Below, piece by piece: positions 1-64,000 of a stretch of DNA of 64,000 bases. How positions within the stretch are numbered: the stretch's first letter is position 1; the number at the start of each line of letters is the position of its first letter. The notes under the pieces were generated by a model. That model was not told the origin of the DNA and ran no database searches. It saw only the letters and a list, made by a program, of their open reading frames with translations. This stretch comes from Bacteroidia bacterium (lineage in GTDB: Bacteria > Bacteroidota > Bacteroidia > Chitinophagales > UBA2359). The position numbers and the translations under genes are program-made. The stretch is from contig JAUHXA010000030.1 of the NCBI GenBank assembly GCA_030427245.1, positions 1-64,000 on the forward strand, in the 5' to 3' direction.

Positions 1-256
1 AAAAGGTAAAAGGAAGGCTCACAAAACTCTATTCTACTTTTAGGATTGGCTTAGATTTTTTGAGAGTAAAATGTATCCATAAATTAGACATCAGTGACCT
101 CATGGTACTTTTGTCCTGTACTTAGAGTAAACCTAAGTAAAATTATTTTGTTTCTTTTGTGTTACTATATCAAAACATTGAAGTCTAAGCGGGGTTCATT
201 ATTGAGCATTGCCGGATATTAAAAATTAACTAACTTTCAAAAAATCATTTTTTTCT

Positions 257-1180
257 ATGAAATCACAAATGAAGTATGTGGTATTTATATGTTTTGCAGT
301 CGTTATGAGTTCCTGCATGAGCAAAAAACAATATACTGCCCTGCAAACACAACTGAATGAGGCGAATAAAGGATTAACCGAATGTGGGGAGCAATTGAGT
401 ACAACGTTGAATAGACTTTCTGCTTGCGAACAGGATAAGACTAGATTGCAAGGTGAGTTAAACACCGCTAACAACGCCTTGAAACTGAGAGAAGAACAAA
501 TCATGGGTTTACAGGGAGAGGTGACAGATGCAAGACAAACGAGAGATAAAACCGTCGAGCAAGTGGGCGATTTAACTGTGATTTCTAAAACTGCCAATGA
601 AAACATCAAAGAAACCCTCAGTCAATTGGAGCGAAAGGATAAATACATTCACCTCCTTCAAAATGCCAAAACCAAAGCGGATTCTATCAACTTGGCCTTG
701 GCCTTCAACCTCAAAAGCGTATTGAAGGAAGGTATTGAAGACAAAGATGTAGAAATCAAAGTCGACAAAACGGTGGTTTTTGTGAATCTTTCGGACAAGA
801 TGTTGTACCAAAGTGGAAGTGCTGACTTGACCGACCGAGCCAAGGAAGTATTGGGCAAAATTGCTCAAATCATTGAATCCCGCCCCGAGTTGGAGGTAAT
901 GGTGGAAGGATATACCGACAATGTGCCGATTAAAAATGCTTGTATGTCAGACAACTGGGACTTGAGTGTGAAGCGAGCTACTTCTGTGGTACGTGTACTG
1001 CAAGATTCCTACAACATTGACCCGAATCGTTTGATTGCAGCAGGTCGAGGTGAATACAATACCTTGGCAAGTAATGATACGCCTGCGGGGCGTTCTATCA
1101 ACCGCCGTACCCGAATCATCATTTTGCCGAAGTTGAATCAATTTTACGACTTGTTGAATCCGAATAATGTGCCTAAGTAA
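257..1180 (+). CDS. OmpA family outer-membrane lipoprotein
   Basis: The protein is predicted to anchor the outer membrane to peptidoglycan. It begins with a lipoprotein signal (hydrophobic residues 7-17, lipobox VMSSC with Cys20). Residues 25 to about 130 are rich in Gln, Glu and Leu and look like a coiled coil. The C-terminal 120 residues match the OmpA/MotB peptidoglycan-binding domain, including EVMVEGYTDN and the later NRRTRI motif. At 307 residues it is typical for such Bacteroidota lipoproteins. A second Met at codon 5 (269) would also leave a usable signal. It stands alone upstream of a two-component pair, and a weak GGGAA/TTCCC hairpin with a T-run follows near 1208-1255. The family call is firm; the cellular role is inferred from the domain. 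Confidence 0.9.
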   Translation: MKSQMKYVVFICFAVVMSSCMSKKQYTALQTQLNEANKGLTECGEQLSTTLNRLSACEQDKTRLQGELNTANNALKLREEQIMGLQGEVTDARQTRDKTVEQVGDLTVISKTANENIKETLSQLERKDKYIHLLQNAKTKADSINLALAFNLKSVLKEGIEDKDVEIKVDKTVVFVNLSDKMLYQSGSADLTDRAKEVLGKIAQIIESRPELEVMVEGYTDNVPIKNACMSDNWDLSVKRATSVVRVLQDSYNIDPNRLIAAGRGEYNTLASNDTPAGRSINRRTRIIILPKLNQFYDLLNPNNVPK

Positions 1181-1253
1181 TTTCGATTATTAGAGGTGAG
1201 ATTAGAGAAGTGGGAAGCATAGCTTATTTTGTCGTGTTTCCCATTTCTTTTTT

Positions 1254-1262
1254 TACCTTTGA
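1254..1262 (+). promoter_or_regulatory. candidate Bacteroidota -7 promoter box
   Basis: TACCTTTGA fits the TAnnTTTG -7 consensus used by the Bacteroidota primary sigma factor. It lies about 175 bases before the histidine kinase ATG, so it would give a long leader. The call rests on the motif only. Confidence 0.35.
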
Positions 1263-1436
1263 ATACAGAAAACAATAAGGTAAATGCAAATTCAAACAAT
1301 ACTTTGTAAGCGAGCAAAGTAAATTGCAGAAATGCCTAATTTAATTTTTTTTTTTGCCTAAAGACTTCAAATCTTGTTATGATAAAATTTTGCTGCACTC
1401 GACAATCTTTCACTAAAAGTTGGACAGTACATCAAA

Positions 1437-3299
1437 ATGGAACACCTTAGTCCTCAGCAAGCAAAGGCGCTACTTAGCCAAATACCGAGTAAGAATAATA
1501 AGGAAAAATTTGAAATCTATCAGCAGATTTTTTCAACCCCTCCCTACCACAATTCCTTAGAACTGGATCCCAATGGAGCATTGCACGAAGAATATACACA
1601 ATTGGCAGAACAGTTTGGAGACAGAGAAAATATCTTTCATGCTTGGCGAGATTTTGTAGCACTGTATAAAAATGATGAAACCAACTTTGGTAAGGTATAC
1701 AATCGAGCAATGATGGTTTTTGAACAGGAGCAGGACGATATACATTGCTTAGGTTTACAACTTTGGAAATCGAAACACCTGTTTCATTTGGGAAGGGTAA
1801 AAGAAGCCGTTGCACTGTTAAATCTGGGTTTAGAAGTAGCTAAGCATTTGGGAGATAAAGAATTGCTTTTTGATCATTATTATTACATGGGAGCTATTGT
1901 ATCCGAAAATAGAGCAGATAGAATACGCTATGCCAAGGAGGCATTGCGCTATGTGACTCCAAAAAACCAGATAAGGGCATGGATTTTAGAAGCAGGTACT
2001 GCTGCTCAAGAATTTAAGTATTATGAGGCGCGAAAGGTATATATTAAGATGGAGGAACAGGCTGTTGAAAAAAATGATACATACCTATTGCAGTATGTTT
2101 ATACTGGGATGCAGCGTGCGATTGCGATAGCCGTTGCAGATGAACGAGTAGGTAGGGCGGAATATCCCAAATTGGAACAAACTATGAGGGAGTATGTCCA
2201 AAAAGGCATAGAACTATCAGAGGAATTAGGCAACTGGCAAAAAATAGCCGAGGCTCATTCACGCATGGCTAATTTTTACAACAATTTTGAGCAGCCTAAG
2301 GAAGCGATACGCTATTACGAGCGTGCATTAACATTTGCCGAACAGTATGGCTGTCGGAAAGACATGGAAAAGGACAATTATCTTCACCTCTATGAGAATA
2401 GCAAGAAGATAGGCGATTTTGAAAAGGCACTCCAAGCTTTTGAAAAATATACGGCTTTGAAGGAAGAAATGTACACTGTCGCTACTCAAAACAAAATAGC
2501 TGAACTGAATACGACTTTTGAAGCCGAAAAACGAGAAGAAGAAATCGCTCGCTTAACGAAGGAAAATGAATTATTGGAGACCATCAAAGCGCAAAAAGAC
2601 AAATTGGAACAACTTAACCTGACCAAAGACCGAATATTTGCCATCATTGGTCACGATATGCGGAAGCCTGTGATTGCTTTTCGAGGCATTGGCAAGAAGG
2701 TCAACTATTTGTTGAAAAAACAAGACTATCCTACCCTCATTCGATTGGGCAGTGAAATAGAACAAGAAGCTCTTTCGCTCAATCAACTTACCGACAATCT
2801 CCTCAATTGGGCGATTCTCCAAAAAGATGTCATGTCCTACCATCCACAGTCTGTAAATCTCGCCGATATTGTACCCGAAATTACAGCTTTATTTGAAAAC
2901 ACTATAAAGGAAAAAAACATCCAACTTTTGATGGATATGGATTCTCCAATTACTGTTTATACTGATGTAAATGCCCTTCGTGTAATTGTCCGAAATTTAA
3001 TAGACAATGCCTTGAAGTTCACACCAAATGGAGGCAGAGTGAACATTGCAGCAAAGACCTCTCCACAAGGTATTCAATTAGAAATAACCGATACAGGTGT
3101 GGGAATCCCCCAAAGAAAACTAAAAGACATTTTCTTGCTCCAAAAAGACAAGAGTACAACGGGAACAGAAGGCGAAAAAGGAACAGGCTTAGGTTTGCAT
3201 CTCATCCACGAACTGGTCAAGTTCAACAAAGGGGCAATAGACATTGTGAGTCAATTGGGCAAGGGAACAACTTGTAAGGTTTTGTTACCAAGTGCATAA
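1437..3299 (+). CDS. TPR-containing cytoplasmic sensor histidine kinase
   Basis: This 620-residue kinase has no obvious membrane segment. The N-terminal half (about residues 80-350) is helical and TPR-like, followed by a coiled coil at about 350-395. The phosphoacceptor region holds IIGHDMRKPV with His406. The ATPase domain shows an N box (NLIDNALKF, near 520), a G1 box (DTGVGIP, near 551) and a G2 box (GTGLGLHL, near 582). Such TPR kinases commonly pair with LytTR response regulators in Bacteroidota, and one follows at 3499 on the same strand. The signal sensed is not visible. The start is the ATG at 1437; no strong Shine-Dalgarno is present, which is normal for this phylum. Confidence 0.9.
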   Translation: MEHLSPQQAKALLSQIPSKNNKEKFEIYQQIFSTPPYHNSLELDPNGALHEEYTQLAEQFGDRENIFHAWRDFVALYKNDETNFGKVYNRAMMVFEQEQDDIHCLGLQLWKSKHLFHLGRVKEAVALLNLGLEVAKHLGDKELLFDHYYYMGAIVSENRADRIRYAKEALRYVTPKNQIRAWILEAGTAAQEFKYYEARKVYIKMEEQAVEKNDTYLLQYVYTGMQRAIAIAVADERVGRAEYPKLEQTMREYVQKGIELSEELGNWQKIAEAHSRMANFYNNFEQPKEAIRYYERALTFAEQYGCRKDMEKDNYLHLYENSKKIGDFEKALQAFEKYTALKEEMYTVATQNKIAELNTTFEAEKREEEIARLTKENELLETIKAQKDKLEQLNLTKDRIFAIIGHDMRKPVIAFRGIGKKVNYLLKKQDYPTLIRLGSEIEQEALSLNQLTDNLLNWAILQKDVMSYHPQSVNLADIVPEITALFENTIKEKNIQLLMDMDSPITVYTDVNALRVIVRNLIDNALKFTPNGGRVNIAAKTSPQGIQLEITDTGVGIPQRKLKDIFLLQKDKSTTGTEGEKGTGLGLHLIHELVKFNKGAIDIVSQLGKGTTCKVLLPSA

Positions 3300-3498
3300 A
3301 AAGTAAGTACACATTAATTTTATTTACACTAAGCGACTAAACTACCATTCGCCACATTATACCTACCATTCGCCACATATTTAAGATGCAATAGAAATTG
3401 ATTGCATATATTCGCCCCATACTACTGATACAGATATTCGTCTCCATTAGTTGTGGAATGAAGCTCTTCATCACAGTAGATATTTAATAATTCAGCCT

Positions 3499-4254
3499 AT
3501 GTCCACTTTTAGCCTAAAAATTTTGATAGTAGAAGACAACCTTTCTTTTGCTCTTGAACTTCAAATGTTGTTGGAAGAATTGAACTACAATGTGTTGGCA
3601 CAAGTCGACAATTCAACTGATGCTTTGGAAATCATTTATGAAAAGCAGCCCGACCTTATTTTGATGGACATTGGCATCAAAGGAGACTTATCGGGAATTG
3701 AAGTTGGACACCAAATCAAAGATTTACAAATTCCGATTCTTTACATCACTTCCTTCAATGACAGAGAGTATTACAACGCTGCTAAAAATCAGTCGAACAT
3801 GATTGGTTATGTGGTGAAACCGATTGCGAAAATATCTCTGAAAACAGCAATAGAATTGTCTATTGCCAAAGCCTATACCCTCAAAAACCAAAACACCGAC
3901 ACTCTCAGCAGTAAAAATAACATTGTCCACAAAAACTACTTTTTTTTCAAATATAAAGATGCTTTTCAAAAGGTGTACATCAAAGACATTGCCTTTGTTA
4001 AATCTAACGACAACTATTGTGAAAACTACACCATTTCGGGAAAAACTTTTATGGCTCGAATCCCTATTAGTCAATTAGAAGAAATGCTGCCTTCAAAACG
4101 ATTTATGCGGATTCATCGGCAATACATTGTGCAAATTCCTTGTATTGATGCGATTAACTTTACTTCCAATGTGGTGAAAATCAACTCTCATGTAATCCCG
4201 ATTAGTCGAGCCAAACGAAAGCCTTTAGCTGCTTTACTCAAAACACTTCAATAG
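3499..4254 (+). CDS. LytTR family response regulator
   Basis: The receiver domain (residues 1-125) carries the acidic pair in VEDN and the phosphoacceptor Asp57 in LILMDIG. A LytTR DNA-binding domain follows (about residues 150-251), with FVKSNDNYCENYT and RFMRIHRQYIV typical of that fold. The start at the ATG at 3499 (MSTFSLKILIVEDN) fits the receiver fold; the frame is open upstream to 3451, but those 16 residues are not domain sequence. The gene lies about 200 bases after the TPR histidine kinase and is its likely partner. A strong hairpin with a T-run follows at 4299-4327. Confidence 0.9.
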   Translation: MSTFSLKILIVEDNLSFALELQMLLEELNYNVLAQVDNSTDALEIIYEKQPDLILMDIGIKGDLSGIEVGHQIKDLQIPILYITSFNDREYYNAAKNQSNMIGYVVKPIAKISLKTAIELSIAKAYTLKNQNTDTLSSKNNIVHKNYFFFKYKDAFQKVYIKDIAFVKSNDNYCENYTISGKTFMARIPISQLEEMLPSKRFMRIHRQYIVQIPCIDAINFTSNVVKINSHVIPISRAKRKPLAALLKTLQ

Positions 4255-4298
4255 AACCAACTTAACAACAACATTTTTTTTTGGCAATAATTGAAGCC

Positions 4299-4327
4299 CC
4301 TCCAATGAGGTGTTCATTGGAGGTTTT
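4299..4327 (+). terminator. Rho-independent terminator after the LytTR gene
   Basis: A perfect 10-bp stem (CCTCCAATGA with TCATTGGAGG, loop GGTGT) is followed by TTTT. Closely related stems recur after the two IPTL genes at 5701-5735 and 7125-7158, so this terminator belongs to a local repeated set. Confidence 0.7.
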
Positions 4328-4379
4328 GCCCCAATCCCTAAGAAAACGTTCATTTAATTTACTTAAACAATTACAAATT

Positions 4380-5606
4380 ATGCGATTAACAATTTTACTT
4401 TTATCAGCCCTCTTTTTGTTTGCTTTTGCCTCAACTGTAGAGGCACAAAATGTTAATAAAACCATCACCTTCAACAGTGTTACCCTACCAGCGGGAAGTT
4501 GTTATGGAGCGGCTGGAGATGGTTCAGATCCTGTCGGAACAGCAGACTTTGCTATTTTGGTGGATTGCGATTTTGGAGATAATTCTCTATTATTTGGAGG
4601 AGACTGGCCAGAGGCATCAAGCTTTAGCAGTCCAGGCACTGTTAATTTAGGGCCCATTTATTCAGGATTTCCTGGTTTTAGCTGTCCCGTAGCAAATTTG
4701 GTTATAGGGCCTATTGCTGCCAGTATCACAACATTTGATGTAACCATTGAAGCTTTTGAGTCAGATGATAGCTATTGCGAAGGACCTTATGACGGAGTTA
4801 ACACAGGAGATGGGGTAAGTGACGATTGTTATGGGGGAATAACCAATATTACTTTAGATATAACAGATGGAAGCCATAGTTTTACAGTAGGATCAGGAGC
4901 CAATCAGATTACTTACAACTATACCGTGACTTCTGCTGCTACTTCTAATACAGGTACGATATGTGGACAAAACCTGGCATGCGAGGATTTAGATTTAAGC
5001 TACAACTTGATTGAGTCATCAGGAGCTTCTGATGATGATGCAATATTGTGTGCAAGATCACCTATCACATTCGAGGTTACTGCAAATGAAGGAGCAAGTC
5101 CTTATACCTATAAATGGGCGAGTTCAAGTACAACAGGCTCGATCCTAAACACTCTTGTTCCTCCATTTGCAGGTACATTTACAGAATATGTAACTGTTAC
5201 TGATGCCAATAGCTGCTCTTCTACAATTGCCATTCCGTTTACGGTCAATCCTTTGCCTATGCCTATAGCAACGAGTAATGGTTTGGTACTCGAAGGAGAA
5301 GATTTTAATCTGATGGAAATAGGTGGAGGAGTATCATATTGGTCGTGGAGTGGTCCGAATAACTTTAGTTCGACTCTACAAAATCCCACAGTTTATGCTG
5401 CAACTAAAAGCGCAGAGGGTGATTACGTTGTAACTGTGACAAATACTGAAAATTGTTCTGGTACATCTGCTACCTCTGTCATCGTTGAAAGTATCGCTGA
5501 CGTTCCCACCCTCTCCGAATGGGGCTTGATCATCCTTGCTTTGCTCTTGATGACAGCAGGTACTTTGTATTTGGTGCAGCCGATTTCATCCAGAGAAAAA
5601 GTTTGA
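4380..5606 (+). CDS. Secreted Ig-like protein with IPTL-CTERM-like sorting signal
   Basis: The ATG at 4380 gives a clean Sec signal peptide (MRLTILLLSALFLFAFAS, cleavage after VEAQ); an upstream frame extension to 4281 crosses the preceding terminator and is rejected. The 408-residue mature chain is Gly, Ser, Asp and Thr rich with scattered Cys, and residues about 215-380 look like PKD/Ig-like repeats (PYTYKWASS, YVTVTDANSCSS). The C terminus has VPTLSEWGLIILALLLM, a hydrophobic segment and a short basic tail, as in IPTL-CTERM sorting signals. It probably is anchored at, or released from, the cell surface by a sorting enzyme not present in this window. The next gene shares the signal and the 3' element. 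Confidence 0.8.
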   Translation: MRLTILLLSALFLFAFASTVEAQNVNKTITFNSVTLPAGSCYGAAGDGSDPVGTADFAILVDCDFGDNSLLFGGDWPEASSFSSPGTVNLGPIYSGFPGFSCPVANLVIGPIAASITTFDVTIEAFESDDSYCEGPYDGVNTGDGVSDDCYGGITNITLDITDGSHSFTVGSGANQITYNYTVTSAATSNTGTICGQNLACEDLDLSYNLIESSGASDDDAILCARSPITFEVTANEGASPYTYKWASSSTTGSILNTLVPPFAGTFTEYVTVTDANSCSSTIAIPFTVNPLPMPIATSNGLVLEGEDFNLMEIGGGVSYWSWSGPNNFSSTLQNPTVYAATKSAEGDYVVTVTNTENCSGTSATSVIVESIADVPTLSEWGLIILALLLMTAGTLYLVQPISSREKV

Positions 5607-5622
5607 TTTTAAAGAAAGAAAA

Positions 5623-5735
5623 AGTACTCTCAAATAGCTGCTGATTACTACTACTCTGAAATGTGAAAAACACATTTTTTAGCAGCGATTTAGTTTACAA
5701 CCTCTCATGGACTTTTTCCATTGGAGGTTTTTCGT
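5623..5735 (+). ncRNA. Structured 3' element, copy 1, with terminator
   Basis: Just after an IPTL-CTERM gene. An outer stem GCTGCT (5637-5642) pairs with AGCAGC (5681-5686). An inner stem AAATGTG (5659-5665) pairs with CACATTT (5671-5677). ACTACTACTCT lies between the outer and inner left arms. A terminator-like stem (about 5701-5711 with 5717-5727) and a T-run follow. Copy 2 at 7023-7158 keeps the same layout and shows a compensatory change in the outer stem. Whether it acts beyond termination is unknown. Confidence 0.5.
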
Positions 5736-5951
5736 TTTTAGTAACCCTAAAAGAGTTTTTGTCATATTTCAGTCATAATAAAAAAGGGCTGTTAATGTTT
5801 TTGCAGAAAACAGCAACGATAGAGATAGACAACATTTTTTTAGGCAAAAAAATACAAATCTTTAATGTATTCATTGATTGGAGTTTTGTGGAGCCTAAAA
5901 CCAATATTTTTTTAATCAAAATTTATTCACTCAATTTTAAATAAATTTTTT

Positions 5952-7004
5952 ATGCGTAATTTAATTTTACTTTTAGTTGGTTTATTTTTGTGTACTTCAA
6001 TAGTCTCTGCACAAACAACATATACGTACAAAAGCCAGTTTGGCAGCAAAGGTGCAGGAGATGGCTTGCTTAACTTTGTTGGAGGACTTGCCATAGTTGA
6101 AAATGGCGACATCTTGGTAGGAAACGAGGATTTTTCTAATAGTGCATCTAGCATCCAAATATTCGATGAAAATCATGTATTCAAAAGTCATTTTGGTAGT
6201 TATGGTTCAGGAGATGGAGAATTTCGAAGTCCTTATGGAATAGTGATTGCCGACAATGGAGATATTCTTGTTGTTGATGCAAACAATCATAATGTGCAAA
6301 TATTTGACGAGAACTATGTATTTAAAAGTAAGTTTGGTAATTCTGGTTCAGGAGATGGGGAGTTTAATTTTCAGTTTTCACTTGCATTAGCATCTAATGG
6401 AGATATATTGGTAGCTGATTCAGGCAATGATAGGGTACAAATTTTTGACAGTAATGGAGTCTATAAGAGTCAGTTTGGAAGCTTTGGTTTTGGAGATGGA
6501 CAATTTAATAATCCTGCGGATATAGTGATAGGAGATAATGGAGATATCTATGTGACCGATAGAGCAAATCATCGAGTACAGGTATTCGATAGCAATGGAG
6601 TGTATAAAAGTCAGTATGGCAGCTTTGGTACGGGAGATGGAGAATTTAATGGACCCAATGGAATAAATATAGATTCAAATGGAAATATTTTTGTGACAGA
6701 ATTTTTTGGAAATCGAGTGCAGGTATTCGATAGCAATTGGAACTACATCAGTCAGTTTGGTAGCTTTGGTTCAGGAGATGGACAATTTGATAGACCTTTT
6801 AAAATAATATTCGCCCCCAATGGAGATGTTTTGGTTGGAGATGGACTGAATGGTAGGGTGCAAGTATTTGGCAGTAGCACAGTTGTACCACCAGCTGCTA
6901 TTCCTACTCTTTCTCAGTGGGGCTTGATCATCTTGGCTTTGCTCTTAATGACCGCAGGAACTTTGTATTTGGTGCAGCCAACGGTCACTACAAAAGAAGC
7001 ATAG
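5952..7004 (+). CDS. Secreted NHL-repeat beta-propeller with IPTL-CTERM-like signal
   Basis: The signal peptide is MRNLILLLVGLFLCTSIVSAQ. The mature protein is built of about six NHL repeats of roughly 47 residues, each with a core like VQIFDENYVFKSKFGNSGSG and a DGEF/DGQF turn, spanning residues 25-310. These predict a six-bladed beta-propeller. The C terminus carries IPTLSQWGLIILALLLM plus a basic tail, the same sorting signal as the preceding gene. NHL propellers usually bind proteins, glycans or RNA; the ligand here is unknown. The gene is followed by the second copy of the structured 3' element. A 93-codon open frame in the gap before this gene overlaps the first 3' element and is not considered real. 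Confidence 0.85.
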   Translation: MRNLILLLVGLFLCTSIVSAQTTYTYKSQFGSKGAGDGLLNFVGGLAIVENGDILVGNEDFSNSASSIQIFDENHVFKSHFGSYGSGDGEFRSPYGIVIADNGDILVVDANNHNVQIFDENYVFKSKFGNSGSGDGEFNFQFSLALASNGDILVADSGNDRVQIFDSNGVYKSQFGSFGFGDGQFNNPADIVIGDNGDIYVTDRANHRVQVFDSNGVYKSQYGSFGTGDGEFNGPNGINIDSNGNIFVTEFFGNRVQVFDSNWNYISQFGSFGSGDGQFDRPFKIIFAPNGDVLVGDGLNGRVQVFGSSTVVPPAAIPTLSQWGLIILALLLMTAGTLYLVQPTVTTKEA

Positions 7005-7022
7005 GCATAATTTAGAAATTGA

Positions 7023-7158
7023 AGTACTCTCAATTACCCCATTTTTTCAAATCGCCGCTCGTCACTACTACTCTCAAAATGTGAACAACATTTTATTAAG
7101 CGGCGATAGATTATTTTACTTATAGCCTTCAATGATTGGATTCATTGGAGGCTTTTTT
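7023..7158 (+). ncRNA. Structured 3' element, copy 2, with terminator
   Basis: Same layout as copy 1. The outer stem ATCGCCGCT (7051-7059) pairs perfectly with AGCGGCGAT (7099-7107). The inner stem AAAATGT (7076-7082) pairs with ACATTTT (7088-7094), and ACTACTACTCT is conserved between the left arms. The terminator stem is GCCTTCAATGA (7125-7135) with TCATTGGAGGC (7142-7152), followed by six T. Against copy 1, the outer stem exchanges a T-A pair for a C-G pair, which supports an RNA structure. Confidence 0.5.
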
Positions 7159-7160
7159 GT

Positions 7161-7169
7161 TATCTTTGA
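7161..7169 (+). promoter_or_regulatory. -7 promoter box close to the next ATG
   Basis: TATCTTTGA fits TAnnTTTG and lies three bases before the ATG at 7173, so transcription would start inside or at the start codon and give a leaderless message. Motif-based only. Confidence 0.45.
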
Positions 7170-7172
7170 TAA

Positions 7173-8789
7173 ATGAAAAGACTACCAACAGGACGGCAGA
7201 ATTTTAAGGCAATCATTGAAGAGGACTTGGTGTATGTGGACAAAACACTTCAAATCTATCAATTGATATTGGAGGGAAATCTGTATTTTTTGTCCCGTCC
7301 TCGTCGTTTCGGTAAGTCTTTGTTAATCTCCACCTTAGAACACATCTTTTCTGGGCAGAAAGAACTGTTTCAAAACCTCGCTATTGGTCAAAAAACGGAA
7401 TACAGTTGGGAGGCTTATCCCATCCTCCAATTTAATTTTGCTTCCTACGGGCATCGAGTAGAAAACTTGGAGGAACATCTTAGGTATGAATTAGAGGAAT
7501 ATGCCAAAAAATACAACCTTCAAATTTCCAATATTTCCCTTTCCCTCCAATTCCAATCTCTAGTCGAACAAATTGCCCAAAAAGGCAAGCCTGTTGTCAT
7601 ATTGATAGATGAATACGACAAGCCGCTTGTTGACTTTTTGACAGAAAGGCGAAAAGCAAAAGCCAATCAAGAAGTATTGAGGGATTTTTTCAGTCCTTTG
7701 AAGAATTTGGAAAAAAACGGACACCTTCAATTTTTGTTCATCACAGGAGTTTCCAAGTTCAGTAAAGTAAGTCTATTTTCTGATTTGAACAATCTGACCG
7801 ATTTGTCCATTTCCCCTGTTGCCCACGATTTGTTGGGAATCACTCACGAAGAATTGCTGCATTACTTTGATTTTCATATTCAGCGCAGTGCCCAACAATT
7901 GCAGATGTCCAAAAAAGAACTCTTAAAGGGCATTCAGCTTTGGTACAATGGCTATTCTTTTGAAGGAAATACACGATTATACAATCCCTATTCCTTGCTC
8001 AATTTCTTTGAACAAAGCCGATTCCGCAATTTTTGGTTTGCAACGGGAACACCTACTTTTTTGGTCAAAGAACTTCAACGGCAGAAAACAAAACCAAAGG
8101 AAATGGAAGGAATCACCGTTTCCGAAACTTCTTTTGACAAGTTTGACCTAGACCATTTAGATATGTATATGTTGCTGTTTCAAACAGGCTATCTGACTAT
8201 TCGGAAAGCCGAAAGAAAGCGTTATCGGATGCGATATACTTTGGGCTACCCCAATCAAGAAGTTCGGGAAGCCTTCATTCACAATCTTTTGGAAGTCTAT
8301 ACGCATCAATCCCCCACCATTGTCAGTCAAGCGATGATTCTGATAGAAGATGCCCTTCAAGAAAACGATTTGAAGGAATTTATCGCCCAATTGAAGGTCT
8401 TATTTTCAGATATTTCCTATCACTTATTGCCAAAACTAAAGCAAAAGGGAAGCACAAAGGCAGATGAGGCAAAAGCATTTCAGGCTTGGGAAGGTTATTT
8501 CCAAACGGTTATTTACTTGGTTACCTCTTTTTTGGGCTTGGCTGTACAGTCAGAAATTACCCATCACAAAGGACGCTTGGACTTGCTTATTGAAGCAGAC
8601 GACTATCTCTACATCATGGAATTCAAATTGGAGGAAGATGTAGCAGATGCGATTGCCCAAATTAAGAGCCGTGAATATTTGACTCCTTACTACAATTCTC
8701 CTAAAACGGTTGTATTGGTCGGTATAAGTTTTGATAAAGCCGAGCGAAATGTCAAGGAATGGGTTGCCGAAGAATGGTTGAGAACTTAA
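7173..8789 (+). CDS. AAA-ATPase-like / PD-(D/E)XK nuclease family protein
   Basis: The 538-residue protein matches the widespread Bacteroidota family that joins an AAA-ATPase-like N domain with a C-terminal PD-(D/E)XK module (DUF1703 type). The N domain starts with the characteristic LPTGRQNFKAIIEEDLVYVD stretch, has a Walker A variant RPRRFGKSLL (about residues 41-50) and a Walker B VVILIDEYDKP (about 140-150). Near the C terminus, GRLDLLIEADDYLYIMEFKL holds the D and ExK residues of a restriction-like nuclease fold. Members of this family are often present in many paralogues per genome and their function is unproven; a mobile or defence role has been suggested but is not shown by this sequence. 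A hairpin terminator follows at 8837. Confidence 0.85.
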   Translation: MKRLPTGRQNFKAIIEEDLVYVDKTLQIYQLILEGNLYFLSRPRRFGKSLLISTLEHIFSGQKELFQNLAIGQKTEYSWEAYPILQFNFASYGHRVENLEEHLRYELEEYAKKYNLQISNISLSLQFQSLVEQIAQKGKPVVILIDEYDKPLVDFLTERRKAKANQEVLRDFFSPLKNLEKNGHLQFLFITGVSKFSKVSLFSDLNNLTDLSISPVAHDLLGITHEELLHYFDFHIQRSAQQLQMSKKELLKGIQLWYNGYSFEGNTRLYNPYSLLNFFEQSRFRNFWFATGTPTFLVKELQRQKTKPKEMEGITVSETSFDKFDLDHLDMYMLLFQTGYLTIRKAERKRYRMRYTLGYPNQEVREAFIHNLLEVYTHQSPTIVSQAMILIEDALQENDLKEFIAQLKVLFSDISYHLLPKLKQKGSTKADEAKAFQAWEGYFQTVIYLVTSFLGLAVQSEITHHKGRLDLLIEADDYLYIMEFKLEEDVADAIAQIKSREYLTPYYNSPKTVVLVGISFDKAERNVKEWVAEEWLRT

Positions 8790-8836
8790 CCTACGATTCG
8801 GAACAATATCCAAAATCAAGTGTTCTGCAAAGTAGT

Positions 8837-8878
8837 GAAGTGTTAGATTTCTGAAAATCTAACACTTCTATTTTTTAG
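8837..8878 (+). terminator. Rho-independent terminator
   Basis: A perfect 14-bp stem (8837-8850 with 8855-8868, loop CTGA) is followed by a T-rich run. It ends the preceding ATPase/nuclease gene, and the ABC transporter start lies about 20 bases beyond it. Confidence 0.8.
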
Positions 8879-8898
8879 ACCAAAAACCACACAAACGA

Positions 8899-10671
8899 TT
8901 GAGTACAGTTACAAAACGAACAGGCGGTATTTTAGATTGGGATTTGTTTATGCGAGTCGTTCGCTTGGCTCGCCCCTTCAAAAAAGCCTTTTTTGGCGCA
9001 ACTGCCTTGGCGATTCTTTTGGCAGTCATTTCTCCTCTTCGTCCTTATTTGATTCAAATCACAGTTGACAATTACATTCTAATTCCCAATCAAGCGGGTT
9101 TGGAGAGAATGGCCATGATATTGATTGTAGTGCTGATTGTGGAATCCATTTTTCGCTACAATTTTATTTACCTCACCAATTGGCTCGGTCAGTCGGTCAT
9201 CAAAAACCTCAGGGTTCGGGTCTTCAATCACGTATTGAAGTTTCGCCTCCGATATTTTGACAATACTGCAATTGGCACTTCTACGACTCGCACCATCAAC
9301 GATGTAGAAACCATCAATGACATTTTTTCGCAAGGATTGATTACCATTATTGCAGACCTATTGACGCTTATTATGGTGATGGGCGTGATGTTTTATACCG
9401 ATTGGAAATTGACCTTGATGTGTCTCGCTCCTTTTCCCCTGATTATTTACAGTACCTACGTTTTCAAAGAAAAAGTAAAGGGTTCGTTTCAGACCGTTAG
9501 AACACAAGTAGCTCGCCTCAATGCATTTTTGCAGGAGCACATCACAGGTATGAGTGTTGTGCAAGTCTTTGGAGCAGAGGAAAAGGAAATGAAAAAATAC
9601 CGCAAAATCAATGAGGGGCACCGCAATGCACACATTCAGTCTATTTGGTACTATTCTATTTTCTTTCCCGTGTTGGAAATTATTTTGGCGGCTGCATTGG
9701 GTTTGATGGTATGGTTTGGGTCAAATTTGGTGATTGACGGACAAGCGAGTTTGGGGGTTTTGATAGCTTTCATTATGTACCTCAATATGTTGTTTCGCCC
9801 CTTGAGAATGTTGGCAGATAAGTTCAATACACTTCAAATGGGATTGGTCGCTTCTGAGCGTATTTTTAACCTCCTCGATAGAGAAGAAGAACGCATCTCG
9901 AATGAGGGCAGCAAAAAGGTCGACCACATCAAAGGCAAAATTGAATTTGAAGATGTGTGGTTTGCTTACAATGAAAAAGACATGGTATTGAAGGGCGTGA
10001 GTTTTAGCATTGAAGCAGGACAAACTTTGGCGATTGTAGGGCCGACTGGCGCAGGTAAATCTTCTATCATCAACATTCTCAACCGTTTTTACGACATTCA
10101 AAAAGGTACAATCAAAATTGATGGTTTGAATGTGGAAAACTACGACCTTCAATCGCTCCGCAAAAACATCGGTTTGGTGCTGCAAGATGTATTTCTCTTT
10201 TCGGGCTCGGTGAAGGACAATATCAGCTTGAGAAGTCCCGAAATTGCGGATGAACAGGTCTATGAGGCAGCAAAAATCGTGGGTGCAAATGAGTTCATCG
10301 AAAGACTACCGAATCAATACGACTACAATGTGATGGAACGGGGTGCAACGCTTTCTTTGGGACAGCGGCAGTTGATTTCTTTTATTCGAGCTTTGGTATT
10401 TGATCCACGCATCTTGATTCTCGACGAAGCGACTTCTTCTATCGACACCGAAACGGAATGGCTCGTCCAGAGTGCCATCGAAAAACTCATCAAAGGACGT
10501 ACTTCAATAGTCATTGCTCACCGCCTTTCGACTATCCAAAATGCGGATAAAATCATGGTTCTCAACAAAGGAGAAATCGTAGAAATGGGGACACATGAGG
10601 AATTGTTGGAATTAGGAGGACATTATCGGGAGTTACATGATACGCAGTTTTCGGCGGTAGAGGCGGTCTAA
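8899..10671 (+). CDS. ABC transporter, fused permease and ATP-binding subunit
   Basis: This 590-residue half-transporter has a six-helix type IV exporter membrane domain (about residues 20-320) followed by the nucleotide-binding domain. Walker A GPTGAGKSS lies near 380, the signature LSLGQRQ near 485, Walker B ILILDEAT near 505 and the H-loop IAHRLST near 539. It resembles MsbA/MdlB-type multidrug or lipid exporters and should act as a dimer. The start is a TTG (MSTVTKRTGG); no ATG lies in frame between the terminator at 8837-8878 and codon 18. Substrate cannot be told. It appears monocistronic, with a bidirectional terminator at 10823-10875. Confidence 0.88.
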   Translation: MSTVTKRTGGILDWDLFMRVVRLARPFKKAFFGATALAILLAVISPLRPYLIQITVDNYILIPNQAGLERMAMILIVVLIVESIFRYNFIYLTNWLGQSVIKNLRVRVFNHVLKFRLRYFDNTAIGTSTTRTINDVETINDIFSQGLITIIADLLTLIMVMGVMFYTDWKLTLMCLAPFPLIIYSTYVFKEKVKGSFQTVRTQVARLNAFLQEHITGMSVVQVFGAEEKEMKKYRKINEGHRNAHIQSIWYYSIFFPVLEIILAAALGLMVWFGSNLVIDGQASLGVLIAFIMYLNMLFRPLRMLADKFNTLQMGLVASERIFNLLDREEERISNEGSKKVDHIKGKIEFEDVWFAYNEKDMVLKGVSFSIEAGQTLAIVGPTGAGKSSIINILNRFYDIQKGTIKIDGLNVENYDLQSLRKNIGLVLQDVFLFSGSVKDNISLRSPEIADEQVYEAAKIVGANEFIERLPNQYDYNVMERGATLSLGQRQLISFIRALVFDPRILILDEATSSIDTETEWLVQSAIEKLIKGRTSIVIAHRLSTIQNADKIMVLNKGEIVEMGTHEELLELGGHYRELHDTQFSAVEAV

Positions 10672-10822
10672 GAGAAACTTTATCCATAGTCGCGGACTTT
10701 GACAACAGTTGAACGAATCAATTGAACACAGAGACTCAAAGGCGCAGAGAAGCATTGGAGATAGAACGCTGATATAACGGTGTTTTTATAAATTATTTTT
10801 CCTTAAAAATGGCCACCTATAA

Positions 10823-10875
10823 AAAAATACTCAGCCATTTTCACGATTTTTCATCAAAAATGGCTGAGTATTTTT
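10823..10875. terminator. Bidirectional terminator between convergent genes
   Basis: AAAAATACTCAGCCATTTT (10823-10841) pairs perfectly with the arm at 10857-10875, with A- and T-runs on both flanks. It sits between the plus-strand ABC transporter and the minus-strand IPTL gene and can serve both. The rest of the gap 10672-10907 shows nothing. Confidence 0.75.
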
Positions 10876-10907
10876 AATTCAATTCAAGCAGAAAAATTCC
10901 TTTCCAT

Positions 10908-11558
10908 CTAGCGTTCCTGTTCAAATCTCCCCCTCCAATTCGGCTGCACCAACACCAATGTCCCCAAAGTCATCAACAACAAAGCCAAGATGATTAAACC
11001 CCATTCGGAGAGGGTGGGAATACTGGCTGCTCCTGAAGAATTAGGGGTAAGAGTAATGGATATTTCATAAACAGAACTCCCATTTATACCGTCACTATCT
11101 GCAACTCCCAAACCATATTGACCAGCAGTAAGACTTCCACCTCCAAACAAAGAAAAAATGTTTTGTGGAGCAGAAACGCTGGTTGAAGCGATGAAAGCGA
11201 GTGGTGTACCACTGTAAGCCCCTATGGCAGCACCTCCATTGCCACTTTCCGAGTAAGCAGAAAGTGAAACAGCAGTTACGGTAGTACCAGAAGGAACCAT
11301 GAACGAAAAGGAGTCTTTTCCAAGATCAGAGCCAGCAAAACCACTATTATTTCCAACCGTTCCTCTAATAATATTCACACCACTGACTAATGTAATATCT
11401 TGAAAATTTGTATTGCTAAAGAAAAAAAGAGTATTCGCTGGTAAATCTCCATCCACACTCTCATCCCAAACCACCGTTTGCGCCAAAGTAGGAGTCAGAC
11501 AAAGAAAAGAGAAAAAAAGTACGAGGGCAGAAAAAAAGAGGTTGTTTTTGTGTTTCAT
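10908..11558 (-). CDS. Secreted protein with IPTL-CTERM-like signal, intact tandem copy
   Basis: The 216-residue protein has a signal peptide (MKHKNNLFFSALVLFFSFLC, ending TPTLAQ), a Gly/Ser/Ala-rich mature domain with predicted beta strands (VVWDESVDGDLPAN, FSFMVPSGTTVTAVSLSAYS), and the C-terminal IPTLSEWGLIILALLLM segment plus an Arg-rich tail. No catalytic motif is visible; the domain looks like a small beta-sandwich found on surface proteins. The coding sequence of the mature part is almost identical to the copy at 11833-12414, with only a few substitutions near the 3' end. A common terminator lies at 10823-10875. Confidence 0.8.
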   Translation of the reverse strand: MKHKNNLFFSALVLFFSFLCLTPTLAQTVVWDESVDGDLPANTLFFFSNTNFQDITLVSGVNIIRGTVGNNSGFAGSDLGKDSFSFMVPSGTTVTAVSLSAYSESGNGGAAIGAYSGTPLAFIASTSVSAPQNIFSLFGGGSLTAGQYGLGVADSDGINGSSVYEISITLTPNSSGAASIPTLSEWGLIILALLLMTLGTLVLVQPNWRGRFEQER

Positions 11559-11832
11559 GATCCTGTTGTTTGAAATATTAAAGAAATAGTGGAAAATGTT
11601 GATCAGATTATGGGTGTTTATTCTTTAGTATCTTTTTTTTGAGGCTTGTGAACAGGGCAGGCATTTTTTTTTACTTTTTTTTTCGAAAGTGCTTATTTCA
11701 ATATTGATGATTAATGGTGGACAACCCACAAAAAAAGCCACCACCCATTCCGAGCAGCGGCTATATTTCGAGAGCATCTTTAATTTCAATATAAATTTTG
11801 GAGCAAAATCAGTGCGGAAAGTTCCTTTCCAT

Positions 11833-12481
11833 CTAGCATTCCTGTTCAAATATCCCCCTCCAATTCGGCTGCACCAACACCAATGTCCCCAAAGTCAACA
11901 ACAACAAAGCCAAGATGATTAAACCCCATTCGGAGAGGGTGGGAATACTGGCTGCTCCTGAAGAATTAGGGGTAAGAGTAATGGATATTTCATAAACAGA
12001 ACTCCCATTTATACCGTCACTATCTGCAACTCCCAAACCATATTGACCAGCAGTAAGACTTCCACCTCCAAACAAAGAAAAAATGTTTTGTGGAGCAGAA
12101 ACGCTGGTTGAAGCGATGAAAGCGAGTGGTGTACCACTGTAAGCCCCTATGGCAGCACCTCCATTGCCACTTTCCGAGTAAGCAGAAAGTGAAACAGCAG
12201 TTACGGTAGTACCAGAAGGAACCATGAACGAAAAGGAGTCTTTTCCAAGATCAGAGCCAGCAAAACCACTATTATTTCCAACCGTTCCTCTAATAATATT
12301 CACACCACTGACTAATGTAATATCTTGAAAATTTGTATTGCTAAAGAAAAAAAGAGTATTCGCTGGTAAATCTCCATCCACACTCTCATCCCAAACCACA
12401 GTTGTTTGAGCCAAAGCAGGAGTTAGGAAAAGAAAAGAACAGAAAGATAGTGTAAAAATGTTTCTGTAATATAGTTGTCAT
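11833..12481 (-). pseudogene. Second IPTL tandem copy, frameshifted in the signal peptide
   Basis: From 12414 down the frame encodes a mature domain essentially identical to the neighbouring copy, ending in the same IPTL segment. Upstream, the signal-peptide sequence is still present (FTLSFCSFLFLTPALAQ), but the only suitable ATG, at 12481, is out of frame by one base. Removing one T from the five-T run (12454-12458 on the plus strand as AAAAA) would join it as MTTILQKHFTLSFCSFLFLT. So the gene is either OFF through homopolymer slippage, recently disrupted, or affected by a base error. A TTG at 12414 would start after most of the signal and is a poor start. Confidence 0.7.
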
Positions 12482-12616
12482 GATTGAAAATGTTTAAGTG
12501 AAAAGAAAATAAATGACTTAGTTTGGTTTGAATAATCGGGTATATTGAAGGCAATGTAGGGTGTGTTTTTGTCAAAAAAAACCAATTTTGAGACATCCGA
12601 TTTTGCTTCCTTTTTT

Positions 12617-13045
12617 TTACTTTTTGGTGACACTCTTTGTGTCCTCTGCTTGATTTTTCTGCTCTTGTAGCTTCAATATCAAATACTTAGGCGTATAACC
12701 AAACCGTTTTCTAAAAATCAGTGCAAAGTGAGAAGGATTGACATAACCAAAAGAAAAAGCCAGTTCACTGGTCGTCGAATAGCTTCTTGCCTCTAATGTC
12801 CGATGTGCATATTGCAGTCGAAATTCATGGAGGTATTGCTTAGCAGTTTGTTGGGTATGCACCTTTATTTTTCGCTCCAATGTTTTTTTGCTGATTTGTA
12901 GGGTTTCCGCCAATTTCTCTACTGCCAATGAATGGTTTTTATCAACAATCTGTTGGACAATCACCTCTTGCAGTTGCTGCATAAAATTAGGTTCGATGTT
13001 CGATTGAAGAGAATCTTCATTAGAGGTAGTTTTTGGAGTTTTCAT
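12617..13045 (-). CDS. AraC-type helix-turn-helix regulator
   Basis: The 142-residue protein is essentially one AraC/XylS DNA-binding domain. The first helix-turn-helix is in SLAVEKLAETLQISKKTLER, the second in ELAFSFGYVNPSHFALIFRK, with the family end motif FGYTPKYL. The N-terminal 40 residues hold no ligand-binding domain, so it either acts as a stand-alone regulator or takes its signal elsewhere. It lies upstream of the IPTL tandem pair on the same strand (its 3' end faces their 5' end), so a regulatory link is possible but not shown. Confidence 0.88.
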   Translation of the reverse strand: MKTPKTTSNEDSLQSNIEPNFMQQLQEVIVQQIVDKNHSLAVEKLAETLQISKKTLERKIKVHTQQTAKQYLHEFRLQYAHRTLEARSYSTTSELAFSFGYVNPSHFALIFRKRFGYTPKYLILKLQEQKNQAEDTKSVTKK

Positions 13046-13494
13046 TCAGGGGTCTTTTTATTTTAGCATTCAATACTCATTGCCCTCAATAATAGAGTTG
13101 CTGATTGGAGGGAAAACATTAACAGAGATTTCTATTATGGCATTAAAATGACAAAACAAAGTTTGTTTTTGAAGTAAATGTTGGTCTCACAAAATCGGAT
13201 AGAAATGAACCCCAAGGAATCCATTGAAGAAACAGCCAAAGCTATTGATGAACCGAACCCTCTACTTTGAATCATTTTCTTCAATGTCTCCTCTACTCCA
13301 TCTTCAGGCCCTTTTCCCTTGCTCTTCAAAGATCTCACCCCAAAACCTCGTCGAACTGAAAAATCACAAAGAAATACAGTAAATTTGCAGAGAAGGTAAA
13401 TTGGACAGTGTTTTGTGTGAGCAATATATCTAATTTTGCAGCCTTTAATTACTGTGAAAATTTCCCTAAAACGACAATAACTAAGAATAAAACT
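13046..13494. other. Gap without a convincing gene
   Basis: A 67-codon minus-strand frame at 13135-13338 with a GTG start shows no recognisable domain and a non-repetitive but plausible composition (KGKGPEDGVEETLKKM). It could be a small relic; it is not annotated. The right end should hold the promoter for the E2 gene. Confidence 0.3.
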
Positions 13495-14886
13495 ATGGCA
13501 CAGGTCGAATTGATAATGCCCAAGATGGGTGAGAGCATTATGGAAGCTACGATTTTGAAGTGGCTCAAAGAGGTGGGTGATACCATTGAAGCGGAAGAAT
13601 CTGTATTGGAGATTGCTACGGACAAGGTGGATTCAGAAGTTCCCTCTCCTGTTGATGGCGTTTTGAGCAAAATTTTGTTTGAAGAAGGAGATACAGTCGA
13701 AGTCGGTAAAGCAATTGCATTGATTGAAACCGAATCAGCTGCAAGTGCGGAATCTTCAAGTGACAGCCCTTCCAATTCACAACAAGAAACCAATAGTGTA
13801 GATTTGCCACAAGCGTCTGTTTCACAAACAGTAGAAGTGGAGGAATCACAGCGACAAGTGCAAGGAACCGAAGTCAAAACACGCTTTTACTCTCCTTTGG
13901 TGATGAACATGGCCCGTCAGGAAGGCATCAGCATGGCAGAACTGGAGCGCATAACTGGCACAGGCAAGGATGAAAGGGTCACCAAACGGGATATGCTGCA
14001 ATACATTGAAGACCGAAAACAAGCGAAAACTTCACAACCTACCGAACAACCACAAAAAATTGCCGTTCCTCAACCGCCTATTGCACCACCTGTTGAAACA
14101 CCATCTATTCAATCACCTGCAACACCCAAAGTACCTACTCCTCCACGCATTACCCCTCCAAAAGTGGACACAGACGGCAATGTCGAAATTGTAGAAATGG
14201 ATCGGATGCGTCGCTTGATTTCCGACCACATGGTTATGTCAAAGCAAGTTTCGCCACACGTCACATCTTTTGCGGAGATTGATATGACGGATATTGTGAA
14301 TTGGCGCAACAAAACAAAGGATTCATTCTTGAAGCGAGAAGGGGAAAAACTGACTTTTACGCCAATTTTCATCGAAGCAGTTACCAATGCGTTGAAAGAT
14401 TATCCTTTGGTCAATGCCTCCGTAGATGGCTACAAAATGATCATCCGCAAAGACCTCAACATCGGAATGGCGACAGCCACACCCAGCGGCAATTTGATTG
14501 TACCTGTGATTCACAATGCGGATCACAAAAGTCTTGTAGGACTTGCCAAATCGGTCAATGACTTGGCCAACCGTGCAAGAACAAACAAATTGAAGCCTAC
14601 TGAAATTCAAGGAGGGACTTTTACGCTGACCAATGTGGGAACCTTTGGCAGCATCATGGGAACACCCATTATCAATCAGCCACAAGTAGCAATTTTGGCA
14701 GTGGGTGCGATTCGCAAAAAACCTGCGGTAATCGAAACTGAATATGGGGACGTAATTGCAATTCGTCACCTGATGATTGCTTCTCTTTCTTATGACCACC
14801 GAATTGTAGATGGTGCATTGGGTAGTACATTCTTGAATCGTGTGAAGTATTATTTAGAGAGTTTTGACAAAAATAGGGTTATTTAA
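13495..14886 (+). CDS. 2-oxoacid dehydrogenase E2 dihydrolipoyl acyltransferase
   Basis: This E2 subunit should transfer acyl groups from its lipoyl arm to CoA in a pyruvate, branched-chain or 2-oxoglutarate dehydrogenase complex. The lipoyl domain (residues 1-78) has Lys44 in ATDKVDSEVPSP. A Pro/Gln/Thr-rich linker follows, then the E1/E3 binding domain (about 130-170, SPLVMNMARQEGISMAEL), a second Pro-rich linker, and the catalytic core (about 240-463) with SYDHRIVDGALG carrying the active-site His. The ATG at 13495 precedes the lipoyl domain directly; an in-frame extension to 13408 adds no domain. Its E1 and E3 partners are not in the window. The single lipoyl domain and core sequence fit the branched-chain/pyruvate type, but substrate is not decided. 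Confidence 0.92.
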   Translation: MAQVELIMPKMGESIMEATILKWLKEVGDTIEAEESVLEIATDKVDSEVPSPVDGVLSKILFEEGDTVEVGKAIALIETESAASAESSSDSPSNSQQETNSVDLPQASVSQTVEVEESQRQVQGTEVKTRFYSPLVMNMARQEGISMAELERITGTGKDERVTKRDMLQYIEDRKQAKTSQPTEQPQKIAVPQPPIAPPVETPSIQSPATPKVPTPPRITPPKVDTDGNVEIVEMDRMRRLISDHMVMSKQVSPHVTSFAEIDMTDIVNWRNKTKDSFLKREGEKLTFTPIFIEAVTNALKDYPLVNASVDGYKMIIRKDLNIGMATATPSGNLIVPVIHNADHKSLVGLAKSVNDLANRARTNKLKPTEIQGGTFTLTNVGTFGSIMGTPIINQPQVAILAVGAIRKKPAVIETEYGDVIAIRHLMIASLSYDHRIVDGALGSTFLNRVKYYLESFDKNRVI

Positions 14887-14893
14887 TTTTTTT

Positions 14894-14902
14894 TATCTTT
14901 GT
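14894..14902 (+). promoter_or_regulatory. -7 promoter box for the ECF sigma gene
   Basis: TATCTTTGT matches TAnnTTTG(C/T), lies after a T-rich stretch and 25 bases before the ATG at 14928. Motif-based. Confidence 0.5.
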
Positions 14903-14927
14903 ATGCTCAACACTTCAATATCAAAAT

Positions 14928-15545
14928 ATGGATCAATCGGAAGACAATAAACAATTAATGGAAAAACCCCCAAAACGCAGCCTTGCAGCGAACAATCGCA
15001 TTTTTCAGCAAGAATTTATGCTTCATGCAGATGCCCTTTATAACTTTGGTTATCATCTCACCTTCAATGAAGATGATGCAAAAGATTTGGTTCAGGAAAC
15101 TTTTTTGAAAGCATATCGGTTTATAGATTCATACATTGAAGGCACAAATGCAAAAGCATGGTTGTTTAAAATCATGAAGAATGCCTTCATCAATGCCTAT
15201 CGCAAAAAATCGAAGCAACCGAATAAGGTGGATTACGAAGAAGTAGTCACCTATCAAAACTCCGATAGCGGTAGTTATGTACAATATATTGATTTGCGGC
15301 ACGAAATTTTCCAAGGAATGTTGGGAGATGAAGTTTCTCATGCACTCAATTCTCTACCTGTAGATTTCAAAACAGTGGTTTTGCTGTGTGATATTGAAGG
15401 ATTCACCTACGAAGAAATGGCAAAAATCATTGATATTCCAATAGGAACAGTTCGCTCACGTTTGCATCGAGCCAGAAACATGCTCAAAGATGCACTGAGA
15501 GAATATGCGAAACAAATGGGGTTTAAGGAAGACGAGGAGGAATAA
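14928..15545 (+). CDS. ECF-type RNA polymerase sigma factor
   Basis: The 205-residue protein contains region 2 (about residues 25-95, with DLVQETFLKAYRF) and region 4 (about 140-195, with GFTYEEMAKIIDIPIGTVRS and RLHRARNML). It should direct polymerase to a set of stress or surface promoters. ECF factors are normally followed by an anti-sigma gene. Here only a 21-codon open frame, starting in a TAATG overlap at 15545, follows, so no cognate anti-sigma is visible. Confidence 0.9.
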   Translation: MDQSEDNKQLMEKPPKRSLAANNRIFQQEFMLHADALYNFGYHLTFNEDDAKDLVQETFLKAYRFIDSYIEGTNAKAWLFKIMKNAFINAYRKKSKQPNKVDYEEVVTYQNSDSGSYVQYIDLRHEIFQGMLGDEVSHALNSLPVDFKTVVLLCDIEGFTYEEMAKIIDIPIGTVRSRLHRARNMLKDALREYAKQMGFKEDEEE

Positions 15546-15892
15546 TGGAAAATGTCGGGTCAGGGCAAAATCTCGATTTTCTACTGGAGCAAAATGGAGA
15601 GGTGAGATAGCTTATTCAGATATTAATTTATTAATAATCAATGTTTCCTTCTCCGTTGCTTAATACACATTATAAAACAACTTTTGTTTTTTTCTTTTGT
15701 TAGATTAGTAATGTAGATAAGGAATTTTGAAATTTCAAATTAAAATGTTACCTTTCACTACATTTATAGTCCAAAAAAAGACACCAACAGTTAAATAAAC
15801 AAGAAATTCCGAGTATTCGGAACTAATTAATTGCTTTTTTGATTTATTCCTTTAGATACAGGACATTGTTAAACACCAAAAAATAGTGTATC
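15546..15892. other. AT-rich gap after the ECF sigma gene
   Basis: No structured RNA, repeat or domain-bearing frame was recognised. The 3' half probably carries the promoter and leader of the small gene at 15893. The 21-codon frame at its start (MENVGSGQNLDFLL) is too short to support. Confidence 0.4.
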
Positions 15893-16132
15893 ATGAACAA
15901 TAGAACACATAAAAATAACCTCGGCAAAACGGGCAACAATAATAATCCATTAAACAAAATGCCTCATCAACAAAATGGGAATCGTTTTTTTACGGAAGTC
16001 AGAGACGAAAGTGACCCGACAAAAAATGAGATAACCTTAAGTTCTTTTCTTCACAACAAACTCCCTCGCAAGTCTATTTCTGCTGACCTGCTCAGTTCTC
16101 TCCAAGACATCATCAAGACTGCCGAAGAATAA
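15893..16132 (+). CDS. Small hydrophilic protein of unknown function
   Basis: A 79-residue protein, Asn, Lys and Gln rich in its first half (NNRTHKNNLGKTGNNNNPLN), with a more ordered second half (SFLHNKLPRKSISADLLSSL). No signal peptide, membrane segment or known motif was seen. It has its own ATG and lies alone between the sigma factor and the MeaB gene with over 100 bases on either side. I do not recognise it; the coding call rests on composition and position only. Confidence 0.5.
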   Translation: MNNRTHKNNLGKTGNNNNPLNKMPHQQNGNRFFTEVRDESDPTKNEITLSSFLHNKLPRKSISADLLSSLQDIIKTAEE

Positions 16133-16249
16133 GCCAAAAATTCAAAAACAAGATTCAAACTCAAGTTCAATAAGACCGTCAATACACAAATATTTGTATT
16201 GAAAGCGTATTTATTATTTGAACTTGAAGTTTAAAATTCCTTATCTTCA

Positions 16250-17164
16250 ATGAACAAGGCTGCCACCAACTTACTTTCTAAGCTGGATTCCAATAACTAT
16301 CGAGCTTTGGCAAGAGTTATTTCTATTGTCGAAAACGAAGCAATTGGTTATCAGGAGATTCTAAGCTCCCTGCGTTTTGACAAACAAGTGCCAGTTGTAG
16401 GTATTACAGGTCCTCCTGGAGCAGGAAAAAGCACACTTGTCAATGCCTTGATCATTCATTACCTCCAAAAAAACTTCAAAATTGCCATTATTGCGGTAGA
16501 TCCTACATCCCCTTTTAATTACGGTGCATTGTTAGGAGATCGAATAAGGCTAAATACGCACTACAATAATCCAAATGTGTATATACGCTCTTTGGCTTCA
16601 AGAGGTTCTTTGGGCGGTTTGTCGCACAAGATTATGGAAGTCGTAGATGTAGTGAAAGCAGCAAATTTTGACATCGTTTTTGTCGAAACTGTGGGAGTAG
16701 GGCAGTCGGAGGTCGAAATTGCAGGTTTGGCAGATACAACCGTTGTAACGCTCGTACCAGAAGCAGGCGACGAAATCCAAACAATGAAGGCAGGATTGAT
16801 GGAAATTGCAGATATTTTTGTGGTCAATAAAGCGGATCGTCCACAAGCAAATCATTTTGCCAAAAATCTACAAAAACTTGTCCATAACAAACCTATAAGT
16901 GAATGGCAAACACCTGTTATCAAAACCATTGCCACGAAAAAAGAAGGCATTGCGGAACTGGCAGAACAAATCACTGCCCACCACCATCAAATCCACCAAC
17001 TACACACCAAAAAAGCCTATTTGCTCACCCAAAAAGCGCTGCAAATCATTCAGTACAATCGAATGAAAGACATTGACCAATACGCTCTTCAACAAAGCAT
17101 TGCAGCCGAACTTGAAGCAAACGCTACTTTTAATTTGTATGCGTTTTTAGAAGGAAAGTTTTAA
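16250..17164 (+). CDS. meaB: Methylmalonyl-CoA mutase-associated GTPase MeaB (ArgK family)
   Basis: A G3E-family GTPase that protects and reloads the B12-dependent methylmalonyl-CoA mutase. The P-loop is GITGPPGAGKSTL (about residues 47-59). DPTSPFNYGALLGDRIR and the Switch region (VETVGVGQSEVEIAGLADTT) are typical, and NKADR (about residue 193) gives guanine specificity. At 304 residues it is near normal length. The mutase subunits are not adjacent, so it acts in trans. The start ATG at 16250 gives the family's usual N-terminal helix. Confidence 0.92.
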   Translation: MNKAATNLLSKLDSNNYRALARVISIVENEAIGYQEILSSLRFDKQVPVVGITGPPGAGKSTLVNALIIHYLQKNFKIAIIAVDPTSPFNYGALLGDRIRLNTHYNNPNVYIRSLASRGSLGGLSHKIMEVVDVVKAANFDIVFVETVGVGQSEVEIAGLADTTVVTLVPEAGDEIQTMKAGLMEIADIFVVNKADRPQANHFAKNLQKLVHNKPISEWQTPVIKTIATKKEGIAELAEQITAHHHQIHQLHTKKAYLLTQKALQIIQYNRMKDIDQYALQQSIAAELEANATFNLYAFLEGKF

Positions 17165-17187
17165 GTTCTTGCAATCAACTTCATTCC

Positions 17188-18498
17188 TCATTTCAACCAC
17201 TCCAATAATACATCAATCCCTTCCATCGCCTCCCCACAACATTGCTCCAAAAAAGCAGTATCCAAAGGTCGGTCGGCATATTCCGTAGCTGCTATCTTCA
17301 ATGCCTGCGTTCCATCAAAATTCACATAGGCCATTCGAGCAATCAACTGATGAGAAGGAAGTCCAAAGTCACTTCCCGGTAAAAGTGCAACACCTGTCTC
17401 TTCCAACAATTTCCGACAAAAATCACCACTTGTTTCGACACCTCTTTCCTTCAATTTTTCGCTGTAATGAGAAAAGTTGGGAATCAAATAAAAACCACCT
17501 TTGGGATAAGGCAAGGAGATGTGATGAGCTTTAAACTTTTCGTAAATCGCACTCCCCAAAACCTTCAATACCCGACGGCTATTTTGAAGATACAGGTCAA
17601 TGTCTTCCCCTCCTTCAAAAGCCCGAATTGCGGCATATTGAATCGGCGCACTTGTAGCCGTAAAAGTTTCGCTTGCCACAACAGACATGGCATTCAAGAG
17701 CCACCTCAAAGACGGTGGAAAGGCAAAAATCCCCAAACGCCATCCTCCAGCTCCACACCATTTGCTCAAACCCGTACTGACAATTGTACCTTCGGGATAA
17801 AAACGGGCAATCGAAACGTGCTGACCTAAGTGGTCGACATCTCCATAGATTTCATCCGACAACAAAATCAAGCGGTATTTTCGAGCTACTTCCGCAATCG
17901 CCTCTATCTGCTGCGAACTGTAAGTCGCCCCTGTTGGATTATTGGGGTAATTCAAAATGATGATTCGAGGGCGGTCAGGGTCTTGTCGACACAACCCCTC
18001 CAAATCTTCGGCTGTCAAACACCAATCATTTGCTTCTTTTGTCGCCAACCAATGCACATTTCGCCCTACGATTTGGGCTTGTGGAGCATACGAAACCCAG
18101 CTTGGAGCCGGCAGCACCAAATCTCCATAATACACCAATTGCAGCAAAAACAACAACTCTTTAGAACCTGGTCCCACCATAATGTCTTCCGCAGTTCGAT
18201 CAATGCCTTGTTTTTTCAGATAGACATTTGTAATCGTTTCCCGTAAAGGATACAATCCCTTGACCGCCAAGTAATCCTTTTGAAAAGCATTTTCTTGCAA
18301 AGCCGCTACCACACTATCAGGAACGGGAAAAGGCGACTGCCCCAAACCAAATTTATAGACTTTTTTACCTTGCTGAATAAGTGCATTGCTCAATTCATTG
18401 ATGGCAAGTGTTGCCGAAGGCTTCAAACCTCTGACATTGAGGTTTAGGTGGACAACGGGTTGAAATTTTTCTTGGAAAGAGGGGAGTGATTGGGACAT
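17188..18498 (-). CDS. Class I/II PLP-dependent aminotransferase
   Basis: A fold type I aminotransferase of 436 residues. The PLP-binding Lys lies in STGLSKWCGAGGWRLGIF (about residue 245). NYPNNPTGATYS and SDEIYGDV supply the conserved Asn and Asp/Tyr that hold the cofactor, and a C-terminal Arg (IARMAYVNFDG) probably binds the substrate carboxylate. It resembles aspartate/aromatic aminotransferases; the substrate is not decided. It is convergent with the MeaB gene, with only 23 bases between stop codons. Confidence 0.9.
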   Translation of the reverse strand: MSQSLPSFQEKFQPVVHLNLNVRGLKPSATLAINELSNALIQQGKKVYKFGLGQSPFPVPDSVVAALQENAFQKDYLAVKGLYPLRETITNVYLKKQGIDRTAEDIMVGPGSKELLFLLQLVYYGDLVLPAPSWVSYAPQAQIVGRNVHWLATKEANDWCLTAEDLEGLCRQDPDRPRIIILNYPNNPTGATYSSQQIEAIAEVARKYRLILLSDEIYGDVDHLGQHVSIARFYPEGTIVSTGLSKWCGAGGWRLGIFAFPPSLRWLLNAMSVVASETFTATSAPIQYAAIRAFEGGEDIDLYLQNSRRVLKVLGSAIYEKFKAHHISLPYPKGGFYLIPNFSHYSEKLKERGVETSGDFCRKLLEETGVALLPGSDFGLPSHQLIARMAYVNFDGTQALKIAATEYADRPLDTAFLEQCCGEAMEGIDVLLEWLK

Positions 18499-18667
18499 AG
18501 TAGAACTGTTTTGGCTGTAAATTTATTTAAAAACCAATCACAAATCAAATATCGTTAATCATAAATCTTATATCCACATAGGATGTACGATTTTTGAAGT
18601 TTGATATTGGATTTTTGCCCCAAGAAAGTGGCTGAAAACAATGCTCTCAAATTTATCAAGGTTTGGA

Positions 18668-18722
18668 GGTGACATCTTTGTAGAGTAAAAATAGCTTGTA
18701 CCGACTTCTCGGTATGTCACCT
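18668..18722. terminator. Nested hairpin after the exonuclease/GIY-YIG gene
   Basis: GGTGACAT (18668-18675) pairs with ATGTCACC (18714-18721), enclosing a second stem TACCGA/TCGGTA (18699-18714 region). It lies between the 3' end of the minus-strand gene and the start of the next. A T-run follows only on the plus side, so termination on the minus strand is uncertain. Confidence 0.4.
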
Positions 18723-18735
18723 TTTTATCTCTTTA

Positions 18736-20523
18736 CTAAAACCGATAAATCCAAACCCCTTTTCGTTTCTTCCTCAAATACCCTCTAATAATCGTCTGCA
18801 CATCGGGATTCTCTCGAAACGGAATCAACTCTTTTCGGACATGGGGTAAGATGGTGAGTTTGTGAAAAGTAGTGAGTTCGTAGATTTCATTTTTATTGGA
18901 GACAGCAGGTTTTGGATTGCCCAATTGTATGACCTCAGAAATAGAAGGTTCAGCAAGGGGTTGTTCGCTAACTGCAATTTCACCCTCTACTTCCCCAAGT
19001 TCTTGGGGCAAGCTTTCCTCAGTTGTCAAATCTTCATTCGCTTCAATAAAAGTTTCCTGTTCCTCATATACCAAAGCATCCGCATCGTATTCGACTACAA
19101 AATCGTCTCCCTTTTCCTCTTCAATATCAGGTTCTTCCGCTTCCTCTATTCCAAGAGATAATGCCTCATCTTCTATCTCGATTTCTTCAATAAGCACCTC
19201 TGGACTTTCTTCTTCATCGTCAACCAACAAAGGCTTGATTTTTTCCAAAGGCACATACGCATATCCCAAATATTGATTGCCTTCAATAATAACCACCGAC
19301 TTCTCCAATTCACTTCGCCCCTTGTCAATAATAAGCATATTATCAGCAGGATAACTGTAAAATTTGACCAAACGTTTGATTTTGTCGTTGTGCATTTCCA
19401 CGCTGTCTTCTTCCTCCACAAAATCCTCTTCCTCATACGCACTCTGTCGAATCCAAGCCTCAAAAGCCAGCAAATTGCACCACTCCAAACTCAACTGATA
19501 CTGAACCGCAGCACGCAGCACAAAACTAAAGGCTTGCCACTTAGAAGAAAATTTTTGAAAAAGCTGTTCCTTCCTTTCCAGCTTCAAACTGTCAATCTCC
19601 AAAACTTTGAATCCCAATTCATTTACTTCAATATACACGCCATACTTGTAGCGTTTGCGTCTTTGCGCTCGATTGAAGGCAGGCATGAAGCGTTTGATTT
19701 CGTCCGACTCCAATAGCAAGGCAATCAACTCGCTGCCTGTCAAGCGGTATTGAAGGTCGTAAATCACTGCAATCATGTTTTGTTTTTTGCTCGACTCCAA
19801 ATCCGTATTGAAGTGACTCATGATTCGGTCACGAATATGCAGACTTTTACCCAAATAAATGATACGTCCTTTTTTGTCCAAAAAGTAATACACACCCGTT
19901 GCTTTCGGCAATTCATCCACTTTTTGGGGTGGCAAATTGGGCGGCAATTTTGCAGTGAGGGCAATGCTGCGAACCAGTTTTTTATCTATCGAAGGATAGT
20001 GTTGGATAAAGAGTTTTTCAAAAACCTTAGCAATGGTTCTCGCTCTTTTCTTCAAATTGTAAGAGTTGTCGTACTTCAATCCGAAATGACGACACAATCC
20101 ACCGAGACTTTTACTTTTAGGCTTATCCTCCAAATTTGCAGCCGTATCAAATCGCTGTTCAATCAACATTTTAAGGTCGAGGTGTGGGCGTTGGAAGCGA
20201 AAAGGAGTGGGTTTGAAGGCGCTTTTGAGGAGGGCATAACTCAATCGAATATTGAAGCCAACCAAAGTTGTATCTTTGGTAAAGTCAAAAATCTGTTCTG
20301 CAATGTCCTCAAATACAGGTGCTTTCTTCAATCTTTTTTCCGAAAAATTGACCAATGCCATCAAAAATTCCGATACTTCTTTTTCGGGATTGACCAGTGA
20401 ATGAAAGCAGTCAATGATTTTGCCATTGGCATATTTCACCAGCGCCACTTCCATGATTTTGTCACGGCGAGGGCTGCCTCCCGTAAATTCGAGGTCAACG
20501 ATGGTGAATATGACTTCTGACAT
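18736..20523 (-). CDS. Exonuclease (Pol III epsilon-like) fused to GIY-YIG nuclease
   Basis: The ATG at 20523 starts MSEVIFTIVDLEFTGG, the first DEDD exonuclease motif (DxE); the 10-residue upstream extension is dispensable. Residues about 1-175 are a DnaQ-like 3'-5' exonuclease. Residues about 205-290 are a GIY-YIG domain (GVYYFLDKKGRIIYLGKS, then HIRDRIMSHF), as in UvrC and Cho. The remainder has a long acidic Glu/Asp-rich segment (about 370-535) before a basic C-terminal tail (RGYLRKKRKGVW). The pairing matches the DnaQ/UvrC-like proteins of Bacteroidota and suggests repair of DNA lesions. The acidic linker length looks unusual. Confidence 0.85.
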   Translation of the reverse strand: MSEVIFTIVDLEFTGGSPRRDKIMEVALVKYANGKIIDCFHSLVNPEKEVSEFLMALVNFSEKRLKKAPVFEDIAEQIFDFTKDTTLVGFNIRLSYALLKSAFKPTPFRFQRPHLDLKMLIEQRFDTAANLEDKPKSKSLGGLCRHFGLKYDNSYNLKKRARTIAKVFEKLFIQHYPSIDKKLVRSIALTAKLPPNLPPQKVDELPKATGVYYFLDKKGRIIYLGKSLHIRDRIMSHFNTDLESSKKQNMIAVIYDLQYRLTGSELIALLLESDEIKRFMPAFNRAQRRKRYKYGVYIEVNELGFKVLEIDSLKLERKEQLFQKFSSKWQAFSFVLRAAVQYQLSLEWCNLLAFEAWIRQSAYEEEDFVEEEDSVEMHNDKIKRLVKFYSYPADNMLIIDKGRSELEKSVVIIEGNQYLGYAYVPLEKIKPLLVDDEEESPEVLIEEIEIEDEALSLGIEEAEEPDIEEEKGDDFVVEYDADALVYEEQETFIEANEDLTTEESLPQELGEVEGEIAVSEQPLAEPSISEVIQLGNPKPAVSNKNEIYELTTFHKLTILPHVRKELIPFRENPDVQTIIRGYLRKKRKGVWIYRF

Positions 20524-20696
20524 TTGGTTTCTGTTCTTGTTAGCCAAATGCAAAAATACAATTTTGTTGCTTACAGAAAACTATGTTTTTTGGGTTTTAA
20601 CCACAATAGTTCACATAAGGACACATAGTCTTTGATGCGTAAATATTTGCAAACAAGTTCAAGTTAGATTTTGTTAAATAAAAAAACGCTTATAGT

Positions 20697-21428
20697 ATGA
20701 GTAATTATACAAAAATTGAACGTTCCTTTAAGTATTGGACACGTACTGATTTAGAGAAAATTCTGGGTTTACATCCAAAGAAAAAATTGGATGTATTAGA
20801 GAATTGGTTGGCGATGGAAAAGGATTTTTCATTGAGCCAAGATGAAGTCGTTTATTTAGAAGAATTGCGAATAGAAACAGAAGAGTTGATAGACTATTGG
20901 AATGAAACAGAATTGCGAGAAAACTTTATTTCCTTACTAACAAGACTTGTAAGTTTTAAGGATTTGAAAAATAATTTTTATCATTTTGCAGAGCGTTATT
21001 TCAGCGTCAATGTAGTTGTTAAGCCCATTTATGAGGTGAAATTGTTTGGCTATACAGATTGGTTGGTAGCAACTGGAAAAAGTGCGCCCGAACATCCTTT
21101 CTTTTTCATTCACGAATACAAACCGGAGGAAGGAAAAACAATTGACGGAAGAGGGCAATTGTTGTCGGAAATGTATGCTGCACAAGTGCTTAACAAAAAA
21201 CCTCCTATGCCAACATTGAAGAATCCAACCCCAAAACACTACTACAAGGACATTCCTCTATATGGCATATATGTATCAGGAAGGCTTTGGTTTTTTATGG
21301 CATTGAAGGATAAAGAATACAGTATTTCAGGAGCTTATGATAGTATGAACAAAGATGATTTGCAGCGCATTGTGAAATTATTGAAGGCACAAAAACAGTT
21401 GATTTATGAGGTGGTGAAAAAAGCATAA
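20697..21428 (+). CDS. Conserved protein with PD-(D/E)XK-like core
   Basis: A 243-residue protein without signal or membrane segment. The middle contains GYTDWLVATG, then FFFIHEYKPE, then GRGQLLSEMYAA; this D...ExK...Q order is the core of many PD-(D/E)XK nuclease folds, though D-to-ExK spacing should be checked. The first 100 residues are helical. Related proteins are common as single genes in Bacteroidota. No DNA-methylase or other restriction partner is near, so a restriction role is not supported. Confidence 0.55.
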   Translation: MSNYTKIERSFKYWTRTDLEKILGLHPKKKLDVLENWLAMEKDFSLSQDEVVYLEELRIETEELIDYWNETELRENFISLLTRLVSFKDLKNNFYHFAERYFSVNVVVKPIYEVKLFGYTDWLVATGKSAPEHPFFFIHEYKPEEGKTIDGRGQLLSEMYAAQVLNKKPPMPTLKNPTPKHYYKDIPLYGIYVSGRLWFFMALKDKEYSISGAYDSMNKDDLQRIVKLLKAQKQLIYEVVKKA

Positions 21429-21449
21429 TAATGAACAAATCACCAGTCA

Positions 21450-22964
21450 CTAATCCACCAATAACTGCTTGATCTCCTCCAAATACTCCCGATGATTCGC
21501 CAATCTCGGAATCTTATGCTGCCCTCCCAATTTCCCCCGATTTTTGAGCCATTTATAGAAAGTACCTTTAGGAACGCTTTGCACCAAAGGAAAACGCATT
21601 GCCATGCCTTTGAAGCGTTTGGCTTCGTAGTCAGAGTTGAGTTTTTGGAGTTCGGAGTCGAGGATGGTGGCGAATTTTTGAAGGTCGGCAGGAGCTTGGT
21701 CAAATTCAATCAGCCATTCATGTGTGCCATTTTCATCACCCGAAAAATAGACAGGAGCAGCCGTGTATTCTTGCACCTTTGCACCCGTTTGTTCACAAGC
21801 CTTGTGAATCGCTTGGTCGCTGTTGTCGATAATCACCTCTTCGCCAAAAGCATTGATAAAGTGCCGAGTGCGTCCCGAAACTTTGATGCGGTGAGGCGAA
21901 AGTGTGGAGAACTGAATGGTGTCGCCAATCATGTACCGCCATAGCCCCGAATTGGTCGAAATAATCAGCGCATAATTTTTCCCCACTTCCACTTCCTCTA
22001 ATTGCAGCGTTTGCGGATTCTCTTTGTCCAATTCTTCCATTGGCATAAATTCGTAAAAAATTCCATGCTTCAACATCAACAACATATCGTCCCGATTCAG
22101 CGCATCCTGTACTGCAAAAAAACCTTCGGAGGCATTGTAGGTTTGCCAATAGTGGGTTTTGTTGGGCGGAATCAAGGCGGCAAATTGTTCTCGATAAGGC
22201 GTGAAACTGACTCCTCCATGTATATACAATTCAAAATTGGGCCAGACCTCCAATAAGTGATTCTTACCAGTTATTTCCAAAAGGCGTTTGATTAAGAGAA
22301 TCGTCCAAGTCGGTACGCCTGCAAGATGGGTAATGTTTTGGTGGACAGTACTTTGAGCGATTTGCTCCAGTTTGTTTTCCCAATTGTCTTGGAGTGCGAC
22401 GGAAAGTTTGGGTTCGTTGAGAAACTTGGCAAAGTAAGGCATATTTTGCATCAAAACAGCGGACAAATCTCCATATTTGCTTTGTGTATTGAGTTCACTG
22501 ATGCTGTGACTGCCACCCATGATGATGGCTTTGCCTGTGTAAACTTTGGTCTGTGGGTATTGGCGACAATAAAGGGTCATGCTGTCGATTCCTCCTTTGA
22601 AGTGGCAGTTTTTGAGTGCGTCTTTGCTGACAGGAATGAATTTGCTTTTGTCGCTTGTCGTTCCCGATGATTTGGCGAACCATTGAATGGGTTGTGACCA
22701 CAAGACATTTTGTTCGCCCGACATCGTACGATTGATGTAGGGTTTGAGGCTGTCATAATCCTGTATGGGGACTCGTTTTTTGAAGTCTGCAATGGTGGAA
22801 ATATGCTTGTAGTCGTGGTCTTTTCCCCAAGCGGTGTTTTGAGCTTTGTGAATCAATCTTTTGAATACTTGCTTTTGAGCTTCAATGGGCGATTGCAGCC
22901 AATGGTCAATTGTGGATTGACGGCTCGATAGATATGTGGAGGCGATGGTGTTGAGGAGGTGCAT
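21450..22964 (-). CDS. GH3 auxin-responsive promoter family protein
   Basis: A 504-residue member of the GH3 acyl-adenylating family. It has SSGTTSDKSKFIPVS (the ATP-binding P-loop-like motif, about residues 100-115), YNASEGFFAVQ (motif 2, about 290) and YMIGDTIQF (motif 3, about 345). Plant GH3 proteins join acyl acids to amino acids; bacterial members, common in Bacteroidota, have unassigned substrates. The 3' end faces the PD-(D/E)XK-like gene with 21 bases between them. Confidence 0.9.
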   Translation of the reverse strand: MHLLNTIASTYLSSRQSTIDHWLQSPIEAQKQVFKRLIHKAQNTAWGKDHDYKHISTIADFKKRVPIQDYDSLKPYINRTMSGEQNVLWSQPIQWFAKSSGTTSDKSKFIPVSKDALKNCHFKGGIDSMTLYCRQYPQTKVYTGKAIIMGGSHSISELNTQSKYGDLSAVLMQNMPYFAKFLNEPKLSVALQDNWENKLEQIAQSTVHQNITHLAGVPTWTILLIKRLLEITGKNHLLEVWPNFELYIHGGVSFTPYREQFAALIPPNKTHYWQTYNASEGFFAVQDALNRDDMLLMLKHGIFYEFMPMEELDKENPQTLQLEEVEVGKNYALIISTNSGLWRYMIGDTIQFSTLSPHRIKVSGRTRHFINAFGEEVIIDNSDQAIHKACEQTGAKVQEYTAAPVYFSGDENGTHEWLIEFDQAPADLQKFATILDSELQKLNSDYEAKRFKGMAMRFPLVQSVPKGTFYKWLKNRGKLGGQHKIPRLANHREYLEEIKQLLVD

Positions 22965-23524
22965 AGTTTTGACAGTTGGTTTTTGGTGGGGTGAAAATAG
23001 GGAATAATGCTTATTGGGGCAATGCTTGGTAACGAATGAAAATTAAAATAAGAATAAAAATTAAAAAATCACCTTGTTTAGGCAGCTGGTAATTTCAAAT
23101 GCAGAACTCACTTTTTGGATGTGACTTCATTGTAGAGCAGAATTAAGGGTAGAACTTCCTGTTTGTATTAATTGATTTAGATTTTAATTCGTGTTTTTTG
23201 ACAACATTGGATTATGACTAAACTCAATCCTTCAAAGTCACAAGATGCTTAAGCAGAATTGGAGAAATTGAGAAAAAGTAGGTACATTCGATACTAGTGT
23301 AGCAAATAAACAATTAATATTCCTCTACAAACTATATACTTGTACTGTTCAACCCACCCCTGCCCCTCCCAAGAGGGGATTTCTTCACTCTGTACGGGTA
23401 TTCCCCTCCTCGGAGGGGCAGGGGTGGGTTCCAATATATCGCTTGCCAACTTAGAAAAGAATATTAAAAACTTATTTGCGGGGCTACAATCGAATATTTT
23501 AAAGCACAAAACAAATCACAAAAA
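22965..23524. other. Gap with a palindromic repeat and a small relic frame
   Basis: Besides the palindrome at 23351-23430, a short frame starts at about 23214 (MTKLNPSKSQDA), is broken by a TAA and continues (AELEKLRKSRYIRY). It may be a decayed small gene. A segment at about 23118-23150 resembles the hairpin flank at 18665. Nothing else was seen. Confidence 0.4.
23351..23430. repeat. 80-bp palindromic G/C-rich intergenic element
   Basis: AACCCACCCCTGCCCCTCC at the left end pairs with GGAGGGGCAGGGGTGGGTT at the right end. Inside, AGAGGGGA faces TCCCCTCC. It sits in a gene-poor gap upstream of peptidase E. Three other G-rich palindromes occur in the window (26475, 57048, 58500). Confidence 0.75.
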
Positions 23525-24223
23525 ATGCCTAAAAGACAAATCATAGCGATGGGAGGCGGAGGCTTCTCCATGGAACCTGACAATCCAAAATTGGACGAGT
23601 ATATTTTGAAGCAATGCCAGAAAGACCGACCCAAAGTCTGCTTTCTTGCGACCGCAAGTGGGGATGCAGAAGGGTATATGGATAGATTTTATGCTGCCTT
23701 CAATGAAAAACAGTGTGAGCCGAGTCATTTGTCGTTGTTCAAAGGACATACAAATCGAATTGAAGAGTTTGTATTGCAGCAAGATGTAATATATGTCGGT
23801 GGTGGGAATACGAGAAATATGTTGGTATTGTGGCGAGAATGGGAATTGGACAAGATGTTATTGAAGGCTTACCAAAACGGAACGATTTTGTGTGGTTTGA
23901 GTGCGGGAGCGATTTGTTGGTTTGAAGAAGGTTTGACCGATTCTGTACCAACGGAACTGAACCGTTTAGCGTGTTTGGGGATTTTGGAGGGCAGCAATTG
24001 TCCGCATTTTGATGGAGAATCAGAGAGGCAGAAGGCATATGAAGACAAGGTGAGAAGTGGAGAAATTAAGGCGGGAATAGCTTGTGACGATAGTGTGGGT
24101 TTGCATTTTGTGGATGAGAAATTAGAGCAAGTTGTTGCTTCAACTTCCAATAGTTTTGCCTATCGCTATTGGGTAGAAAAAGGGGAATTGCAGCGAGAAA
24201 AATTGACACCGATTCGACTTTGA
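23525..24223 (+). CDS. pepE: Peptidase E (S51 family dipeptidase)
   Basis: A 232-residue alpha-aspartyl dipeptidase-like protein. IIAMGGGGFSMEP starts the fold, VIYVGGGNTRNML follows, and the nucleophile elbow is GLSAGAICWF with Ser at about residue 125. IACDDSVGLHF is the later conserved stretch, with the catalytic His. It is cytoplasmic and cleaves N-terminal aspartyl dipeptides. It is slightly longer than E. coli PepE. No linked gene is evident. Confidence 0.88.
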   Translation: MPKRQIIAMGGGGFSMEPDNPKLDEYILKQCQKDRPKVCFLATASGDAEGYMDRFYAAFNEKQCEPSHLSLFKGHTNRIEEFVLQQDVIYVGGGNTRNMLVLWREWELDKMLLKAYQNGTILCGLSAGAICWFEEGLTDSVPTELNRLACLGILEGSNCPHFDGESERQKAYEDKVRSGEIKAGIACDDSVGLHFVDEKLEQVVASTSNSFAYRYWVEKGELQREKLTPIRL

Positions 24224-24368
24224 TTTTGAAGAGAATAGATTTTCTGCTAAGGCAATACAAGATTGATTTTGATATATGTAATAATATGTAAAAATAGTTT
24301 GTACTTTGGAACTTTTTAGAACAATTTAGTATTGATTCTATTTTTACAACATCAATCAAATTATTTTT

Positions 24369-26261
24369 ATGAGTACAAAATTTACATTTACCAATCTATT
24401 ACTAATTACAGTACTATTATTTCAAACTACGCTCACGACTTGGGCGCAAGAAAAACTATGGGAAAAAGACCTCAAAGCCGAATTGAACATGGTCAGTTGG
24501 ATTTTGCAAGCCAATGATGGACGTATCATTGCCGCAGGAGACAAGGGCTTATTGGCTTTGGACAATGAAACGGGAGAAGTGCTTTGGCACAACAAAGAAC
24601 TAAAAGCTGTCGACAAAAGTTCTTTCCTCAATATTGACGGTTTGCCGCTTTTTTATGTGGATTACCAACCTATTTTGGACAAAACGAGGGGCTTGTTGAT
24701 TAATTCGAGTACGGGCGACATCGTGTATGACACCAAAGATGATGGACACAAAGTGAAGGCTTTCAACATTTACCCCGAACAAGCTGCCATCCTTTTTGAG
24801 TTGGAAAAGAAGGGTACACAAAGCCTAATGAAGTTCAGCCTCAAAACATGGGAAGCGGAATGGCTGACCGATATTGGAGAAGTGAAAGGGCTGCTGAGTA
24901 AAGTGAAAAACATGGCAACAAATGTAAGTTTCATTGAGCATGGACCTTATTTTACCAATGATAATCAGTTTATTGCAGGACTAAAATCTCAAATCGTGAG
25001 TATCAATTTTGATACGGGCGAATTGAATTGGGAACAGGAAACGGATAAGAAAATCAAGGCGTTGGTCTATTCTGACCTCAATGACAAACTGTATTTGGGT
25101 ATCCGAAAATCCAACAAATTGACCGTTTTGCATCCAAAATCGGGTGAAGACATCACACCTGGTAAATTGAAGCTTCGAGGCAGTCTTTTGGATGTTCGCC
25201 CCGACGAAAAGAACAATTTGATACTTGTAGAAACGGAGGGCTTCAATTTGATTGATCCCAAAACAGAGGAATTTGTGTGGAAGAAAAGCTATAAAATTGA
25301 CTACTTGGATGAGGTAATTCCCTATGGCGACCAATACATTGCGATTGGAAAGGATGAAAAAAATGGGAGTATTTCACTTGTGGATGCAGACGGTAAAAAA
25401 GTATGGGACAGCAAGGTGAAAGGATATGCTTACTACACGACTCCTACACCTAAAGGAGTATTGTACATCTCTACCGAAAGAGCGAATATTTTGGACTATG
25501 CGGATGGCAAAGATGTCTGGAAAAAAGACGTGAAATTCAAATCTATTCCTGCCGTTACTTATGATGAAAAGGAGGAAAAAGTCATCATTTTTGAAAATGG
25601 AAATGCCTACAAATTTGATTTGAAATCAGGTGACATTGACCTATTTGCAGAAGATGTAAAGCTGGAAGATGTCAACAAAAAAACACCTTTGACCGCAGAA
25701 TATGTGGAGGGCAATTACTTCATTGGAACAGACCAACACGCCTCTCTTTTGACTTCCGATGGAAAACTGGTTTACACCAAACATTTTGAACCTGTCAGCA
25801 GCATTGGTGGATTATTGAATCTGGCTGAATCGGCTTTATATACCGCTACTGGCGTGGATTTGGATGTTCAGGGAAGCATGGAAAATATCAATGCTCTGTC
25901 AAGTATGGCCAACGGTTCTTACCGTTCGGGAGGCGACCAAGGAAGTGGCGGGAGCAGTACTTCTGTGGTAGCAGGTATGTATGTTGGAACGAGTAGTGGT
26001 GCAATGGCTCCTGTGTTTGAAATCACCAAAACACGCTACTTCAATTCCAAAGATACGAAGATGTACAAGTTCATGACCTCTAAAGATAAAGGGAGTGATG
26101 GGGCTACGGGAAATTACATTTTCCAACTAAACAAAAGCACAGGTGAAATCGAAAAGGAAATCAAACTGCTCGACAAAACACCCGATTATATTTTGGATTC
26201 TATTGATGAAAGAGTGTTTTTGAATGAGAAAAATCATTTGATTTCCTCTCATCAATTGTAG
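24369..26261 (+). CDS. Secreted PQQ-like beta-propeller protein
   Basis: The signal peptide ends at TTWAQ (about residue 27). The 600-residue mature chain repeats the WD/PQQ-like pattern (ALDNETGEVLWHNKEL, SINFDTGELNWEQETD, LVDADGKKVWDSKVKG), predicting a seven- or eight-bladed propeller for about residues 30-460. The remaining part has a Gly/Ser stretch (GGDQGSGGSSTSVVAG) and a further blade-like segment. There is no T9SS or IPTL C terminus, so it is probably periplasmic. It may be a scaffold or quinoprotein-like protein; no quinone ligands were identified. Confidence 0.8.
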   Translation: MSTKFTFTNLLLITVLLFQTTLTTWAQEKLWEKDLKAELNMVSWILQANDGRIIAAGDKGLLALDNETGEVLWHNKELKAVDKSSFLNIDGLPLFYVDYQPILDKTRGLLINSSTGDIVYDTKDDGHKVKAFNIYPEQAAILFELEKKGTQSLMKFSLKTWEAEWLTDIGEVKGLLSKVKNMATNVSFIEHGPYFTNDNQFIAGLKSQIVSINFDTGELNWEQETDKKIKALVYSDLNDKLYLGIRKSNKLTVLHPKSGEDITPGKLKLRGSLLDVRPDEKNNLILVETEGFNLIDPKTEEFVWKKSYKIDYLDEVIPYGDQYIAIGKDEKNGSISLVDADGKKVWDSKVKGYAYYTTPTPKGVLYISTERANILDYADGKDVWKKDVKFKSIPAVTYDEKEEKVIIFENGNAYKFDLKSGDIDLFAEDVKLEDVNKKTPLTAEYVEGNYFIGTDQHASLLTSDGKLVYTKHFEPVSSIGGLLNLAESALYTATGVDLDVQGSMENINALSSMANGSYRSGGDQGSGGSSTSVVAGMYVGTSSGAMAPVFEITKTRYFNSKDTKMYKFMTSKDKGSDGATGNYIFQLNKSTGEIEKEIKLLDKTPDYILDSIDERVFLNEKNHLISSHQL

Positions 26262-26280
26262 TAGAAATTATTGATTTTTA

Positions 26281-26429
26281 GACTTTGGACGAAGGAGCAA
26301 AGAGGCAAGAAGTAAGATTTTAAATGTTTGATAATGAGCAACTTATGCTTAGGTGCGTTTTGCTGTAAATTTATGATTATCAATATTTTGTGTCTTGCCT
26401 CTTACATCCTACTTCTTTCGTCCAAAGTC
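26281..26429. repeat. Inverted-repeat element, family B copy 1
   Basis: GACTTTGGACGAA (26281-26293) pairs with TTCGTCCAAAGTC (26417-26429), and GAGGCAAGAAGTAAG is echoed inverted just inside the right end. A shorter relative lies at 57796-57868. Confidence 0.65.
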
Positions 26430-26474
26430 CAAATTGAGGCGAAACTGTATAAAAATTAAAATTGAAAAGCGTAA

Positions 26475-26653
26475 TACACTGTTTCAGAAATTTATTCACA
26501 TTAAACAATGACTAAAATTCTCAAATCACATCCCCCTAAATCCCCCTTCAAAGGGGGACTTGCCTCACTATCAGTGAATTCCCCCTTTGAAGGGGGCGAG
26601 GGGGATGTTACGTCAGTCTTGAGTCATCATTAAATTACTTATGAAACAGTGTA
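26475..26653. repeat. MITE-like palindrome with TACACTGTTTCA ends
   Basis: TACACTGTTTCA (26475-26486) is repeated inverted as TGAAACAGTGTA (26642-26653). Inside, a second inverted pair (CATCCCCCT...AGGGGGATG) forms a long G-rich stem around 26527-26610. The 25 bases from 26585 to 26609 recur exactly at 58543-58567. No transposase is encoded, so it is a non-autonomous element or RNA-forming repeat. Confidence 0.7.
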
Positions 26654-26714
26654 GTAACCTGTTTGCCTAAAAACGGGTCATGCTTTTTTTGATTAAAGAC
26701 TGCAATGTAAACAG

Positions 26715-27830
26715 ATGATAGACATATTAATTATTGGCGGTGGTTTGGCAGGTTTGGCAAGTGCAATACATCTTTCTCAGGCAGGTCTGGAAGTGGTTTT
26801 GATAGAAAAAAAAGACTATCCTCAAAACAAAGTCTGTGGTGAATACATCTCCAACGAAATCTTGCCTTACCTACAGAGTTTGGGGGTCAACCCGCTTCAA
26901 TTGAAGCCCAAAAACATTACTCATTTTCAGTTATCTGCACCTTCGGGCAAATCCATTCAGCGACCTTTGGATTTGGGAGGGTTCAGTGTCAGGCGCTACA
27001 CCTTAGACAACTTTCTCTACCAACACGCTCTTCAATCCAATACTGAAATTCACTTACATACAACTGTTGAGAACCTGCAATTTAAGGGTGATTTTTTTGA
27101 AGTAAAAACCACCAAAGGCGAAACTTTTGAAGCGAAAGTGGTCATTGGAGGCTACGGCAAACGCTCTTTAATTGACAAAAAATTGGAACGTCCGTTTTTT
27201 CAAGACCGAGCCTACTACATCGGCGTGAAGCAATATTTCCAAATGCCTTTTCCCGATGATTTGGTGGCTTTGCACAATTTTGAAGGCGGTTACTGTGGAG
27301 TCAGCAAGGTCGAGAACGATTGGGTGAATGTTGCCTATTTGACCACCAAACAAAGCTTGCAGCAATACGGTACGATTGAAGCTTTGCAGCAAAAAGCCTT
27401 GAGTCAGAATCCTTTTTTGAAGGAAATTTTTGAAAATGGTAAACCTCTTTTTGACAAACCTTTTGTGATATCCAATGTATCTTTTCAGCCCAAAAATCGG
27501 GTGTGCGACCATATTTTGATGTGTGGCGATGCAGCAGGGATGATCAGCCCTCTTTGTGGCAATGGTATGGCAATGGCGATTCACTCAGCAAATATTGCTT
27601 CGGATTTGGTAATTGATTTTTTCGAGGGAAAAATTTCACGAACGGCAATGGAAGGTCAATACGAACTGCAATGGAACAAGCTATTCAAAAACCGACTTTT
27701 TTGGGGCAAACACCTACAACGATTTATGGGACATTCGATTGTTTCGGAGGTTTCGGTACGTGGACTTCAATGGTTTCCTGCCCTATTAAAACCGATTATG
27801 CAGCAGACACATGGAAGCCCATTAGAGTGA
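26715..27830 (+). CDS. FAD-dependent oxidoreductase, geranylgeranyl reductase-like
   Basis: A 371-residue flavoprotein with the dinucleotide-binding GGGLAGLASAIHL and EKKDYPQNKVCGEYIS at the N terminus. The second FAD motif, MCGDAAGMISPLCGNG, lies near residue 270. The architecture matches the geranylgeranyl reductase / halogenase-like family found beside flexirubin and lipid-modification genes in Bacteroidota, where members reduce or hydroxylate lipids or aryl-polyenes. The substrate is unknown, and no pigment cluster is next to it. Confidence 0.85.
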   Translation: MIDILIIGGGLAGLASAIHLSQAGLEVVLIEKKDYPQNKVCGEYISNEILPYLQSLGVNPLQLKPKNITHFQLSAPSGKSIQRPLDLGGFSVRRYTLDNFLYQHALQSNTEIHLHTTVENLQFKGDFFEVKTTKGETFEAKVVIGGYGKRSLIDKKLERPFFQDRAYYIGVKQYFQMPFPDDLVALHNFEGGYCGVSKVENDWVNVAYLTTKQSLQQYGTIEALQQKALSQNPFLKEIFENGKPLFDKPFVISNVSFQPKNRVCDHILMCGDAAGMISPLCGNGMAMAIHSANIASDLVIDFFEGKISRTAMEGQYELQWNKLFKNRLFWGKHLQRFMGHSIVSEVSVRGLQWFPALLKPIMQQTHGSPLE

Positions 27831-27955
27831 TTGTGGGACGATTGGGAAATTACAATAAAAACCGTTTCATATTCAGAGATGTTTGTATTTTGTGTTCAAT
27901 AAGTAACCAGACAAAGCTTCTCAATTAGCTTTTACACTGCAAAACCAAAATAACC

Positions 27956-29131
27956 ATGCCCTTTTACCCTCCAATAAAAAACAAACCGCCCACCGAAAAA
28001 ATACGCACTTCAAAAAAATTGCTGCAACTCAAAGATGCACTGCAAAAAGAGATTCCCACCAAAACCTTCGACAATCTGTTGTTGGCTACATGGAACATTC
28101 GAGAATTTGACTCAGCAGCTTATGGCAAACGCTTGGACGAAGCTTTGTTTTACATTGCCGAAATCGTGTCGCATTTTGATTTGATAGCGATACAAGAAGT
28201 ACGGGACGATTTGGAGGGATTGCAGCGGTTGATGAAAATATTGGGAAAATGGTGGAAAGTCATTTTTACGGATGTGACCGAAGGCAGTCCAGGCAATCGA
28301 GAACGCATGGCATTTGTGTATGACAGCCGAAAAGTCACTTTTGGTGGTTTGGCGGGAGAGGTCGTGCTGCCAGAGGTAAAAGTCGAGGGCGAAATCCAAA
28401 ACCTCAATCAGCAATTGGCTCGCACTCCTTTTATGGTGGGTTTTCAAGCGGGTTGGTATCGATTTGTGTTGGTGACGGTGCATTTGATATATGGTAAAGG
28501 CACTGCCGACCCTCCAGAAAGGGTGAAAGAAGCCGAAATGTTGTCTAATTTTTTGGCAAAAAGGGCAGATAACCCAACAGCTTGGTCCAACCACATGGTT
28601 TTGTTGGGCGACTTCAACATCTTCAAACCCGAAAACGACACTTTTCGAAAAATAGCTGCCAACTTCTACATCCCTCAAGAACTGCAATTACTCCCCAGCA
28701 ATGTACCCCAAAACAAACACTACGACCAAATCGCTTTTCGTTCGCCTTTGAAGCAAGAGTTTTTGGATGCCATTGCAGCAGGAACGCCCGTTAGAGCAGG
28801 TGTTTTCAACTTCTTTAAGCACGTTTTTACCGAAGCTGATGAGGTAGAATATATTTCGGATATGGGAGAGCGCTATGAAGCCAATTCAAATAATGTACCC
28901 AGAGATACCGCCGACAAATCCAAATACTATAAAACCTATTGGCGAACGCACCAACTATCTGACCACCTCCCGATGTGGATAGAAATTCCAATAGACCGCA
29001 GTCGTCAGTATTTGCAGAAGTTGGCGGAAACCGAACCATTGAAACCTGCTACTCGTAGTTTGGAGGCAACAGCAGAGTCGGAAGAATTGCCGATTGAAGT
29101 TTTTGAGCAGAAGTATGATGGACTTTCCTAA
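27956..29131 (+). CDS. Endonuclease/exonuclease/phosphatase family protein
   Basis: A 391-residue EEP-superfamily hydrolase without a signal peptide. LATWNIREFD (about residue 42), IAIQEVRDD (Glu ligand, about 78), HLIYGKG, LLGDFNIF (about 218) and DHLPMWIEI (C-terminal His, about 335) are the five conserved metal and catalytic motifs. These enzymes cleave DNA, phosphoinositides or other phosphodiesters; the substrate is not clear. The C-terminal tail of about 50 residues lies outside the fold. It converges with the T9SS gene, with seven bases between stops. Confidence 0.88.
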   Translation: MPFYPPIKNKPPTEKIRTSKKLLQLKDALQKEIPTKTFDNLLLATWNIREFDSAAYGKRLDEALFYIAEIVSHFDLIAIQEVRDDLEGLQRLMKILGKWWKVIFTDVTEGSPGNRERMAFVYDSRKVTFGGLAGEVVLPEVKVEGEIQNLNQQLARTPFMVGFQAGWYRFVLVTVHLIYGKGTADPPERVKEAEMLSNFLAKRADNPTAWSNHMVLLGDFNIFKPENDTFRKIAANFYIPQELQLLPSNVPQNKHYDQIAFRSPLKQEFLDAIAAGTPVRAGVFNFFKHVFTEADEVEYISDMGERYEANSNNVPRDTADKSKYYKTYWRTHQLSDHLPMWIEIPIDRSRQYLQKLAETEPLKPATRSLEATAESEELPIEVFEQKYDGLS

Positions 29132-29137
29132 TTCTTC

Positions 29138-30682
29138 CTACTCCAAAACCACCACCTTCTCCCGCTTCAATGTTTGTCCATCTTGCAGCCATGTAGCGAT
29201 ATAGATTCCTGCTGACAAATCTGCAATATCCAATTGTTTGCCCTCTTCTACATTTTCCTTCAATACTATTCGTCCTTCAATGTTGGTCAGTTGGAGTTGA
29301 AGGGATTTTGAGATGAAGTGAGCGGGAATTTTGATTTGGAGGTGGTTTTTGGTGGGGTTGGGGAAAAGTTTTGGCGGTGATAGTTCGGATGGGTCGAGGA
29401 CTTCAATGTCGGTGGTGAGGCTGTCACAAAATTCTTCGGATAAGCAGCCGTTTTCGTCTAATTTAAGAAGCCACATATCCTGTTTTTGTCTGTTTGGATT
29501 CCAACTGTAGCCTATACTAATAAAACCACCATCAGAAGTAGAGCGAACATCATCCAAACGACTGAATACATTATGATGCTTAAATATCCTTTCCCATATC
29601 AATTCTCCCTCAGAAGACAATTGGGCTACATACCCATGAGTTTCTCCATTAGGCTCATATATATCAGCTAACCATGTTCCACAAGCAATAATATTACCAT
29701 TTTGTAGCTCTTCAAATTTGCCTATTGAAGGTTTTGTTTTTCCATCAAAAAAATCATATTGCCAAGATTTCAATAGATTTGATGCATTCATTTTTCTAAT
29801 AGAGTGAATCAATTGATTATTCACCAATGTATCTCCACAGTAACTAACATAATATCCCCCATCTTTGGCTGGAATTAAATTAGCATAACAATTATCTACT
29901 TCTGTATTTACGACAGATCTATGCCATTTAATTTGTCCCATAGCATCTGTTTTGAAATAATACCCATTAAACGGTTGCGTTCCTGCATTTCCTTTAGAAC
30001 CTCCAATTGTATAGCCTCCATCCTTATCTATCTCTACATAAATTCCATACTCTACAATACCACCACTGTATCCTCGCTGCCACAATAACTCACCATCTGA
30101 ATTAGTTCGCATTAACCATATATTCGGATTTGCATTATCTGGATTTCCTATACCCAATTCTCTTGTGTTTCCCACAGCTACCAAATCTCCATTTTCTGCT
30201 TCTGCGACATCGGCAAGTGTGTTGTTATTAACCAAACCGTATGTTTTTAACCAAAGCGTATCCCCTTGTTCATCAAATTTTAACAATACGCCTTTATCTG
30301 GTTTGTCCGTTTGTAGCAACCAACCTGCCAATACAAAATTGCCATCTTGAGTTGAAATTAAGTGTCCCAGTACTGCTCCAAAATAATTGACTCCTTCCTC
30401 TCCATATTGTTTTTCCCACACCAAATTTCCTTCATCATCTATCTTAGAAATAGAATACCCAGGCCATCCGCAAAAAGAATTAGAAATCACAGTAGCAACT
30501 GTGATATAACCATCTTCCACTTCAACAACTGCATTTCCTAAATTTTCTGTTTTATAGTTGAACTCACAATTCCCTATAGAATCAGATACATATACTTTAT
30601 TAAAAGTGGTTTGAGCATTTGAATAAATCGATATAAAAAAAAGATGTGAGCAAAGGAAAAAGTAGTATGTTTTTGTTATCAT
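29138..30682 (-). CDS. T9SS type A cargo protein, beta-propeller-like
   Basis: The ATG at 30682 gives MITKTYYFFLCSHLFFISIY as a signal; the frame is open for 26 more residues upstream but without a better signal. The body has repeats like GQIKWHRSVV and GGYYVSYCGD, GDLVAVGN, each ending in a Trp-containing blade (WEKQYGE, WLKTYG), consistent with a beta-propeller. The last 85 residues form a T9SS type A sorting domain (LFPNPTKNHLQIK ... GIYIATWLQDG ... EKVVVLE). The protein is secreted and surface-attached. A paralogue with the same layout lies at 36046-37593. Confidence 0.85.
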   Translation of the reverse strand: MITKTYYFFLCSHLFFISIYSNAQTTFNKVYVSDSIGNCEFNYKTENLGNAVVEVEDGYITVATVISNSFCGWPGYSISKIDDEGNLVWEKQYGEEGVNYFGAVLGHLISTQDGNFVLAGWLLQTDKPDKGVLLKFDEQGDTLWLKTYGLVNNNTLADVAEAENGDLVAVGNTRELGIGNPDNANPNIWLMRTNSDGELLWQRGYSGGIVEYGIYVEIDKDGGYTIGGSKGNAGTQPFNGYYFKTDAMGQIKWHRSVVNTEVDNCYANLIPAKDGGYYVSYCGDTLVNNQLIHSIRKMNASNLLKSWQYDFFDGKTKPSIGKFEELQNGNIIACGTWLADIYEPNGETHGYVAQLSSEGELIWERIFKHHNVFSRLDDVRSTSDGGFISIGYSWNPNRQKQDMWLLKLDENGCLSEEFCDSLTTDIEVLDPSELSPPKLFPNPTKNHLQIKIPAHFISKSLQLQLTNIEGRIVLKENVEEGKQLDIADLSAGIYIATWLQDGQTLKREKVVVLE

Positions 30683-30768
30683 TGTTTTATTATTTTTAAA
30701 AAATAGAAACACTGCTACTCCAAAAGAAAATTGAAGCAGCAGTTTTATTAAAAAAGTCAATAGACCCT

Positions 30769-33122
30769 TTATTTTACAATGCTAATTTTTTGACTTTGCA
30801 ATACTTCGGAATTATTAGAAAGTACAGTCCAATAAGTACCATTGGGTAAATCGCTGGTATCTATAGACAACTCAGTTTGGAATTCATCTATCTTAAGTTT
30901 TTTAACTGTTTGACCATATATATTCACGATATAAACCTCTGTAGTTAAAGCTACATTTTCCAATTCTATATAGAGTATATCTTGTGTGGGATTGGGATAA
31001 AGTGTCCAAAGTTGAGAAGCAGGATTAATGTAAGTCTGGCTAGCTTGTTTTGAAGAAGATTGTGGAAACCGTAGAGTATGAGAAAAAGTATCTCCAAATA
31101 CAAATTCTATAATATTTTGAGCCTTTTTAGAAACCCCAAAATCATAAGAAGCGATAGTTCGTACAGTGGCTTCTTCTGAACTTGTTAAATCAAAGTAAGT
31201 TCTACCACTGGAGAATAAGGTATTTAGGGTGGTATAATAGTCGTAAAATAAATTATCTTCCAAAGTAGTGCGACTTAAGTTTGCCAATTCCGAACTTACT
31301 TTTGTATAATTCTTCAGAGCTAAGTAAAGTTCAATTCTTCTTTGTTGCAAAGAATGTGTAGCATCTTCTTCTAATATGGGCATAATATCCCCTAATTGCG
31401 CTAAAGACAATGCTTCTCTTATCAAGCTGTTGTATAATAATTCTTTATAGTTAATAGATGCGTTTAAATCTATTTGCAGTTCTTCGTATTCGGGGGTATT
31501 TGGCGGAGTTTGACTCAATGCTAATTGAATATTACTTATGTTGATTTGAGCGTCATCAATTCTTGCTACTCGACAGAAAGGAAAGACACTACACGGATCA
31601 GTAGTAGCGATATTATTACAAAATGTGGAAGGAAAGTTTGAGCATTGTATATTTACAATAGTTCCATTTTGACAAGTAACAGGTTGGCCTATGCCTGTAT
31701 TGTGAAAATAACTCCAATTACCTGCAGATGAGGCATCCTCAACGTGAAAGTCACTAAAATTTGTATTGCTATTTATACAAGGATGACTAAAACTGTTGCC
31801 TGCAGGGCCAATATTGAGATTATTACAATTACCTTGAGGATTTGCCAAATTATCCCAAGACCATGTATTATTTCTTGTTGTATTTGTAAAATTGTTACAT
31901 TTTATTTGTAACCCTCCATTGTTATCTTCAGCTAAAATACCATAAGCCAAACTAAATTGAGGATTATTAAGAATAATTTCTGCTTGACTTCCCGAACCGA
32001 CTACATATATACCACTGTGATTTTTGTTGTTGGCTCCAGAAAAACGATTGTTGGTCACTTCATAACCTGTACAGCCGTCCATAAATAATCCTACCTTATT
32101 TTCTGCTGACTGTTGAGCAGTGTTTTGTAAATTTATATTATTATCTCTATAAACAGCATTTGCTACACCTTTCCAATCTGCTTGTTTTTCATCAACTCCT
32201 AAGCTAGGACTAATAAAAAAGGTATTAAAAATTTCAATTTGACCAGATGTTACCATTGCATCTTGTGCGACAATGGCACGAGGCAAATCATTGAAAGCAG
32301 TAAAATTACTACAACTATAATCTGCATCAATACTGAAAATACCAAAACTATTTGGATTTGCAGAAACAGAGGGGCCTACACTAAACGCTACATTTGTAAA
32401 ATCAACTCCATGTACATCCCACATAACAACAAAAGATTGGTAGGGAATTGAAGGTGTGCCATTTATTTCATATTCAAAAGTACAGTTATCAAAAAAACTA
32501 ATATTGTTAGGAGAATAAGAGAGCATTTCAATAGATTGTCGATTGTTTCTAAATCTTGCTCTTGTTCTACCTATAATAATTCCTCCACGAAACCCTGCAA
32601 ACTCAATACAACAGTTCCCGTTATTATCTGGTTGTTGTCTTTTTGTTGCAATAGCGGTACTCGCATTTTCTATTATACCGTCTTGTTCTACCATTACAAC
32701 ACCATGTTGATTAAGTGCTTGAAAATAATTACTGCTTGGGTAATTTCCACTTAAAACATCTACTACATTTGGATGCCCAGTACTTTGATTCCCCCAAACC
32801 TCTATACCCTTCCAATCTGGACTTCCAATAATTCTTCCTCCTGACACAACTAAACGCCCTCCTCTTTTAACAATAATACGTGCATTTTGGCACATCGTAA
32901 CATCCGATGAAATAGTTAATCTTCCCGCTGTTTCAATATATATATCCCCTCCAATTGCTATGTTTTGACTCCAAATAATATTCTGTCCTGAGTTAATAAT
33001 CACAGTTTGCGCTTGATTAACTTGACATTGAGCCATAATATCAGAACTCAAAGAAAACAAAATTACAATCAGGGCGTGATGCGTGATGCGTGATGCGTGA
33101 TAAATTGTTTAAATCTTATCAT
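30769..33122 (-). CDS. T9SS type A beta-helix protein, apparently phase-OFF
   Basis: The frame encodes a right-handed beta-helix domain (about residues 30-430), a helical middle, and a T9SS sorting domain at the end (LYPNPTQDILYIELE ... GTYWTVLSNN). It has no in-frame ATG with a signal peptide: a TTG at 33060 begins in the middle of the hydrophobic region. The ATG at 33122 reads MIRFKQFITHHASRITP then TGA. Between them are four GCGTGAT copies (33074-33101). Five copies would put that ATG in frame and give a signal ending LIVILFSLSSDIMAQ. The feature spans that ATG; the intact coding frame alone is 30769-33060. It is one of four T9SS genes around pheT. Confidence 0.75.
33074..33101 (-). repeat. 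Heptanucleotide tandem repeat (GCGTGAT)4
   Basis: Four perfect copies in tandem (33074-33080, 33081-33087, 33088-33094, 33095-33101), read on the minus strand as ATCACGC, between the ATG at 33122 and the signal-peptide core. The distance from that ATG to codon 33060 is 62 bases, one short of a whole codon count. Adding one unit (or removing two) restores frame. Confidence 0.9.
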
Positions 33123-33540
33123 TTCAGTAAAAATTTAGTGATAAAAAATAAAATAAGTAGCACTATTGATAAGAATATTTCATGCTAAAAAATCATTTGT
33201 TAGTTCTATTTTCAATTAAAAAACATGAACTATTTTTATACCTACTACAAGTTTAAGCTATTTGCTTCAAAAAAACAAATAAAATTGAAAATTTATCATT
33301 ATATTTAACAATAAGAAAACATTGATTACCATTTCATGAAAATGATTTTATTTTTATTACGCCCTTGAAACCCATTTTAATACGAACCGTTCCTTTATTA
33401 TTCACTAAGGAATAATTCGCCCCTACCAACAACCCTCTTTTCACATACATTCCCATAATCCACATTTTTACGTACTTTTGCGTCTCGTGCCATTCACTAT
33501 GGCATTTTCTGTATAGAATCAACAAAGTAGAAGAACAAAA
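33123..33540. other. Divergent AT-rich gap before pheT
   Basis: AT-rich sequence without a coding frame. The right part carries the pheT promoter block (33439-33481); the left part should hold the promoter of the phase-variable beta-helix gene. Confidence 0.5.
33439..33481 (+). promoter_or_regulatory. pheT promoter block shared with the zapA operon
   Basis: The block ends in TACTTTTGC (33473-33481), a TAnnTTTG(C/T) -7 box. The 42 bases at 33439-33480 match 41092-41133 except at two positions. The start codon is 60 bases downstream. Confidence 0.6.
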
Positions 33541-35976
33541 ATGAAAGTCTCTTACAACTGGATAAAGGATTATTTAGATATAGATATGCCCGTCGAAAAA
33601 GTGGGTGAAATACTGACAGACACAGGATTGGAGGTCGAAGGAATCGAAAAAATACAATCCATTGAAGGTGGATTGGAAGGATTGGTAGTGGGATTGGTCA
33701 AGACAGCTGAAAAACACCCAAATGCGGACAAATTGAAGGTGACAACAGTGGATGTGGGCAATGGAGAAGATTTGCACATCGTTTGTGGTGCGCCCAATGT
33801 GACAGCAGGGCAGAAGGTGATTGTAGCGACTGTTGGAACGACCTTATACCCGACCAATGGTGAACCTTTTGCAATCAAAAAAGGCAAGATTCGAGGCGAA
33901 GTGTCTATGGGAATGATTTGTGCGGAAGACGAAATCGGGATTGGAACAGACCATGATGGTATTGTGGTATTGGCAGAAGATACACCTATCGGCAAAGCCG
34001 TTAAGGAAGTCTATAAGATGGAGGACGACTACATGATTGAAATCGGCTTGACTCCCAACCGTTCGGATGCAATTGGTCATGTTGGTGTGGCGAAAGATTT
34101 GGCTGCGGCATTGACGATTCACCACAGCTTTACAGGCAGCGTTCAAACGCCAGATGTAAGTGCTTTTGCAGTTGATAACCACGATTTGGAAATTCCTGTA
34201 ACGGTGGAAGATACGGAGGCTTGCCCTCGTTATGCGGGCGTGAGCATCAAAGGCGTGACCATCAAAGAATCTCCCGAATGGTTGCAAAACCGTTTGAAAG
34301 CCATTGGAGTGCGTCCAATCAGCAACATTGTGGACATCACCAATTTTGTCTTGCACGAATTGGGACAGCCTTTACATGCTTTCGATGCAGACGAAATCAA
34401 AGGCGGGAAAGTGGTGGTCAAAACCTTGCCGCAAGACAGTGTTTTTGTGAGTTTGGACGAACAGGAACGCAAGCTGAATGAAGAGGATTTGATGATTTGC
34501 AATGCCGATTCTGAGGGAATGTGTATTGCAGGAGTTTTTGGAGGGATTCATTCGGGCGTGACCGACAAGACGACCAATATTTTCTTGGAAAGTGCTTGTT
34601 TTCACCCAATTAGAACCCGTAGAACGGCAACTCGCCACAATTTGCGGACAGATGCCGCACAGCGTTTTGAAAAGGGCGTTGACCCCAACAATACGGTTTA
34701 TGCTTTGAAGCGGGCGGCTTTGTTAATCAAAGAATTGGCGGGCGGAGAAATTGCTTCTGAGATTGTGGACATTTATCCCGAAAAGGTGAAACGTGCGGAA
34801 ATTGTATTGACCTACCGCAATTTGAACCGCTTGGTGGGTATGGAAATTCCTCGACCTACGGTGAAGCAAATATTGGCGGCATTGGAGATTGAAGTGGTCG
34901 GAGAAACGGACGAAGCCTTGACCGTCAAAGTTGGAACAAATAGAGCAGACGTTTTGCGAGAAGCAGATGTGATTGAAGAAGTGCTACGCATTTATGGCTT
35001 CAACAATGTGCCGATTCCAACGACTTTGAATTACAGCTTGATATTCAGTGAAGGCATTCGCCCCGATGAAATCCGCAATTTAGTGTCGGATTATTTGGCG
35101 AGTGTGGGCTTCAATGAAATGATGGGTACTTCGATAACCGATTCGGACTACTACGACAGCGAAGAAAAGGGTTTGGTGCGCTTGATGAACAGCCTCAACG
35201 CCAACTTAGATGTGATGCGTAAAAATATGCTGTTTTCGGGTTTGGAGGCGATTCACAACAATCAAAACTACCAAAACGAAAACTTGCGCCTTTTTGAATT
35301 CGGCAAAACCTATTGTACCTATTCGAGGGATGACCAAAATCACTATTTGGAAGGAGACCATTTGACCGTTTTCATCACTGGCGAAACGATAGAAGAAAAT
35401 TGGAGAACGGCAAAGGCTAAGAGTTCTTTCTTTGACCTAAAAGGTTTGGTTAACAATCTATTGGCACGTTTGGGCATTACCCGCTTTCAAACCCAATACA
35501 TTGAGTCGGACTCTATGGCTTATGGACTTCAATACAAACAGGGCAAACGGGATTTGGTGGATTTTGGCTTGGTTAGTCCAAAAATCGCTAAAAAATTGGG
35601 TGTGAAAGGTGAGGTGTTTTATGCGGACTTCAATTGGAACAATGTTTTTGAAGCTTTGAAGTCATCCAAACTTTATGTGAAAGACATTCCCAAATATCCA
35701 AGCAGTCGACGTGATTTGGCTTTGTTGTTGGACAAAGACGTACAGTTTGGTCAGATTGAGCAGATTGCCTTGAAAACTGGCAAAAATGTGCTAAGTTCGG
35801 TGGGTTTGTTTGATATTTACGAAGATGAAGCCAAAATAGGCAAAGGCAAAAAATCCTATGCGGTGAGTTTTGTATTCCAAGATGAGCGCAAAACCATGAC
35901 CGACAAGGAGATTGACAAGATTATGCAGAAATTGATTCAGCAGTATGAGCGTCAATTGGGAGCGAGTTTGAGGTAG
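33541..35976 (+). CDS. pheT: Phenylalanine--tRNA ligase beta subunit
   Basis: The 811-residue beta subunit pairs with PheS to charge tRNA-Phe. It starts with MKVSYNWIKDYLDID. The N-terminal EMAP/OB tRNA-binding domain (about 40-150) contains KHPNADKLKV and CGAPN. The B3/B4 editing domain follows (about 210-390), then B5 (about 405-480, DVLREADVIEEVLRIYG), the catalytic-like core, and the C-terminal ferredoxin-fold anticodon-binding domain (about 715-811, YPSSRRDLALLL). Length is normal. pheS is not adjacent here, so the subunits are encoded apart. The gene lies between T9SS cargo genes transcribed toward it and away from it. Confidence 0.95.
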   Translation: MKVSYNWIKDYLDIDMPVEKVGEILTDTGLEVEGIEKIQSIEGGLEGLVVGLVKTAEKHPNADKLKVTTVDVGNGEDLHIVCGAPNVTAGQKVIVATVGTTLYPTNGEPFAIKKGKIRGEVSMGMICAEDEIGIGTDHDGIVVLAEDTPIGKAVKEVYKMEDDYMIEIGLTPNRSDAIGHVGVAKDLAAALTIHHSFTGSVQTPDVSAFAVDNHDLEIPVTVEDTEACPRYAGVSIKGVTIKESPEWLQNRLKAIGVRPISNIVDITNFVLHELGQPLHAFDADEIKGGKVVVKTLPQDSVFVSLDEQERKLNEEDLMICNADSEGMCIAGVFGGIHSGVTDKTTNIFLESACFHPIRTRRTATRHNLRTDAAQRFEKGVDPNNTVYALKRAALLIKELAGGEIASEIVDIYPEKVKRAEIVLTYRNLNRLVGMEIPRPTVKQILAALEIEVVGETDEALTVKVGTNRADVLREADVIEEVLRIYGFNNVPIPTTLNYSLIFSEGIRPDEIRNLVSDYLASVGFNEMMGTSITDSDYYDSEEKGLVRLMNSLNANLDVMRKNMLFSGLEAIHNNQNYQNENLRLFEFGKTYCTYSRDDQNHYLEGDHLTVFITGETIEENWRTAKAKSSFFDLKGLVNNLLARLGITRFQTQYIESDSMAYGLQYKQGKRDLVDFGLVSPKIAKKLGVKGEVFYADFNWNNVFEALKSSKLYVKDIPKYPSSRRDLALLLDKDVQFGQIEQIALKTGKNVLSSVGLFDIYEDEAKIGKGKKSYAVSFVFQDERKTMTDKEIDKIMQKLIQQYERQLGASLR

Positions 35977-36006
35977 TGGATTGGTGACTGGTTGAATAAA
36001 ATGATG

Positions 36007-36036
36007 GCTAACCGAAATTTCTAAATTTCGGTTAGC
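36007..36036. terminator. Bidirectional terminator after pheT
   Basis: GCTAACCGAAATTT pairs perfectly with AAATTTCGGTTAGC (loop CT). It lies between pheT and the convergent T9SS gene. Confidence 0.7.
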
Positions 36037-36045
36037 TTCTATGAT

Positions 36046-37593
36046 TCACTCCAAGACCACCAACTTCTCAACTCCCAAATTTTTCCCTCCTACTCTCCAA
36101 TCCACAAAGTAAACTCCTGTTTTTAATCCTTCCACATTAAAAGTAGAACGAAACTTTAATCCGTTCAAGTCCAGTCTGCGAACTACTTGTCCTGTAACAT
36201 CCAATACCATCAGCTCCGATTCCTTCAATACCTCTCTAACATCAATATCGTGTGAAAACGAAATGGTTACTTCTCCTTTTGTTGGATTGGGGAAAAGAGA
36301 AAACAGTTTTTGTTCAGATTTGGAGATTTCTTCAATGTTGGTAAAGAGACTGTCGCAGCCGAATTCAAAACAGCTATTTCCAAGACTATCCGTTTTCAAT
36401 ACCCATCCAAACTGAGGATTGGGCATAAAACGAAACCCGACAAGTAAAAAACCACTATCAGGTGTACGTTCTACATCTCTTAATCCCAAATCTTGTGTAG
36501 GTTCTACATTCAACACTTTTGTCCAAAGTGTATCTTTACAATAAGGAGTAAAACGCATCAAACGAGGCCGAACGAAATTGGTTTCTGTAAACTTAACGAA
36601 AGCCATACCCAAAAAACCGCCATCATCAGTTGGGTATAAATCAGAATACACAATCCCAGTAGTCCATTCATTATAGGTTGTTTCTGAAATCGTCTTTCCA
36701 CGAGGGTCTATATGGCGGAATGTCAAATAATTATATATACTATGGTCAGCTCCTTTTCTACCATGTACCAAATAAGTGCTATCGGGATATTGCAATACAT
36801 CTAATCCACTATCATCCCACTCTGTTCCATAAGATTGTTCCCATTCTACATTTCCAATTGCATCAATCTTGACCAAATACCCTTCTGTATCGTAATCGTA
36901 AATAGGAGGGTCCCATTCTGCAATCAACTCCAAACGATGACCATAACCTCCAATCAAGTATCCTCCATCCAAAGTTTCGATGATATTGTAGGCAACTGAA
37001 CCTTGCCGTTCGTCTAAGGTATAGGTTTGTTCCCATTCCTGATTGCCTAAGCTGTCAATTTTTACAATATGGGCAAATGAAAAAGAATTGGAGGTTTTTC
37101 TATCAAGTTGCGTCCCAACTATAATAAACCCTTTATCTTGGGTTTGTAGAACTTGATATGGTGCTTGCTGATATTCATTTCCATAATCTTTATGCCACAT
37201 TATTTCGCCACTAATATCAAATTTTATCAATCCAATATTTATATCGTCACCAATAGTCTTGTTATAGGCTACTAAAAAATGTTGAGGTTGGTTTTTTAAT
37301 TGAATAAATAAATGACCTGTATTCATGGATAAATTTTTCTCCAAACTTGTGGTATGTAAAACTTTTAACCAAACAGAATCTCCTTTTGCATCTAATTTTA
37401 CCACATAAAGTGCTTTGTGTGAATGGGATGCATAGGTTCCTATTGCTAAGTAACCATCTTCAATAACCAAACCTGCTTTCAAAAAAGTATTAATAGTATC
37501 ATTGCCAACTGTTTTTAAAAAATAATTTTGGGAACTAAGAGTATGATTGGATAAAAATAAGAATAAATATATAGTGTATATTATTTTGTTCAT
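36046..37593 (-). CDS. T9SS type A cargo protein, paralogue of 29138 gene
   Basis: The ATG at 37593 gives signal MNKIIYTIYLFLFLSNHTLS. The body repeats WLKVLHTTS, WHKDYGNEYQ, WEQTYTLDER and WEQSYGTEWDD with GGYLIGGYG turns, a propeller-like arrangement shared with the 29138-30682 protein. The C terminus is a T9SS type A sorting domain (LFPNPTKGEVTISF ... GVYFVDWRVG ... EKLVVLE). It is secreted through the outer membrane. Unlike its two beta-helix neighbours, it has an ordinary intact start. The upstream hairpin at 37611-37643 separates it from the next cargo gene. Confidence 0.85.
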   Translation of the reverse strand: MNKIIYTIYLFLFLSNHTLSSQNYFLKTVGNDTINTFLKAGLVIEDGYLAIGTYASHSHKALYVVKLDAKGDSVWLKVLHTTSLEKNLSMNTGHLFIQLKNQPQHFLVAYNKTIGDDINIGLIKFDISGEIMWHKDYGNEYQQAPYQVLQTQDKGFIIVGTQLDRKTSNSFSFAHIVKIDSLGNQEWEQTYTLDERQGSVAYNIIETLDGGYLIGGYGHRLELIAEWDPPIYDYDTEGYLVKIDAIGNVEWEQSYGTEWDDSGLDVLQYPDSTYLVHGRKGADHSIYNYLTFRHIDPRGKTISETTYNEWTTGIVYSDLYPTDDGGFLGMAFVKFTETNFVRPRLMRFTPYCKDTLWTKVLNVEPTQDLGLRDVERTPDSGFLLVGFRFMPNPQFGWVLKTDSLGNSCFEFGCDSLFTNIEEISKSEQKLFSLFPNPTKGEVTISFSHDIDVREVLKESELMVLDVTGQVVRRLDLNGLKFRSTFNVEGLKTGVYFVDWRVGGKNLGVEKLVVLE

Positions 37594-37610
37594 TTTTAGC
37601 AATATTTAAA

Positions 37611-37643
37611 ATTGCCTTATGCTTCTATGAAGCATAAGGCAAT
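37611..37643 (-). terminator. Terminator hairpin of the metzincin cargo gene
   Basis: ATTGCCTTATGCTT (37611-37624) pairs with AAGCATAAGGCAAT (37630-37643). It lies in the 67-bp gap downstream of the gene at 37661 and upstream of the 37593 start. Confidence 0.6.
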
Positions 37644-37660
37644 TGGAGGATAAGGGGAAA

Positions 37661-40600
37661 TTATTTGAGTATAATTAGTTTTTCAGTATGGGAACTGAAT
37701 GTTTGAGGATTGTGTACAACCACAAAATAAATGCCTACGGCTAATTTTTCGGTATCAATAGCAATTGATTCATCAACAGTAGTTTGAATCAACACCTTGC
37801 CAGAGGGGTCTATTATCTTTACTGTATGCGAGATTGAAGTATCTATAGAATGGGAGAGGTGGATGTTGATTTCATGGTTTGCAGGGTTGGGAAATAAACT
37901 GAAATAAAACCCTTCCGATGATATGTTTTCTTTTTTCGAGGAAGAACTGACAATTGGCATGGGGATTCGTTCAAAACTTTCGTCAAAATATTGCACCAAA
38001 AACATCTCTGCCAATGTTTGTATCTCGAAATCAGTGCTAAGTGCATAATTTCTAATCATTTGTTCTTGTTCCACAGAAAAATTTCCGTCTGTATTAATGA
38101 GTGCTTCAAACATATCGTGGAAAGCAATATTTTCAGGCGTATTTTTGGGAATCTGTGCTAAAGTTTGTGCTGCTCTTGTTGAATCTCTTCTATTGGCATA
38201 GATTCCTACGAGCCATTTATCGCTCCATTCTGCTTGTTCGTTTTCCAACAAATCAATAACCCCTGCTTCGTTGCCCTCTTTTAGTTGGGCATAAATAGAG
38301 CCTCGCCCACTGTTTTCCGCCGCTTGGTGAATAATAATGTTGGAACAACTTAAAGGGTCGGAGCAATTAGCTGATGCAAATTCACAGTCAGTATTATTTA
38401 TTTCTATATTGGGTTGTTGTCCATCTTGTCCAAGAGGTCCTACTTCAAATTGAGTGGGAATAGAAGTATTATCAGGATACAAAACCAATTTTCTATCAGA
38501 AAAATTAGCAATATGCTTAGATGTATTGTTGCCACCTCCCACATCATGCCAAGTATTGCCAAATGGATTTTTGGCTGCTGCCACTGGAGAGGTACAGTCT
38601 CCTTGTGGAGCTAATTCATCAATAGTAGAGGTATTTGCCAAATACCAATCATGAGTTGCTCCATCGTAATGATTGCATTGCAGTTGAACCCCCGTATTGT
38701 TTCTTTCAAATTGAGTAGCAGCTGTAAAGTTTCCACAAAAAGTATTGTCCAAAGTCAAGGAAGTAGGCATCAAAAGCGGGTCGTTGTTTTTGCTATTCAC
38801 TATTAATAGACCAACACTGCTAAAAGAAGACAAATTAGCGTTGAACCGCCTAAAGTGGTTAAAACTAATGTCGAATGAAGTGGCATCATAACTAATGACT
38901 CCTTCTCCTCCACTTAGAGGAATAAGCACTGTATTTGCTTGAATAGTGGCATTAGGAATACTATTGAGTACAATTCCCGTTTTGTTTTGATAGAAACGGT
39001 TGTTGATAATTTCAGTTAAATGAATAGAATTGGTGGAATAGACATCTATTGCTGTCTTTAAGTTGGAAAAAGTATTAGATTCTGTTCCGCCTATACCGCC
39101 TATGATTACAGATGTACTAGATATAATGATACCATTGATGGGTATATGCACCGAGGAATAACTGAATCGGTTTCCTTGAATCATAACTATCCCTGCACGA
39201 ATTAAGCTGATATGTCGGGTAGGAGAACTGGCTAAACCTGTTATAGTAAATTCATTATTAGTGATGGTATTATTTTGTGCAGATTCTCCAGACAAATTTT
39301 TCATTTGTATAGCTTCGTCATTATTTCTAAAAATGCTTTCAGAAATAAACAAAATACCACTACCTAGTTTTACTGGATTTACAGGAAAAAAAGTTGTACC
39401 AGCCTGTGTAGAAGGAACAATAGCTGAATTTCCTATTGCTGCAATAGCAATTTCGGCATATTCTATTTTGCTATCATTGATTACTTCTACATAACCAAAT
39501 TGTGAAGAAATAAAGTTTTGAAGGGGGTTTCCTCCTATAGGTATTTCATCACTCCCTATTGGTAATTTTATTTTACCATCAAAACCATAAACAATGATGC
39601 CTTTCCATTTGCTAAAAGCATTTGTACATTTATCAACCGTTAATCTAGCATTATCAACACGGAGTATTCCCCCTTTCTGTACAATTATTTTGGATTGATT
39701 GGCAAATCTAATTGTAGTATTTCTAATCACCAATTCTGCACCTAAAGGCACTGTTACAGTTCCGTTTACATTCAAAGGTGCTTGCCAAGTAGTTTGTCCT
39801 ATGGGCAATATGTTTCCTGTTAAGTTACTAAAAGTCGCAGACGGAACTACAGTATAATTATTACTTGCTGCTTCATTTGTAAGACAAGGTCTTAGTATTT
39901 TACTTGTTTTAAGGCATTTGAACATTCTATTTACCTGTCCTTGCGTAAATTCGCTCATACAAGATGGGTGAGTAATTTGCATATAGTTAATCAAATCACT
40001 GTCATCAATAGGAGATGGATTGGGAAAACCTGGCTTGTTACACGACAAATCAGTTTGTGTAGATACACTACAATTTGCATCATTCACTAAACCATTTCTA
40101 TTCCATATAGGTGGAGTGTCAGGCACAAAATCGCCACAATCTTTGCCATTTTGTGTGGTTTCATGGCAACTAATATTCAATTGTACATTACAATAACTTT
40201 GATAGACATGATACAAACCCAGAGCATGTCCCATTTCATGAACGATAATATTTGATAAACCTATATCTACTGCTGGGCTATTGGCATAATAACGTCCTAC
40301 CTGTGTATTCCCTCCAATCAATAAAGCAGTACTTGGATTGCCTAATGCAATACCGGTAGGTTTTGTATGGGAAGGTGGAAAATAGATGTCTATTCCATTG
40401 GTATGGTCGTTTACGCTTACCAAATCACCTAGATTACCTCCAGTTAGGTGGTATCTATCACAGTCAATATAGCTTACTTCTTCAAACCTAAATCGGATAC
40501 TTTCGGTAATGCCATCTGCATCTATATCACCAAAAGCCCCAAACCCACTGTTCAAATTGGCAATTAGTTGGTTGACTTCCGCCAAAGTTCGACCGCCTGT

Positions 40601-40854
40601 TCCGTCTGTTCTACGAATAACGTGAATATACACTCGAATTACATAGTCGTTTTCTTCTTCGCCTTGACTAAAAGCACTTGTAGGGAGAGTACCTAAAATA
40701 TTTGTAGAAGGGGTATGGGTACAGATTTCGTTTGAAGTAGTCTGCCCTTTCAAAATAGCTGAACTTCCCATTATAAACAATAGTAAAAACCAAAAAATAC
40801 CTTTTTGTACACATAAAAGTGTGTGTGTGAATTGGACTTGTTAAAATGTTTCAT
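37661..40854 (-). CDS. Metzincin protease with beta-helix and T9SS domain, apparently phase-OFF
   Basis: The long frame contains a metzincin zinc site HEMGHALGLYH (about residue 185 from the TTG at 40780), followed by the Cys-rich catalytic loop of M43-like proteases. A beta-helix region (about 320-720), a Cys-containing linker and a T9SS type A sorting domain (LFPNPANHEINIHL ... GIYFVVVHN ... EKLIILK) follow. The frame has no in-frame ATG before 40780. An ATG at 40854 reads MKHFNKSNSHTHFYVYKK and soon stops. Loss of one unit of the GT run (40819-40829) would give a signal MKHFNKSNSHTLLCVQKGI plus a hydrophobic core ending ILKGQ. The feature spans that ATG; the intact frame alone is 37661-40780. 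Confidence 0.75.
40819..40829 (-). repeat. Dinucleotide repeat (GT)5 in the metzincin 5' region
   Basis: Five GT units plus one G, read on the minus strand as CACACACACAC. From the ATG at 40854 to codon 40780 is 74 bases; removing one unit leaves 72, in frame, so four units would be ON and five OFF. Confidence 0.75.
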
Positions 40855-41159
40855 TTATATATAAATTTTAGAGTGAAATAAAAATAAGATTTATAGCTAA
40901 ACTTATTTTATTTATACATTTTGATGCTTTTCAAAGCTAAACCTTACTTTTATTACTTTCTAATTTTTCTATCTCAAAGGGAATTATTACGGAATGAAAG
41001 AGAAAAATAAAAATATAAAAAATATTCAATTCACTATAAAAGAACAACAATTTATGCGTTTTAGAGGATATTTTACCAATCCAATTTTCGCTTTCACATA
41101 CATTCTCATAATCCACATTTTTGCGTACTTTTGTATCTTATGCTAATCTCTAAGGAAAA
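40855..41159. other. Divergent gap between metzincin gene and zapA operon
   Basis: AT-rich, with the shared promoter block at 41092-41134 near the right end. No coding frame or hairpin of note was seen. Confidence 0.5.
41092..41134 (+). promoter_or_regulatory. zapA/rny operon promoter block shared with pheT
   Basis: The block ends in TACTTTTGT (41126-41134), a -7 box, 25 bases before the ATG at 41160. It differs from the pheT block at only two of 42 positions. Confidence 0.6.
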
Positions 41160-41438
41160 ATGACCAAACTCGACAGCATTATCTCCAAAATGAACACTAT
41201 TTTGGGCGATTATATAGAATTAGACCAAAGATACTTGCAAGTTGTAAAGGAAAGAGATATATTGAAGCAGCAAATATCAGAACAAAAAGCTGATATAGAA
41301 CTGCTAAAGGAACAGTCTGACTTATTGAAGTTGGTGAAAGGCACAAATTTGACGAAAGCAGATAGTGAGGAAGTCAAAGAATTGCTAAACGACTTTATTG
41401 GTCAGATAGACAAGTGTTTAGCTATGTTGAACAACTGA
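41160..41438 (+). CDS. Small coiled-coil protein upstream of zapA
   Basis: A 92-residue protein with a long predicted coiled coil (about residues 15-65, ERDILKQQISEQKADIELLK). It has no membrane segment. The stop codon overlaps the zapA start (TGATG), so the two are translationally coupled. This small conserved gene is found before zapA in many Bacteroidota and may take part in the division ring. I do not know a proven name. Confidence 0.75.
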   Translation: MTKLDSIISKMNTILGDYIELDQRYLQVVKERDILKQQISEQKADIELLKEQSDLLKLVKGTNLTKADSEEVKELLNDFIGQIDKCLAMLNN

Positions 41439-41740
41439 TGAACAAACAATTATTAAATATAAAAGTAGAAATTGCAGATAAACTGTACCGACTTCAAGTA
41501 AGCCCTGAGGATGAAGAATTTGTGAGAGAAGCAGCAAGCCAAATCAAGCAGAAGATGAAGGAATTGAAGGGCGAGTATATGGCGAGTGAAAAACAGGATT
41601 ATTTGGCAATGGTTTGCCTATTGACGTGTGTAGATTTATTGAAGCAGGAAAGGCAGCAAACCGAAGAAAACAAACAATTGGAAAATAAATTGAATCAATT
41701 GGACAGTATTTTGTCTGATTTTTTGAAGGAAAAAGATTGA
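41438..41740 (+). CDS. zapA: Cell division protein ZapA
   Basis: The ATG at 41438 (MNKQLLNIKVEIADKLYRLQ) gives the typical ZapA N-terminal globular domain and a C-terminal coiled coil (QERQQTEENKQLENKLNQLD), 100 residues long. ZapA bundles FtsZ filaments at the division site. It is translationally coupled with the preceding gene and followed about 137 bases later by rny, a common Bacteroidota order. No 6S RNA was recognised in the gap after it. Confidence 0.82.
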   Translation: MNKQLLNIKVEIADKLYRLQVSPEDEEFVREAASQIKQKMKELKGEYMASEKQDYLAMVCLLTCVDLLKQERQQTEENKQLENKLNQLDSILSDFLKEKD

Positions 41741-41876
41741 GCCATTTTTTATCACAGCTAAATGAAACTTTCAAAATATTTCAAAGCAAATTCAATAAGT
41801 TCAAAACCTATCAAATGAGTCTTGAATTTGATTTTGTGCTTTGAAGTTGAGTTTTACGAAGTATAAATCACCCGAT

Positions 41877-43526
41877 ATGGATATAGGACTTTTTACCATT
41901 ATGGGTTTGGTTATCGGCATTCTGGTAGGCTTTTTTGTAGGTAAGTTTATTACCGATAAGTTGGCAACCACTAAAATAGAAAATGCTGAAAATGAAGCCA
42001 AACGATTGATTGAGGCAGCCGAAAAAGAAGGTCAGGTTGCTATTAAGGATAAACAACTGGAGGCTGAAAAAGCTGCTCAGAAAATCGTTTCTGCTGCTGA
42101 ACATAAAACGAAGCAGCAGTATAAAAAATTGGATACGGATAAGCGAGAGCATTGGAAGAAGGAAAATCAGTTGAAGCAAGACCTCAATGCACTCAAACAG
42201 AAAACGGAAAGCTTGGAACGTAGGGAACGAGACCTGAAAACAAATCATGTAGCCTTGGAAGAGGAGTTGGAACAGACAAGACAGAAAAAACAAGAACTCT
42301 CTGAGACTCGTCAAAACCTAAAGAAACGCATCAGGGAGGTCGAGAAACAGAAAGAAAAGTTGAATCAGGAATACCAACGTGAATTGGAAAAAGTGGCAAA
42401 TTTGACCGTTCAAGAAGCAAAAGAACAACTGATTCAAAGCACGGTCGAGGAAGCCAAATCTGAGGCGATGGCACACGTGAAGGACATCATGGACGAGGCC
42501 AAATTGAAGGCAAATCGTGAAGCTAAAAAAATCATCATTCAAACGATTCAACGGACTGCTGCTGAACATACTATCGAAAATACGGTTTCGGTTTTCAATC
42601 TCGAAAGCGACGACATCAAAGGTCAAATCATCGGGCGAGAAGGTCGAAATATTCGAGCGTTGGAAGCGGCTACGGGCATCGAAATCATTGTGGATGATAC
42701 GCCTGAGGCGATTGTGATTTCGGGCTATGACCCTGTTCGCCGAGAAGTCGCCCGACTTTCACTGCAACGTTTGGTGACAGATGGACGGATTCACCCTGCA
42801 AGAATCGAAGAAGTCGTAGCAAAAACTCGTAAACAACTCGATCAACAAATTAATGAGATTGGCGAAAGAACCATCATTGACCTCAATATTCACGGAATGC
42901 ACCCTCAATTGATTAAGACGGTTGGGCGTATGCGTTTTCGATCTTCTTATGGTCAAAACCTTCTCGAACACTCCATCGAAACGGCTCGTTTGTGTGCGGT
43001 CATGGCGGCAGAATTGGGCTTGGGGTCTAGTACCATTAAATTGGCAAAACGTGCAGGCTTGCTTCACGATATCGGGAAAGTACCGCAGGAGGAAAGTGAG
43101 CTTTCTCATGCCCTGTTGGGGATGGAATGGACGAAGAAATACAAGGAACACCCTGCGGTCTGCAATGCAGTAGGGGCGCATCACGACGAAATCGAAATGC
43201 AGTATATCATTTCGCCTATTATTCAGGCTTGTGATGCGATTTCGGGCGCAAGACCTGGTGCAAGACGTGAGATTTTGGAATCTTATTTGAAGCGCATCAA
43301 AGATCTCGAAAACTTGGCGATGGATTTTGACGGTGTAGAAAAAGCCTATGCAATTCAAGCAGGTCGAGAACTTCGGGTCATTGTAGAAAGCGAAAAAGTA
43401 CCCGATGAAGTAGCAGAAGACATTTCCTTCAAAATCTCCAAAAAGATTCAAGATGAAATGCAGTATCCTGGTCAAATCAAAGTGACCGTGATTAGAGAAA
43501 CGAGAGCGGTTACTTTTGCTCGGTAG
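41877..43526 (+). CDS. rny: Ribonuclease Y
   Basis: A membrane-anchored endoribonuclease that starts mRNA decay. The ATG at 41877 gives [19 protein letters not shown], the N-terminal membrane anchor; an in-frame TTG 12 codons upstream is less likely. A coiled coil spans about residues 30-190. A KH domain ([20 protein letters not shown], about 255-275) and an HD domain (LLHDIGKVP with HD near residue 395, then GAHHDE) complete it. Length (549 residues) is normal. Confidence 0.93.
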
Positions 43527-43563
43527 TTTCCTGACCGCATAAAAAACTTTTGTGTTTTAAATT

Positions 43564-43614
43564 CCTTCAATCATAGCAAATAAAAAATGTGTTTTTATTT
43601 GCTATGATTGAAGG
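43564..43614. terminator. Terminator after rny
   Basis: A long stem of about 22 bp (43564-43585 with 43592-43614) with an A/T-rich top. It closes the zapA/rny operon. Confidence 0.75.
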
Positions 43615-43805
43615 AAAAACTCAGCACTTTTCTTACCTATATAAAATCAGAATATACGAGAAATAAAACACCATAACTTCATGTAAAATATTTACTTGTG
43701 TGGATTTAAAAAAATGAGCATTGGTGAAACAAATTTGGATAATTAATAGTAAAAGTAAGTATCTAATGAACTATCAATTACTCAGCCCCCAAAAGTTATA
43801 ATTAC

Positions 43806-44147
43806 ATGCGACGGTTCTTCACTATATTGACAGGTTTATGCTTATTCTTTTATTCCTCCTACCTTCACGCAGCCGATATCAAATGGATATTATTAGGAGC
43901 AGTAGTCCAAAAAGAAAGCTTTCAACCTATTGAGAATGTAAACGTTTGTCTGGAAATAAAGAATTCAAAAACAAATAAAACTTGTTATACTACTCTAGAA
44001 AACGGGCATTTTCAATTCTTATTAGAGGGCGACAAGGTTTATTCTATACACCTGATAGATGCCCAAAACAACATTGTAAAAAGTAAGGAAATATCTACAT
44101 TGGGTAAAGAAGCCCCCGAAATAATGCACCTACTTTTTGAATATTAA
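43806..44147 (+). CDS. Small secreted carboxypeptidase-regulatory-like protein
   Basis: A 113-residue protein with a signal peptide (FFTILTGLCLFFYSSYLHAA). The mature part, with LLGAVVQKESFQPIENVNVC and TTLENGHFQFLLEGDKVY, resembles a single carboxypeptidase-regulatory-like beta-sandwich. There is no lipobox, anchor or sorting domain. It may be periplasmic. It stands alone before prfB. Confidence 0.65.
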   Translation: MRRFFTILTGLCLFFYSSYLHAADIKWILLGAVVQKESFQPIENVNVCLEIKNSKTNKTCYTTLENGHFQFLLEGDKVYSIHLIDAQNNIVKSKEISTLGKEAPEIMHLLFEY

Positions 44148-44161
44148 GTCGTCAGATTTCT

Positions 44162-44170
44162 TACCTTTGC
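44162..44170 (+). promoter_or_regulatory. -7 promoter box before prfB
   Basis: TACCTTTGC fits the consensus and lies four bases before the ATG at 44175, implying a leaderless prfB message. Confidence 0.5.
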
Positions 44171-44174
44171 GTTC

Positions 44175-45261
44175 ATGATAACAAATGAACAAATAGATCA
44201 AACCCAGCGTCGCCTCCACGCTTTAAGGAGGTATCTTTGACGTAGATAAGCGTATTTCTGAGATTGAAGAAGATGAAGGGCAAACCCTTGCGCCCGATTT
44301 TTGGGACGACCCACAAGTGGCAACCAAACTCCTCAAAAAAATCAACTCCAACAAATATTGGGTAAAACTGTATGAAAGCGCAGTCAGTGCTTTTGAAGAC
44401 TATCAAGTGCTTCAAGAGTTTGCCGAAATGGGTGAAGGAAATGAGGCAGATGTCGAAAGACAGTTTGATAAAGCAGTGGAAATGGTGGAAGAAGTGGAGT
44501 TCAAATCTACTTTGAATGCGCCTGAAGACCAACTGGGGGCAGTGATGACCATCAATGCAGGTGCAGGTGGTACAGAAAGTTGTGATTGGGTTTCGATGCT
44601 GCTGAGAATGTATCAGATGTGGGGCGACAAAAAAGGATTTAAACCTCATATTTTGGACATCAAAGATGGCGATGTAGCAGGCGTGAAGTCGGTAGAATTG
44701 GAATTTGATGGTGAATTTGCCTATGGCTTGTTGAAGGGTGAAAACGGTGTGCATCGTTTGGTGCGTATTTCTCCTTTTGATTCAAGTGGTCGTCGACATA
44801 CTTCCTTTGCCTCTGTTTTTGTCTATCCGATGGTGGATGATACGATTGAGGTGGAAGTAAACCCTGCCGATATAGAATGGGACACTTTTCGGTCGAGTGG
44901 AGCCGGTGGTCAGCACGTAAACAAAGTGGAATCCGCAGTTAGATTGCGTCACCTTCCTTCTGGGATTGTGGTAGAATGTCAAGAACAACGTTCTCAACAA
45001 AAAAACCGAGAAAAGGCAATGAAAATGCTTAAGTCTCGCCTCTACGAAGCAGAACTTCAAAAACAACTCGAAGAGAGGGACAAAATTGAAGGAAACAAAC
45101 GCAAAATTGAATGGGGATCGCAGGTCAGGAATTATGTGATGCACCCTTACAAATTGGTAAAAGACCTTCGTACGAATATGGAAACAGGCAATGTACAAGC
45201 GATTATGGATGGCGATTTGGATGCCTTCATCAAGGCATTACTCTTGCATAATGAAGAATAG
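44175..45261 (+). CDS. prfB: Peptide chain release factor 2 with programmed +1 frameshift
   Basis: RF2 recognises UGA and UAA. Frame 0 begins at the ATG at 44175 and runs 21 codons to an in-frame TGA at 44238-44240. Just before it are an internal Shine-Dalgarno AGGAGG and the slip codon CTT (TATCTTTGAC), the standard autoregulatory site: scarce RF2 pauses at UGA and the ribosome shifts +1. Continued in the +1 frame from GAC at 44239, the protein is about 361 residues. It has the peptide-anticodon motif SPF ([11 protein letters not shown]) and the catalytic GGQ ([14 protein letters not shown]). An annotation starting at 44317 would miss the true N terminus. Confidence 0.95.
44226..44240 (+). 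promoter_or_regulatory. prfB +1 programmed frameshift site
   Basis: AGGAGG, three bases, CTT and TGA are arranged as in the known RF2 recoding signal. Spacing of the Shine-Dalgarno to CTT is three bases. Confidence 0.92.
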
Positions 45262-45307
45262 TTCGTCCAATTAGAATATTGCGATTCTATTTTCTAAATT
45301 GTACCTT

Positions 45308-46693
45308 ATGACCGAGCAGGAATTATTGGAATTGTTCCGAGAAACAAAGGATAAAAAACATACTCATTTATCGCTCTACAACAGAGGAATTGAAGAGATT
45401 CCGTCCGAAATTGGCACTCTCACCCATCTAGAAGAGTTGGACTTATCTGAAAACAAACTGAGTACACTTCCGCCCGAAATCGCAAACCTCAAAAACCTCA
45501 AAGTATTACACATAGACTACAATGCCTTTACTGAATTCCCTTTGCATATAGAAAAACTATTGGAATTACGGGACTTAGACATCAGTAAAAATAAATTAAC
45601 CAAAATTCCTTCTTCTATTGGACAACTCAAAAATCTAAGGAAATTAATTTTGAGAGCCAATCACTTAAAGGACATTGCAGATGAAATACGAAACCTTCAA
45701 AAACTGCAATACTTGGACTTATCTGAAAACCAATTTGAGAACTTAGCCGCAAGTATTGGAAATTTGAAAAAACTGACGGATCTCAATTTATATGACAATG
45801 CCCTAAAAACATTGCCTGCCTCCATTGCCAATCTGACGATGTTGAAACACATCAATGTTAGTTACAATGAGCTGCAAAAATTCCCACTCGCATTGTGTCG
45901 CTTAGAACAACTGCTTCAATTTGACTTGGCCAACAACGAAATCACGCATATTCCTGAGCAAATCGGTCAATTGACCAATCTGACTTCCATTTATTTGAGG
46001 GAAAACAAAATTGAACGATTGCCAAGCGATATTGGACAACTCACTGCGCTAAGAAGCATAGATTTGGCAAACAATCAACTGAAAACTCTTCCTTCTGAAA
46101 TCACACTCCTTTATCATTTGAAGGAGTTAGACTTAGAAGAAAATCCCTTGGAAATCCCTCTAAATGAAATTGTACAAAAAGGTATTTATGCCATCATGTT
46201 GTATTTTTTGAAGGACATTATTGTTCCCGATCAGCGAATTTTCAATATTTCGCTATCCCTTCCCGAACACTATCGTTTGCCATTGAAGCAATATTTGGTA
46301 TATTTTGGAGAATACATGCGCTTGGTAAAAAAACAATCTCCAAGATTTGAAGTCTATAACTCGAAGAGTGGATTGAAGTTGGAATTGATTCACGATGGGG
46401 TGATGGATTTGGACGAAACCCAACAAAGTTTGAGCGAATACTTGGATTTAATTCAGAAGAACAATGCCCACCATGAAATTGAATTTCCTGACAATCAACC
46501 TGAAAAGGAGAAAAGAGACATTGTATTGTTGATTGAAAATCAGTTTCGTTTTTTGAGGAAAAATCTAATTTATGCCAATATTGAAGAAAAGGATTTTTTT
46601 CAGTATCTCAAGAAGATTTACAAACAGCTTGTTCCTCAATCTGATCAAGCACGCCCGAATGAGGACGAAACCATGCCGGGAGCAGCAAAGTAA
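45308..46693 (+). CDS. Leucine-rich repeat protein
   Basis: The ATG at 45308 (MTEQELLELFRETK) is preferred to the TTG three codons upstream. About eleven LRRs of 23 residues (LEELDLSENKLSTLPPEIAN, LRKLILRANHLKD, LTSIYLRENKIERLPSD) span residues 20-280, predicting a solenoid for protein binding. The C-terminal 170 residues are helical and contain YFLKDI and YLVYFGEYMRL; no ROC GTPase or kinase domain is present. No signal peptide, so it is cytoplasmic. Similar Bacteroidota LRR proteins occur with varied tails. Confidence 0.85.
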   Translation: MTEQELLELFRETKDKKHTHLSLYNRGIEEIPSEIGTLTHLEELDLSENKLSTLPPEIANLKNLKVLHIDYNAFTEFPLHIEKLLELRDLDISKNKLTKIPSSIGQLKNLRKLILRANHLKDIADEIRNLQKLQYLDLSENQFENLAASIGNLKKLTDLNLYDNALKTLPASIANLTMLKHINVSYNELQKFPLALCRLEQLLQFDLANNEITHIPEQIGQLTNLTSIYLRENKIERLPSDIGQLTALRSIDLANNQLKTLPSEITLLYHLKELDLEENPLEIPLNEIVQKGIYAIMLYFLKDIIVPDQRIFNISLSLPEHYRLPLKQYLVYFGEYMRLVKKQSPRFEVYNSKSGLKLELIHDGVMDLDETQQSLSEYLDLIQKNNAHHEIEFPDNQPEKEKRDIVLLIENQFRFLRKNLIYANIEEKDFFQYLKKIYKQLVPQSDQARPNEDETMPGAAK

Positions 46694-47194
46694 TGTAATC
46701 TCAATGATGTAGAAAAAAAGAAATACATAGAGTGAGAGTTAAAAGCTATCTTCTAAAGCAAGCCCTTACAAGAGAAGACTAAAAAACCCTCAACTCTATG
46801 CTTTCTTTCCACTAAACTAAAGAACTAAAATGACAAATTAGTAGGAACGGCACAGGACACCCTGATTATGAAACAATACAACTGCAAGCCCATACAGCCA
46901 CATCGTTCAACACAAGGCTAAACGTCCCGTGCCAGCTCTCTACTAAAAGAACTATTATGAAAAACAATTACAACTAAGCGCACAGAGCAAGTACCTCACC
47001 ACCAATCTAAAGCAAGCCCATTCTTCATGACTGACGTTGCGAGGCACTATACTTCCATGCTAATTCTTATCTTATTTCAATTTAGTTGATAATTGATTTT
47101 ATAACAATTCATTAATTTTATGATTTATTTTTTTTAGGTTTATATAGTCAATAACATAAACATCCAAACACAATTATCAACCTAAGCACATCGC
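46694..47194. other. Unexplained 500-bp gap, possible structured RNA
   Basis: GC content is higher than in typical gaps. GGCACAGGAC (46849-46858) pairs with GTCCCGTGCC (46924-46933), one mismatch, around a 65-nt loop. TCTAAAGCAAGCCC recurs at 46752-46765 and 47006-47019. CATAGAGTGAGAG near 46728 is loosely inverted by CTCAACTCTATG near 46790. A 17-codon frame (MKQYNCKPIQPHRSTQG) falls inside the loop. No protein-coding gene is supported. Confidence 0.45.
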
Positions 47195-48169
47195 TCAAAA
47201 ATACCTTGGCGTAATAATCCTTCTATCACCACTCCCTCCAAAATCAAATCCAAGACCGATTTCATGTGAGCCATTGTTGAAGTCTGCCAAATCCGATAGG
47301 GTCAAATCATAAGAATACCCAATTCGCAGTCCACTCTTCAATTGAAAACCCAATAAGAAATCCAACGATTCAGGATCCATTTCTTCACTCAATCGAACCG
47401 AACTACCTACCCAAAACGCATCGCTAAACATCAAATTTACATTGAAGTCCACCTGTGTCGGCGCATTGATAGGCACCATTTTGACCAAAGTAGAAGGAAT
47501 AATTTTGAAGCGTTCGCTTAGTTCTAACACCACTCCTGCGGTGAAAAAATAGTGTCGGTATTGTTGTCCAACCAAACTGATGCTCGATTCACCACTTTTG
47601 AGGCGATTCGTCAGTAATTGAGGAATAGAAGCACCTGCATAAAAATATTCACTATGGTAGTACAATCCCACTCCAAAATTGGGCAGAAAACGACTCAAAT
47701 CATTTTGAAAAACAGGATCGTCTGTGCCTGGTGTTGCAGTTGTTTGTGCTTGACTCAAATCAGCACTGAATAGCGAACCACCTGCCTGCAATCCAATTCC
47801 CAACTTCCCATTTCCAATTTTGAGGTGGTAAGCATACGTTCCGAATACCCGCCAAGTATTGTGCAATCCAATGTCATCGTATTCAATAAAACCACCTACA
47901 CCCACTTGATCTCCATCACCCAATGCACCGTTGCCGCTCAGCGTAATCGAAGTCGGAGCGCCATCCAATCCCGCCCATTGTGTGCGATAAAAAGCTGAAA
48001 TATTGGCATTGCCCGAACTTCCCGCATACGCAGGATTCAACAACAAGCCATTGAACATGTACTGAGTATATCGGGCATCCTGCTGCGCCACCGCCTTTTC
48101 TCCCGCCAAAACAAAGAACAAAAAGAAGGCTGCTAAAAATATAGAGTGTTGGTAAAATTGCTTATTCAT
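47195..48169 (-). CDS. PorP/SprF family type IX secretion membrane protein
   Basis: An outer-membrane beta-barrel protein of 324 residues. The ATG at 48169 gives the signal MNKQFYQHSIFLAAFFLFFV. The body begins DARYTQYMFNGLLLNPAYAG, the family hallmark, and alternates strand segments (VGGFIEYDDIG, GVGLYYHSEYFYAGASIPQL) to the end IITPRYF. These proteins help move and anchor T9SS type B cargo and are usually encoded beside a large adhesin; here the giant protein immediately upstream is that partner. A seven-codon upstream frame extension is not used. Confidence 0.92.
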   Translation of the reverse strand: MNKQFYQHSIFLAAFFLFFVLAGEKAVAQQDARYTQYMFNGLLLNPAYAGSSGNANISAFYRTQWAGLDGAPTSITLSGNGALGDGDQVGVGGFIEYDDIGLHNTWRVFGTYAYHLKIGNGKLGIGLQAGGSLFSADLSQAQTTATPGTDDPVFQNDLSRFLPNFGVGLYYHSEYFYAGASIPQLLTNRLKSGESSISLVGQQYRHYFFTAGVVLELSERFKIIPSTLVKMVPINAPTQVDFNVNLMFSDAFWVGSSVRLSEEMDPESLDFLLGFQLKSGLRIGYSYDLTLSDLADFNNGSHEIGLGFDFGGSGDRRIITPRYF

Positions 48170-48313
48170 TGTGTTTATCTCTTTAGGCATCGGATGCCTT
48201 CAAGGTATCCGATACCTGATTTCCTAATTACATTAGTTTTTGAATGGTTGAATTGTTTTATGGCTGAACAGTTGCGTACTTGGTAGCAATACAACAACTT
48301 CACCCTCCTACCA

Positions 48314-51300
48314 TTATCTGCATATTTCAATAAACCCAGACCTTGGCTCCAATGCCACACCTTCCTCATCTTGCCCTGTCAAAATATAGAAGTACGTTCC
48401 ATCAGGTACATCCTCCTTGTTCTTTTGCCAAGTACCATCCCACGGGTCGTCCGAATCATTGTAGTTTTGCCTCCTGAAAATCTCATCGCCCCATCTGTTG
48501 AAGATAACCAATTCATTTTCAGGGAAGCAAGCACCCAAATTTGGAATCATCAATTCATCGTTCACTCCATCCTGATTTGGAGAAAAAGCATTGGGTATAA
48601 ATATTTCACAACTCGTATCTCCTTCTATCACTGTCACCACAACCATAGCTGTATCACACAATTCTGCAATACACACCACGTATTCAAAAGTATCCGTTCC
48701 CACAAAATCGGGTAGCGGCGTGTAAGTAATCGTCGTGTCCTTAATCCCATCTCCATTCACCCCCACAATGCCATTAGAAGGATTGGAGGCAATGGTGATA
48801 ATTATTGAATCCGTTGGAAAATCGCCAAACAAATCGTTGTCCAACACAGGAATGTCTATCGGTGTATCCATTTCGGTAGTAGTCGCATCATCTACCGCTA
48901 CAATCCCCAACTCCTCTCCTACTCCAATGATTACCAAAGCCGTATCCGTCAATCCATCGGGGTCTGCAATCACATATTCAAAAGTGTCAATCCCTACAAA
49001 ATCGGTATCTGGCGTGTAAGTCACCGTTCCATCCGCATTGATAATCGCTTCCCCATTAGAAGGAGCTGTTTCAATCGTCACGACTGCCAAAGAATCGCCA
49101 TCAATGTCAGAATCGTTGTCCAATACAGGAATCTCAATCGGCGTATTCACATCTGTATTCGCCAAATCATCGTTGGCGATTGGAGGATCATTCACTGGCA
49201 AAACGGTGATGTTCACCGTAATCGTGTCGCAAATACCCTCCGCCACATTGCAGATTCCCAACAAGAAATCATCGTTTCCATTGAAGTCTTGAGTGGGCGT
49301 ATACACAAAGCAGGAGTCACTCAAAATCGAAGCATCATTTATTAATACCGTTCCGTTTGAAGGCAAAACAAAAATCGTCATGCTGTCTATCGGGAAATTA
49401 ATCGTGTCAAGGAACTCTTCCACACATAAGGTCAAAGGCGTATCTTCGTCCGTTGTGTCTGCGATAATCGGGAAAGGTGGTTCTGCAATCGTAATCACCA
49501 CCAAAGCCGTATCGCACAATCCATCGGGATCACAAATCACATATTCTAAAGTATCCATTCCTTCAAAATCCTCATTAGGCGTGTAAACAATGCCTGTCCC
49601 ATCTTCGTTGATACTCGCAAAACCGTTTGAAGGCTGTAAACTGAAAGTTATAATCGCCAACTCATCTCCATCTGGGTCACTGTCATTGTCCAATATGGGG
49701 ATGTCAATCGGTGTATTCGGCGTTGTTGTCGCTTCATCATCTACTGCAATAGGCGGCTGATTTTCTATTTCTTCCACCACATTGACCACCACCAAAGCCG
49801 TATCACACAATCCTTCCGTATCACAAATCACATATTCAAAACTATCCGTTCCGATGAAATCCGTATTCGGTGTATAATTCACCGCACTTCCTTCAATTGT
49901 CACCGTACCGTTTGAAGGCAATTCGTTGATGTCGGTAATGGTCAAATCATCTCCATCAGGGTCGCTATCGTTTGCCAATACTTCTATGCTGATAGGTGTA
50001 TTGACCTCTGTTGTCGCTTCATCATCTACTGCAATAGGAGCTTGATTTTCTATTTCTTCCACCACATTGACCACTACTAAAGCCGTATCACACAATCCTT
50101 CTGTATCACAAATCACATATTCAAAACTATCCGTTCCGATGAAATCCGTATTCGGTGTATAATTCACCGCACTTCCTTCAATTGTCACCGTACCGTTTGA
50201 AGGCAATTCGTTGATGTCGGTAATGGTCAAGGTATCACCATCTGGGTCGCTATCGTTTGCCAAAACTTCAATGCTAATCGGTGTATTGACCTCCGTTGTC
50301 GCTTCATCATCCACTGCAATAGGCGCTTGATTGACATTCGGATCAACGACCGTTATCGTTACAGTTGCGGTATCGCATAGACCAACAGGATCGCAAATCA
50401 CATATTCAAAGCTGTCTATCCCGACAAAACCCTCGTTTGGAGTGTAGTTCACCGAACTGTTACCGATGATTTCTACCGTACCATTGGTCGGATTATTACT
50501 AATGTTCGTGACCGTAAGATTATCTCCATCAGGGTCACTATCGTTTGCCAATACGCCAATACCAATCAATTCGTTTATTTGAGTAATCACATTATCGTCC
50601 ACTGCAATAGGAGCTTGATTCCCTTCTTCGCTGACTATTATTACCACCAAACCAACATCACACAAGCCCTCTGAGTCACAAATAGTGTATTCAAAACTGT
50701 CGGTGCCAATAAAATCTGTATTGGGCAAATAATCTATCACACCATTATTAATCGTTGCAGTACCGTTAGAAGGTGCGGTATTGATGGAAGTGATGGTCAA
50801 ATCATCGCCCTCAGGGTCTACATCATTTGCTAGCACATTTATGCTTACCAATGTATTTGTTCCTGTGGTTGCATTGTCGTCTATCGCAATTGGAGGCTGA
50901 TTCCCACCAGGGTTTATCACCGTTACCACTACTTGTGCGGTGTCACAGAAGCCCAGTGGATCGCAAACCACATATTCAAAAGTGTCCGTTCCTACAAAAT
51001 TATTGTTGGGCGTGTAGTTGATAGAGCTGTTGTTGAAGCCCACTATTTCTGCTATACCGTTTGAAGGAGGACTGCTGATAGTAGTAATAGTCAAATCATC
51101 GCCATCAGGGTCGCTATCATTTGCCAATACACCAATGCCAATTAACAGATTGATTTGAGTTACAATTGCATCGTCAATTGCAACAGGCGGTTGATTGTCT
51201 CCTGCTTCAACCACTGTCACCGTCACCAAAGCCGTATCACACAAACCTTCTAGGTCACAGACCACATATTCAAAATTGTCTGTGCCAATAAAGTCTGTAT

Positions 51301-54300
51301 TCGGTGTGTAAATCACCAAACCATTGTCAATCGTGACTGTACCATTTGAAGGATTAGAACTGATTGTACTGATGGTCAAATTATCGCCATCGGGGTCGCT
51401 GTCGTTTGCCAAGACATCAATCGTTAAAGGAGTATTTGCAGCAACGGTTGCATTGTCGTCAATTGCAGTAGGCGGCTGATTTCCCCCCTCTCCTATCACT
51501 GTCACCGTTACCAAAGCTGTGTCACACAAGCCATCTGGGTCACAAACCACGTATTCAAAATTATCTGTTCCAACAAAATCGGTATTGGGCGTATAAGTTA
51601 TTAGTCCATTGTCAATCGTTGCCGTCCCATTTGAAGGAGCAGAGTTGATCGTATTGATGCTGAGATTGTCGCCATTGGCATCTACATCATTTGCCAATAC
51701 ATCTATACTGATTGGAGTATTTACATCTGTTGTTTCATTATCGTTCACCGCAATAGGAGGCGCATTTCCGCCGGGATTGATAACCGTGATGATTACCTGA
51801 GCCGTATCACACAAGCCGCCTGTATCACAGACTACATATTCGAGCGTGTCTGTACCAATGAAATTCGGATTCGGTGTATAATTGATAGCACTGTTGTTGA
51901 AGCCTACGATTACGGCTGTACCATTTGCAGGAGGGTTGCTGATGGCGGCAATGGTCAAATCATCTCCATCGGGGTCGCTGTCGTTTCCGAGTACTCCAAT
52001 GCCAATCAACTGGTTGATTTGGGTCACAATGGCATCGTCCACTGCAATTGGAGGATTGTTTACCCCCACATCCCCTACTGTTATTGTCACCGTTGCCGTA
52101 CTACATAGCACTGGCTCACCATCATCACAGATTTGATAGGTAAAAGAATCTGTACCCGTAAAATCTGTATTGGGGGTATAAGTAACTGCTTGTGTATCGG
52201 GATTAATCGTGACAGTTCCATTTGAAGGAGAGGTAGTAGCTGTCACACTTATATTGTCTCCATCAGGGTCGCTGTCGTTTGCTAAAACAAATATTTGCAA
52301 AAGCGTATTCGGCAAGGTGATTCCTTCATCGTCTACTGCAATAGGTGCTTGATTGACCAATTCGCCTACTGTAATGGTAACAATCGCCGTGTCACAAAGT
52401 GATTCGGAGCAGTTATTACAGGCAATATAGGTCAAAATCTCTTGCCCTGTTGCGCCTTCATTGGGGGTATAGCTCAAATCGCCATTGCTCGTTATTGCAG
52501 CTTCGCCCATCTGAGCCCCCCCTATTAAAGTTGCAGAAAGGGTATAGTCACATGTCTGTGCATCGTTTTCTAAAACATTCAAACTAAGTAGCTGACCGAC
52601 CATTGTTGCGCCAACATCGTCATTGGCCGTAGGTGCAGGACATTTCACTTCTACTGTCACTGTCAGGGTATCACATACACCCAGTTCATTACAGCCAATC
52701 ACTTCTACTTCGTCTATCCCTGCAAAACCACTCGGAGGTGTATATCCAAAACAGACCGCACTATTGATGCTAAGCGTTGACTCAAATACACTGCTCAATC
52801 CCGTAATCATGGCATCGCTTACATTGCAAAATTCCACACATATTTCGGTTGGCGTTGTTGCATTGTCGCAAACTTCTGCTACTTCCGTGCAGTCTTGTAT
52901 GCCATCACCAATCACTTCAATAGTAACCATCGCATCGTCACAGTTGCCATTCACATCACAGATCGTATAAGTGAAGGAATCAATCCCTGTAAAGTTGGTA
53001 TTGGGAACATATTGCAGTAAATCACCTTCTTGTGTAACAGTTCCATTTGCAGCTTGTCCAAAACTTTGCAAACTGAAATCATCTCCTTGCGGGTCAAAAT
53101 CATTGCCAAGAACATTCAGCAAGATGAAGGTATTTTGGATGGCTACTGCAAAATCATCTTCTGCTACAATGTCATCCCCCACATCTCCACAGGAAGTAGC
53201 GACTTCAATGTTGATAGTCGTTTGTGCACAATTCCCTTCCTCGTTACAGGCAAGAATCGTGGCAATATCAGTTCCTATAAAACCTGCCGGTGGGATGTAT
53301 TTGTAGCAGCCAACCTCGGTGGGAGAACCGATTAATTGTCCGCCTACTGCACTTGTTATTTCTATCACGTTCAAAGAACTGCCTTCTACTTCACAATATT
53401 CGGGACAGATGACCATAGGAATATCTACTTCAATACACTGCATCATCTCCAATTCGCAATCAATTGACATTCCTGTAACGGTAATGTAAACCGTAGCGGA
53501 GGAAGTTTGATTGCTGGCATCTGTAATCGAGTAAGTAAAACTGTCCACTCCTATAAAACCCGCATCGGGTGTATAAAGGACCACATTGTTTATCAACAAA
53601 GTAGTTCCGTTTGGAGAATCTTCTACATTGGTTACCAAAAGTGGCGGCTGTCCATTGTCATTTGCCAGCACTTCAATGATAATAGGTGTTGATTGAGTTG
53701 TAGTTACGTTATCTTCCACTGCCAAAGGACCACCAGGACAAGGCACGCTTACTGCAATTTTACCGATTGCACAACCCGATGGATTGGCATCGTCACAGAC
53801 AGTCACAGCGACTGTGTCAACTCCTTCGTAGCCTGGTAGAGGTGTATATCTAAAACAATCCTCATTGAGTATTGTGAAAGTTGCGCCTGTCTGAGTAGAG
53901 CCTTCTGTAATTGTGGTATTATCGCCTTCTGGTTCAAATATTTCAAGGCATACAGTTACAGGTGTTTGTGGGGCTGTGCAGGCATTTTTTGTTATGATTA
54001 CGGGGGGCTTATTATTAGTAGAGAACGTGGTAAGCTGTCCAAAATCTGCTGTTAAGAACTTTTCGTTTTCTGAAAGAGTAACGGTATAACTATTGGGAGT
54101 AGTCAAAGGTGCTACTAAGGTGCTTTCTACAACCGATACCGTATAAGTACCTGCTGACAAATCTTTGAAAAGATAATATCCATCGTGATTGCTTTCAGTT
54201 GTGGCGATTAAATTACCTGTATTGTCAAACAATTGAATGATAGTCTCGCCAATGCCTCCCTCTCCGCCTTCTAATAAGCCGTTGTTGTTGGCATCTGCCC

Positions 54301-54409
54301 AAACCCAATCACCGATAGTTGCACCGATTAAATAGTTATTACCCAATAAGAAAAAGAACAATAAAAAGCATACTGATTTTAGGGTATAGTGTGTAAAGCT
54401 TAATTTCAT
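48314..54409 (-). CDS. Giant tandem cadherin/Ig-like adhesin, T9SS type B cargo
   Basis: A 2031-residue secreted adhesin starting at the ATG at 54409. The signal (residues 1-29) ends at LIGA. Residues 30-115 form an SdrD B-like domain (IGDWVWADANNNGLLEGG). About fifteen Ig-like/cadherin-like modules of roughly 95 residues follow, each with the Ca-binding VLANDSDPDGD motif and GTDSFEYVICD end. The last 90 residues are the gliding-motility type sorting domain (FIPNAFSPNQDGVND ... IFNRWGDEIFR ... WDGTW). The PorP/SprF gene lies next downstream. It is expected to act in gliding or adhesion. Two modules, at about 49759-50328, are nearly identical. Confidence 0.92.
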   Translation of the reverse strand: MKLSFTHYTLKSVCFLLFFFLLGNNYLIGATIGDWVWADANNNGLLEGGEGGIGETIIQLFDNTGNLIATTESNHDGYYLFKDLSAGTYTVSVVESTLVAPLTTPNSYTVTLSENEKFLTADFGQLTTFSTNNKPPVIITKNACTAPQTPVTVCLEIFEPEGDNTTITEGSTQTGATFTILNEDCFRYTPLPGYEGVDTVAVTVCDDANPSGCAIGKIAVSVPCPGGPLAVEDNVTTTQSTPIIIEVLANDNGQPPLLVTNVEDSPNGTTLLINNVVLYTPDAGFIGVDSFTYSITDASNQTSSATVYITVTGMSIDCELEMMQCIEVDIPMVICPEYCEVEGSSLNVIEITSAVGGQLIGSPTEVGCYKYIPPAGFIGTDIATILACNEEGNCAQTTINIEVATSCGDVGDDIVAEDDFAVAIQNTFILLNVLGNDFDPQGDDFSLQSFGQAANGTVTQEGDLLQYVPNTNFTGIDSFTYTICDVNGNCDDAMVTIEVIGDGIQDCTEVAEVCDNATTPTEICVEFCNVSDAMITGLSSVFESTLSINSAVCFGYTPPSGFAGIDEVEVIGCNELGVCDTLTVTVEVKCPAPTANDDVGATMVGQLLSLNVLENDAQTCDYTLSATLIGGAQMGEAAITSNGDLSYTPNEGATGQEILTYIACNNCSESLCDTAIVTITVGELVNQAPIAVDDEGITLPNTLLQIFVLANDSDPDGDNISVTATTSPSNGTVTINPDTQAVTYTPNTDFTGTDSFTYQICDDGEPVLCSTATVTITVGDVGVNNPPIAVDDAIVTQINQLIGIGVLGNDSDPDGDDLTIAAISNPPANGTAVIVGFNNSAINYTPNPNFIGTDTLEYVVCDTGGLCDTAQVIITVINPGGNAPPIAVNDNETTDVNTPISIDVLANDVDANGDNLSINTINSAPSNGTATIDNGLITYTPNTDFVGTDNFEYVVCDPDGLCDTALVTVTVIGEGGNQPPTAIDDNATVAANTPLTIDVLANDSDPDGDNLTISTISSNPSNGTVTIDNGLVIYTPNTDFIGTDNFEYVVCDLEGLCDTALVTVTVVEAGDNQPPVAIDDAIVTQINLLIGIGVLANDSDPDGDDLTITTISSPPSNGIAEIVGFNNSSINYTPNNNFVGTDTFEYVVCDPLGFCDTAQVVVTVINPGGNQPPIAIDDNATTGTNTLVSINVLANDVDPEGDDLTITSINTAPSNGTATINNGVIDYLPNTDFIGTDSFEYTICDSEGLCDVGLVVIIVSEEGNQAPIAVDDNVITQINELIGIGVLANDSDPDGDNLTVTNISNNPTNGTVEIIGNSSVNYTPNEGFVGIDSFEYVICDPVGLCDTATVTITVVDPNVNQAPIAVDDEATTEVNTPISIEVLANDSDPDGDTLTITDINELPSNGTVTIEGSAVNYTPNTDFIGTDSFEYVICDTEGLCDTALVVVNVVEEIENQAPIAVDDEATTEVNTPISIEVLANDSDPDGDDLTITDINELPSNGTVTIEGSAVNYTPNTDFIGTDSFEYVICDTEGLCDTALVVVNVVEEIENQPPIAVDDEATTTPNTPIDIPILDNDSDPDGDELAIITFSLQPSNGFASINEDGTGIVYTPNEDFEGMDTLEYVICDPDGLCDTALVVITIAEPPFPIIADTTDEDTPLTLCVEEFLDTINFPIDSMTIFVLPSNGTVLINDASILSDSCFVYTPTQDFNGNDDFLLGICNVAEGICDTITVNITVLPVNDPPIANDDLANTDVNTPIEIPVLDNDSDIDGDSLAVVTIETAPSNGEAIINADGTVTYTPDTDFVGIDTFEYVIADPDGLTDTALVIIGVGEELGIVAVDDATTTEMDTPIDIPVLDNDLFGDFPTDSIIITIASNPSNGIVGVNGDGIKDTTITYTPLPDFVGTDTFEYVVCIAELCDTAMVVVTVIEGDTSCEIFIPNAFSPNQDGVNDELMIPNLGACFPENELVIFNRWGDEIFRRQNYNDSDDPWDGTWQKNKEDVPDGTYFYILTGQDEEGVALEPRSGFIEICR
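49759..50328 (-). repeat. Two near-identical 285-bp tandem modules in the giant adhesin
   Basis: Starts at 49759 and 50044, period exactly 285 bp (95 residues), next boundary at 50329. The two modules encode almost the same residues (NQAPIAVDDEATTEVNTP); other modules are far more diverged. Confidence 0.85.
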
Positions 54410-55038
54410 GGTCAATGGCTTGCTTTTAGATGATATTACATACTTTATTTGTTTTGAATTTGAATATGGGGTTGATAACTTAAAGATAGAATCAAGAAAT
54501 AGTACTACAATACCTTGGTTATAAAAACATTGTAAGCTTTTTTCGTAAAACTATTTTTGTCTAATCACTTAATTAAGTGAAACAAATGTTGGGTGGGCTT
54601 CGTATTCGTATGTGGGGGGGAATGTTTCAGAAGTTGTTCTGAAATCATCTTCATTCCCTCCATAATCACGCCTAAATGGTTCATTCATCAAAAGCTTGCC
54701 TATACTTTACACCTTTTCTTCGTACTTATTATTTGATAAACAATACAAACTATCTTGGTTTTTTATAAGAAAAACAATTTAGTTTTTTATCTGCTATTTG
54801 GCACAATTATTGAGTATTTTACAATCAAATGACAAAATCATTTACCGCAGTATGTGATTAGCAAAACCTAAAGAATATTGAAAAAGTATATTTGCTAAAT
54901 CATACACTCACTAATGTTTGTCGGTTTGATTCGGCAAATTTAAATAATTGTCATGAAAATGTAAAATTATTCTCATGAATAATGTTACATTTGCAGCATG
55001 ACTTGACTAGATAGTAAAATTGTTAACCAGAGTAAGCA
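54410..55038. other. Divergent 600-bp AT-rich gap
   Basis: It should hold promoters for the giant adhesin (left) and the transposase-like gene (right). The only clear structure is the palindrome at 54958-54991. A run of G (GGGGGGG at about 54615) stands out in an otherwise AT-rich region. Confidence 0.5.
54958..54991 (+). promoter_or_regulatory. Operator-like palindrome overlapping the -7 box
   Basis: AATGTAAAATTATTC (54958-54972) pairs with GAATAATGTTACATT (54977-54991), one mismatch, spacer TCAT. Its right arm overlaps the -7 box TACATTTGC (54986-54994), 45 bases before the ATG at 55039. A regulator bound here would block transcription. Confidence 0.5.
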
Positions 55039-55638
55039 ATGAAAATGAATGGTTTAAGTAAATACTACATTAAAAAGATTATTAATTGTTTTGCAGACGA
55101 AATGACAGCAACTGCTACTTCACGAAGGTTGAAGATTAATCGGAATACTGTAAATAAATATTTCAAGAAAATTCGATTAGCCGTTGCAGATTATCAAGAA
55201 CTGCGTGGTAGTAATGTTGTTTTAAATGCGACACGTAGCAACGCCGCCTATTTCAGTTGGTACAAGAATAGGGGCATCTGTTTTGAGCCAGAGGACACCT
55301 CTGCTTTCCAGCTCATTGAACGAGAGGACAAAGTTTTCGTGAATCCTAATTTGGCGGAAGTATTGGCATCTACCAAAGAAGTCGTCACAATAGAGTCTGC
55401 TGAAGACACAGAAAATGGTCATACCCTGACAGAAGACGAAAAAGATCAGATTGAATCTGCTCTTTCTGATACGGCAAAAGATTTTCACCAGTATGCCAGA
55501 GAGAAATTGGCAAAATTTTATGGTGTGAAATCTGACCATATTTATCTCTACTTAAAAGAGTTAGAGTTTCGTTTTAACAATCAAGATAAGGATACCTCCA
55601 AGATTATTTGGAAGATATTGCCGCATCACAGTCGTTGA
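55039..55638 (+). CDS. Transposase-derived protein, IS1595/IS1016-like, no visible DDE core
   Basis: A 199-residue protein whose two ends match an IS1595/IS1016-group transposase as I know that family. The N terminus has a helix-turn-helix like LSKYYIKKIINCFADEMTA and RLKINRNTVNKYFKKIRLAV. The C terminus (REKLAKFYGVKSDHIYLYLK, ELEFRFNN) resembles the conserved transposase tail. The middle (about 65-145) keeps a strand like FQLIEREDKVFVNPN but shows no DGE/D-E-S-like catalytic acids. The start is the ATG at 55039 with a -7 box before it. It may be a domesticated DNA-binding protein, or an inactive remnant. No inverted-repeat element ends were recognised beyond the operator-like palindrome. Confidence 0.65.
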   Translation: MKMNGLSKYYIKKIINCFADEMTATATSRRLKINRNTVNKYFKKIRLAVADYQELRGSNVVLNATRSNAAYFSWYKNRGICFEPEDTSAFQLIEREDKVFVNPNLAEVLASTKEVVTIESAEDTENGHTLTEDEKDQIESALSDTAKDFHQYAREKLAKFYGVKSDHIYLYLKELEFRFNNQDKDTSKIIWKILPHHSR

Positions 55639-55689
55639 GGAACTTCAAATTCAACGCTCAAACGCAAATTCAATTTTTAAAACAAAAAA

Positions 55690-55713
55690 GGCAGCGAAAA
55701 ATTTTTCGCTGCC
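55690..55713. terminator. Bidirectional terminator
   Basis: GGCAGCGAAAAA pairs perfectly with TTTTTCGCTGCC with no loop and A/T runs on both flanks, between convergent genes. Confidence 0.8.
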
Positions 55714-55736
55714 TTTTTTTATTGATTTGAAGTTTC

Positions 55737-57014
55737 CTAAGTTTTCTGTTTCTTCTTTCTCGCTGCGGGGAACAATACATTGTTCAAAATCAAGCGATAA
55801 CCCGGCGAACTTGGATGCAAGTTGAGATCGGTAGGAGGTTCACCAACATAGTGTTGGTAATCTTCTGGATCATGACCACCATAAAATGTCCAAAATCCTT
55901 TTCCGTATTCGTGGTGAATGTATCGAGCTTCCGATGCCGCCTTGTTTTCTCCCATCACCAACACTTCAGGTTTTACATATTGATTTCTAAAAGCAGTAGT
56001 TTGTCCCATAAAACCCTTTACTGTTCTTGTGTGATTTTGGGTCAGCATAGTCGGAATAGGGTCCCATTTGGCTGAAAACTCAAACAGAGTGAAATAATCC
56101 AAGTTTTTAGGAACAATTGCCTGACGTGATTTTGTGGCATCAATGCTCGAAAATTCATAATTGGTTGGACTTCGATCGAGAATGAAATTGTGAAAAGCAA
56201 AGCCCTTGTCATAATCCAATTTGTCTTGGGCATGTGGGTCTGGACCATCTCCATCAAACATTCTATCACAAATGTCAACACCTTCGGCACATAAAGCAAT
56301 ATCATAAGTATCTGTAGCTGAGCACATAGCAAACATAAAGCCTCCGCCTACAACATAGTCCTTGATTTTTTTGACAACTGCCAATTTCATTTGAGATACT
56401 TTCTCAAAGCCCAATGATTTTGCTTTGCTTTCTTCGTATCTGACTTGTTCGATGTACCAACTCTGACTGCGGTAAGCAGCATAGAATTTTCCATACTGAC
56501 CTGTAAAATCCTCGTGGTGCAAATGCAGCCAATCGTATTCGGGCAGTTTTTCGTCCAATACTTCTTCATCATAGACGACATCAAAAGGAATTTCGGCATA
56601 CTCCAACACCAATGTCACCGCATCATCCCACGGCAAATCGGGATGATGAGGTTTGTCTTTGGGAGAATAAACGGCAATTTTTGGAGCTTTTTCGAGTTTA
56701 ACGATGTCCATATTCACATCGGGCTGACTGATTTCCTGCAAAATCAAGGTATATTTTGCGTCGGGTAAAACCTCATAGCTGACTCCTCGAATTTTACACT
56801 CTCCTTCAATCAGTGCATTGTATTCAATAGCAAAACTACCCCCTCGGTAGTTTAGAAGCCAATCCACATCTACGCCATTGTTCAATGCCCAATAAGCAAT
56901 TCCATAGGCCTTCAAATGTTCTTTTTGTTTCTCATCCATCTGCAATAGCAGATAAGCTGCTTGCGTTTGAATACTGAAAAATAATAGTGCAAAAATTACT
57001 GCAACTTTTTTCAT
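55737..57014 (-). CDS. Secreted conserved protein, often labelled asparagine synthetase B
   Basis: A 425-residue protein with a signal peptide (VAVIFALLFFSIQTQAAYL). No N-terminal nucleophile Cys or ATP-binding motif of real asparagine synthetases was seen, so that database label is probably a transferred error. The sequence has LPEYDWLHLHHEDFTGQYGK, GGFMFAMCSATDTYDIA and a C-terminal YIHHEYGKGFWTFYGGHDPE region; the last two recall a type 1 glutamine-amidotransferase-like (ThuA-like) fold. The function is unknown. It is probably exported to the periplasm. Confidence 0.6.
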   Translation of the reverse strand: MKKVAVIFALLFFSIQTQAAYLLLQMDEKQKEHLKAYGIAYWALNNGVDVDWLLNYRGGSFAIEYNALIEGECKIRGVSYEVLPDAKYTLILQEISQPDVNMDIVKLEKAPKIAVYSPKDKPHHPDLPWDDAVTLVLEYAEIPFDVVYDEEVLDEKLPEYDWLHLHHEDFTGQYGKFYAAYRSQSWYIEQVRYEESKAKSLGFEKVSQMKLAVVKKIKDYVVGGGFMFAMCSATDTYDIALCAEGVDICDRMFDGDGPDPHAQDKLDYDKGFAFHNFILDRSPTNYEFSSIDATKSRQAIVPKNLDYFTLFEFSAKWDPIPTMLTQNHTRTVKGFMGQTTAFRNQYVKPEVLVMGENKAASEARYIHHEYGKGFWTFYGGHDPEDYQHYVGEPPTDLNLHPSSPGYRLILNNVLFPAARKKKQKT

Positions 57015-57047
57015 GGGTTATAATTTCTTTTTTGTTTTTTACTTAGT

Positions 57048-57136
57048 AACGGTAAAAAAATAACTCCCCGTTTTCTTTTGCTAACATACCCCACCCCCTT
57101 TCAAAAGGGGAATATCGGTCGGGAAGTTATTTTTTC
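57048..57136. repeat. Inverted-repeat element with 13-bp flanking direct repeat
   Basis: AAAAAATAACTCCCCG near the left end pairs with CGGGAAGTTATTTTTT at the right, one mismatch. CCCCACCCCC and AAAAGGGGAA lie inside. TTTTTTACTTAGT occurs at 57035-57047 and again at 57137-57149, consistent with a target duplication. Confidence 0.6.
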
Positions 57137-57228
57137 TTTTTTACTTAGTTGAATAACTTATTCAATTTTTTTTTGTTGTAAGAATGAAACGTCTTTTTTG
57201 TTAATTTACGTTAAAACCTTGAATTTCT

Positions 57229-57758
57229 ATGCAATTATCAAAGATATTTTGTGTCACCGCTTTTATGTTGTGTGCGTTTTCCTTCAATGCCAAAGCACAG
57301 GAGAACTATGGTATAACCGAAAAATCACCCGAAAATTATCTCTACCAATGTAGGATGCACGATGAATTGACGATTTATTATGTGATGCCCAACGATGATG
57401 TTTTGATATACGATATTGGCAATGAGTTTAAAAAGGTCGGCATAAAAGTGCTGTCTCCTTATGGATGGACCAATTTTCAGTTTATGCTAAAGTTGGCCGA
57501 CATTACTTATGCCGTCGATAACGATGGTTTTATTTGGCAACAAAAATACCCTTTTCGGGAAATAGTTGGACAAATGACAAAGGCGAATTAATTGCAGATT
57601 TCGCAGATGATTCAGAGGGCACTGATAAATGTTGCTTTGGACTTTTGAAGTTTGGCGTTAAAAAATTGAAGGACTTTGAAATAAATACCTTCCCTTCAAG
57701 AAGAAAATTTCAAAAGTCTATCATCTACCTTTTCTTCAAAGAACCATTAAAAATGTAA
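57229..57758 (+). CDS. Small secreted protein split by a -1 frameshift
   Basis: The first frame (57229-57591) has a signal peptide (MQLSKIFCVTAFMLCAFSFN, ending KAQ) and about 95 mature residues, then loses coherence. A second frame, open from 57534 to 57758, continues with plausible protein (SWTNDKGELIADFADDSEG). The two meet at CCCTTTT (57549-57555), read in the first frame as C CCT TTT, an X XXY YYZ slippery heptamer. A -1 slip would give a protein of about 176 residues. An indel in this gene is the plainer explanation. No domain was recognised. Confidence 0.5.
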
Positions 57759-57795
57759 CCTTTTTGCAGTTTGTGCCACTTTAGTATGTATTTAA

Positions 57796-57868
57796 GACTT
57801 TGGATGAGAGAAGTGACAGGCAAGACCAAATAATCTCGCTTCTTGCTTCCTACTTCTCTCACCCAACA
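57796..57868. repeat. Inverted-repeat element, family B copy 2
   Basis: TTGGATGAGAGAAGT pairs with ACTTCTCTCACCCAA, one mismatch, and GACTTTGGA and GGCAAG match the larger element at 26281-26429. It lies just before a small gene. Confidence 0.5.
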
Positions 57869-57896
57869 TTCATTCTCCATTAATCAAAAAAATAAC

Positions 57897-58229
57897 ATGA
57901 GTAATAAAATCGAAAAATTTGACTCCAATGCAGGAAGTATATTCATTGAAGTGGGCGACCGTGTGGGTACTCAATCAACCTCGATCGGTTTCAGCAGCAA
58001 AGGTGAAACAGCCAATTCTTTTAATGGGAACTTAGACGATGTGTTGGATCCCGTCAGAGTGGCAGCAGATAGAGTGATAAAAAAGGTGCTGTCTTCTGAC
58101 AATACACCTTCTGAAGTTGAAGTAGAGTTTGGATTGGCGTTTGATAGAGAGGTTGGGCCTTATATTTCAAAAGGCTATCGAGATATTAGTTTTCGGGTGA
58201 AGGTGAAATGGAAGGCGAATGAGGAATAA
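57897..58229 (+). CDS. Trypco1-like (CU044_2847 family) protein
   Basis: A 110-residue protein from the ATG at 57897; the in-frame start at 57843 would add 18 unlike residues. GSIFIEVGDRV, DPVRVAADRVIKKV and EVEVEFGLAFDREVGPYISK follow the order of the trypsin-co-occurring domain 1 family, which is known as an accessory in predicted conflict and signalling systems with trypsin-like proteases and NTPases. Here it is alone: no trypsin, STAND or effector gene lies next to it. Function is therefore not assigned. Confidence 0.7.
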   Translation: MSNKIEKFDSNAGSIFIEVGDRVGTQSTSIGFSSKGETANSFNGNLDDVLDPVRVAADRVIKKVLSSDNTPSEVEVEFGLAFDREVGPYISKGYRDISFRVKVKWKANEE

Positions 58230-58746
58230 AAATTCAATAAGCAAATTTTTAGAACGAAAGGGCAGTCAGATTTGGCTGCTCTTTTTTTATGTCATAACTT
58301 ATTCAAAGTCAAAGCCAAAAAGATGAAGATATATAATTGATTGCTCCGTCATTTTATTGTAAAAATAAAAAAGATTTAAAAATTAAGTTTGCTTGTTATA
58401 TCCAAATATCTTAGTTTAGCCACGTCAAACGTTCAACAAAGCATTATTTTTAAGAGTTTTAAGTATTATTTTTAGCTTACCCCCGAATTTAATCGACAGC
58501 CTAAGGAACGTGAAAAAAATAACTTTACAACCTTTATTCCCACTTTGAAGGGGGCGAGGGGGATGTTCATCCAAAAAAATGTAAAGTTATTTTTGTAGCG
58601 TTCCTAAGAGAGCTGTATTGCCAACCTGATTTCAGTTTTTTTGAAGAAAAGCTGTTTACCTTTTTGATTCTTGTCGTTATATTATATAGCGACACCTATT
58701 ATAGGTGTTGTATTATTTGTTATCCCTCAAAACCGAACTTTTGTAT
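58230..58746. other. Gap with a MITE-like palindrome and an operator-like dyad
   Basis: A weak terminator lies near 58258-58288. A large inverted repeat spans 58500-58608. ACACCTA/TAGGTGT (58692-58708) is a small dyad 40 bases before the T9SS gene ATG. Confidence 0.5.
58500..58608. repeat. MITE-like palindrome sharing a 25-bp core
   Basis: The ends CTAAGGAACG...ATAACTTTAC and GTAAAGTTAT...CGTTCCTAAG form a long stem with a few mismatches. 58543-58567 is identical to 26585-26609. No coding capacity. Confidence 0.65.
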
Positions 58747-61413
58747 ATGAGTCCAAAATTACTGTATATATTCGTTACTTTATTTTTCACATTATCTCTC
58801 AATGCCCAAGTTCTTTTTTCTGAAGACTTTGAAACCACCAATGGAACAAACCCTCCAACTGGCTGGACTCAAGAGACTTTTTCGGGAACAGCCGAGGATA
58901 TTTGGCGTTTTGATGATCCGAATGGGCTTAATGACACCGATTTTTATACTCCGTGGCTTCAAGGTAAATTCGCCATTTTTGACAATAAGTTTTATCAAAA
59001 TAACGATCCCGATGAAATCAATAAAGATGTGGTATTGATTTCACCTGAATTGGACTTTAGTTCAGAAACAGATTATTTATTTGTGTATTTTACACAAGCA
59101 ATTAAGGATGGTTTGGAGAGTAAAACAAGTGTAGAGGCTTTCAATGGTTCGGAATGGATAGAGGTGTATCGGCGAAACAGTGATGAAATTAGATACCCAG
59201 AGGTTAGATTTGAAATCACCGAACAAGTCAGAGGAGTGTCCAATGCCCGTATTCGCTTTCGCTTTCAAGATGCCTACAATACCTTCAATGATTTTGGGTA
59301 TTGGGCAATTGACAACTTGGAAATCAGCCGTAATGTAGGGTTGGATTTGGACGCTACTGCCTCAAACGCCTTCAATGCCATTGAATGTTGGGGGCAGGAA
59401 GCGGATTTATCCATTACTCTGGTCAACACAGGTTACCTCCCAATTGATTTTTCTGTACATCCTCTTTTGTTGACTGCAACTGTTCACAATGAAGAAGTGG
59501 AGGAACTTCACTATGAGCGAATCGTGACAGAAGGGAGCTTGGCGATTGGAGAAGAGAAAGAATTTTTGGTGACTTCCTATGCCGAATTTCCCGAATATGG
59601 ACAAACTTTTTATACCGTTGAAGGAAGTGTCGAAGGGGAGTTTGACCCTCGCAACAACAAGAAACTAGACAAAATTAGAAAGAAGGGACCGAGCTATTCG
59701 CCTACCATTGTGGCTTTTGGCATTCCGAATTCCAATAATTCCACCAATACTGACTTTGCATGGAGAAGGGCGATTGGCACTCCTGGCGATTGGGTGATCA
59801 ATCAAGAGCATCCTCAAGCATGGAAATTGGTAGATTACTTTGTGAACAATCCCAATCACGAATACCCCCAAAGCATGGTATTGGAGTTGGGAAATGAGCC
59901 TGTACATTCGTCCTTGGTGTGCCATCCTATTTTTGTGTCGGAAGTAAGCTCTCTGGTGTTTGAAACGGCAATGACCCAAACGGGCAGCACAGCATCGGGT
60001 ACGTGGGGCAGTGATGATTTTCTGAAGGTGTTGGTTTCTGCGGATTGTGGGGAGAGTTTTGAGGAAATCGGGCTATTCGACCAAAACAGCAGCATCAGCA
60101 ATGAGGCAAGAAAACACATCATTTCATTGAGAGACTATGCCGACCAAGAAATTCAAGTAGCCTTGTATGCAAGCAATGGAACACAAACAGACGAAACAGA
60201 GGTAGATTTGTTTTTGACCAACTTATCCATACAAGAACGCCCTATTTGGGACACAAGCATTGGCAGAGTAGATGCGAGTGCGATTTTCTGCAATGAAGTG
60301 GGCGGTACGGTTTGGGTGGAAGTACTCAATTCGGGTACAGGTACTTTGCCTCTTGCTTTGAATGCTTTGGAACTCAACTTGAAGGTGTATTACGGCAGCA
60401 ATCAACAATATTTCAATGCTGTCATAGAAGAAGGCATATTGACTGCCAATGGCTCGACTTGGTTAGGGATTCCCTTGACGGATTTGCAGCCTTTTACTTC
60501 TGCCAATTGTTTTGTGGAACTCAATATGTCCTTGACAGAGGAACAAAACGAAAGCAACAATTTCCGAGAATGGACACAAGCCCTGCGAAAAGCAGTAGAA
60601 CCTTTGCCTTATGAGGTGGATTTTAATGAATATTACGATTTTCTGCCTTTGGGAAATGCCTATCCTCGATGGTGGGAAGGAGTAGGGGCAGATAAACCTT
60701 TGGAGGAAGACAGTCAATGGAGGTCAACGACCGATAGCGATGGGCATGCAAGATTGGACTTCGAGGTGGGAGAAGAAATTGAAGAGTGGATAGTCAGCCC
60801 TGTTTTTGTTCCAGAAAACGATACCGAATTGCGGTTCAATTTTTTCATCAATGGCTGGCCTGAACAAAGTTTGGGGAATGACGATGTTTTTGAAATACTG
60901 ATCAGTACGGATTGTAAAAATTTTGAGCCATTGAGGGTGTATGACAGCGACTATGTTCATCCCATAGGTCGAGTGGAAGATGTGTATGATTTGTCAGCTT
61001 ATAAGGGGCAAGAAGTGATGATTGGATTTCATGGGAGTTCAAATGGAGTGGCGGATAAATACGCAATTGTGGTTTTACACGATGTTTATATTGGTCCTGC
61101 TTTGGAAACCAATATTTCGGAGAGTTCTTTGGAGGAAAAAGATTTTTTGAGGGTGTTTCCGAATCCGAGTGAGGATTTGTTTTATCTCGATTGGGACCAG
61201 AAGAGGCAGCTAGAGGAAGATGGGGAGGTAGTGGTAACAAACGCTGTGGGGCAGGTGGTGCATCGAACTGCTTTGGCCTCGCTCCTAACAAATAGCAAGA
61301 ATGGCAGACAAGCTGTGATTGATGCAAGCGATTGGGAGGAGGGTGTGTATTTGCTTTTGTGGCGGTATGGAAATCAATTGCATAGTCAAAAACTGGTAAA
61401 AATGGGGAGGTAA
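58747..61413 (+). CDS. Large T9SS type A cargo protein
   Basis: The ATG at 58747 gives signal MSPKLLYIFVTLFFTLSLNAQ; an in-frame start 14 codons upstream has no signal. The 888-residue protein begins with a choice-of-anchor/MAM-like domain (SEDFETTNGTNPPTGWTQE, WAIDNLEIS). It continues with CARDB-like segments (VEVLNSGTGTLPLALNAL) and more jellyroll-like domains. It ends in a T9SS type A sorting domain (VFPNPSEDLFYLDW ... GVYLLLWRYG ... QKLVKMGR). It is exported over the outer membrane; no enzyme motif was recognised. Confidence 0.85.
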   Translation: MSPKLLYIFVTLFFTLSLNAQVLFSEDFETTNGTNPPTGWTQETFSGTAEDIWRFDDPNGLNDTDFYTPWLQGKFAIFDNKFYQNNDPDEINKDVVLISPELDFSSETDYLFVYFTQAIKDGLESKTSVEAFNGSEWIEVYRRNSDEIRYPEVRFEITEQVRGVSNARIRFRFQDAYNTFNDFGYWAIDNLEISRNVGLDLDATASNAFNAIECWGQEADLSITLVNTGYLPIDFSVHPLLLTATVHNEEVEELHYERIVTEGSLAIGEEKEFLVTSYAEFPEYGQTFYTVEGSVEGEFDPRNNKKLDKIRKKGPSYSPTIVAFGIPNSNNSTNTDFAWRRAIGTPGDWVINQEHPQAWKLVDYFVNNPNHEYPQSMVLELGNEPVHSSLVCHPIFVSEVSSLVFETAMTQTGSTASGTWGSDDFLKVLVSADCGESFEEIGLFDQNSSISNEARKHIISLRDYADQEIQVALYASNGTQTDETEVDLFLTNLSIQERPIWDTSIGRVDASAIFCNEVGGTVWVEVLNSGTGTLPLALNALELNLKVYYGSNQQYFNAVIEEGILTANGSTWLGIPLTDLQPFTSANCFVELNMSLTEEQNESNNFREWTQALRKAVEPLPYEVDFNEYYDFLPLGNAYPRWWEGVGADKPLEEDSQWRSTTDSDGHARLDFEVGEEIEEWIVSPVFVPENDTELRFNFFINGWPEQSLGNDDVFEILISTDCKNFEPLRVYDSDYVHPIGRVEDVYDLSAYKGQEVMIGFHGSSNGVADKYAIVVLHDVYIGPALETNISESSLEEKDFLRVFPNPSEDLFYLDWDQKRQLEEDGEVVVTNAVGQVVHRTALASLLTNSKNGRQAVIDASDWEEGVYLLLWRYGNQLHSQKLVKMGR

Positions 61414-61456
61414 AATACCTTATGGTTGATTTTTTGGGCTTAATAAAAGTAGGTTT

Positions 61457-62050
61457 ATGAAAGTTATATTGTTGTTTTTCAGTTTATTGGTATTTTGTTT
61501 TTGGGGAGTAGAAGGACAGATTCCCGATTTGCCTTTGAGTTTTACGAATGAGGAGGTGAGGAGGTTTAAGGATAGTGTTGAGCCTTATTGTTTGTTTTAC
61601 TATGAGGAGGAAATTAAAAGTTTTGAAAAGAATGACCCCCTTGACCCATCTATTAGCGGATTTGGACAAAAAATGGAAGTAAATATCTTACAGAAGACAT
61701 CAAAAATAAGTGTTGAAGGAGGAAGTTTATATATTTACAAGATTGAAAGCCCTGATATTCAAGATTTAAAATTAAACTACAGTGCTTTTCACTTATGTAA
61801 CTTGTCATATATTTATATATACAATGAATTTTACAGAGTTCAAGATTATAAAGAGTTAATAACCGATTTCAATAATAATGAAAATTATATCACTCTATTA
61901 ACTAGTTCAAATAATGATGATAATCTCCATTTTAATATAATAAAAGGACATCCTTTTTTTGGTAACAGATTAATAATCGAACTCTTTGAATCCCATGAAG
62001 TTACTCAAAGTAGTGAAATAGTAATAGGAGGAATTGTAAGATTAAGATGA
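61457..62050 (+). CDS. Truncated prodomain of a secreted trypsin-like protease
   Basis: A 197-residue protein with signal peptide (MKVILLFFSLLVFCFWGVEG). The remainder resembles the propeptide domain that precedes the catalytic domain in Bacteroidota lysyl-endopeptidase-like T9SS proteases: YSAFHLCNLSYIYIYNEFYR, FNIIKGHPFFGNRLIIELFE, VIGGIVRLR. The usual protease catalytic domain and sorting domain are absent, since the frame stops right after. It may be a relic, or a stand-alone inhibitor-like prodomain. A decayed related locus follows at 62404. Confidence 0.5.
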   Translation: MKVILLFFSLLVFCFWGVEGQIPDLPLSFTNEEVRRFKDSVEPYCLFYYEEEIKSFEKNDPLDPSISGFGQKMEVNILQKTSKISVEGGSLYIYKIESPDIQDLKLNYSAFHLCNLSYIYIYNEFYRVQDYKELITDFNNNENYITLLTSSNNDDNLHFNIIKGHPFFGNRLIIELFESHEVTQSSEIVIGGIVRLR

Positions 62051-62403
62051 TTACTTTTAATAAATAAATAAATAAAAATTCGCAAATATTTTATAATCAA
62101 TACATTATAATTGAAAAACGTTTGGAATTTTTTGAAAATCAGAGAACTGATATAAGTTTAATAAATTCCTAATAATTGGTAATCAGTTTGCTATGAAAAT
62201 ACAAGAATTTCCATAAAAAATCATTTATTAAAATTCAACAAGTTAAGACTTTTCTTTAAGCACTATATTATCTGTTAATAAGGTTTTTCTAGCAGTCTGT
62301 AAATAATACTATAATGACTAATTCTAATTTAGCTCAACATTCTGTTAGAGCATTAAGATTAGATTTTCAATAAAAAATATCTTTTCAAAATTATCTTTTA
62401 AAC
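62051..62403. other. AT-rich gap with (AATA)4 repeat
   Basis: Very AT-rich. An (AATA)4 run lies at 62059-62074, just past the stop of the truncated protease. No gene seen. Confidence 0.5.
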
Positions 62404-63377
62404 ATGAAAACAATAATATTATTCTTTAGTTTTTTGTTAGTTCCTCTTACTCTATTTTCTCAAAAAATAGACAGTTTACCACTTGAATGCAAGACTCTTT
62501 TTAGGGAATCTTGATACTTATTATAGAACTGGTTTTTTAATAAATCCAGTAGTTCCATGTTCTGATTCCAATCTAGATGTATGTAATGCTATGAAAAAAC
62601 CAATATTGGTGGAAGTTTCTCAGAAGATTGTAGTGTGAGCGAAACTGTCACAGTAGAAGTTATTCACGATGCTTCAAATGGAACTCGTTGTGATGCCGAA
62701 GAAGGTTTGATTGTGAAAGGAAGTAGGTGTAGGAGGGAATTTCGAAACCCCTTTTATAGAATTACTCGTCAAAAGCAATTCAAACTGCGATCCTGTTGAC
62801 ATTCGCAACTTTGTTATTGACGACAACAATGGAAACTTCTCCAATGCCTTCAATGCCTTCAATGGCAGCAATGTCAGTCAAGGACACATTAGGTTCAAAG
62901 ACATCCCAAGATGGGCTTCGGTCGAGCCTTATGCCTTGATTGTCATTTATGATAACATCGCTCATACCAATTCTAATACACCTATACCTGCTGATGATCC
63001 TGACGATACCAATCCTCATGATGGAGTATATGTCTTACCTATTAGCGACAATGGATTGGTAAAACAGCCTTTTGCTCCTAATTTTGTCATGGTAAATGGA
63101 TTACTCATAGAAAACGTCAATGGTTCGGATAAAGTTTATAGCTTTGAACCCACTCCTACATTTACAGGTGGAGACTTCAATGGAGACGAATACCGAGAAT
63201 TAGCCCATTTTGAAGTAGATAGCGGTTTGGGAACACAATACTTTGGCAGAAGGACTGTATCCTGTCAAAGTCAATGACGAACAATTACCCGCAGGTGTTT
63301 ACATCTGTCAATTGAAGTATGAAGACGAAAGAGGACAGGAACAGAGAGATTATTTGAAGTTGGTGAAAACGCAATAA
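62404..63377 (+). pseudogene. Decayed secreted lamin-tail-like protein gene
   Basis: A signal peptide (MKTIILFFSFLLVPLTLFSQ) opens the locus, then a TGA appears within 36 codons. At least four frame changes follow. Pieces read LGNLDTYYRTGFLINP, GGSFSEDCSVSETVTVEVIH, GGNFETPFIELLVKSN with IRNFVIDDNNGNFSNAF (lamin-tail-like), WASVEPYALIVIYD, and near the end LPAGVYICQLKYEDERG, a T9SS-type C terminus, ending with TAA at 63377. Only 62936-63277 reads without interruption. It is a pseudogene, or the region has unusually many base errors; neighbouring genes are intact, which favours decay. Confidence 0.7.
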
Positions 63378-63399
63378 CACAGATAATTGCAGAATAAAA

Positions 63400-63439
63400 G
63401 GTAGCAATCATGGTTATAGTGGTTGCTACCTTTTTTTTT
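63400..63439 (+). terminator. Terminator after the pseudogene
   Basis: GGTAGCAA (63400-63407) pairs with TTGCTACC (63423-63430), followed by nine T. It ends the decayed locus and is strong. Confidence 0.8.
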
Positions 63440-63465
63440 CAAACTCAAGCGTATTTCACTCCCCC

Positions 63466-64000
63466 TCAAATCTCCCCCTCCCTCAATGCCTCAATCATCG
63501 GAAAATACACTTCAAAAGACATATAACCAAAGCGATAATGTTCTCGATTGTACAAGACAAATTTGTAATAATCAGCAGGAATACAGCCTTGTTGCTCCCG
63601 ATTGAAGTCGCTAAACAGTTTTCCCTCAATGCCTTTCGGCCCATTGTAGTCATAGCCCGTAGTAGCTTGTGCATGAAGGGCTTCGGTCATGTATTGAGTT
63701 CCTATATACTCCAGTTGAGAAACATGTACCAATTCATGTATCAGCCAAGCCATATCATCATTGCCTGCTTTGGAACGAATCGAGCGTGTAAAATGAATGG
63801 TATGGCATATACAAATGCCCAAATCCAAAGCACCAATGCGTTTGGCTCCAAATTGAGCAAGAGGCGAATTTTCGTGGATGTGAATGAGAGTATAAGGCAG
63901 GCTTTCTTTGAAAACACGTTTGGATTCCTTCAATTCTAATTCATTGAGCGGTCGACAATTGGGATTAAAAACAATCCACCAAAATGTCCAAAATTCTGCC
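63466..64000 (-). CDS. HELVH zinc-protease-like protein, partial at window end
   Basis: Partial: the frame remains open to the right edge, reading upstream through AEFWTFWWIVFNPNCRPLNE. The seen part has WLIHELVHVSQLEYIG, a HExxH zinc site with a further Tyr, and FSDFNREQQGCIPADYY. It resembles DUF4157-like metallopeptidase proteins. A start codon at 63933 lies inside the ORF; the true start is beyond 64000. The function is unassigned, and no toxin neighbour is visible. Confidence 0.65.
   Translation of the reverse strand, partial: AEFWTFWWIVFNPNCRPLNELELKESKRVFKESLPYTLIHIHENSPLAQFGAKRIGALDLGICICHTIHFTRSIRSKAGNDDMAWLIHELVHVSQLEYIGTQYMTEALHAQATTGYDYNGPKGIEGKLFSDFNREQQGCIPADYYKFVLYNREHYRFGYMSFEVYFPMIEALREGEI

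Follow-up and report, generated by a model that had tools for sequence, protein, structure and literature searches.

The gene at positions 55039 to 55638 of the window (the whole stretch of 64,000 nucleotides of DNA that was analysed) descends, as its homology shows, from a transposase of the IS1016 group within the IS1595 family. It belongs to a small protein family, here called family F (the window protein plus 10 homologues, 11 proteins in total), whose members have lost the catalytic acids and have been retained vertically. The domestication of the transposase gene is well supported, and we consider it fairly likely that the present-day protein has no nuclease activity and acts as a regulator that binds specific DNA sites. 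A sequence-only reading of this DNA had already suggested a domesticated DNA-binding regulator. The domestication has found support, whereas the regulatory role is a prediction from the retained helix-turn-helix (HTH) and the conserved elements upstream of the genes.

Homology and loss of the catalytic triad

The open reading frame is intact from ATG to TGA. The only sound profile match of the encoded protein was to NCBIfam NF033547 (IS1595 transposase), in two stretches with 33.3 bits and an E-value of 4.3e-8, a score below the curated cut-off of 75. The Pfam profile DDE_Tnp_IS1595 matched only the tail, residues 139-180, with 17.7 bits (E 0.0038), which falls below its cut-off of 27. Neither Pfam nor NCBIfam contained a better match to an unrelated family. 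The features of descent in family F are the HTH start, a C-terminal tail of the KECEFRFN type and the lack of an N-terminal zinc finger, a lack that PMC8101967 also describes for the IS1016 group.

In an alignment of 64 rows the acid triad was complete in 13 of the 16 transposase-like rows and in none of the 11 members of family F, where none of the three columns holds a conserved acid. The first column holds Asp in L008 and L009, the second Asp in the window protein, and the third Glu in L007 and Lys in the window protein; the middle of this alignment is uncertain, the third acid position of the window protein being the best aligned. The motif DESYFG...YTD...NGIENFW, which PMC12561309 gives as the catalytic motif of the IS1016 group, was not found in family F.

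The coding region is composed as follows.

55039 to 55638, forward strand: gene for the 199-aa DDE-less protein of IS1595/IS1016 origin, a member of subfamily A in family F
55060 to 55176, forward strand: N-terminal HTH, residues 8-46, with recognition helix RNTVNKY (AlphaFold2 model, invariant residues)
55243 to 55347, forward strand: beta strands, residues 69-103, a putative remnant of the RNase-H-like core (AlphaFold2 model, alignment)
55357 to 55428, forward strand: low-confidence variable linker, residues 107-130, in the place of the remaining catalytic core (pLDDT <50, length varies)
55477 to 55581, forward strand: conserved C-terminal tail, residues 147-181, which matches that of IS1595 transposases (NCBIfam match, alignment)

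The AlphaFold2 model of the window protein was built from 11 sequences and has a pLDDT of 74. In it the HTH is followed by four beta strands, a disordered segment (residues 107-130) and C-terminal helices. The strands at residues 69-103 may correspond to the beginning of the RNase-H-like core, with the disordered loop replacing the rest. A comparison of the model by VIA-align returned mostly HTH domains of transposases and regulators (Z up to 5.9), and a Foldseek search with either model found nothing at E <= 0.001. A VIA-align match to retroviral intasomes over residues 63-184 (Z 4.3) was too weak to be used.

These results agree with much of the sequence-only reading, which had described an intact frame, two preserved transposase ends and a short middle without DDE acids, and had proposed a profile search and an inspection of the acid positions as checks. 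Its term 'catalytic-core-less' is right about the acids but slightly too strong, considering that the model keeps putative first strands of the core. The structure prediction that it proposed recovered the HTH and these partial strands, whereas the Foldseek search was null and all structural Z-scores stayed below 8.

Two old subfamilies under purifying selection

The 10 homologues (35-52% identity) come from six genomes, out of 19 others that belong to this GTDB family. All 11 frames are intact (189-232 aa), and they divide into subfamily A (the window, G001, G002, G006, G016 and G018; support 97/97) and subfamily B (G001, G002, G011, G016 and G018; support 99/79), two sets of old paralogues that arose by an ancient duplication. 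Nearly all invariant residues lie within the HTH and the C-terminal tail, the middle being variable in both length and sequence, and the residues of the recognition helix are invariant or nearly so in all 11 proteins. The dN/dS (NG86) was 0.069 for L008/L009 and 0.173 for L020/L021, the two pairs for which it was measurable, all other comparisons, including those with the window gene, being saturated at synonymous sites. Over the first 55 codons of these pairs dN was only 0 to 0.008. Purifying selection and conservation in relatives, to which the sequence-only reading had pointed as tests of its proposal, are thus both observed.

A search of 396 genomes across the order found family F confined to this GTDB family. 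A profile scan of genome contigs yielded 79 loci, namely 10 F genes and 69 full or partial matches to distant IS1595-like proteins, and outside the GTDB family such more distant proteins were the only matches. A scan of genome contigs with the single protein gave no homologue in 65 stretches. Searches of phages and viral contigs gave no match; the plasmid search returned 28 records, and of the ten listed (25.6-28.1% identity) eight are annotated as IS1595 transposase.

In an rpoB tree, covering the 16 of the 20 family genomes with a hit, all six gene-bearing genomes that have an rpoB hit fall within one half of eight rows (100/100), which argues that the gene is old. The same half contains G005 and G007, in which no F gene was found, an absence that is not certain at a completeness of 91% and 75%, respectively. 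A strict clade of the six gene-bearing genomes was rejected on this tree (p 0.02), in line with one old gain followed by loss or missing data.

Immobility and a relic of the transposon end

In the window genome the F gene is present in a single copy without any other IS1595 match, and the full-length terminal repeat pattern has no occurrence in the seven gene-bearing genomes. We therefore consider the gene not to be mobile. Moreover, the family-profile search of the 20 genomes of the family, whether or not they have an F gene, turned up no IS1016-like transposase and no intact IS1595 gene. One trace of the former element lies in front of the gene.

55002 to 55010, forward strand: CTTGACTAG, remnant of the left terminal inverted repeat that has lost the outer GGG

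The terminal repeats of intact relatives are perfect and have the core GACTAG (AGGCTCTTGACTAGCA in L048, GGGTCATGACTAGAATA in L055), the multi-copy elements in G658 have the repeats GGGGCTTGACTATCA and GGCTTGACTAGCA, and the repeat published for the IS1016 group is GGGGCTGTACTAGA (PMC12561309). The repeat starts 24 to 38 bases 5' of the open frame in intact elements, and CTTGACTAG starts 37 bases before the ATG of the window gene. The exact core CTTGACTA is found upstream of three of the four non-redundant subfamily A genes (L001, L007 and L008, in L007 at -212), whereas 1000 shuffles gave 0.02 on average and never more than 1. L010 bears CTTGATTA instead, and L006 (G002, subfamily A) fell outside this test, its contig ending 20 bases upstream. 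The core precedes none of the four non-redundant subfamily B genes. On the 3' side it was absent from all 11 F genes, allowing one mismatch within 350 bases (fewer at contig ends). Terminal inverted repeats at both ends were thus not found: only the left core is left and the right repeat is gone, so that no right end could be defined from which to read the 8-bp target duplication of the IS1016 group. Few or single copies, vertical inheritance, purifying selection and the lack of mobility, the features by which a domesticated transposase is recognized, are all displayed by family F.

Genomic neighbourhood

The gene is flanked by a divergent giant gene on one side and a terminator-like element on the other.

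47195 to 48190, reverse strand: PorP/SprF-type membrane protein of type IX secretion, beyond the giant gene
48314 to 54415, reverse strand: divergent neighbour, a 2033-aa protein of Big_9/cadherin-like repeats with a CHU_C type IX secretion signal
55684 to 55719, forward strand: terminator-like stem-loop downstream of the F gene

The giant neighbour contains 17 Big_9 stretches. In four of the five subfamily A genomes where the gene upstream could be read, the F gene is accompanied by a divergent giant Big_9 gene; the fifth, G006, differs, and in G002 the contig ends at that point. The CHU_C signal was confirmed on the giants of both genomes scanned for it (G000 and G018), and the genome search gave Big_9 matches at the F loci of G001 and G016. 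The N-termini of the giants align only within one genus and not between genera, so orthology of these neighbours is unsupported and they are better described as the same kind of gene. Two terminator-like stem-loops were found in the region (0.8 expected), and the window contains no RNA families or tRNAs.

The F-box and the promoter region

The upstream region of the window gene contains four further elements.

54799 to 54812, forward strand: TGGCACAATTATTG, -24/-12 element of sigma-54-like type that subfamily A genes have conserved
54949 to 54966, forward strand: F-box TGTCATGAAAATGTAAAA, conserved upstream element and candidate binding site
54954 to 54995, no strand assigned: 19-bp inverted repeat, candidate dimeric operator (89% complementary, 4-bp gap)
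54986 to 54993, forward strand: TACATTTG, -7-like promoter box that could be due to chance

A motif sampler, applied to 350 upstream bases, found the motif GTCAYRRAAAARTA in the same orientation in front of all eight non-redundant F genes (8 of the 11, L009 and L021 being excluded as near-copies and L006 for missing sequence). Its score of 98.1 was reached by none of 60 shuffles, the best of which scored 83.2. With the window gene held out of the training, the site at 54950 was still the best in its upstream region, a result equalled by one of 500 shuffles. The site is poor in L007, the F gene of G006 has a poor F-box at best, and subfamily A alone yielded no motif better than the shuffles at a width of 14 or 18, and one only marginally better at 22. 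The F-box TGTCAYRRAAWDGTAAAA precedes genes of both subfamilies.

When at most one mismatch was allowed, TGTCAYRRAAWDGTAAAA had 56 sites in the seven gene-bearing genomes versus 14 for the reversed control pattern, and 28 versus 21 in the 13 relatives without the gene. Perfect sites numbered 21 in the former and two in the latter; six of the 21 lie at F genes, which is so by construction because the pattern was drawn from those upstream regions. Away from F genes, and counting one site per orthologue after a collapse done by hand, the perfect F-boxes amounted to 10 versus 2 (p 0.0009). G005, which belongs to the same clade but has no detected F gene, has two perfect F-boxes, and since the presence of the gene follows the clade, the F-box may be an element of the clade or the site of another regulator and not that of the F protein itself. 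Among the distinct sites in gene-bearing genomes 49 of 54 are intergenic, a position towards which an A+T-rich motif would lean anyway. Genes for proteins with a signal peptide were not significantly enriched among the candidate F-box targets (13/26 versus 47/136, p 0.18). In eight site pairs between G018 and G016, 140 of 144 bases were identical within the sites and 1238 of 1600 in the flanks, a comparison biased by the selection of the pairs by pattern and therefore a lead only.

The inverted repeat, which one of 500 shuffles matched in quality, overlaps both the F-box and the -7-like box and is found at the window locus only. As to the promoter, the sequence-only reading had given the gene its own -7 box. 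TACATTTG is indeed present, but it makes weak evidence for a promoter because TANNTTTG occurs three times on the forward strand of the same 623-base intergenic region, and no -33 box was seen at the usual spacing. Further upstream, the pattern TGGCAY-N5-TTG, which we take to be sigma-54-like, occurs in all four non-redundant upstream regions of subfamily A, each with a copy at -222 to -242. It was spotted by eye before being compared with 1000 shuffles, which had a mean of 0.03 and a maximum of one of four.

Some F-boxes elsewhere have noteworthy surroundings. One with a single mismatch lies at window positions 12615-12632, in a region where two nearly identical tandem genes with an IPTL-type C-terminal segment (10908-12414, reverse strand) stand beside an AraC-like ORF (12617-13045). 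A perfect F-box in contig C47 of G000 (L223) precedes a gene with an IPTL-CTERM match. At L213 (contig C1 of G001) two perfect F-boxes, 93 bases apart and perhaps plasmid repeats, sit between a ParA-like ORF and an ORF resembling a replication initiator.

Proposed mechanism and alternative explanations

We propose that an IS1016-group transposase was taken over by one lineage of Chitinophagales-like bacteria. The F protein would bind DNA via its HTH and, lacking catalysis, would work by occupancy, probably as a dimer or oligomer on its own upstream DNA. Candidate targets are the F-box and, in subfamily A, also what is left of the inner portion of the old transposon end. In this way it could control its own expression and perhaps also the divergent gene for the giant surface protein, together with a few other promoters. 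The relic end lies approximately at the transcription start expected from the -7-like box, which makes simple autorepression the cheapest hypothesis. A more far-reaching scenario, which we put forward tentatively, is that the IS pair of transposase and end became a regulator and its operator in the chromosome. The core would have collapsed to a flexible linker and the outer bases of the end would have eroded, while the inner, protein-binding half was kept; the regulator would then have duplicated and gained F-boxes, and at least one further, independent domestication would have occurred in the same order.

The protein might instead be a structural or accessory DNA-binding protein of the nucleoid, partition or repair type, the upstream elements belonging to other regulators. 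Such a role is in line with the confounding of F-box enrichment with clade and with the sigma-54-like elements of subfamily A, which suggest other upstream factors. Nevertheless, genes of both subfamilies are preceded by the same element and its sites are mostly intergenic (with the A+T-related leaning mentioned above), and we regard this role as rather unlikely. Less likely still is the possibility that the dead transposase has been retained to inhibit invading IS1016-like elements by occupying their ends. The end core preserved beside the gene and the closeness of the HTH to that of intact transposases would suit an inhibitor, but with neither an IS1016-like transposase in the 20 genomes (family-profile search) nor a full terminal repeat in the seven gene-bearing ones, nothing to inhibit is visible.

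The loss of the acids and of the right end, together with the variable middle, is also what an ordinary decaying IS pseudogene with a frame open by chance would display. Decay is hard to reconcile with intact homologues in several genera, a dN/dS of 0.07-0.17, an invariant HTH and tail and two old paralogues, and on the grounds of the conservation across genera and the dN/dS we reject it as highly improbable. Equally little credence, or slightly less, can be given to the idea that the protein is still an active recombinase whose catalytic site has changed. The Glu at the third-acid column of L007 would fit it, yet no acid is conserved in the three columns, half of the core is replaced by a disordered loop, the gene is single-copy and the end relic is on one side only. 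We retain the regulator as the preferred reading.

Relation to known systems

Eukaryotes offer well-known examples of DDE transposases that became DNA-binding proteins, whereas to our knowledge few domestications of bacterial DDE transposases have been described. TldR, for its part, descends from the nuclease TnpB. No domesticated bacterial IS1595 or IS1016 protein was found in the literature searched.

The closest relation is to the IS1016 group itself (e.g. ISApl4, PMC12561309), with which family F shares the HTH start, the KECEFRFN-type tail and the left-end core ...ACTAG, and from which it differs by the missing triad, the replaced middle, the missing right repeat, the single copy and the vertical retention. 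TnpA-REP (RAYT), which PMC8266576 presents as the first domesticated transposase of prokaryotes, is likewise a bacterial chromosomal gene derived from an IS transposase; however, it is an HuH enzyme that still processes REP DNA, whereas F is a DDE-type relic without triad. TldR is a transposon-related RNA-guided regulator (PMC13418256). It is comparable in being a transposon-encoded nuclease turned bacterial regulator, a role that is predicted for F, but F proteins carry an HTH, and no RNA partner is apparent for them. The Merlin-related proteins with altered DDE (PMC8101967) belong to the same transposase superfamily and the transposase-derived transcription factors FHY3/FAR1 followed the same evolutionary route, but both are eukaryotic.

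Family F would offer a stepwise record, in living bacteria, of the passage from an enzyme and a transposon end to a regulator and an operator. Genes of this kind are probably labelled 'IS1595 transposase' or 'hypothetical', and the phenomenon is thus easily missed.

Other DDE-less IS1595-like proteins

The order search revealed another group of DDE-less IS1595-like proteins, family C (213-239 aa), in 29 genomes of family f20 (loci L114-L136 and L157-L186). With its own profile it was found at full length in 30 of the 195 f20 genomes searched. None of its 33 rows has the DDE triad, and the dN/dS of measurable pairs was 0.02 to 0.16. Nine of the 14 regions that were read have it after a set of housekeeping genes, which is largely present each time (RadC, Prs, ribosomal L25, peptidyl-tRNA hydrolase, FAA hydrolase, E1 dehydrogenase); no common upstream motif was coherent across its genera. 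Like F, family C is a DDE-less, single-copy, conserved IS1595-like gene of the same order; unlike F, it has a fuller core, lies on the other side of the tree and has a mostly housekeeping neighbourhood. The tree separates the two, and a clade of F and C was rejected (AU p 0.010; p = 0.029 and 0.043 with other DDE-less rows added), although its long branches make their independence less than certain. Judged by this tree, the families F and C are probably two domestications.

Two DDE-less IS1595-like proteins of 224 aa on a separate branch (L187 and L188, in G784 and G761 of f58, another family of the class) possibly represent a third domestication. Isolated DDE-less IS1595-like frames occur at L046:859-1485 (a Burkholderiales MAG) and L192:1183-2028 (G531). 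Finally, an IS1016-like transposase at L189:1486-2202 (G776) has kept the first two acids, with Lys in place of the third Glu.
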